From positions 1 through 26,809 of IMG/VR virus record IMGVR_UViG_3300037493_002817: 26,809 nucleotides of DNA, one strand, 5' to 3'. Positions 1-26,809 of the stretch are shown here, piece after piece. This stretch comes from a virus. The notes under the pieces were generated by a model. That model did not search any database. It saw nothing but the letters and a program-made list of their open reading frames with translations, and was not told where the DNA came from. Numbering within the stretch: position 1 is the stretch's first letter; each line of letters begins with the position of its first letter. The translations under genes and the position numbers were made by a program.

Positions 1-2194
1 GGGCCTGTTCAGCAGCTTGCTGGGCCTGAGCTTGTGCAATATGCGACTGGAGGAGTTGTTGTGCAGCCATCGCGCTAAGTTGAGAGACTTGAACCTCCAT
101 CTCAGGCGTCATGCGCTGATCTTCTTCGCCCTCTTTGGCTTCGTCTTCCATCGGAGGCAGCGACACGCCGAGTTGTTTCTCGATGTCCTTGCGATACTTA
201 AACGCCAAGTGATCCATCATGTGCGCTTGAATAGCCGCCATCGTCTGTTGTGCAGCGGGGTTCTGCTGCATCATTTGCTGGATCATCGGGTCTTGCGACA
301 TCGCTTGGTGGACTGCGATATGGGCATCGTGGTCCTGATACATAAACGCCTTAGCCGGCTTGCCCTTCAGCAGGAACATGTTCTCGCTAACCGGATCTTT
401 AGGCGTCTGATCCTCTTCCATCGGGATCAACTTATTAGCGTTCTTGATGCCAATAACCTCAAGCATCTGGCGGTGCAGCATCGGGAGGTCATAAATCTGA
501 GGCGCACCTTGCGCCAACTGCATCACTGCCTGATACTGAACGATGCGCTGTCCCATCGTCGCGGCGTTAGGGTCGCTGACAGGAATAATCTCAACATGCT
601 CGAAATCTTCCTTTTTAGCTGCGCGGCCTTTTTTGCCGTCTACCTCGTATGTATAAGCGTCGTCGGCATAGTCGCGTACGATGCCCTTAAGGAGCTTGAA
701 CTCCTGTTTGAGCGTGAAATGAACGCGAGCTTGGACGGCACTCATGACTTTGAGCATGCGCTCAAGGATTGCCATCGTTGTCCCAACGGGCGCTTGTGCC
801 GACATATCGGAAACCTTAAGGTCCGCGATTGACGCAAGTCTGCGACCGTCTTCAACAATAATCCCAAGCAAGCCGCTCAGAACCTGACTCGGTTCTTTAT
901 ATGGCAGGGGCAGAATGTTGTCTCGGATGCTGCCGCTCGGCACATCCACATCACGGAACTCGCCCGGAGCGATGGGTGTATCGTCACCCTTTACACGCAG
1001 ACCCCGAGATTTAAGACCGCCGGGCAGATTGGAAAGAGTCCCGGCATCGACAAGCTGACGAAGAATAGATGTACCAGCGCGAGCGTAGCCACCCACGATA
1101 TGAATAAGACCAAGGCCGTAAAAGCCAAAGCCCGGAATATACGTATAGTGAACGAAGTGCTGGCGCTTGAGCTTCTGGGGGTCTTCTTCAAGATAGTTTC
1201 TTCGTACCGCCAGTACCTCTCCAGTGCCTTTCTCAATCGTAACGATATAAGGGAGGGCGATTCCCGTTTCTTCCCCAGCCTCATCAGTATCTTCATGGCC
1301 TTCCAAGTCCAAGTTAACGTGCATCTCTAGCACACGGTACCGGTCATCCTCAGTGGCGCTATACCCTTGCTCCTCGGCCTTACGTTTCTCGATATCATCG
1401 AGAACTTTTTGTGGCTCACCTAGCTCAACATCTCTGTAGAACCCAGCGACTTGCAGCTTGCGAAGCTCATTCTTGGTCTTACGCATCACATGCGTAACAC
1501 GCTCCGCGCTCTCAATGTTTGACGCCCCATAGGGCACAACCACATCTTCAGCCGGTACAAACACCGCCACTTGGCGGTTAAGCGACGGGTCAAAGTAGAT
1601 TTTCTTAAAGGCTGATCCGGCAAGGCCGAGAGTATAGAGAAGCCGTTCATGCTCCGGTCGATACTCGACCATTGCCTCGGTAAGCTGGTAGTTCATCTCA
1701 TCACGGACACGGGCAGCAGCCTCTTCTTTGTCGCGTGTGACTTTACCTACGATCTGGGTTTTAACTGGCCCCGCAGCGGGGAAAGTCTCCATGATCGCTT
1801 CGGACTGAAACTTAATAGCGGCTTCATTCAGCAGCGGGTGGAACACACCGCATGCACCTTCCCAAGGCTCCGTGCGCTCCTCGTACTTGAGGCCCAGCAA
1901 CTCCAGCCCTTTAATATATGTCTCGACCCATTCCTTGCGGCTATTTACGTCCGTATCGAAAAAGGCAACAAGCTCACTGGACAGTGAGGACAAGACATTA
2001 TCTGGCAGGGTTTCGGCAAGGTTCTCGTTGAACCCACCTTCTTCTGTGTCGTCTTCCGGCTCAATCGTAATCTCTACACTGCCATCGTCCAGCGTCACGA
2101 TGTCCGGATTAACAATCTCAATTTCCAACTCGGGTTCCGCGTCGTCCAGCCCCATCGGAGCCTCGTAGAACGCCTTGTCCATGTTCACTGCCAT
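1..2194 (-). CDS. Portal protein (head-tail connector), C-terminus cut by window edge
   Basis: This open frame of about 731 codons has no stop down to base 1, so its end lies outside the window. The product should be the portal: the dodecameric ring at one capsid vertex through which DNA is packaged and ejected and to which the tail attaches. The first 40 residues are very acidic. A central region reads like phage portals (RTEPWEGACGVFHPLLNEAA near residues 86-105, later GFYGLGLIHIVGGYARAGTS). The visible C-terminal part is rich in Gln, Ala and Met, as in many portal barrels. The ATG at 2194 was chosen because AGGGTG lies about 7 nt upstream; a second ATG four codons in is less well placed. 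It sits 20 bp after terL, the usual TerS-TerL-portal order. The name rests on synteny plus sequence feel, not on a catalytic motif. Confidence 0.8.
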   Translation of the reverse strand, partial: MAVNMDKAFYEAPMGLDDAEPELEIEIVNPDIVTLDDGSVEITIEPEDDTEEGGFNENLAETLPDNVLSSLSSELVAFFDTDVNSRKEWVETYIKGLELLGLKYEERTEPWEGACGVFHPLLNEAAIKFQSEAIMETFPAAGPVKTQIVGKVTRDKEEAAARVRDEMNYQLTEAMVEYRPEHERLLYTLGLAGSAFKKIYFDPSLNRQVAVFVPAEDVVVPYGASNIESAERVTHVMRKTKNELRKLQVAGFYRDVELGEPQKVLDDIEKRKAEEQGYSATEDDRYRVLEMHVNLDLEGHEDTDEAGEETGIALPYIVTIEKGTGEVLAVRRNYLEEDPQKLKRQHFVHYTYIPGFGFYGLGLIHIVGGYARAGTSILRQLVDAGTLSNLPGGLKSRGLRVKGDDTPIAPGEFRDVDVPSGSIRDNILPLPYKEPSQVLSGLLGIIVEDGRRLASIADLKVSDMSAQAPVGTTMAILERMLKVMSAVQARVHFTLKQEFKLLKGIVRDYADDAYTYEVDGKKGRAAKKEDFEHVEIIPVSDPNAATMGQRIVQYQAVMQLAQGAPQIYDLPMLHRQMLEVIGIKNANKLIPMEEDQTPKDPVSENMFLLKGKPAKAFMYQDHDAHIAVHQAMSQDPMIQQMMQQNPAAQQTMAAIQAHMMDHLAFKYRKDIEKQLGVSLPPMEDEAKEGEEDQRMTPEMEVQVSQLSAMAAQQLLQSHIAQAQAQQAAEQA

Positions 2195-2214
2195 TTTATT
2201 CACCCTAAATAATT

Positions 2215-3735
2215 TCAGTAAAAGCCGCCGCGCCGCTTACTTCGGAACCACCGGATATCATCTGGCTCATCACTCGGAAGGGCAATAAACCCCCCCTGCC
2301 TGAATCTCAGCAGCGCCTGAGTCGTTGAGTCCACCATGTCGTCATGAGTCCCAAAAGGAAATGACGCCACTTCCTCAATAAGCTCTCTAGACCACCGTGT
2401 ATCTGGTGCCCACACCATACCAGAAGAGAATAAGTCTGATACAGCATTAACTCGGGCGATCTTGTCTTGACCTTTACCCGGCGTAAACTCGGACACCGGC
2501 ACGCCCATAGACCGCAGTTCCTGATACAACGCCGCCCCGTTGGACTTCTTCTCAACGATGAACGAGTCAGGTTCCCACTCTTTATAGTTCTCAAGCACCA
2601 TCTTCTTTAGCTCAGGAAACTCCATCCGCTCCCTGATGCTCTCTAATAAGATGATGTTCTTGACCCCCGACTCCTCATTGTCAAACACGCCCCACACAGT
2701 CAGGGAGTTAAAGTCAGACCGGTTAGTCGCCTCTTGGGCAGCGTCCAAAGACATAATAGTGAAGTCGCACGACGGGGGTTTCTCCCCCTCCCACACGTTC
2801 CACCACTCCCTCTTTATTAGCGCGCCCTCTTCAGAGGTCGGCTGCTGCATGTACTGAGCCTGCCAGTACCGGGGGTCCATACCCGCCTTCTTAGAGTGCA
2901 ACTCCTCCAGCGTCCAAAAGTCAGGCCAAAGGGGCTTCTCTTCGTCGGTGTTCTCATTAAGGATGGCAGGCAGTTCAACTACCTCCCACTGATCGGCATC
3001 GGGGTTTCGGGTCATGTGGTCGATCAACTGGCCCGTCAGATCAAGTTTTGACCAACGAGTCATCACCACAATAATTGCACCACCCGGCATCAGACGCTGC
3101 AACGGACCAGACTGGAACCACTCCCACGGAGGCTTGAACACCTCGGGTTTACCCTGCTTGGCCTCTTGTTCTGAATGGGGGTCGTCAATAATGAACAGGT
3201 CCGCACCACGGCCTGCCAGCGCACCGCCTACACCGATAGCGAAATACTCGCCCTTATGATTCGTTCCCCAGCGGGACGCAGACTTGGAGTCTTGTTGCAG
3301 CGCAACATCAGGAAACACCTGTTTATAGGCACTTTCCCCCACCAAATTACGCACTTTTCGACCAAAATCCACTGCCAAGTCAGCAGTGTGGGAGGCCATA
3401 ATGACCTTCTTTTCGGGGAAATTACCCAGAAACCAAGCCGGTGCTAGGTAGGAAATGAGTTCGGATTTACCGTGTCGGGGGGCAATATTGACAATAATCC
3501 GCTTCTTTTCGCCCCTAGCAACCGCTTCAAAGAGGGAAATAAGCTTCTTATGGTGGGCACCGAACTTGTAATGGGGGTAAACGTGCTTGATAAACGAGGT
3601 AAAAGACCCCCTCGCATCCCCCATTTGCTTGCGTTTCTCATATTCAGCCAGCAAATCCAGTACCCGGAGCTTCTCTTCGGGCGACATCGTAGGCAGTTGG
3701 CTTTTAAGGGCGGCGATCTTGGCAGGAGTTAACAC
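2215..3735 (-). CDS. terL: Terminase large subunit (packaging ATPase and nuclease)
   Basis: The 506-aa product powers DNA translocation into the procapsid and cuts concatemers. The N-terminal ATPase shows a deviant Walker A, PRHGKSE (residues 86-92), a Walker B ending in acidic residues, FIIDDP (181-186), and a coupling-type motif, VMTRW (224-228). The C-terminal RNase H-like nuclease has candidate metal ligands: D331 in MSLDAA, E395 in IVEKK, and D466/D469 in HDDMVDS. Length and domain order are normal for a complete TerL. The start is GTG at 3735, inside the last codons of the upstream gene, with GGAGGGTGAGGA just before it, which suggests translational coupling. It is followed 20 bp later by the portal gene. 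Confidence 0.95.
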   Translation of the reverse strand: MLTPAKIAALKSQLPTMSPEEKLRVLDLLAEYEKRKQMGDARGSFTSFIKHVYPHYKFGAHHKKLISLFEAVARGEKKRIIVNIAPRHGKSELISYLAPAWFLGNFPEKKVIMASHTADLAVDFGRKVRNLVGESAYKQVFPDVALQQDSKSASRWGTNHKGEYFAIGVGGALAGRGADLFIIDDPHSEQEAKQGKPEVFKPPWEWFQSGPLQRLMPGGAIIVVMTRWSKLDLTGQLIDHMTRNPDADQWEVVELPAILNENTDEEKPLWPDFWTLEELHSKKAGMDPRYWQAQYMQQPTSEEGALIKREWWNVWEGEKPPSCDFTIMSLDAAQEATNRSDFNSLTVWGVFDNEESGVKNIILLESIRERMEFPELKKMVLENYKEWEPDSFIVEKKSNGAALYQELRSMGVPVSEFTPGKGQDKIARVNAVSDLFSSGMVWAPDTRWSRELIEEVASFPFGTHDDMVDSTTQALLRFRQGGFIALPSDEPDDIRWFRSKRRGGFY

Positions 3736-4268
3736 TCCTCACCCTCCGCTTCACTGACTGGACCCATGTCTATAGTCAGTTTGTCGATCTTTTCCATGAT
3801 CTCGCGTTCAATATCCTCGGTAGAACGCTGCTGAATAGTAATCTCGGTGCGCTTCTTGAACGCATCCACCCCGTCGATCTCCCCAAGCGCCTTCAAGGCA
3901 GTGATCCGGGTTTCAGGTCGGGGGGCTTTCATCGATTCCTCGATCAGCCTATTAACTACATACAGCTTTAGGTTCGCCAACTCCTTAACCACCATGCCGT
4001 CATACATGGTGACCATCCCCGCCAGATAGGCAAGGGTTTCATTTGGGTAGGCAGATAGCGGCAGGCGGTTATTACTGTTGTTGATAAACAGATCGATAGC
4101 CTGCTGGCGTTGAACCGGGTCGGGGGCAAGCTCTTGCCCCGTTAAATCTGCAATGAGCTTTGCAGTGGTGGCTCTAACGCGAACCTCTTCCTCCTCCGAC
4201 ATATCGGGGAGGGTATCGTCATCATCGAACGGAATAGGGATTCCGGACTCTATTTCAGGCGTAAACAT
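3729..4268 (-). CDS. Putative terminase small subunit
   Basis: This 179-aa protein has an acidic N-terminus (FDDDDTLPDMSEEEE, residues 14-28) and a helical middle. Near residues 120-137 is an ITALKALGEIDGVDAFKKRTE segment of a type seen in phage small terminase subunits. The charged C-terminal third could be a coiled coil or oligomerisation region. A small terminase would bind the packaging site and load TerL. The call is mainly synteny: the gene lies directly before terL and overlaps it by 7 bp. No clear helix-turn-helix was found. The ATG at 4268 has only a weak ribosome site; the leader holds a small TCGGT/ACCGA hairpin. It is the first gene of the minus-strand packaging operon. Confidence 0.6.
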   Translation of the reverse strand: MFTPEIESGIPIPFDDDDTLPDMSEEEEVRVRATTAKLIADLTGQELAPDPVQRQQAIDLFINNSNNRLPLSAYPNETLAYLAGMVTMYDGMVVKELANLKLYVVNRLIEESMKAPRPETRITALKALGEIDGVDAFKKRTEITIQQRSTEDIEREIMEKIDKLTIDMGPVSEAEGEEC

Positions 4269-4298
4269 AATCGCATCGGTAAAACCGAGATGAACGCG

Positions 4299-4327
4299 AG
4301 TATAGCAGCTTATTTTTTGTATTGTAG
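4299..4327 (-). promoter_or_regulatory. Possible promoter for the terminase-portal operon
   Basis: On the minus strand a TATACT -10-like hexamer lies at 4299-4304, about 30 bp before the TerS start. The -35 region at the right distance (CTACAA) is a poor match to TTGACA, so this may need an activator or be a late promoter. Confidence 0.3.
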
Positions 4328-4481
4328 TTTTATTTTAGGGGAGGTTGGGACTCCTACCAGGGGGTCTTCTCATATTAGACGTTATTGTATAGTCCATGAA
4401 AAATAAAAGTACTGACTATTTGCGGGGATTAAGGGGGTGTGGGGGTGTATGGAACCAGCGCAGGGTTTAGGGGGGTGCCCT

Positions 4482-4505
4482 CCGACTATCAGCCGTCGGT
4501 TTTTT
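4482..4505 (+). terminator. Rho-independent terminator-like hairpin
   Basis: CCGAC (4482-4486) pairs with GTCGG (4495-4499) across an 8-nt loop and is followed by six T. No coding gene lies upstream on the plus strand, so it would end either read-through transcription or a short untranslated RNA starting after the TATAGT at 4388. The stem is only 5 bp. Confidence 0.45.
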
Positions 4506-4520
4506 ATATCGATCGATATA
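4505..4520. repeat. 16-bp dyad TATATC-N4-GATATA, copy 1
   Basis: TATATCGATCGATATA is a perfect palindrome here, flanked by T tracts on both sides. It is copy 1 of seven in the window, all between 4505 and 8487. It lies just upstream of the weak promoter of the next gene. Confidence 0.75.
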
Positions 4521-4522
4521 TT

Positions 4523-4550
4523 TTGAGGATTGGCCAAGGTATTGTATAGT
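4523..4550 (+). promoter_or_regulatory. Possible promoter for the 198-aa early gene
   Basis: TTGAGG (4523-4528), a 16-bp spacer and TATAGT (4545-4550) form a moderate sigma70-like match. Transcription would start near 4557, about 33 bp before the chosen ATG. Confidence 0.4.
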
Positions 4551-4589
4551 TATGACTCGGCGATGTGCCGTGACAACAGAGGAAACGAC

Positions 4590-5186
4590 ATGAAAGCAGC
4601 CAACACCAAAGCAGCAAAGCCCGCAGCAAAGCCCGCCAAGCCCGTGGGCGCAGTAGCCGAAGCCCTCAAGGCGCTCAAGGCGCTAGGAACAATGGATGGC
4701 AAGCGTGACGACAAACTGAAGCTGGCCGCAACCGCGATCCTTGAGGCATACCCCACGCGCGAATCATGGGATGCCATGCCGAAGGAAACATTGTTGGCGC
4801 TGCGCGCAGCCTACGCTAGCGGTCGCCTGTCGTCGGCAGACTTTAAAGTATGGTCAACCCCGGTTAAGGGTATGACTGACGCGGCCAAGGCTGAGCGCCT
4901 TGCATTGCACAAAGATATAAACACCGCGTGGAACCGAGTGCTCGGTCACGCATACCCGAAGGCTAAGACCGCGAGCGCCGAAGGCGGCAAGGCCGAAGAG
5001 GCTAAGACCGAAGAGGCTAAGACCGAAGGCAACAAGGCTGACCTATGGGCAAAGGTTCTGAGCGCCATGATTGATCAGGCGACCAAGGCACAGGAATCGA
5101 AAGATGTTCAGAACGTTAATTGTGTCGGATTCGCACAGGCACTGCGCACGGCGCGCAGCTTCGTCACACTGACCAGCGCCGAATAA
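4590..5186 (+). CDS. Hypothetical early protein with Lys/Ala-rich repeats
   Basis: I do not recognise this 198-aa product. Its first 25 residues are an Ala-Lys-Pro low-complexity tract (AAKPAAKPAKP), then ALKALKAL. Residues about 30-115 look like a compact helical domain. A linker with an EEAKT repeat, encoded by a 15-bp tandem repeat at 4995-5024, precedes a helical C-terminus with one Cys. The basic, flexible ends suggest nucleic-acid or protein binding, but that is inference. ATG 4590 is preferred over upstream TTG/ATG codons because GAGGA lies 8 nt before it and the upstream codons overlap the promoter. It is the first plus-strand gene after the divergent region and is followed by a strong hairpin. 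Confidence 0.75.
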   Translation: MKAANTKAAKPAAKPAKPVGAVAEALKALKALGTMDGKRDDKLKLAATAILEAYPTRESWDAMPKETLLALRAAYASGRLSSADFKVWSTPVKGMTDAAKAERLALHKDINTAWNRVLGHAYPKAKTASAEGGKAEEAKTEEAKTEGNKADLWAKVLSAMIDQATKAQESKDVQNVNCVGFAQALRTARSFVTLTSAE

Positions 5187-5194
5187 ACCTAACA

Positions 5195-5216
5195 GCCCCG
5201 GCCAGCCGGTCGGGGC
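5195..5216 (+). other. Stable hairpin without U tract
   Basis: GCCCCGGCC (5195-5203) pairs with GGTCGGGGC (5208-5216) over an AGCC loop: nine pairs including one G-T. It is followed by A-rich sequence, not T, so it is not a classic terminator. It could protect the 3' end of the upstream mRNA or shield the downstream start. Confidence 0.5.
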
Positions 5217-5221
5217 AAAAA

Positions 5222-5237
5222 TATATCATAGGATATA
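5222..5237. repeat. 16-bp dyad TATATC-N4-GATATA, copy 2
   Basis: TATATC-ATAG-GATATA with A-rich flanks, so by flanks it is in the opposite orientation to copy 1. Its GGATA half also lies where the ribosome site of the 41-aa gene would be, 5 bp before the ATG. Confidence 0.7.
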
Positions 5238-5241
5238 AAAG

Positions 5242-5367
5242 ATGAAACCCGAATTCCCGTCCGACCCTGTTACCGCAGCGCGGCTCTACGTCGCGAAGAT
5301 GCTGCGCGAGAAAACGATAACGCTAGCAGAATACCTTGAAGCTGTTAGGGCACTGGATGCCAAGTGA
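5242..5367 (+). CDS. Small hypothetical protein, 41 aa
   Basis: The frame runs from ATG 5242 to TGA 5365-5367 and encodes MKPEFPSDPVTAARLYVAKM and a helical remainder ending ALDAK. It is charged and probably all alpha-helical, with no membrane segment. Support comes from AGGA 8 nt before the start, codon use like its neighbours, and a strong terminator 21 bp after the stop. Function is unknown. It is probably the last gene of the first early transcript. Confidence 0.55.
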   Translation: MKPEFPSDPVTAARLYVAKMLREKTITLAEYLEAVRALDAK

Positions 5368-5387
5368 CCCAACCCGACCTAACCATG

Positions 5388-5408
5388 ACCCGCTTCGGCG
5401 GGTTTTTT
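5388..5408 (+). terminator. Rho-independent terminator
   Basis: CCCGC (5389-5393), loop TTCG, GCGGG (5398-5402), then six T. The TTCG tetraloop and U tract are textbook. It ends the transcript of the 198-aa and 41-aa genes. Confidence 0.85.
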
Positions 5409-5429
5409 GTTGTCTGCTCGGCTTCGCTT

Positions 5430-5467
5430 AGTGGTACGCGCTTGGACACAGCGTACCACTTTTTTTC
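5430..5467 (+). terminator. Second, stronger tandem terminator
   Basis: AGTGGTACGC (5430-5439) pairs perfectly with GCGTACCACT (5451-5460) across an 11-nt loop and runs into a T tract. It lies 22 bp after the first terminator, giving double insulation of the region that follows. Confidence 0.85.
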
Positions 5468-5542
5468 TTGGTTTGTCAACCCCCCCGCGAAACCAGTTGC
5501 TTCGCGCGCGAGCGCGTGCCGAATGGGGCCACTTCAAAAAAA

Positions 5543-5558
5543 TATAACATCGGATATA
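5543..5558. repeat. Variant 16-bp dyad TATAAC-N4-GATATA, copy 3
   Basis: TATAAC-ATCG-GATATA with A-rich flanks. One mismatch to the family; same flank orientation as copy 2. Confidence 0.55.
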
Positions 5559-5592
5559 AAAATCATCGCCGATGCTTTACAAAAGTGCAATT

Positions 5593-5621
5593 CGCTATGC
5601 TGGGTCCAGCATAGCGGTTTT
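5593..5621 (+). terminator. Terminator-like hairpin
   Basis: CGCTATGCTG (5593-5602) pairs with CAGCATAGCG (5607-5616), loop GGTC, followed by GTTTTAAATTT. It is a third terminator-type structure, after no recognised gene. Confidence 0.6.
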
Positions 5622-5645
5622 AAATTTCAGAGTCAACCCTACTAT

Positions 5646-5672
5646 TGTGTGTTATGTCCTAGATAACATACA
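5646..5672. repeat. TGTATGTTAT-type dyad, site 1
   Basis: TGTGTGTTAT, 7-bp spacer, ATAACATACA. The left arm has one mismatch to the family. Confidence 0.65.
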
Positions 5673-5716
5673 TTACTCCCAAAAATGCTGTAAGTGCCTG
5701 AAAACAAAAGGATTAT

Positions 5717-5865
5717 TATTGTATGTTATCTAAAAGTGCCTTTTTGACAATAAATGAGCATGGTTTGAGAAAAAAAGCTAATTCCCCTTCAAGCACGGGA
5801 AAACGCAGTGTTCAAAAAACCCGTTCATTTATTGTATATATAGTACTTTTAGATAACATACAATA
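5717..5865. repeat. Imperfect inverted repeat with 43-bp arms
   Basis: Arms 5717-5759 and 5823-5865 match at 36 of 43 positions when one is reverse-complemented. The outer 21 bp (including TGTATGTTATCTAAAAGT) are perfect, about 10 bp are poorly conserved, and then ACAATAAATGA is perfect. The arms are separated by 63 bp. Each arm contains one single TGTATGTTAT half-site (5720-5729 and its complement at 5853-5862). It could extrude as a cruciform or fold as a long RNA stem. Confidence 0.75.
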
Positions 5866-5909
5866 TTAATGTCTTTAAAATCAACGACTTACAAGCTTTT
5901 TTAGACTTT

Positions 5910-5936
5910 TGTATGTTATCTCGGACATAACATACA
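5910..5936. repeat. TGTATGTTAT dyad, site 3 (perfect)
   Basis: TGTATGTTAT, spacer CTCGGAC (7 bp), ATAACATACA: perfect 10-bp arms. About 20 bp upstream is TCAACGACTTACAA, nearly repeated before the next site. Confidence 0.8.
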
Positions 5937-5974
5937 TTAATAATCCCCTTATAAATCAAGCACTTACAAACTAT

Positions 5975-6002
5975 TGTATGTTATCTCCACACATAACATA
6001 CA
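5975..6002. repeat. TGTATGTTAT dyad, site 4 (perfect)
   Basis: TGTATGTTAT, spacer CTCCACAC (8 bp), ATAACATACA; the perfect arms extend to 11 bp with the flanking T/A. It is preceded by TCAAGCACTTACAA, matching the sequence before site 3. It ends 25 bp before the -35 box of the next promoter, suiting a regulatory site. Confidence 0.8.
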
Positions 6003-6027
6003 AAACACCCTCACCCAACCCTAACAC

Positions 6028-6056
6028 TTGACAATAGTATTATTGTATGGTACTAT
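6028..6056 (+). promoter_or_regulatory. Sigma70-type promoter for the GP88-like gene
   Basis: TTGACA (6028-6033), a 17-bp spacer and TACTAT (6051-6056). A small dyad, ACAATA-gtat-TATTGT (6031-6046), overlaps the -35 and spacer and could be an operator. The transcript would start near 6063 and its leader contains the TATATC-N4-GATATA hairpin. Confidence 0.7.
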
Positions 6057-6088
6057 GTACCCTGTAGTTGATTAGATGTTATGTTTTT

Positions 6089-6104
6089 TATATCAAACGA
6101 TATA
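6089..6104. repeat. 16-bp dyad TATATC-N4-GATATA, copy 4
   Basis: TATATC-AAAC-GATATA with T flanks, in the mRNA leader, 7 bp before the GAGGA ribosome site of the next gene. Confidence 0.75.
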
Positions 6105-6124
6105 TTTTCTTGAGGACCGAACCG

Positions 6125-6802
6125 ATGAAAGCTTCCACCGCCCGCAAGACCGCCCGTGCCAATGTGCGTATGTCTGAAACCTCAAAGCTGGGTTGCCTGT
6201 CTTGGTCCCTGCAAGCACTCGACACTTGCCCCGGTTCTAAAGCTGATGACGGCATGCTGGTGCCCGCATGCTCCGGGTGCTACGCCACCACGGGCAACTA
6301 CCGCTATCCCAACGTCAAAGCCCCGCGCGAGTTCAACCGCACAGACTGGGAACGTGACGCATGGTGCGACGATATGGTCGCTGCGCTTGAGGGTGAGACA
6401 CACTTCCGATGGTTCGACTCGGGTGATATGTACGCGCTCGGGCTGGCTGAGAAAATGTTTAACGTTATGCAACGGACCCCGAACACCCTGCACTGGCTCC
6501 CCACGCGCATGCATAAGTTTGCGAAGTTTCAACCGATCATTGCCGCTATGCAGGCACTGCCCAACGTCATGGTGCGCCCGTCCTCGGACGGCATCGATGG
6601 CACATACACTGCGGGCGTTCACGGATCAACGATCATTCCGACCGCTCAATACAACACCGACGCATTCGTTTGTGGCGCGTACTCGCGCGATGGCAAGTGT
6701 GGCCCGTGCCGTGCCTGCTGGGACAAGACCGTCCCTGTTATTGCATACCCTGCCCACGGCGTGAAGATGGCGAAGGTCATCCGGCTGGCGCTCGCCGCAT
6801 AA
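6125..6802 (+). CDS. GP88-like Cys-rich phage protein
   Basis: The 225-aa product resembles the phage gene-product-88 family. It has a Cys cluster early on (GCLSWSLQALDTCP, then PACSGCYATTGNY, about residues 23-60) and an FRWFDSGDMY segment near 97-106 with an LPTRMHKF segment after it. A second Cys cluster lies near the end (CGAYSRDGKCGPCRACWDK). The two clusters could bind zinc or an iron-sulfur centre; no biochemical role of the family is known to me. ATG 6125 was chosen over an upstream TTG because GAGGA sits 9 nt before it and the TTG lies at the transcription start. It is driven by the promoter at 6028 and flanked by TATATC dyads on both sides. Confidence 0.65.
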   Translation: MKASTARKTARANVRMSETSKLGCLSWSLQALDTCPGSKADDGMLVPACSGCYATTGNYRYPNVKAPREFNRTDWERDAWCDDMVAALEGETHFRWFDSGDMYALGLAEKMFNVMQRTPNTLHWLPTRMHKFAKFQPIIAAMQALPNVMVRPSSDGIDGTYTAGVHGSTIIPTAQYNTDAFVCGAYSRDGKCGPCRACWDKTVPVIAYPAHGVKMAKVIRLALAA

Positions 6803-6803
6803 A

Positions 6804-6819
6804 TATATCCAACGATATA
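6804..6819. repeat. 16-bp dyad TATATC-N4-GATATA, copy 5
   Basis: TATATC-CAAC-GATATA, one base after the stop codon of the GP88-like gene, with A flanks (reverse orientation). Confidence 0.75.
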
Positions 6820-6855
6820 AAAACGAGTCGCGTTAAGCGTGTATCTTTTGCACGC

Positions 6856-6887
6856 TTGACAATACCCCCTAACTTCTATACAATAGA
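6856..6887 (+). promoter_or_regulatory. Sigma70-type promoter for three small genes
   Basis: TTGACA (6856-6861), a 17-bp spacer and TACAAT (6879-6884). The -10 is embedded in TCTATACAATAGA (6875-6887), which recurs identically at the promoter before position 19481. Confidence 0.8.
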
Positions 6888-6927
6888 CCCTGTTGTACGT
6901 TGATTGTTTAACTTCTAAGAGGCACAG

Positions 6928-7128
6928 ATGAAAAAGATCCTACGCACCACATACAAAACCTTGCATGACCTGATCGCTCGACTGGTTGGGTTCGAAGTCG
7001 TCGCATGCTGGGACAAAACGCTACACACGCACTGGGCACTGAATGACAACGAGGCGCGTGAGTGGGCGCGGGCCTACCGGGATGTGTCTGCAAGCGTGCG
7101 TGTCTGGTCGGGGGATCGGCAGGTATGA
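6928..7128 (+). CDS. Small hypothetical protein, 66 aa
   Basis: Unrecognised 66-aa protein beginning MKKILRTTYKTLHDLIARLV. It has a basic, amphipathic N-terminal helix and a C-terminal half rich in Trp, Arg and Ala; no membrane segment or motif is evident. AGAGG lies 7 nt before the ATG and a consensus promoter lies 44 bp upstream, so expression is well supported. It overlaps the next gene by 4 bp (ATGA), indicating coupled translation. Confidence 0.65.
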   Translation: MKKILRTTYKTLHDLIARLVGFEVVACWDKTLHTHWALNDNEAREWARAYRDVSASVRVWSGDRQV

Positions 7129-7262
7129 ACTGGACAAGCTGGATAGAGTGGGCTGCGGCAGGGTCGAGCGTCGATCCGTCAATCATTCAGTGGGTCAAGG
7201 ACAACCCCGACATTTTTATCATCAAGCCTGAGGTGGAGAGTGAGCATGAAGATGAGCAATAA
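7125..7262 (+). CDS. Small acidic hypothetical protein, 45 aa
   Basis: The 45-aa product starts MNWTSWIEWAAAG and ends with the acidic tail EVESEHEDEQ. The ATG at 7125 forms an ATGA overlap with the previous stop; a longer frame from 7062 would sit inside the previous gene and was not used. Function is unknown. It is small and acidic, but that alone does not establish any role such as an anti-host factor. Confidence 0.55.
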   Translation: MNWTSWIEWAAAGSSVDPSIIQWVKDNPDIFIIKPEVESEHEDEQ

Positions 7263-7449
7263 GCACTGGCTTCAAGAACTCGGAACGCGCGAGGGCAACC
7301 GTCTGATCTTCAGCCGTCCGTGGACCCCTTCGTTCGCAACCGACATCCGTGAGACTTTCAAGCGTATCGAGGAGGACAACCGGTGGGCGGCATACATGGA
7401 ACGCGCCACTAACTACGAAGCCATGCGCGCCGACGAGTGGAACAACTGA
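7246..7449 (+). CDS. Small hypothetical protein, 67 aa
   Basis: Unrecognised 67-aa protein (MKMSNKHWLQELGTREGNRL...), rich in Arg, Glu and Trp, ending MRADEWNN. ATG 7246 is preferred to the GTG at 7240 because GGAG lies 7 nt upstream of it. It overlaps the preceding gene by 17 bp and is the last gene of the transcript from the 6856 promoter before the next TATATC dyad. Confidence 0.6.
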   Translation: MKMSNKHWLQELGTREGNRLIFSRPWTPSFATDIRETFKRIEEDNRWAAYMERATNYEAMRADEWNN

Positions 7450-7456
7450 CCCTTTT

Positions 7457-7472
7457 TATATCGAACGATATA
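7457..7472. repeat. 16-bp dyad TATATC-N4-GATATA, copy 6
   Basis: TATATC-GAAC-GATATA with T flanks, 7 bp after a stop codon and 6 bp before the GAGGA ribosome site of the DUF3150-like gene. No separate promoter is visible here, so it should be transcribed within an mRNA. Confidence 0.75.
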
Positions 7473-7489
7473 TTTTCTGAGGACACACC

Positions 7490-8374
7490 ATGAACGCACC
7501 CAAGATCATCACTATCGCTGACACACACCTCGTTTTCGAATACTCAATCTCCTGCTGGAGTGCAACATCACGCGACAAGCGTGCCTCGACTGAGGTCGAG
7601 AATTCCAAGGGTGCCGAGTCGGGCACCGCATCGGTCAATGTCCACCTGCTGGGCAAGTGCAAAGAGTTGCTTGCGATCCGCAACGTCGAGCAGAACATCC
7701 GCAAAACCATCACCGACACACTGCCTCCGTTCGGGCGTGGTGCTAGCTTGGTGCGATCCCTTCACATGCTGGACTTCGTAGGCAAGACCCTCAATCCGTA
7801 TGAGGCCACGTTCAACAAGGCAGCGGATGATTTCGTATCGGTCTACCCATCGTTGGTGGAGCAGGCATACAACCGCCTCGGTGGACTGCTGGACCTGACC
7901 AAGTTTCCCAAGCCCTCACGCATCCGTGAGAAGTTCAGCTTTACATATGCGTTCTTTCCCGTGCCGATGAATGATTTCCGTGTGGCCCCTACAGTCGAGG
8001 CTGCTGCTGATCTTAATAAGTTCTACTCTGACGAGATGGACCGTCGCCTGAAGGATGCCTCGCTCGATGCATGGGAGAAGCTTCGCAAGGGACTGGAGTG
8101 GGCGTCCAACATCCTGACCGACACGGGTGAGGGCAAGGCTCGCAAGATGTACGAGTCCTCGATGAGTAAGTTCATGGGTCTGACCGATCTGCTGAGTGAG
8201 TTCAACCTGACCGACGATCCCAAGCTTGAGGCAGAGCGGCGCAGGCTGGAGGCATTGTTCGCAGGGCGTACCGCTGCGGGTCTGACTGAGGAGTTGAAGG
8301 AGTCCCCCGCTGCACGGGGTGAGCTTAAGGCTCAGGTCGATTCGATCCTGAGTACGCTGGACTTCGACCTGTAA
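7490..8374 (+). CDS. DUF3150-like protein, partner of the MoxR-VWA genes
   Basis: The 294-aa product has an N-terminal stretch HLVFEYSISCWSATSRDKRA (residues 13-32). A mid-region follows with NPYEATFNKAADDFVSVYPS and FPKPSRIREKFSFTYAFFPVP, then a long helical, probably coiled-coil C-terminal half. This order fits the DUF3150 family as I remember it, whose members are often encoded beside MoxR-type ATPases and VWA proteins; the biochemical role is unknown. The start has GAGGA 8 nt upstream. Next downstream, after a promoter, comes the MoxR ATPase. The family call is from pattern memory plus context. Confidence 0.6.
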   Translation: MNAPKIITIADTHLVFEYSISCWSATSRDKRASTEVENSKGAESGTASVNVHLLGKCKELLAIRNVEQNIRKTITDTLPPFGRGASLVRSLHMLDFVGKTLNPYEATFNKAADDFVSVYPSLVEQAYNRLGGLLDLTKFPKPSRIREKFSFTYAFFPVPMNDFRVAPTVEAAADLNKFYSDEMDRRLKDASLDAWEKLRKGLEWASNILTDTGEGKARKMYESSMSKFMGLTDLLSEFNLTDDPKLEAERRRLEALFAGRTAAGLTEELKESPAARGELKAQVDSILSTLDFDL

Positions 8375-8406
8375 AAGATCGCGTTTCGTTTTTCGGATAA
8401 CTTTGA

Positions 8407-8436
8407 TTGACAATAGTCGTATAACTATTGTATAAT
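8407..8436 (+). promoter_or_regulatory. Consensus promoter with built-in dyad, for the MoxR-VWA operon
   Basis: TTGACA (8407-8412), an 18-bp spacer and a perfect TATAAT (8431-8436): the best promoter in the window. A perfect dyad, ACAATAGT-cgtata-ACTATTGT (8410-8431), fills the spacer and touches both boxes, an ideal operator position. Confidence 0.85.
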
Positions 8437-8471
8437 TCTAGCTGTTGTTTGTTGTTCGGTGTCTGCCCTTT

Positions 8472-8487
8472 TATATCAACCGATATA
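8472..8487. repeat. 16-bp dyad TATATC-N4-GATATA, copy 7
   Basis: TATATC-AACC-GATATA in the leader of the MoxR gene, followed by T-rich sequence and an extra AGATATCT palindrome (8493-8500) before the ribosome site. Confidence 0.75.
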
Positions 8488-8514
8488 TCTTTTAGATATC
8501 TCTGAGGAACTTTC

Positions 8515-9621
8515 ATGAACGTACCTTTCATCTCGCTCGCTTCTGCTACCCAATTCATCGTTGACTGCGGTGCCGATCAAACGATCCTGTTCGAAGGCGA
8601 GCCGGGTATCGGCAAGTCCAGCATGCTGTCGCTGCTAGCTAAACAATTCCCCGAGCATCAGGTGGTGTACTTCGATGTGCCCGCTATGGACGTGCCCGAT
8701 TTTGGCATGTTCATGCCCAATAACGAGGAAGGCACACTCAAGTTCTTCCCCAACGAGTTGTTCGGTCTGACCGGCAGGGACAAGAACAAGCCCAAGATTT
8801 ACATGTTCGATGAGATCGGCAAGGTTCAGGGTCCGATGCACACAATGATGAACCGCGTCATGCTTGAGCGGATGCTTGGACCGTACAAGCTGCACCCTGA
8901 TTCACGCATCTTCGCTACATCTAATCTTTCTACGGACGGGGTGGGTGACAAGCTGCTGTCTCACACGGTTAACCGCATCACTCGGGTCAAGGTACGCAAG
9001 CCTCGCTTCACTGAGTGGTACGACTGGGCCGTTGCATCGGGCAAGGTTCATGCTGCACTGATTGCATGGGCTAAAGAGAACGCATGGATCGAGGAGTCAT
9101 ACACGGACGGCAAAGATGTGCGTGACCCCGCAGTGACTGAGAAAGAGCGCGAGGTTCGGCAGATGATCTTTAACCCGGCCACACCGGGTCAGCCCTTCGT
9201 TAGCTGGCGTTCTCTTACAGCATGCACGCCGTTCGTTGAGAACCGTGAGAAGTATTCGCATGAGGACATGCTGGCTGTACTGGCTGGCACCGTGGGACTG
9301 GCCGCTGCCTTGTCGATGATGTCATTCTTCAAAGTTATGGACAAGATGGTGTCGTTCGACCGCATCGTGGCTGACCCGACCGGCGTGCCGGTGGTGGATA
9401 CGGGCGCTGTGCCCTTGATGCAGGTGCTGAACGCAATCAACCGCGTGAAGCATGACCATGAGTTGACGCAGTTCCTGATCTACCTCGACCGCATGGACCG
9501 GGCCGAGTTGTCGATGGTGTTCTTCTCCAAGCTTATGAAGTCGCCCAAGAAAGATATCGGTGGGCGCAACCGTCGAGTCATCGAGTGGATGGCCGACCCC
9601 AAGAACGCAGCACTGATCTGA
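8515..9621 (+). CDS. MoxR-type AAA+ ATPase
   Basis: The 368-aa product has a Walker A GEPGIGKSS (residues 28-36), a Walker B IYMFDE (95-100), and a sensor-1-like FATSN (133-137). The following LLSHTVNRITRV (147-158) supplies candidate arginine-finger residues. This is the organisation of MoxR-family ATPases, which form rings and act with VWA-domain partners to remodel or activate protein complexes. The C-terminal half is less recognisable. GAGGA lies 7 nt before the ATG. A consensus promoter and a TATATC dyad lie just upstream, and the HEXXH/VWA gene follows after 11 bp. ATPase class is certain; client is unknown. Confidence 0.88.
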   Translation: MNVPFISLASATQFIVDCGADQTILFEGEPGIGKSSMLSLLAKQFPEHQVVYFDVPAMDVPDFGMFMPNNEEGTLKFFPNELFGLTGRDKNKPKIYMFDEIGKVQGPMHTMMNRVMLERMLGPYKLHPDSRIFATSNLSTDGVGDKLLSHTVNRITRVKVRKPRFTEWYDWAVASGKVHAALIAWAKENAWIEESYTDGKDVRDPAVTEKEREVRQMIFNPATPGQPFVSWRSLTACTPFVENREKYSHEDMLAVLAGTVGLAAALSMMSFFKVMDKMVSFDRIVADPTGVPVVDTGAVPLMQVLNAINRVKHDHELTQFLIYLDRMDRAELSMVFFSKLMKSPKKDIGGRNRRVIEWMADPKNAALI

Positions 9622-9632
9622 TCGGAGGATAT

Positions 9633-10802
9633 ATGGACTACGCATCAATGCCAGCAAAGATTCGCATCGACCGCTCACGGTCGCAGGCTATGCGTCACCC
9701 CGAGTTCTGTCTCATGGCAGGGGTGATGATGATCGGTCGGGTGTACATCGAGGCAGGTGTACCCACCGCTGCGACGGATGGTGTCAATACATACTTTGGC
9801 CCGCGCTTCACCGAGTCACTGACCGAGCAAGAGGTCAACTTCCTTGTGCTGCATGAGGAGGGACACAAGGCGTTCCGTCAGTTGTTTATGTACAGGCACC
9901 TGTGTGCTATCGACAAGCAGCGCGCCAACATGGCGATGGACTACATCATTAACGGGTGGATCATCGACACTGATCCCAAGGGTACGTTTGCTCGCATGCC
10001 CAAGGGTGGGCTGTATAACCCCGACTGGTCAAAGCTTACTGTTCAGGAAGTGTTCGACCTTCTTAAGGGGCAGGGCGGGCAAGGTCAAGGTCCGGGTGAA
10101 GGTGATGGCCCCCTCGATAATCATGACTGGGAGTCTGCGTCCAAGCTGACCGAGGAGGAAGAGAAGGATCTTGCTAAGGAGATCGACGGTGCGCTGCGCG
10201 AGGGCACCATCCTTGTAGGTAAGGCTCAGGGAAAGATCAACCGTCGCATCACCGAGATGCTTCAGCCCAAGATCGACTGGCGTGAGGTGCTGCGTGAGTT
10301 TGTGAACACCCTTGCATCGGGTAAGGATCTGGCTTCATGGCGTCAGTTCAACCGTCGCTATACATCGTCCGGGCTTTACCTTCCTACAACTATCTCGGAG
10401 TCAATGGGTGAGATCGCTATCGGCATCGATACGTCAGGCTCTATTGATGAGGAGCAGTTGGCCGCAGCAGTGAGCGAGTTCGTATCTATCTGTGAGTCGG
10501 TCAAGCCTAGCCGGGTCCGTGTCTTGTGGTGGGACACGCATGTAGCCAAGGAGCAAGTGATCGAGGGCGATACATCAAAGCTTGCTCATACGCTTGAGCC
10601 TGCCGGTGGTGGCGGCACCCGTGCAGGGTGTGTGTCGGACTACATCCTCAAGAAAGGTTATACGCCCGAGGCGGTGGTCATGTTCACCGATGGGTACTTA
10701 GAGGATCGGATCAAGTGGGACATTGCAACCCCAACGATGTGGGTTGTTAACGGGGCAGATAACTTCAACGCACCGCGCGATGGTCGCGTGGTCAACTACT
10801 GA
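9633..10802 (+). CDS. Metallopeptidase-like VWA protein (DUF2201 type)
   Basis: The 389-aa protein has two parts. The N-terminal part contains HEEGH (residues 74-78), a HEXXH zinc-metallopeptidase signature, in LVLHEEGHKAF. A Gly/Gln-rich linker (145-160) follows. The C-terminal part is a von Willebrand A domain with the MIDAS motif DTSGS (266-270), a Thr in GGGGT (329) and Asp in FTDG (353). This fits the DUF2201 metallopeptidase-plus-VWA architecture. VWA proteins are the standard partners of MoxR ATPases; here the VWA would be the adaptor. Whether peptidase activity is retained is unknown. ATG 9633 was chosen because GGAGG lies just before it; an earlier ATG lies inside the ATPase gene. 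Confidence 0.88.
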   Translation: MDYASMPAKIRIDRSRSQAMRHPEFCLMAGVMMIGRVYIEAGVPTAATDGVNTYFGPRFTESLTEQEVNFLVLHEEGHKAFRQLFMYRHLCAIDKQRANMAMDYIINGWIIDTDPKGTFARMPKGGLYNPDWSKLTVQEVFDLLKGQGGQGQGPGEGDGPLDNHDWESASKLTEEEEKDLAKEIDGALREGTILVGKAQGKINRRITEMLQPKIDWREVLREFVNTLASGKDLASWRQFNRRYTSSGLYLPTTISESMGEIAIGIDTSGSIDEEQLAAAVSEFVSICESVKPSRVRVLWWDTHVAKEQVIEGDTSKLAHTLEPAGGGGTRAGCVSDYILKKGYTPEAVVMFTDGYLEDRIKWDIATPTMWVVNGADNFNAPRDGRVVNY

Positions 10803-10811
10803 GGAAGAACA

Positions 10812-11867
10812 ATGACCATTGCACAACAGATGAAACACTTCGCTGGCTTGGCTAAGGTTAGGTACGCCGAGCAAGTTAATGGGGCACCCGAATCTAAGAC
10901 TCTCTTGGACAGCATGACTCAGGGTTTCGTAGACGCTGAGAAAATCCTCGCCTGCCTTAACAAAACTATCGGCGCAGAGGTGGTGGGTGCGGGACATGGC
11001 GGGCATGGGTCATACGTGTTCGGCAAAGACGGCGTGCCGTGGGGTGCGCTCATCCGTAGGACTAAGACTAACTCAAGGACTGGAGAGTCCAAGCCTAGCT
11101 GGGAGCTTTACTCTAGGCACATCAACAAACAAAAAGGGACACAGGAAGTAACCAAGTCGGGCAGTGTGACGGGGCTGATTAACTACATCCGCAAAGGTAT
11201 CGTCAAGCCCGACACGATGGAGGATATGTTTGCTATCAACCTAGTCGCATCGAGCAAGGTCAAGAACCTAGACATCGGCAAGACAAAGGGCCATGTAGCC
11301 GCTATCGACGGCGAGGCGCGGCATGACGTTTACTGGTACATCCGTGACATGCTGGACGGTCACAGCCCTGAGCTAACCAAGCCCATGCTGGACTGGGAGA
11401 AGTACGCTAGGGAAGGGTACGAGAAACATTTCAAGATGACGCAGGAGACTGAGCGTACCAAGCAGGCGTTCCGTACCAAGAGCATCATCCTCACCGAGAT
11501 GCCGTTTGCCTGTGACAAGGCGATCCACGTTCAGTTCATGACCTTGCCCGTTGGGGTAGAGCCGCAGATCACCGATGGTGGGTTCATTAGTAAGATCGAG
11601 GACTTGGTTGAGTATCCGCACATAACTGGTATCAGTAATCTAGTGAAGCTTGAGCGTGGGGGGAAAGACGATATCTTCGACGCCCTCGATGACTATGACT
11701 ACATTGCCCAGTACAACCTCATAAGGTTCCGTGCGACAAACAATACGTTTATCCACACCGTTTCGTTGGTGTTCCCCGCTGAGTTTATGGAAGCAGCACC
11801 GCAAGAACCTGAAAAGATTGCTGTGGATAACAACGGCAAAACTGACATCTTCTCGTTGGACATCTAA
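10812..11867 (+). CDS. Hypothetical protein of the MoxR-VWA operon, 351 aa
   Basis: I do not recognise this 351-aa product. It has a His/Gly segment (AGHGGHGSYVFG, near residues 59-70), a charged middle with RTKTNSRTGESKPSWELYSR, and an acidic stretch before the end (DDIFDALDDYDYI). It lacks membrane segments and known catalytic motifs. It starts 9 bp after the VWA gene with GAGGAAG upstream and should be co-transcribed with the ATPase and VWA genes. It could be a client or targeting subunit of that machine; this is inferred from position only. Confidence 0.75.
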   Translation: MTIAQQMKHFAGLAKVRYAEQVNGAPESKTLLDSMTQGFVDAEKILACLNKTIGAEVVGAGHGGHGSYVFGKDGVPWGALIRRTKTNSRTGESKPSWELYSRHINKQKGTQEVTKSGSVTGLINYIRKGIVKPDTMEDMFAINLVASSKVKNLDIGKTKGHVAAIDGEARHDVYWYIRDMLDGHSPELTKPMLDWEKYAREGYEKHFKMTQETERTKQAFRTKSIILTEMPFACDKAIHVQFMTLPVGVEPQITDGGFISKIEDLVEYPHITGISNLVKLERGGKDDIFDALDDYDYIAQYNLIRFRATNNTFIHTVSLVFPAEFMEAAPQEPEKIAVDNNGKTDIFSLDI

Positions 11868-12176
11868 ATGGACAAAACGTCGGTAAGGGTCAGGGACTCT
11901 AACTATGTTGCTGGTGCGTTTTCTTTTTACCTGATCGGTGACCCGAGTTCTGCGCCGATGCGTAACTGGCCCAAGTTCGTTCTCAAGTACGAGGATGTAC
12001 CGACGATGATCCGAGGCCGGCTCATGATGCTCAAGCTCACAAACGAGTACACGTTTGTGGATCAGGTAGGTCTTAACACTGGATGGCCAAATAATGAAAT
12101 GATCTTGATGCTTTTTGACAATGAACACGATGAACTGTGCAAAGTAGGACTTGAAAAAAACTGTCGCGGCTTTTAA
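11868..12176 (+). CDS. Hypothetical protein, 102 aa
   Basis: Unrecognised 102-aa protein whose ATG directly follows the previous stop (TAAATG), with no ribosome site of its own, so translation is probably by reinitiation. It is mixed alpha/beta in appearance (VAGAFSFYLIGD, EYTFVDQVGLNTGWPN) and has two Cys near the C-terminus. It is the last gene of the MoxR-VWA operon before the membrane microproteins. Confidence 0.65.
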   Translation: MDKTSVRVRDSNYVAGAFSFYLIGDPSSAPMRNWPKFVLKYEDVPTMIRGRLMMLKLTNEYTFVDQVGLNTGWPNNEMILMLFDNEHDELCKVGLEKNCRGF

Positions 12177-12199
12177 GCTAATCGACCCGGAGGAAGAAC

Positions 12200-12289
12200 A
12201 TGACATACGTCATGGTGTACTTGTTTGTTTCTATGATCGTGACCCCGTTCATCGGGGCGTGCATTAGCTACGGGATGGGAAATGATTGA
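12200..12289 (+). CDS. Single-pass membrane microprotein, 29 aa
   Basis: The frame encodes MTYVMVYLFVSMIVTPFIGA followed by CISYGMGND. Almost the whole peptide is one hydrophobic helix. A strong GGAGG lies 6 nt before the ATG, which is the main evidence that it is translated. It overlaps the next tiny gene (ATG 12282). Function is unknown; a lysis, superinfection or membrane-regulation role is possible but unsupported. Confidence 0.5.
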   Translation: MTYVMVYLFVSMIVTPFIGACISYGMGND

Positions 12290-12371
12290 CTTCTTTAAGT
12301 TCACAATCCCTTTGATCTTTGTTGCCCTAGGTATCTACGTAGTTATCTTTTTCACAATGGAGTTTCTTTGA
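12282..12371 (+). CDS. Second single-pass membrane microprotein, 29 aa
   Basis: The frame encodes MIDFFKFTIPLIFVALGIYV then VIFFTMEFL, again one hydrophobic helix. It starts inside the end of the previous microprotein gene, and its stop overlaps the next ATG (TGATG), so the three are a coupled unit. A pair of 29-aa membrane peptides in overlapping frames is reminiscent of small phage holin- or sensor-type peptides, but nothing proves it. Confidence 0.5.
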   Translation: MIDFFKFTIPLIFVALGIYVVIFFTMEFL

Positions 12372-12697
12372 TGAATGCCCAGCCTAAAGTAGTTGTCGAT
12401 ATCGCCAAGCCCAAGCGCAAGTACACCAAGCGCAAGCCCAAGCTCGCAGTGGTCAAACCCTCGGTCAAGAAAGAGTTGCCCAAGACCGCCCGCGCTTACC
12501 TGCGCACGTTGGGTATTGGAGCGGAGACGGAGGGCATCGCGATCAAGGAGCTTATTAAGCTGCACAACGAGATGGCGAAGAAGGAGCGCAAGGAATACGA
12601 GGTACTTGCCATGATGACTGCGCCTGCACCCGCCCCTGTTAAGGAAGAAGAACCCAAGTCCCTGTGGCTGCGGTTCGTTAGGCGGTTCGCTTCATGA
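12371..12697 (+). CDS. Small basic hypothetical protein, 108 aa
   Basis: The 108-aa protein has a strongly basic N-terminus with Lys/Arg repeats (AKPKRKYTKRKPK, residues 12-24), a helical middle, an Ala-Pro linker (APAPAPVKEEEPK) and a basic tail (LRFVRRFAS). The basic N-terminus suggests nucleic-acid binding. ATG 12371 overlaps the previous stop; an adjoining TTG three bases earlier is possible. It overlaps the next gene by 4 bp. Confidence 0.6.
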   Translation: MNAQPKVVVDIAKPKRKYTKRKPKLAVVKPSVKKELPKTARAYLRTLGIGAETEGIAIKELIKLHNEMAKKERKEYEVLAMMTAPAPAPVKEEEPKSLWLRFVRRFAS

Positions 12698-12909
12698 AAA
12701 ACGCCCGCGTCGGTATGTGGGTCACCCACTTTGGACGGCATGGAGTAGTGGATTCAATCGGCCTGTCCTGTATCTACGCGGTGGTGCGGTTCCCGTCATC
12801 TGACGGGTTCCCTTTCCCACAAAAGGACGTTGTTCGTATCAGCGAGTTGAAGCGGTACAGGCAAAAGAAAACAGTGCAGACCGCTGAACATGAACCCGCC
12901 CCTTTCTAA
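12694..12909 (+). CDS. Small hypothetical protein, 71 aa
   Basis: The 71-aa product (MKNARVGMWVTHFGRHGVVD...) looks like a compact beta-rich fold: GMWVTHFGRHGVV and YAVVRFPSSDGFPFPQKDVVRI recall small SH3-like or KOW-like barrels. No active-site motif is visible. It overlaps its neighbours at both ends (ATGA start; 20 bp at the end), typical of coupled phage genes. Function unknown. Confidence 0.6.
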   Translation: MKNARVGMWVTHFGRHGVVDSIGLSCIYAVVRFPSSDGFPFPQKDVVRISELKRYRQKKTVQTAEHEPAPF

Positions 12910-13111
12910 GCTGCACCCAACTAAGATCCTGATCCTGCGTGTACTAGAAAAGAATGGAACACAAACCATTCAGCAAGTTAGTGATGAGGTCCGCGTCGGT
13001 TATACCGGCGTTGGCCGTGCGCTACGTCAGCTTTGGGATCTTGGGTTGGTAACTGAGAGTTTTATGGGCGGTAAATCTTATTGGAGGATACGAGATGAGC
13101 GACCAAAATAG
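12890..13111 (+). CDS. Winged-helix DNA-binding protein, 73 aa
   Basis: The 73-aa protein fits a single winged helix: KILILRVLEKNGTQTIQQVSDEV, a turn, then YTGVGRALRQLWDLGLVTESF as recognition helix and SYWRI as wing strand (residues about 12-68). Such domains bind DNA as dimers, so it is a candidate regulator of the phage promoters, possibly of one of the dyad families. It overlaps both neighbouring genes and has a weak ribosome site. The fold is inferred from the helix-turn-helix-wing pattern. Confidence 0.65.
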   Translation: MNPPLSKLHPTKILILRVLEKNGTQTIQQVSDEVRVGYTGVGRALRQLWDLGLVTESFMGGKSYWRIRDERPK

Positions 13112-13358
13112 ACCACCACTAACGGAAGAAGAGATTGCGGCTTTATTTAATAAAGTGATTAAAGAACGACACGCTTATCCCGAGAGGCGGTTTAGAGATT
13201 TTGCTCGCTACGTCGAGCGAGCGCATGGGATAACAGGGCCGGAACTGTTCGGAGAAGAAAAACAACTCATTCATGCCGAAGGCTGTTGGACATGGGGTCC
13301 GTCGCACTATGCCTGCGCGTGTCGTGAGTTGGCTTTAGCTAAGGGGTGGGCGAAATGA
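13095..13358 (+). CDS. Phage protein with PLTE...AHGI motif, 87 aa
   Basis: The 87-aa product has an N-terminal helical segment, PPLTEEEIAALFNKV...FARYVERAHGI (residues 7-46). It is clearly like the C-terminal part of the 111-aa protein at 14345, so the two are related. A short C-terminal part, HAEGCWTWGPSHYACACREL, has three Cys and two His and could bind a metal. GGAGG lies 7 nt before the ATG. Function unknown. Confidence 0.65.
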   Translation: MSDQNRPPLTEEEIAALFNKVIKERHAYPERRFRDFARYVERAHGITGPELFGEEKQLIHAEGCWTWGPSHYACACRELALAKGWAK

Positions 13359-13561
13359 CCCGCGACGACATTATTAAGATAGCGAGGCAGTCAGGTGTGC
13401 TGTCGGGATATGAATCTGAGTTGTTTCAACGCTTCGCCAAACTTGTAGCCGCTGCCGAACGTGAAGCCTGCGCTCGGATTGCCGATGAAGTTGGCGATGA
13501 CGATGAAGACTGCCACGCATGGGTTGCAGCCGATGCTATCCGCGCGAGGGGGGAGGAATGA
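13355..13561 (+). CDS. Conserved small phage protein, 68 aa
   Basis: The 68-aa product (MTRDDIIKIARQSGVLSGYE...) carries the AAAEREACARIAD helix and ends in AIRARGEE, a combination common in short proteobacterial phage proteins of unknown role. ATG 13355 makes an ATGA overlap and has AGGGG 6 nt upstream; the upstream GTG is not needed. It also overlaps the following gene by 4 bp. Confidence 0.65.
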   Translation: MTRDDIIKIARQSGVLSGYESELFQRFAKLVAAAEREACARIADEVGDDDEDCHAWVAADAIRARGEE

Positions 13562-13848
13562 CCACCTACAGCAAAAACTTGGGGAAGCCCAAGCCCCTAA
13601 AGGAGATCGTCCTTGAGATGCTTGCGAAAGAGCCGTTGAGTATCGACGCAGTAGCGTCTAAGCTGTTCACCCCGCGTGAGAAGGTGCGCGTGGCAATGGA
13701 GAAGTTGGTCGCTAAAGAACTCATTGTTTTTGTTGGCAAGACACCGGGCAACCGGTACATCTACAAAGCAGTAGAGAAAATTACCCTACCCCCTAACACT
13801 AAGACCGACCCCGCTGCGGCGTGGATGTTTAATAAGGTGCTGAGATGA
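13558..13848 (+). CDS. Winged-helix-like small protein, 96 aa
   Basis: The 96-aa protein has a helix-turn-helix-like core: KEIVLEMLAKEPLSIDAVASKLF, then PREKVRVAMEKLVAKELIVFVG, then NRYIYKA as a wing (residues about 15-69). This suggests a winged-helix DNA-binding domain, the second in this gene chain. ATG 13558 has an excellent GGGGGGAGG just upstream and overlaps the previous stop; an upstream in-frame ATG at 13519 is less likely. Targets are unknown. Confidence 0.6.
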   Translation: MTTYSKNLGKPKPLKEIVLEMLAKEPLSIDAVASKLFTPREKVRVAMEKLVAKELIVFVGKTPGNRYIYKAVEKITLPPNTKTDPAAAWMFNKVLR

Positions 13849-14081
13849 AAGACAACATCAACCCTCAGCATTACCGCAACGGCGAGATCGAGTGCATTGA
13901 TGCGCTGGCAGCAGCAACAGTAAACAAACCCGGTATTCAAGCCGTGTGTGTTGCGAACGTAATTAAATATCTTTGGCGGTACGAATCCAAGAATCGTTTG
14001 GAGGATGTACGCAAAGCACAGTGGTACCTTGAGAAACTTATTGAGGAGCTAGAGAAACATGACACCCGAGGGCGCAGTTAA
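13845..14081 (+). CDS. DUF3310 protein (SaV-like nucleotide-kinase family)
   Basis: The 78-aa protein has the DUF3310 signature. It starts NPQHYRNGEIECIDAL (residues 6-21), then GIQAVCVANVIKYLWRYESKN with the conserved IKYLWR, and ends LEDVRKAQWYLEKLIEE. This family is common in phages and is annotated as a nucleotide-kinase-like protein, though its activity is not well established. It overlaps the previous gene by 4 bp and the next by 23 bp. Confidence 0.88.
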   Translation: MKDNINPQHYRNGEIECIDALAAATVNKPGIQAVCVANVIKYLWRYESKNRLEDVRKAQWYLEKLIEELEKHDTRGRS

Positions 14082-14352
14082 GAAGAAAGTCACAACAATC
14101 CTTAAGTCCGTTGGCGCTTATTACTTCTACCCGGTGACGGGTGGGTTTGGGCGCAGCGGGGTGCCGGATATCGTATGTTGTTTAAACGGAAACTTTATCG
14201 GCATCGAGTGCAAGGCTGGGGATAACAAAGCTACTGCACTGCAACTTAAGAACCTTGAAGAGATTCAGGCAGCAGGTGGGTTCGCGTTCATTGTTAACGA
14301 AGACAACATCGACGCGCTTGAACGTGTATTAAAGGTGATGGTGGATGAATAA
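14059..14352 (+). CDS. VRR-NUC domain nuclease
   Basis: The 97-aa product is a complete stand-alone VRR-NUC (PD-(D/E)XK superfamily) nuclease. FGRSGVPDIVCCLNGNFIGIECKAG (about residues 29-53) supplies the acidic and Lys catalytic residues (D37, E49 and K51), followed by the conserved Gln in TALQLKNLEEIQAAGG. Stand-alone phage VRR-NUC proteins are thought to cut branched or structured DNA, such as replication or packaging intermediates. The start lies inside the DUF3310 gene; the gene sits shortly before the DNA polymerase. Confidence 0.92.
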   Translation: MTPEGAVKKKVTTILKSVGAYYFYPVTGGFGRSGVPDIVCCLNGNFIGIECKAGDNKATALQLKNLEEIQAAGGFAFIVNEDNIDALERVLKVMVDE

Positions 14353-14680
14353 AACCGTCGATAACCATTTGCTAGAAGTTGCGTATGCGATGGGCCGCGC
14401 AGATCAGCGCGAAGCTTTAGCTAAAACTAATTTTTACCCTCCCCCAGTGGCATGGAGATGGAAACGCTGGGACAAGAAGTTTTGGAATTATGCAGAAAGA
14501 GAGGTAGTTATCCGGCGGGATGAATATGATTGTGAGCCACTGTATGCTGAGCCACCTCAACGATTGCCTCTAACAGAACAAGAACTCAGAAAGTTGTGGG
14601 CATCACTGGAAGACAGGCGTGCATTTGCATTTGCCCGCGCGGTAGAAGAAGCCCACGGAATTATAGAAAAAGGTAAATGA
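14345..14680 (+). CDS. Phage protein with PLTE...AHGI motif, 111 aa
   Basis: The 111-aa product begins with a helix (LLEVAYAMGRADQREAL), then a Trp-rich middle (VAWRWKRWDKKFWNYAE) and CEPLYAEPPQ. It ends with LPLTEQELRKLWASLEDRRA...FARAVEEAHGI, the motif also present in the 87-aa protein at 13095. EPLYA-type segments are common in short phage proteins of unknown role. It overlaps the nuclease gene by 8 bp and ends 7 bp before the polymerase gene. Confidence 0.65.
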   Translation: MNKTVDNHLLEVAYAMGRADQREALAKTNFYPPPVAWRWKRWDKKFWNYAEREVVIRRDEYDCEPLYAEPPQRLPLTEQELRKLWASLEDRRAFAFARAVEEAHGIIEKGK

Positions 14681-14687
14681 ATCCCTA

Positions 14688-16538
14688 ATGGATATCTACA
14701 CGATTGACCTTGAGACTTACTACGCTAAGGACTTCTCGCTTACCAAGCAGACAACGGAGGAGTACGTCAATGATCCGCGTTTCGAGGTCATCGGGCTGGC
14801 TATCAAGAAGAACGAAGGTATCACCCAGTGGTACAGCGGCGATGATGTCGCATGGTTTCTGAATAAGTTTGATTTTTCTGAAGCCATGATCGTGTGTCAC
14901 AACACGATGTTCGACGCAGCCATCCTTGCATGGCGCTACGGGGTTAACCCGAAAGTGTGGGCAGATACGATGAGCATGGCGCGATTCGTTCATGGGGTGC
15001 ATGAATCTGCATCCCTTGCCTCACTGTCTCAGAAGTACGGTGTAGGTACGAAGGGTACCGAGGTAGTTAATGCGTTCGGTAAGCGTCGCCAAGATTTCGG
15101 TAAAGATGACTTGGCCCGCTATGCGGAGTACTGCATCAACGACGTTGACCTGACGTATGAAATCTTCACGCAGATGATTGGTGGTGGGTTCCCCAAGAAG
15201 GAACTGAAGATCATCGACCTCACCCTGCGTATGTACATCAACCCCGTGCTGGAGATCGATCAAGGGATACTTGCGCTTAGGCTCAAAGATATCCGCGAGG
15301 AGAAGCAGAAAGCACTGGCATCCATTAAGCAAAGGCTTCAGGTCGTTGACGAGGAAGACGTTCGTAAAACATTGGCTTCCAACAAGCAGTTCGCAAGCTT
15401 GCTAACTTCGTACAACATTGAAGTACCGATGAAGCCCTCCCCGGCTAACCCTGACAATAAGATTCCTGCGCTGGGAAAGAAGGACGCTGGGTTCATCGAC
15501 CTTCAAAAAAACGAGGATGAGTTCATCCAACTTTTGTGTGCAGTGCGGCTTGGCACTAAATCAACGATGGAAGAGGGTCGGGTAGAGAACTTCATGAACA
15601 TTGCCAGCAGGAACACTGGCAAGCTACCGATCCCGCTTAACTATTGTGGAGCGCATACATCTCGGTGGAGTGGCAAGGACAAGATCAACCTACAGAACCT
15701 ACCGAGCCGTGACCCAAAAAAGAAAGCCCTGAAGAACTCTATTGTCGCTCCCTCGGGGCATCTCATCATTGACTGCGACTCTTCGCAGATCGAAGCACGG
15801 GTGCTTGCGTGGTTGGCTGACCAGTCTGATGTGATCGAGGCATTTGCAAACAAGCAGGACGTATACCGTCTGATGGGCGCAGCTATCTACAAGAAAGATC
15901 CTGAAGACATTACAAAAGAAGAAAGATTCCTGTCCAAGACAGTCGTATTAGGTTGCGGGTTCGGCACAGGATGGAAGAAGCTTCAAGCAGAACTGAAGGC
16001 CGCAGGCGTAGAAAAAGACGACGCAACGTGTAAGAGCATCATTAACATCTACCGGGACAAGAACTTTAAGATCGTTCAGATGTGGGATGAGGCAGGCTCT
16101 GCGCTCATGAGCATGGTGCGAAAGGAGTCTTACAGGATCGGTAAGCGGGACTGCCTTGGGTTTGACTCGGATGGAATCCGTTTGCCTAGTGGGTACAAAA
16201 TCTATTACCCCGGCCTTGATGTGAAGATGGAAGGGGAAAAGAAACGCTTCTTCTACGAGAGTCGTAAGGGCAAAGAAAACCTGTGGTACGGAACGCTCAT
16301 TGAGAACGTAGTGCAGGGGATGGCTAGATGTATCGTGGCCGAGCAGATGCTGCTAATATCGAAACGCTATCGACCTGTTCTGACGGTGCATGATGCGGTT
16401 GCCATCGTAGCCCCCGAAGAAGAAAAAGATGAGGCGGTGGCATTCGTTGAATCATGCATGAGCCACGTTCCCAAATGGGCAGCGGGGTGTCCTATTGCCT
16501 GCGAGTCAGGCGTTGGCTATAGCTATGGAGATTGTTAA
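14688..16538 (+). CDS. polA: Family A DNA polymerase with 3'-5' exonuclease
   Basis: The 616-aa replicative polymerase has a DnaQ-like exonuclease first: DLET (D7, E9), CHNTMFDAA (D76) and YCIND (Y148, D152), so proofreading appears intact. In the polymerase domain, motif A is IDCDSSQIEAR (catalytic D364), motif B is R413-K417 with G-FG after it, and motif C is VHDAV (H568, D569). No 5'-3' exonuclease domain is present, as usual in phages. The O-helix residue equivalent to E. coli Phe762 is Leu421, counting four from K417. No clear ribosome site precedes the ATG at 14688. It is followed directly by a small gene (TAAATG). Confidence 0.95.
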   Translation: MDIYTIDLETYYAKDFSLTKQTTEEYVNDPRFEVIGLAIKKNEGITQWYSGDDVAWFLNKFDFSEAMIVCHNTMFDAAILAWRYGVNPKVWADTMSMARFVHGVHESASLASLSQKYGVGTKGTEVVNAFGKRRQDFGKDDLARYAEYCINDVDLTYEIFTQMIGGGFPKKELKIIDLTLRMYINPVLEIDQGILALRLKDIREEKQKALASIKQRLQVVDEEDVRKTLASNKQFASLLTSYNIEVPMKPSPANPDNKIPALGKKDAGFIDLQKNEDEFIQLLCAVRLGTKSTMEEGRVENFMNIASRNTGKLPIPLNYCGAHTSRWSGKDKINLQNLPSRDPKKKALKNSIVAPSGHLIIDCDSSQIEARVLAWLADQSDVIEAFANKQDVYRLMGAAIYKKDPEDITKEERFLSKTVVLGCGFGTGWKKLQAELKAAGVEKDDATCKSIINIYRDKNFKIVQMWDEAGSALMSMVRKESYRIGKRDCLGFDSDGIRLPSGYKIYYPGLDVKMEGEKKRFFYESRKGKENLWYGTLIENVVQGMARCIVAEQMLLISKRYRPVLTVHDAVAIVAPEEEKDEAVAFVESCMSHVPKWAAGCPIACESGVGYSYGDC

Positions 16539-16742
16539 ATGATCGTTGACTTCGCTGAACACATCATCACCCTTCGCAAACTTATTAAAGATTCTGAACG
16601 GGCACTCCTTGAGGGTGACTGGGACGCCGCTTCTAGCTATGTAACTGATTCTGTGGTAGAACTTAGGCTCCTTAAGTCTCAGATCGAACTGCTTAAGCAA
16701 AATGACGGAATCCCCTATCAAGTGGAGCTTCAGCAGTCTTAA
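16539..16742 (+). CDS. Small hypothetical protein, 67 aa
   Basis: The 67-aa product looks wholly alpha-helical (HIITLRKLIKDSERALLEGD..., then VVELRLLKSQIELLKQ) and could form a coiled coil. Its ATG directly follows the polymerase stop (TAAATG), so it may be translated by reinitiation, and its end overlaps the nuclease gene by 41 bp. It may be an accessory factor of either neighbour; no motif shows which. Confidence 0.6.
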   Translation: MIVDFAEHIITLRKLIKDSERALLEGDWDAASSYVTDSVVELRLLKSQIELLKQNDGIPYQVELQQS

Positions 16743-17379
16743 GCTCTTTGACACTTGTCCGAAGAAATATTTTGAGATCCGCATTGCCAAGAACTTTGAG
16801 GATACCCCCGGAGAACACGCCCTATACGGCACGGCACTGCACCTAGCCGCTGAAGAGTACATACGGGATGGCAAGGAGCTTCCTAAAGGGTTTCTTTTTA
16901 TCAAGCCCCAGTTGGACACGCTCCTGAAGATCCCCGGAGAGAAGCTGACGGAGTACGAGATGGCCCTTAAGCCTGACCTGACTCCATGCGATTTCGGTGA
17001 CCCGGATTACTTTTGCAGGGGGATTGCTGACCTAGTGATCCTCGACCGTGAGAAGGGCAAAGCTTTCATCGTGGACTACAAGTCGGGCAAGTCGGCTAGG
17101 TATGCAGACCCCGATCAGTTGGCGTTAATGGCGTTCATGCTCTTTAGGCATTTCCCTGAGATCGAGAACATCAGAGCGGGGCTTTTGTTTAATGTTGCAA
17201 ACGAGTTCATTCAGGTTCAGTATTTCCGGCATGAGCTACGGGAGCTTCCAAACAGGTTTAAAGATTCACTAGCAAAGCTTAGTAACGCGATGCGTTATGG
17301 TGTCTTTAACGAAAAGCCCAATGGCCTGTGCAGAAACTTTTGTGTAGTCACTTCCTGCGTGCATAACGGTAGACGATAA
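16702..17379 (+). CDS. RecB/Cas4-like PD-(D/E)XK exonuclease
   Basis: The 225-aa protein shows the RecB-type nuclease order: SFSSLKLFDTCPKKYFEIR (residues 9-27), GTALHLAAEEYI (H47), GIADLVIL (D110), IVDYKSGKS (D125, K127) and the downstream Gln (DQLALMA, Q139). C19, together with C210, C214 and C219 near the end, matches the Cys arrangement that holds an iron-sulfur cluster in Cas4 and AddB-type nucleases. It probably processes DNA ends in replication or recombination. It lies between polymerase and HNH genes and overlaps the next by one base. Confidence 0.88.
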   Translation: MTESPIKWSFSSLKLFDTCPKKYFEIRIAKNFEDTPGEHALYGTALHLAAEEYIRDGKELPKGFLFIKPQLDTLLKIPGEKLTEYEMALKPDLTPCDFGDPDYFCRGIADLVILDREKGKAFIVDYKSGKSARYADPDQLALMAFMLFRHFPEIENIRAGLLFNVANEFIQVQYFRHELRELPNRFKDSLAKLSNAMRYGVFNEKPNGLCRNFCVVTSCVHNGRR

Positions 17380-17645
17380 TGGCCTATACCAAATCCCCCC
17401 GCCCATACAAGCATGAGTATGAGATGCAGAAGAGTCGTGGGGAACACGAAGATCGGATGGAGCGGCAACGCGCCCGCCGTGAGATGGACAAGAAAGGCGT
17501 GAAGCGTAAGGGTAAGGACATTGACCACATCATCGCCCTGTCCAAGGGTGGCACCAACGCCCCGAGTAATTTGCGCCTCACGACGCCCAGCAAGAATAGG
17601 TCGTTCAAACGCAACAGCGATGGAAGTATGAAACGCAACGGTTGA
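17379..17645 (+). CDS. HNH endonuclease, small
   Basis: The 88-aa protein has a basic N-terminal half and an HNH motif in the C-terminal half: DIDHIIALSKGGTNAPSNLR (D49, H50, N64) and SKNRSF (N73). This is the ββα-metal nuclease core. Small phage HNH proteins serve as packaging nickases or free-standing homing enzymes; the replication context does not decide. The ATG overlaps the previous stop by one base. The promoter for the structured leader begins at its stop codon. Confidence 0.88.
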   Translation: MAYTKSPRPYKHEYEMQKSRGEHEDRMERQRARREMDKKGVKRKGKDIDHIIALSKGGTNAPSNLRLTTPSKNRSFKRNSDGSMKRNG

Positions 17646-17669
17646 AAGCCGTGCGCGGCAAGGTATAAT
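17642..17669 (+). promoter_or_regulatory. Promoter of the structured leader / SNF2 gene
   Basis: TTGAAA (17642-17647), a 16-bp spacer and a perfect TATAAT (17664-17669). The -35 overlaps the HNH stop codon. Transcription should start near 17676, leaving about 200 nt of leader before the SNF2 start. Confidence 0.75.
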
Positions 17670-17675
17670 CAAAGT

Positions 17676-17850
17676 AGTTCATGTTCCGTTGGACTGTAAG
17701 GTATGAGTGGGGCCAACGGAGAAGTAAGCGTTTTCTAGCTTTCCGCTTACTTTCAAATAACCATACCAGCTAACACGGCTCTTCTCCTCTAGGCCGGGAA
17801 TTAGTAGGCGTAGCGCATAGTGCATAGCACTTATGCGCTATTAGTCTTTT
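17676..17850 (+). ncRNA. Structured leader or small RNA upstream of SNF2 helicase
   Basis: Three perfect-stem hairpins can form: TCCGTTGG/CCAACGGA (17685-17692 with 17713-17720), AAGTAAGCG/CGCTTACTT (17722-17730 with 17744-17752) and TAGCGCATA/TATGCGCTA (17811-17819 with 17832-17840). The third is extended by GTGC/GCAC and one bulged T. GGTATG (17700-17705), in the loop of the first hairpin, can pair with CATACC (17762-17767), giving a pseudoknot. The third hairpin is followed by TTAGTCTTTT, a weak terminator-like tail. No reading frame fits. It could be a cis-regulatory leader/attenuator or a free small RNA of about 170 nt; no known family is identified. Confidence 0.5.
17811..17850 (+). terminator. 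Possible terminator or attenuator hairpin
   Basis: A long hairpin (13 pairs with one bulged T) with loop ATA, then TTAGTCTTTT. The U tract is interrupted, so termination may be partial. It lies about 25 bp before the SNF2 ribosome site. Confidence 0.45.
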
Positions 17851-17875
17851 CTGAACTGTTAACTGAGGTAAAACT

Positions 17876-19429
17876 TTGGAAATCGTAGAAGACAAAGCCC
17901 TGCTTATACGGACGCGCTCACCCGAGAAGATCCTGACCGCGATCCCAAAAAGTGAAGTTGTTGGGAAGATAGATGACCTGCATGAGGTGCTGGTCAAATG
18001 GGACATAGATGAGGCACGGGTACTTAAGAACCTGAACATTAAGGACGTTCCGTCCCCCATTACTAAACAATACGAGTGGACGGGGTTCTACAAACCGTTC
18101 AAGCATCAAGAGAAGACAGCCGAGTTCTTGACTCTGCACAAGCGGGCATTTGTCTTCAACGAGGCAGGCACAGGTAAAACAGCGGCGACCATATGGGCTG
18201 CGGACTACCTGATGAAAAAGAAAAAGATCAAGAAGGTTCTGATCGTCTGCCCGCTATCGATCATGGAGTCGGCTTGGCTGAATGATCTTTTCAAGATCGC
18301 TATGCATCGGACAGCCGTCATTGCCTACGGCGCAGCGGCAAAAAGAAAAGAGATCATTGCCGGTGACTACGAGTTCGTAATCATCAACTACGACGGCATC
18401 GAAATAGTTGTTGACGAAATACTTACTGCCGGTTTTGACCTGATTATTTGCGATGAGGCATCGGCGCTGAAGAACGTATCGACCCGCCGCTGGAAAAAGA
18501 TAGCTTCTATTATCAAGCCCGACACATGGCTTTGGCTAATGACGGGTACCCCCGCCGCACAGTCCCCGCTAGATGCCTACGGGATGGCGAAGCTCATCTC
18601 ACCCGAAAGAGTGCCAAGGACATCAGGCGCATGGAAGGACATGGTGATGTCTAAAGTTACCCAGTACAGATGGGTACCGAAGCCGCGCTCAAAGGAGATG
18701 GTATTCAGGGCACTGCAACCAGCGATCCGGTTCACCAAGGATGAATGCCTCGACCTCCCCGCAGTAACGCACATCACCCGTGATGTAGAACTGACAGCCC
18801 AGCAGAAACGGTACTACCAAGAACTGAAGTCCGAGATGCTATTCTCCGCAGCCGGTGAGGAGGTTACGGCGATAAACGCCGCGTCAAGCATAAATAAACT
18901 TTTACAAATATCGAGCGGGGCGGTTTACACCGACGGGCAGCAGGTTCTTGAGTTCGATGTATCCCCTAGGCTACGGGTTCTCAAAGAAGTTTTGGACGAG
19001 ACAGAACATAAGACCTTGGTGTTCGTGCCGTATCGCCACACCATCGAGCTAGTAAAAGAGTTTCTTATCAAGAACAACATAACGTCTGAGGTCATCAACG
19101 GGGATGTGAACCCGAGCCGACGGGCAGAAATCTTTCAAAAGTTCCAGACACAATCCGACCCTAAAGTTTTGGTCATCCAACCGCAGGCTGCATCGCATGG
19201 CGTAACGCTAACCGCCGCAGACAACGTGGTGTTCTGGTCACCCGTCACTTCCTTGGAAACTTATCTCCAGTGCATAGCCCGGATCGACCGTGTAGGGCAG
19301 AAGAACAAGATGACCGTGACCCTCCTACAGGGCAGCGACGTAGAGCGCAAGCTATACAAAGCGTTGCAAGAACGCAAAAATCTACATTCTGAAATGGTCG
19401 GTATGTACAAGTCTGGGTTTAGGGATTGA
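17876..19429 (+). CDS. SNF2-family helicase (superfamily 2)
   Basis: The 517-aa helicase-like ATPase has Walker A NEAGTGKTAA (residues 95-104), motif II DEAS (193-196), motif III TGTP (223-226), and a C-terminal RecA-like lobe. That lobe contains SHGVTLTAADNVVFW (motif V, 440-454) and QCIARIDRVGQ (motif VI, 465-475). SNF2 proteins are DNA translocases; in phages they occur next to polymerase and nuclease genes and may remodel or recombine DNA. The start is TTG at 17876 because GAGG is 7 nt upstream and no ATG fits. It has its own promoter and long structured leader, with a gap to the HNH gene. Confidence 0.92.
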   Translation: MEIVEDKALLIRTRSPEKILTAIPKSEVVGKIDDLHEVLVKWDIDEARVLKNLNIKDVPSPITKQYEWTGFYKPFKHQEKTAEFLTLHKRAFVFNEAGTGKTAATIWAADYLMKKKKIKKVLIVCPLSIMESAWLNDLFKIAMHRTAVIAYGAAAKRKEIIAGDYEFVIINYDGIEIVVDEILTAGFDLIICDEASALKNVSTRRWKKIASIIKPDTWLWLMTGTPAAQSPLDAYGMAKLISPERVPRTSGAWKDMVMSKVTQYRWVPKPRSKEMVFRALQPAIRFTKDECLDLPAVTHITRDVELTAQQKRYYQELKSEMLFSAAGEEVTAINAASSINKLLQISSGAVYTDGQQVLEFDVSPRLRVLKEVLDETEHKTLVFVPYRHTIELVKEFLIKNNITSEVINGDVNPSRRAEIFQKFQTQSDPKVLVIQPQAASHGVTLTAADNVVFWSPVTSLETYLQCIARIDRVGQKNKMTVTLLQGSDVERKLYKALQERKNLHSEMVGMYKSGFRD

Positions 19430-19456
19430 CATTAGTCCAATAGTCTATACAATAGA
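19426..19456 (+). promoter_or_regulatory. Sigma70-type promoter
   Basis: TTGACA (19426-19431), a 16-bp spacer and TACAAT (19448-19453), embedded in TCTATACAATAGA (19444-19456), identical to the promoter at 6875-6887. The -35 overlaps the SNF2 stop codon. Confidence 0.8.
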
Positions 19457-19480
19457 ACTCCCAACTACTGGAGAGGTGGC

Positions 19481-19873
19481 ATGCAAGAGACTATCGACGT
19501 TCTTGTCAAAGCATACATAAACCTGCGTACAGCCAAGGATGACCTCCGGCGCAGCTACGAATTGCAAGACAAAGAGATGCAGGATCAGATGAACATGATC
19601 CAGTCTGAAATCCTCGCCTTCTGCAAGAACTCAGGGCTGGACAGCCTGAAGACCAAGTACGGCACTGCTATGCGTAGTGTCAAAGAACGATATTGGTGTA
19701 CCGACTGGGACTCGTTTCGCAACTTTGTAAAGGAGAACGACGCGATTGAGCTTTTCGAAAAGCGAATCCATCAGACCAACATGAAACAGTTTATGGAAAC
19801 CAACCCCGAGTTGTTGCCCCCCGGCATGAACATCGAGCGCGAATACTCCATCACCATCCGCAAAGCCAAGTAA
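19481..19873 (+). CDS. Phage Gam/Gp157-like coiled-coil protein
   Basis: The 130-aa product has an N-terminal coiled coil (LVKAYINLRTAKDDLRRSYE, then KEMQDQMNMIQSEILAF). A beta/alpha part follows with SLKTKYGTAMRSVKERYWCTDWDSF and RIHQTNMKQFMETNPELLPPG. This type of protein is widespread in phages and is related by pattern to Gam/Gp157-like proteins that may bind DNA or inhibit host nucleases. That role is inference. GGAGAGG lies 7 nt before the ATG and a good promoter lies directly upstream. Confidence 0.7.
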   Translation: MQETIDVLVKAYINLRTAKDDLRRSYELQDKEMQDQMNMIQSEILAFCKNSGLDSLKTKYGTAMRSVKERYWCTDWDSFRNFVKENDAIELFEKRIHQTNMKQFMETNPELLPPGMNIEREYSITIRKAK

Positions 19874-19891
19874 TCAACCAACGGAACTGAA

Positions 19892-20791
19892 ATGAGCGAA
19901 CTTACACTCTTCGAAGGCGGACTGCCTTCCTATATCAAAGACCTCGGCCTCGATGACGACACCAAAGCTATTGCCGGTAACCGTGGCAATAAGCGCATCT
20001 CCATCAAAGGCGCAGTCTTCCGTCTGATTGTTAATGGCGAAGAGATTGCTACCAAGGAAGAGCGCAGCATGCAGGTCGTTGTCGTTCGCAACGCCCGCAA
20101 CGAAAGCCGTACCTACTACGAAGGCACCTACCGGGAAGGCGAGAAGATTGCCCCAGCCTGCTGGTCATCCGACGGTGAAAAGCCTGATGCAGGTGTTGTA
20201 AAGCCCAAGGCTGATACGTGCGCAGCCTGCCCGATGAACATCAAGGGTTCGGGTGATGGTGATGCCAAGGCTTGCCGTTACAGCATGCGTCTTGCAGTTG
20301 TGCTGGCAGATGATCTTGGCGGCGACGTTTATCAACTCACCCTTCCTTCTACTTCTTATTTTGGTAAGAGCGACCAAGAGAAGTGGTGGTCATTCAAGCA
20401 GTACTCGCAGTACCTCGCTGGGCATAACATCCGCCTCGGGGTGGTCGTGACCGAGATGAAGTTCGACACCAAGTCTCCGGTTCCGAAGCTCATCTTCCGC
20501 CCGGTTAAGGCACTGCCGCAGGAAGCCTACGACATTGTGCGTGAGCAAGGTAAGACCCCCGCTGCCGTGAATGCTATCCGCATGACCGTCGCACAGAACG
20601 AGAACGTGCTGCCTGCTCCCAAAAGCATGAAAGCTCTGACGGCCAACATCGATGAGGATGTCATCGAGGAAGTCGAACCCAAGCGGGTCATCAAGAAAGT
20701 CGAGCAGGTTCCTGAAGAGGACAAGAAGTCCAAGCTCAGTTCGGTGCTTTCGAAGTGGGCCAGCGACGACGATGAGACTGAGGAGGTTTGA
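19892..20791 (+). CDS. Putative ssDNA-binding protein with Cys site and acidic tail
   Basis: The 299-aa protein begins with a beta-rich domain. C90, C110, C113 and C128 (CW, CAAC, KAC) may bind one zinc. The last 15 residues are acidic (SKWASDDDETEEV), as in phage single-strand-binding proteins, where such tails contact replication partners. The position between the Gam-like protein and the primase fits an SSB role. The family is not securely recognised; the SSB call is inference from architecture and synteny. The ribosome site (GGA) is weak. Confidence 0.55.
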   Translation: MSELTLFEGGLPSYIKDLGLDDDTKAIAGNRGNKRISIKGAVFRLIVNGEEIATKEERSMQVVVVRNARNESRTYYEGTYREGEKIAPACWSSDGEKPDAGVVKPKADTCAACPMNIKGSGDGDAKACRYSMRLAVVLADDLGGDVYQLTLPSTSYFGKSDQEKWWSFKQYSQYLAGHNIRLGVVVTEMKFDTKSPVPKLIFRPVKALPQEAYDIVREQGKTPAAVNAIRMTVAQNENVLPAPKSMKALTANIDEDVIEEVEPKRVIKKVEQVPEEDKKSKLSSVLSKWASDDDETEEV

Positions 20792-20793
20792 TT

Positions 20794-21105
20794 GTGGCGG
20801 GGCGAGGATATTCTATTAAGACTGTCGCACGCCTCCAGTCCTTGGAGGCATCTACCTTGAGCCTTGAACTTGCCAAGTCTTGCGTGCAAGCGAACCTTCC
20901 GATAGGGGAGATCGCGGCTTACTTCAACGTAACGCGGGCAACGGTAGCTTCATGGTTCAAGAACGGGCCGATCAGGGGCGACTCCCGCAGGGGGTCTGCC
21001 GTAAAGCTGATCGAAGCTATTGATAGGGATACTAAAGAGGGGAAGTTGCCGGTCAAGGACCGGGATCAGGGGGTTGAGTACCTTCGCAATCTAAGCTTGT
21101 CCTGA
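20794..21105 (+). CDS. Helix-turn-helix protein, 103 aa
   Basis: The 103-aa product has a clear helix-turn-helix: LPIGEIAAYFNVTRATVASWF (about residues 36-56), followed by a basic segment (KNGPIRGDSRRG). It resembles transposase- or TerS-type HTH domains and probably binds DNA. The start is GTG at 20794, with AGGAGG 7 nt upstream; a TTG at 20788 is too close. It is a further candidate binder of the dyad families. It is followed by a GC-rich hairpin. Confidence 0.7.
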   Translation: MAGRGYSIKTVARLQSLEASTLSLELAKSCVQANLPIGEIAAYFNVTRATVASWFKNGPIRGDSRRGSAVKLIEAIDRDTKEGKLPVKDRDQGVEYLRNLSLS

Positions 21106-21128
21106 TAAGCTAGACATCCCTCGCAACC

Positions 21129-21152
21129 GGGGCCAGTCCAAGGGCTGGCCCT
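21129..21152 (+). other. GC-rich hairpin between HTH and primase genes
   Basis: GGGCCAG (21130-21136) pairs with CTGGCCC (21145-21151); G21129 can wobble with T21152. The loop is TCCAAGGG. The 3' side is TAATTGTCT, so terminator strength is doubtful. It lies about 18 bp before the primase-helicase ATG. Confidence 0.45.
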
Positions 21153-21169
21153 AATTGTCTCTACGCCCA

Positions 21170-23980
21170 ATGAAAAACTTTTACGAGGTGCTATTGCCTG
21201 AGCAAGGCAAGTATTGTGTAGCAACAATAAAACCGGGAGGAAAGCTTAAACAATATTTCGTAGATGAGATTAGTGAAGTAGAAGAACTTGTAGAAGAACT
21301 TAAGTCCCAAGAAGCTAATGTTTATTTTGCAGTTGGTAGTTTTAAGGAGGCCGGTAACCGCGAAGCAGACAACTGCCGGTCGATTAAAAGCTTCTTCTTT
21401 GACCTTGACTGCAAGGGCGGGGATACCTACGAGGATCAAGAGTCTGCACTAGCAGCACTTCAAAACTTTTGCAAAACAGTTAAGTTCCCCAAGCCCACAA
21501 TTGTCAATTCGGGGAACGGGATTCATGCTTACTGGCCGCTGACTGAATCTGTAGAGCGTGAAGAGTGGGTAGCGACGGCACGTAAACTTAAAGACCTTTG
21601 TTCGTTTCACAAGTTCAATGTTGACCGCAAGGTAACTTCGGACGCGGCTAGGATCCTTCGCTGCCCCGACACGATCAACTACAACGGGGAAGTTCAGAAA
21701 GCAACGGAAGTAATCCTTGCTTCCAAGCAGTACGAGTACTCAAAGGTCAAGGCGCTGATTGACGCAGCGTGCGATGAAGTTGGCATTGACACAACCCCGG
21801 CGTTTGATTTAAGCACTGCGATCCGGGGACTCGATGAAGATACAAAAGCATTTCTTAAGCTAGACAATTTCGAAAGTAAATTTTCTAAGATCGCTAGGCT
21901 GAGTCTTGAGGGGGGCGGTTGTGAACACATTAAACGGGCGCTTGAGGAACCGAACGGTTGTTCTGAGCCAATGTGGAGAGCTTGTCTATCTATCGCCGTT
22001 AGGTGTTCTGATGGCCCTACAGCCATACACAAGTTATCCGAGGGGCATGACCAATACAGTCCAGCAGAGACAGAACGAAAGGCAAACGAAACCGCCGGTC
22101 CGTTCCGGTGTGAGACTTTTAATGACGAAGATCCCGGCAGATGCGAGGGATGTATCCACCGGGGTAAGATCGCTTCCCCAATCCAGTTAGGCAAAGTATT
22201 AAAGACACCTCCACCCGAGGTGCTGAAGCAAGAAGATGGGTTGCTGGATAAAGCTTTGTATCCCTATATCCGTGTGAACGGAAGCGTCTACTACCAGCCC
22301 CCGCCTGAGTTCAACAAGCAAAGCAAACAGAAAGTAGAACTAGATCCGATACTTGTTTATGAGAACCGGATCGATATTGTTAAGAGGGTGATGAGGAAGT
22401 CGGATGGCGAATGCATCCTGATGAATCTGCACCTGCCGCAGGATGGTGTCAAAGAGTTTTATCTACCCAACCATTACACGCAGTCCCCCGCTGACTTCAA
22501 AAAGATGATGGCCAGTGAGGGTGTAGCAACTAGCTCAAGAAACATGGAGAGGCTCATGGAATACACGACGAAGTGGGTTAAGTACCTTCAGACAGTTAAG
22601 TCCGCAGACAAGATGCGAGAGCAACTTGGGTGGGCCGATGACAATTCTTCCTTCGCCCTTGGCGGAACTGAATACTTTAAGAACGGCGAGAGGGAGTCCC
22701 CCCCATCGGCTAGCACCAAACAGATCGCTTCCTTTCAAAAGCCCGGTGGCACGTTCAACAAGTGGAAGAAGATGTTCAACCGCTTTGCGTTGCCGGGGTT
22801 TGAGATACATGCATTCGGGGCGTTGGTTGGATTCGGTGCGCCGCTCCTGAAGTTCACCGGCTACGAAGGGGTAGTCATCAACCTATTTTCGGGAACGTCC
22901 GCCACAGGCAAAACTTCAGCACTCAAAGCTGCGCTCTCTGTATGGGGTGACCCCAAAGGTCTGATGGTGGGTGACTCCACCCCACTTGCCCGGTTTCAGC
23001 GTACCGCCGTTCTTCGTAGCATTCCTATCGGCATTGATGAGGCAACTGGCATCGAACCAAAAGTTCTTTCCGAGTTTATCTACTACCTGTCGCTTGGCAA
23101 AACCAAGCTGCGTATGCAGGCGTCCTCTAATGCGGAGCGTGAAGACCTCGGCACATGGTCAACTCTTGGCCTGCTGACTTCCAACAACTCCTACTACGAC
23201 AAGCTATCCCAATACAAAGCTTCGTCAGACGGGGAGTCTGCTCGCCTCATCGAGTTCAGTATTCGCGCTCCCAAACTTCTTGAGAACGATGCAGTAGGCA
23301 GAGAGTTCTTCGATCCCGTCAACTACAACTTTGGGCATGCGGGTCCGATCTTTATTCGTTATGTCGTTAACAACATCGAAGAGGTCAAAGCCCGTATTGA
23401 GTCCAAGATCGCTAAGTTCCAGCAAGACTACGGCACGAAACCCAAGGATCGGTACTGGTCAGCCGCAGTTGCTGCGATCATCGTAGGCGGGGAGATTGCT
23501 CATGAACTTGGCCTGCACGACATTGATGTGGACTTCATTTACAAAAACGTCCTTATCGAGCTTAAGCGTGTGGCAAACGTGGCAGAAGTTGTTCAGGCTG
23601 ATGCGTTTGAGATCTTGAATGAGTTCATCGCTTTGAGCGTCAACAACACGCTGGTCATCAACAACGAAGACTCCGGGGACAACATGGGGCACAAGATCCC
23701 CTTCCGAACCCCGTCCAGTGGAAACGGTCTGTATATACGGCACGAAGCCGACACCGGCAATACTTATATCCTGACCAAGGCGCTTACAGACTATCTTGCC
23801 AAACGTCAATACAGCCGCCAGAGGTTCGAAGAGGCGCTAACCAGCATTGGGGTGCTTATTGCGGCAGGTCAGGTAAAGCGTATGGCATCTAACTGGGAGG
23901 GGGGTATCGGCAACTCCTCGCAGAACGTCTACAAGATCAAGCTTCCCGAGAACATCAAGATTGTTGGAGGTGAAGAATAG
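21170..23980 (+). CDS. Primase-helicase (RepB-type primase with DUF927-like ATPase)
   Basis: The 936-aa protein joins a primase and a helicase. The N-terminal archaeo-eukaryotic-type primase has FFFDLDCKGGD (D78, D80), SGNGIHAYWPL (H119) and RILRCPDT (161-168). A middle zinc-like segment follows, with C314 and GRCEGC (C325, C328). The C-terminal DUF927-type ATPase has Walker A SGTSATGKT (574-582) and a Walker B-like IGIDEA (620-625). It should prime and unwind DNA at the fork with the family A polymerase. ATG 21170 is used; an upstream TTG at 21155 is in frame but sits on the hairpin side. No strong ribosome site is seen. Confidence 0.88.
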   Translation: MKNFYEVLLPEQGKYCVATIKPGGKLKQYFVDEISEVEELVEELKSQEANVYFAVGSFKEAGNREADNCRSIKSFFFDLDCKGGDTYEDQESALAALQNFCKTVKFPKPTIVNSGNGIHAYWPLTESVEREEWVATARKLKDLCSFHKFNVDRKVTSDAARILRCPDTINYNGEVQKATEVILASKQYEYSKVKALIDAACDEVGIDTTPAFDLSTAIRGLDEDTKAFLKLDNFESKFSKIARLSLEGGGCEHIKRALEEPNGCSEPMWRACLSIAVRCSDGPTAIHKLSEGHDQYSPAETERKANETAGPFRCETFNDEDPGRCEGCIHRGKIASPIQLGKVLKTPPPEVLKQEDGLLDKALYPYIRVNGSVYYQPPPEFNKQSKQKVELDPILVYENRIDIVKRVMRKSDGECILMNLHLPQDGVKEFYLPNHYTQSPADFKKMMASEGVATSSRNMERLMEYTTKWVKYLQTVKSADKMREQLGWADDNSSFALGGTEYFKNGERESPPSASTKQIASFQKPGGTFNKWKKMFNRFALPGFEIHAFGALVGFGAPLLKFTGYEGVVINLFSGTSATGKTSALKAALSVWGDPKGLMVGDSTPLARFQRTAVLRSIPIGIDEATGIEPKVLSEFIYYLSLGKTKLRMQASSNAEREDLGTWSTLGLLTSNNSYYDKLSQYKASSDGESARLIEFSIRAPKLLENDAVGREFFDPVNYNFGHAGPIFIRYVVNNIEEVKARIESKIAKFQQDYGTKPKDRYWSAAVAAIIVGGEIAHELGLHDIDVDFIYKNVLIELKRVANVAEVVQADAFEILNEFIALSVNNTLVINNEDSGDNMGHKIPFRTPSSGNGLYIRHEADTGNTYILTKALTDYLAKRQYSRQRFEEALTSIGVLIAAGQVKRMASNWEGGIGNSSQNVYKIKLPENIKIVGGEE

Positions 23981-23994
23981 GAAGGCGAAAGAAA

Positions 23995-24186
23995 ATGGAA
24001 GAACCCGTATGGAGCTTCCCTTTTATAGGAATGGGGGTCGGGGATAGTTTCTTTATCCCCACTAATGCGGCTGAAGCCATGATGTATAAGCTCCGCACTG
24101 CTGCTGCGGAGTTTGGGATTGGCGTAATCGTTAAGGCACGGGTCGAGGAGGATATAGTCGGCGTCCGTGTATGGAGACTGAGATGA
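23995..24186 (+). CDS. Conserved small phage protein, 63 aa
   Basis: The 63-aa product has [19 protein letters not shown] near the start and [13 protein letters not shown] at the end, a short alpha/beta arrangement common in proteobacterial phages and of unknown function. An AAGG site lies 9 nt upstream. The ATGA overlap with the RlpA-like gene indicates coupling. Confidence 0.65.
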
Positions 24187-24515
24187 TTAAAATAATGAGT
24201 TTGTTATCTTTTGCTTTATTTCTTAATACAGCAAATGCAGGGCAGGGCTATGCAAGCTTCTATTCTTACGAGTTTGCAGGGCGTAAGACCGCTAACGGGG
24301 AACGGTTCAACCCACAAGCCCTCACCGCTGCACACAAAAACATTCGCTTTAATAGCCTTGTGCGGGTGACAAACCTACGAAATAACAAATCCGTTATTGT
24401 CAGGATCAATGACCGTGGGCCTTTTGTTCATGGTAGAGTTATTGATCTGAGCTTGGCGGCAGCTAAAGTTCTAGGTATTAGTGGAGTGGCCCCGGTCAGC
24501 ATCGAACTGCTATGA
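24183..24515 (+). CDS. RlpA-like secreted double-psi beta-barrel protein
   Basis: The 110-aa protein has a Sec signal peptide (residues 1-19, hydrophobic core [10 protein letters not shown], cleavage after ANA). An RlpA-type double-psi barrel follows: [35 protein letters not shown], and VRINDRGPF followed by IDLSLAAA. E40 and H51 are spaced as the Glu/His pair of RlpA lytic transglycosylases, with D77 in NDRGP. It probably acts on peptidoglycan in the periplasm, in lysis or envelope remodelling. ATG 24183 was chosen; an earlier ATG at 24171 would sit before the signal peptide. It is the only clear lysis-related gene in the window. Confidence 0.9.
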
Positions 24516-24724
24516 ACGAAAAGATACTGGAGCGCGTGGAAGAGAACATGCGCGAGTTTGTCGAAAACACTGCTAGGAATCTTGCGCGATTTCCTAGACT
24601 AGACCGGTGCGGAAGCTGCCACTATTGCAGTGAGGCAGTCAAAGGCGATAAGTTATTTTGTGGGTCGGACTGCGCGGCTGATTATGAGTACGAACAGAAG
24701 ACCCTTAAAGCACAAGGCCGCTAA
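24512..24724 (+). CDS. Zinc-binding microprotein, 70 aa
   Basis: The 70-aa product has a helical N-terminus and a Cys-rich domain, [20 protein letters not shown] (residues 32-51) with CAADYEYE after it. C36-C39 and C50-C54 make a CX2C...CX3C treble-clef zinc site; C33 is extra. It resembles short zinc-finger proteins often seen in phages. It overlaps both neighbours (4 bp and 38 bp). Function unknown. Confidence 0.65.
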
Positions 24725-25214
24725 GGTAACTAGCATTGTAAGCAGGGAAGAAGCTAAGGCGCTAAAGGTTTCTTATTACTTCACCGGCAAACCCTGCAAC
24801 CGAGGGCATCTATCCCCGAGGAATGTCAGTAACCGAGCGTGTGTGGATTGTTTGCTGACATGGAGAAAGGCAAACCCGCACTCTGTTAGGAAAAGTTCCT
24901 CTAATTGGAAGAAGAACAACGCGGGGCATAACAGCGCGATCATGGCAAAAAGGCGGGCTGATAAGATTCAGCGCACCCCCGCTTGGATGACTAAAGATCA
25001 GCTAGCCGCTATCGACAAACTATACAAACAGGCGGCGTGGCTAACGAGAATAACCGGGGTTAGGTGGCATGTGGATCACATCGTGCCACTCAAGGGTAAG
25101 AACGTATCCGGCCTTCACATCCCCGACAACCTTCAAGTCATCCCAGCATGGGAGAACATGAAGAAGGGAAACAAACTAGCTACTCTCAAGCGGGCCGCTA
25201 GACGTAAGAAGTGA
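24687..25214 (+). CDS. HNH endonuclease with zinc-binding N-terminus
   Basis: The 175-aa protein has a Cys/His site (GKPCNRGHLSPRN...NRACVDC) and a basic middle. A C-terminal HNH nuclease follows: WHVDHIVPLKGKNVSGLHIP then DNLQVIPAWENMKKGNK (catalytic DH pair near 131-132). This architecture fits phage homing-type HNH enzymes or nicking nucleases. ATG 24687 is preferred over longer in-frame starts that lie deep in the previous gene. The last 39 bp overlap a minus-strand gene end to end, marking the convergent border with the virion module. Confidence 0.85.
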   Translation, partial: STNRRPLKHKAAKVTSIVSREEAKALKVSYYFTGKPCNRGHLSPRNVSNRACVDCLLTWRKANPHSVRKSSSNWKKNNAGHNSAIMAKRRADKIQRTPAWMTKDQLAAIDKLYKQAAWLTRITGVRWHVDHIVPLKGKNVSGLHIPDNLQVIPAWENMKKGNKLATLKRAARRKK

Positions 25215-25466
25215 GATGGTCTTTACCATCGCCGCCGGGATCTCAGTGGTATGGGCATGTGCCCCATCCGTCAGCGTAGTTACAAGCTGAACCCATTCAT
25301 CGTCGCGGTAAACAAGAAACCCTATAGATGCACACAGGTGCAGCCCCTTCTTTTTGGGGGGTTCGGGTTTGTCTCCATCTTGCCAATGCGAGGTCGTACT
25401 AAACGCGGCATCCACCCAAGTGACAATCACCATCGGGATGTCTTTGTTCTTTCGCTTGGTTACCAT
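25176..25466 (-). CDS. Conserved small phage protein, 96 aa
   Basis: The 96-aa product includes IVTWVDAAFSTTSHW, KPEPPKKKGLHLCASIGFLV and DGAHAHTTEIPAAMVKTI, a pattern recalled from other phages, role unknown. The start may instead be Met12 (MVIVTWVDA). It is the last minus-strand gene, 7 bp after the large virion protein, and its 3' end overlaps the HNH gene head-on. Confidence 0.65.
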   Translation of the reverse strand: MVTKRKNKDIPMVIVTWVDAAFSTTSHWQDGDKPEPPKKKGLHLCASIGFLVYRDDEWVQLVTTLTDGAHAHTTEIPAAMVKTISLLTSSGPLESS

Positions 25467-25473
25467 AAATCAT

Positions 25474-26809
25474 TTATTGTGTAAGAAGCTCGTTTATGTA
25501 GGTGGTAATGCCGCGCATTACCTCTGCCTGTTCAAGACGGTTTTCTTTTATTTGATCTGCGCGCTCTTTGGGGGAGAGGTCTTTGTCGTAGGAGATTTTG
25601 TTAGCCTCGGCACGGAGCTTCTTAAGCTCACCGTTCTTTTGTTTATTAAAGAACTTAACGGCCTCTTCGCGCTCGGGGTACTTGTCTATGTACTCTTCGT
25701 ACTTGTCCGGGTTGCGCTTCTTAAATGTGTTGATGGCTTGGTCAATTTCGTTGATACGTTTTTCAGTTTTGTAAAACTGATCGACATCGTAGTTAGCAGG
25801 GACAGTCACAAAGGGAAGCTTCTTAACCCAGTCAACTTCTTTTTGCTCCATGCCCTGCTCGCCCACGGCACCCGAATCCCGCAGCACTTCATCCGTCAAC
25901 GAGAAAAGTTTCATGAAGCCCGATGCGTAGTTGTTCATGAAGAACTGGATAGCTTTGGGATCAGTCAGACCTTTAAGTGGCCCCGGCACTTCTCCATCGA
26001 ACGCATCGTAGACCGCGCGGCTGAACTCTTTCGCAGATTCGGGGATCCCCTCTCCTGCTACATACGCCGATGAGTAGCGACTAGACCCTTTCTGGTAAAT
26101 GGCACGATCAAGGGCGTCATTGTTCATCGCGTACTGCGCGATAGGTCTGGCAACGCTCGGCAGGATGCTATCTATGAGCCATTTAGTCGGGTTCTCAAAC
26201 TCATTCATTTGAGAGGCGGGGAGCGGAAGCACCGACTCCTGAGCAAGTATCCGAAGGTTATGGGCAAGCGTGGAGAGATCCATCCTGCCTTCTGCAAACA
26301 TCATGATCTGCGCGGCAGTAGAAGCGATTCCGCCGATACCGAAGCCCCATCGGCCTTGGATCACATAGTCTGTGCCGGGAATAAAGAACCGGGGACCACG
26401 AACCCAGCGGCTGGGATCATCCAACTCGGCTTTGTTGCGGTCTTCGTCGTCCGTATCAGAGAGGGCTTTGGCAAGTACGTATGCCCCTACACCCATCAGA
26501 GTGGCAAGAGTTACCGCAGTAGCCCGATGTTTTCCTTTTGAAAGAGCATCAAGAGCCGCAACCGCGCCAGTAGCACTAGGCCGGAAGAACAAAAACAGGC
26601 TCCCTAAAATCCGGCCCATCTCTCCGGTTTGTTCGAAGTTGGACAGGTTCTTAGTTTCTGCAACGGCGGCGTCGATCCTGTTCTTGTACTCAGGCATGTC
26701 CTTCATCACCCGGTAGGCCGACACCCTAGAAGCGAGTTCGAACCCATCAGGCAAAAAGGATATGAAGTTATCAAAGGCATCTTTTGCGCCGCCCAGACCA
26801 CTGGGCATA
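25474..26809 (-). CDS. C-terminal part of a large virion protein (LPD38-like), partial
   Basis: At least 445 codons are open to the right edge, so only the C-terminus is present; the Met at 26808 may be internal. The sequence has a Gly/Ala-rich hydrophobic stretch (ATAVTLATLMGVGAYVLAKAL) then WVRGPRFFIPGTDYVIQGRWG and GIGGIASTAAQIMMFAEG. The last 130 residues are a charged, probable coiled coil (EKRINEIDQAINTFKKRNPD...). This fits the end of a giant internal virion/ejection protein or polyvalent protein of the LPD38 type. Assignment is by pattern memory. It lies in the minus-strand virion module, as do the terminase and portal genes. Confidence 0.6.
   Translation of the reverse strand, partial: MPSGLGGAKDAFDNFISFLPDGFELASRVSAYRVMKDMPEYKNRIDAAVAETKNLSNFEQTGEMGRILGSLFLFFRPSATGAVAALDALSKGKHRATAVTLATLMGVGAYVLAKALSDTDDEDRNKAELDDPSRWVRGPRFFIPGTDYVIQGRWGFGIGGIASTAAQIMMFAEGRMDLSTLAHNLRILAQESVLPLPASQMNEFENPTKWLIDSILPSVARPIAQYAMNNDALDRAIYQKGSSRYSSAYVAGEGIPESAKEFSRAVYDAFDGEVPGPLKGLTDPKAIQFFMNNYASGFMKLFSLTDEVLRDSGAVGEQGMEQKEVDWVKKLPFVTVPANYDVDQFYKTEKRINEIDQAINTFKKRNPDKYEEYIDKYPEREEAVKFFNKQKNGELKKLRAEANKISYDKDLSPKERADQIKENRLEQAEVMRGITTYINELLTQ

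Follow-up and report, generated by a model that had tools for sequence, protein, structure and literature searches.

The viral DNA analysed here (the window; 26,809 nucleotides) encodes a MoxR-type ATPase followed by a VWA protein. This raises two questions: which of the neighbouring genes belong with this pair, and what it does for a phage. An earlier note on this DNA treated five adjacent genes as one unit and regarded the use of such a pair by a phage as undescribed. The latter view does not hold, because the core genes gp24/gp25 of N4 (PMC4193335, PMC7650795) and a jumbo-phage pair (PMC7824862) have already been reported. While the two-gene MoxR-VWA core of phages was known, the linked DUF3150-like third partner is pointed out here. 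DUF3150 was not mentioned in the papers of the literature collection searched, and its place beside the phage pair seems to have been overlooked so far.

Gene layout and predicted proteins

The five open reading frames at this locus are real and lie on the same strand. Together with the associated elements and motifs, they are arranged as follows:

7453..7478, + strand: palindromic element TTTTTATATCGAACGATATATTTTCT, just 5' of the ribosome site of the DUF3150-like gene; overrepresented in the window
7490..8374, + strand: DUF3150-like protein, 294 aa, the module's third component (sub-cut-off match to Pfam PF11348; homologues; Foldseek)
8407..8436, + strand: perfect sigma-70-type promoter TTGACA-18-TATAAT (12/12 match) between the DUF3150-like and MoxR genes
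8468..8493, + strand: the same palindromic element TTTTTATATCGAACGATATATTTTCT, 5' of the MoxR gene; overrepresented in the window
8515..9621, + strand: MoxR/midasin-type AAA+ ATPase, 368 aa (phrog_1297; midasin profile match; relative of N4 gp24)
8596..8619, + strand: Walker A motif GEPGIGKS of the MoxR protein; G33 and K34 invariant in the alignment
9633..10802, + strand: HEXXH metallopeptidase-VWA protein, 389 aa (PF13203, PF09967, phrog_1314, AF2 model)
9852..9866, + strand: zincin motif HEEGH, residues 74-78 of the VWA protein; conserved in homologues
10428..10442, + strand: MIDAS motif DTSGS, residues 266-270 of the VWA protein; completed by T329 and D353
10812..11867, + strand: p351, lineage-specific protein of unassigned family, a neighbour outside the conserved core (no relatives found in the searches given below)
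11868..12176, + strand: p102, lineage-specific neighbour (no relatives found in the searches given below)

The VWA gene, which adjoins the MoxR gene, most likely starts at the ATG at 9633, judging by its GGAGGA ribosome site; the GTG at 9585 is less probable as its start codon. The MoxR, VWA, p351 and p102 genes follow one another closely, at distances of 11, 9, and 0 nt, and the DUF3150-like gene is set apart from them by 140 nt plus the promoter. The latter is the only 12/12 site of its kind in the window (0.01 expected). Since it is internal, it can drive transcription from MoxR onward but not that of the first gene; the proposal that the best promoter of the window drives the whole cassette thus applies to the MoxR gene and those after it, and not to the DUF3150-like gene. 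Palindromic sites of the TTTTTATATCGAACGATATATTTTCT kind number six in the window, against 0.06 expected.

The Walker motifs are intact, and so are HEXXH and MIDAS, as had been claimed for the latter two. The MoxR protein matches phrog_1297 (E 7e-41), and the best PDB match of its family profile is midasin (E 5e-41). Among Pfam models, AAA_5 remains below its cut-off (16 vs 22 bits) and AAA slightly exceeds it (22.2 vs 21.2). Walker B (DE, residues 99-100), sensor-1 N137, and a candidate arginine finger, R154, are retained. By position and alignment, this protein is a relative of N4 gp24, although it is divergent (about 20% identity).

The VWA protein exceeds the Pfam cut-offs for DUF2201_N (PF13203; E 3e-21, 76.5 bits) and the VWA-like domain of DUF2201 (PF09967; E 6e-17, 62.4 bits) and matches phrog_1314 (E 5e-74). 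The latter is a zincin-VWA family labelled 'HNH endonuclease' in many phage records, which is misleading. Residues H74, E75, H78, and D103, invariant among 40 homologues, are all present in the window, and the MIDAS is complete (D266, S268, S270, T329, and D353). Position 83, which is His in nearly all relatives, is occupied by Gln. The peptidase activity is putative. In the AF2 model (pLDDT 83), the VWA domain aligns with the LFA-1 I domain at Z 13.7; this domain forms the C-terminus, and no effector domain follows. The protein sits on a long branch in the VWA tree, where its placement is not supported.

The product of the first gene scores below the cut-off for Pfam DUF3150 (PF11348; E 9e-4, 19 vs 24.9 bits) and is therefore called DUF3150-like only. 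Just 9 of its 39 homologues match PF11348 even at E 0.01, and the DUF3150 alignment contains no stretch of sufficient conservation for scanning a sequence collection. Some 46 viral homologues are, however, encoded beside MoxR/VWA genes; most viral proteins of this kind match the window protein with phmmer E values between 5e-30 and 1e-13. For its AF2 model (pLDDT 86), Foldseek ranks a DUF3150 protein of a phage first (E 1e-13). A PDB fold search revealed generic helical bundles, with no specific relative among 1000 re-aligned chains, which does not imply a novel fold.

Conservation and distribution of the gene trio

The MoxR and metallopeptidase-VWA pair of the N4 gp24/gp25 type is present in 643 phage records. 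Single-protein IMG/VR scans with the VWA and MoxR proteins retrieved no relatives, and an alignment-based search was required. A DUF3150-like gene adjoins the VWA gene in 48 of 80 related viral contigs, mostly in the order MoxR-DUF3150-VWA, which is also the usual order across viral and bacterial loci together. The pair thus has a real DUF3150-like partner in many other phages. The same adjacency was observed in 30 of 49 bacterial loci, for all 13 DUF3150-like hits in 150 Burkholderiaceae genomes, and in all plasmid loci inspected for this gene. Plasmid pCAR1 carries a CbbQ-type AAA protein, a bona fide DUF3150 protein (E 8e-92), and a VWA protein, encoded in the usual order; this block is reported to be common to R478, Rts1, SXT, and R391 as well (PMC2642839). 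The trio is widespread in phages, plasmids, and bacteria. No matches to the DUF3150-like protein were obtained by tblastn in named phages, and its abundance in IMG/VR contigs indicates that named phages under-sample this lineage.

The two downstream genes show a different picture. No relatives of p351 were detected in Pfam, PHROGs, NCBIfam, phages, the IMG/VR scan, or 107 loci, and none of p102 in Pfam, PHROGs, phages, viral loci, or the IMG/VR scan. Co-occurrence of the 351- and 102-aa genes with MoxR-VWA in other phages, as implied by the five-gene proposal, was not seen. Their slot is filled in other phages by unrelated genes X and Y, whose families matched neither protein by hmmsearch --max or hhalign. 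The gaps of 9 and 0 nt behind the VWA gene do suggest co-transcription, as would be expected if p351 and p102 were obligate partners in a genuine five-gene unit, but the lack of relatives in these searches and the unrelated genes in their slot make this highly improbable. Judging from these comparisons, p351 and p102 appear to be lineage-specific neighbours and not core parts. Across other elements only the DUF3150-like, MoxR, and VWA genes travel together; the conserved unit comprises three of the five genes.

Genomic setting and proposed function

In phages carrying the DUF3150-like gene, the module precedes genes for PolA, an exonuclease, and an SNF2 helicase in a conserved order. The same is true for the window, where the cassette stands directly before replication genes and the terminase genes are located on the opposite strand. 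One relative, L115, lacks the cassette, which is therefore accessory and not essential for this phage type.

We give about an even chance to the explanation that the cassette represents the phage version of a three-part, ATP-driven remodelling machine known from mobile elements and bacteria, which would act on replication or host proteins at the early or middle stage of infection. The MoxR protein would form an AAA+ ring, the VWA protein would be an adaptor with a zincin-type peptidase domain, and the DUF3150-like protein an elongated helical partner in the same complex. If it works like NorQ-NorD and further MoxR-VWA pairs, the VWA protein would dock on the ring and bind a client via its MIDAS. 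ATP hydrolysis would then pull on the VWA protein, so that the client is reshaped or released, and the peptidase domain may trim it. Because its gene was found only beside the VWA gene in the genomes sampled, the DUF3150-like protein probably serves as a dedicated adaptor for clients or as a scaffold. From the host-type promoter, the trio would be expressed early or middle along with the replication genes; p351 and p102 would be co-transcribed downstream as lineage-specific genes outside the core. The clients would most likely be replication or host proteins and not virion parts: the occurrence of the trio on plasmids and chromosomes and its position just before replication genes make such early remodelling more likely than virion building.

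This explanation agrees with the retention of catalytic and MIDAS residues, the linkage of the DUF3150-like and VWA genes, the replication-gene context, the promoter before MoxR, and the fact that N4 gp24/gp25 are middle genes (PMC4193335). Points against it are the sub-cut-off PF11348 score, the divergent MoxR protein, the His83 to Gln replacement, the cassette-free relative, and two observations that are better accommodated by a virion-assembly chaperone, with MoxR-VWA remodelling structural proteins and the peptidase domain processing them during maturation. Namely, some virion proteins of roseophage RPP1, forming a second structural module, are encoded near gp24/gp25 homologues (PMC4193335), and virion assembly was put forward for the jumbo-phage pairs, with Acidianus two-tailed virus as precedent (PMC7824862). 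However, the same trio on conjugative plasmids and bacterial chromosomes, which make no virions, weighs against a purely virion-assembly role, and in the window the trio stands at the head of the replication genes, at a distance from the terminase genes and on the other strand. We consider the virion-assembly explanation unlikely.

The sharing of the trio among unrelated mobile elements and its patchy presence among related phages would also suit a counter-defence or anti-host factor, useful to phages and plasmids, that captures a defence protein of the host and either unfolds or cleaves it. This is distinctly unlikely, since no clear PADLOC match was obtained in the window (best E 0.03) and N4-like phages have the MoxR-VWA pair among their core genes regardless of host (PMC4193335), unlike most counter-defence genes. 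Finally, a NorQD- or CobST-like chaperone could insert a cofactor or metal and so activate an enzyme of the phage or plasmid, such as one modifying nucleotides or DNA. Known MoxR-VWA pairs do insert metal or activate enzymes (PMC13036017), the pCAR1 ATPase carries a C-terminal CbbQ/NorQ domain, the VWA protein of this plasmid is named NorD, and the gene 3' of VWA in one relative with a DUF3150-like gene weakly matches Nmad5. The window has no such Nmad5-like neighbour, a metalloenzyme client is not evident, and DUF2201 proteins carry an added peptidase domain instead, all of which renders this role improbable.

Taken more broadly, the remodelling explanation allows the tentative and somewhat doubtful generalisation that MoxR, metallopeptidase-VWA, and DUF3150 proteins form a dedicated machine of three components that phages share with conjugative plasmids and integrative elements, with a client in replication or host takeover, and thus an unrecognised general tool of mobile elements. 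Genes gp24/gp25 have lacked a known function since the N4-like core was defined in 2014. The frequent, tight linkage of a DUF3150-like partner to this pair and the occurrence of the trio on bacterial chromosomes and conjugative plasmids narrow their possible functions and make a pure virion-assembly role less likely. N4 and pCAR1 are tractable systems for studying the trio.

Comparison with known systems

N4 gp24 (AAA+ ATPase) and gp25 (vWFA) belong to the core genes of N4-like phages/Schitoviridae (PMC4193335, PMC7650795). Like the genes of the window, they correspond to phrog_1297 and phrog_1314, the MoxR gene comes first, and the pair lies in the non-structural genome half. Of the named N4-like phages, N4, Presley, and SABI were inspected, and profile searches gave no DUF3150-like hit in them, whereas the window has this gene. 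The terminase and replication genes of the window, which is a fragment, are unlike those of N4: its TerL and helicase have their best relatives outside the schitoviruses, and RNAP1/RNAP2, the giant virion RNAP, and N4-type replication genes were not found within these 26.8 kb. In its main text, the CRISPRi-ART paper contains nothing on N4 gp24.

In group 2.2 jumbo phages, MoxR and a metallopeptidase-vWA protein form a chaperone pair (Iyer et al., 2021, PMC7824862). As in the window, MoxR adjoins a vWA protein whose N-terminal domain is a metallopeptidase; the passages found in that paper mention no third, DUF3150 component, and the window is not known to derive from a jumbo phage.

ORF100-103 of pCAR1 (IncP-7) include the same three kinds of genes, and the VWA protein has an N-terminal HEXXH motif (HECSH). 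This protein is, however, longer, NorD/CobT-like, and outside DUF2201, unlike that of the window, and the true DUF3150 protein of pCAR1 is just distantly similar to its counterpart.

NorQ-NorD, CbbQ-CbbO, and RavA-ViaA also combine a MoxR AAA+ ring with a VWA partner, and a mechanism model exists (PMC13036017). They are binary, have known clients, lack DUF3150, and are related in sequence to the window proteins only at the superfamily level.

The VMAP, iSTAND, and FtsH ternary conflict systems resemble the window in joining MoxR and vWA with a conserved third protein (PMC7159879). The third component of the window is DUF3150-like and matched no Pfam model of their third components in the Pfam search, and its VWA protein is free of C-terminal effector domains. 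The conflict systems are tied to multicellular bacteria (PMC7159879), whereas the trio of the window type is tied to mobile elements.

The MoxR-VWA core

All five ORFs that the earlier note had joined in one phage cassette are present and co-directional in the window, an IMG/VR virus record of 26,809 bases. The features considered are as follows:

4501-4526, 5207-5240, 6085-6110, 6789-6822, 7453-7478 and 8468-8493: palindromic element ATATCNNNNGATAT
7490-8374: DUF3150-like protein (D)
8407-8436: promoter, TTGACA-18-TATAAT
8515-9621: MoxR AAA+ ATPase (M)
9633-10802: HEXXH-VWA protein (V)
10812-11867: 351-aa protein (p351)
11868-12176: 102-aa protein (p102)

Family searches identified M as an AAA+ ATPase, with Walker A/B and the sensor Asn present, and V as a metallopeptidase-VWA protein of the DUF2201 type, which scores above the cut-off for two Pfam models. 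The motifs of V are intact, as had been claimed: it keeps HEXXH with D103 and each of the five MIDAS positions. Residue 83 of V (9879-9881) is Gln, while at least 90% of the relatives possess His there (HEXXHxxxxH), a candidate metal ligand. Judging from the sequence, V most likely starts at ATG 9633 and not earlier; GGAGGA precedes this codon, and relatives align there.

The promoter said to drive the unit is real and striking (12/12 match; 0.01 expected in the window) but sits 3' of D and 5' of M. The element ATATCNNNNGATAT occurs at six sites versus 0.06 expected, only within 4.5-8.5 kb of the window; four sites are directly 5' of ribosome sites, those of D and M included. In L167, a 98%-identical relative, four of the sites recur at corresponding positions; the stem is kept, and one of them differs in its centre. 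ATATCNNNNGATAT could be an operator or form an RNA hairpin.

Use of such a pair by a phage had seemed undescribed, but the MoxR-VWA core of phages is already known. M and V belong to PHROG families 1297 and 1314, and 643 phage records match V (tblastn), the top-ranked being mostly N4-like phages. The N4 counterparts, gp24 and gp25, were listed as N4-like core genes in 2014 and 2020 and are middle-transcribed (PMC4193335, PMC7650795). For jumbo phages, PMC7824862 records a MoxR and metallopeptidase-vWA pair and proposes a role in virion assembly. Family phrog_1314 (9633-10802) is labelled 'HNH endonuclease', also in RefSeq phage records; it is a zincin-VWA family, and no HNH domain was found by family searches.

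Genome context and the slot downstream of V

The window and the D-carrying phages share a block 3' of the module (D, M and V) comprising PolA, an exonuclease, a g14059-family gene and an SNF2 helicase; terminase genes lie upstream on the opposite strand. A nearer relative, L115, encodes the terminase small subunit (42%), g6068 (62%), g14059, PolA and SNF2 (57%), and lacks D, M and V (region 12784-16361). Between g6068 and g14059 it has only small ORFs, over ~2.6 kb, where the window has 7.3 kb; the rest of its gene order is rearranged, which makes this an absence of the trio, not a clean empty site. The trio was found in 0 of 42 loci with g6068 relatives, within the DNA fetched, many contigs being short. 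The module is accessory in the window's lineage. At the contig edge (25474-26808, minus strand), a 444-aa fragment matches the C-terminal end of phrog_14770, a phage family of very large proteins (3427 positions), with neighbour order kept in relatives.

The inclusion of p351 and p102 in a five-gene unit was not borne out. Neither has relatives in Pfam, PHROGs, NCBIfam, named phages, IMG/VR scans or fetched loci. In D-carrying phages, the two genes 3' of VWA belong to other families, X (~225 aa; 37 loci) and Y (~299 aa; 32 loci), among the matches listed, and even profile methods gave no match of p351 and p102 to these. On this comparison of sequences, both therefore count as neighbours that occupy a slot of varying content. 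One member of X (L028, 9577-10233) displays a weak match, below cut-off, to Nmad5, a nucleotide-modification associated domain. In 15 relatives among the matches listed (L045, 10962-11432, and 14 other viral loci), M-D-V is followed after a few genes by phrog_1040, which encodes a peptidase of the HslV family (Ntn hydrolase). This gene was not found in the window; its product may be a second peptidase that acts together with the module.

The DUF3150-like third component

The match of D to Pfam DUF3150 is below the cut-off (E 9e-4; 19 vs 24.9 bits), which rules D out as a curated member, and only 9 of 39 D homologues match this model at E 0.01. D is nevertheless homologous to a well-populated protein family (phmmer E down to 5e-30). 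Structure prediction (pLDDT 86) gives D an elongated, helical shape, and the best Foldseek match of this model is a phage protein that bears the name DUF3150 (E 1e-13); the fold search gave no specific PDB match, and no mention of DUF3150 was found in the literature searched.

Co-occurrence with the pair does hold for D. The VWA family occupies at least 80 IMG/VR loci (alignment-based scan); D adjoins VWA in 48 of 80 among the matches listed (profile searches) and is present in 30 of 49 retrieved bacterial loci, both samples being drawn by VWA alignments and the fractions thus not unbiased frequencies. Among the matches listed, the order is M-D-V in 42 of the 48 D-carrying viral loci, D-M-V in one (L043) and M-V-D in one (L036); one D is split in two ORFs, and three contigs are cut within or before D. 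The bacterial loci with D come from Acidobacteria, Burkholderiales, Brucella, a Cloacimonadota bin and others. Conversely, all 13 D matches in 150 Burkholderiaceae genomes adjoin a same-strand VWA gene, and only one strong VWA match there lacks D. Relatives of D were not found in named phages but are present in 38 plasmids; at all plasmid loci inspected, D accompanies MoxR and VWA, in most cases immediately between the two. The trio is real, well conserved and functionally interesting.

Known MoxR-VWA pairs use ATP hydrolysis in a ring to pull on the VWA partner and on that partner's client, as seen in NorQD cryo-EM (PMC13036017). By analogy, hydrolysis in the M ring would pull on V and a client, and D may serve as a dedicated adaptor or scaffold. 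We consider a client inside the cell (a replication or host protein) more likely than virion assembly, above all because the trio resides on plasmids and chromosomes, and also because the module precedes replication genes and has a host-type promoter, and because M and V correspond to middle genes in N4 (gp24/gp25).

The new element is a widespread DUF3150-like third component, which links phages, plasmids and chromosomes. The ORF100-103 block of plasmid pCAR1, which holds this trio, is reported as conserved in R478, Rts1, SXT and R391, and its MoxR and VWA members are named, in the available text of PMC2642839. The pCAR1 trio comprises a DUF3150 protein (Pfam E 8e-92), a CbbQ-type AAA protein and a NorD/CobT-like VWA protein, also with an N-terminal HEXXH. 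The trio is common to pCAR1 and the window, whereas the D protein is a bona fide DUF3150 in the former and below the cut-off in the latter.
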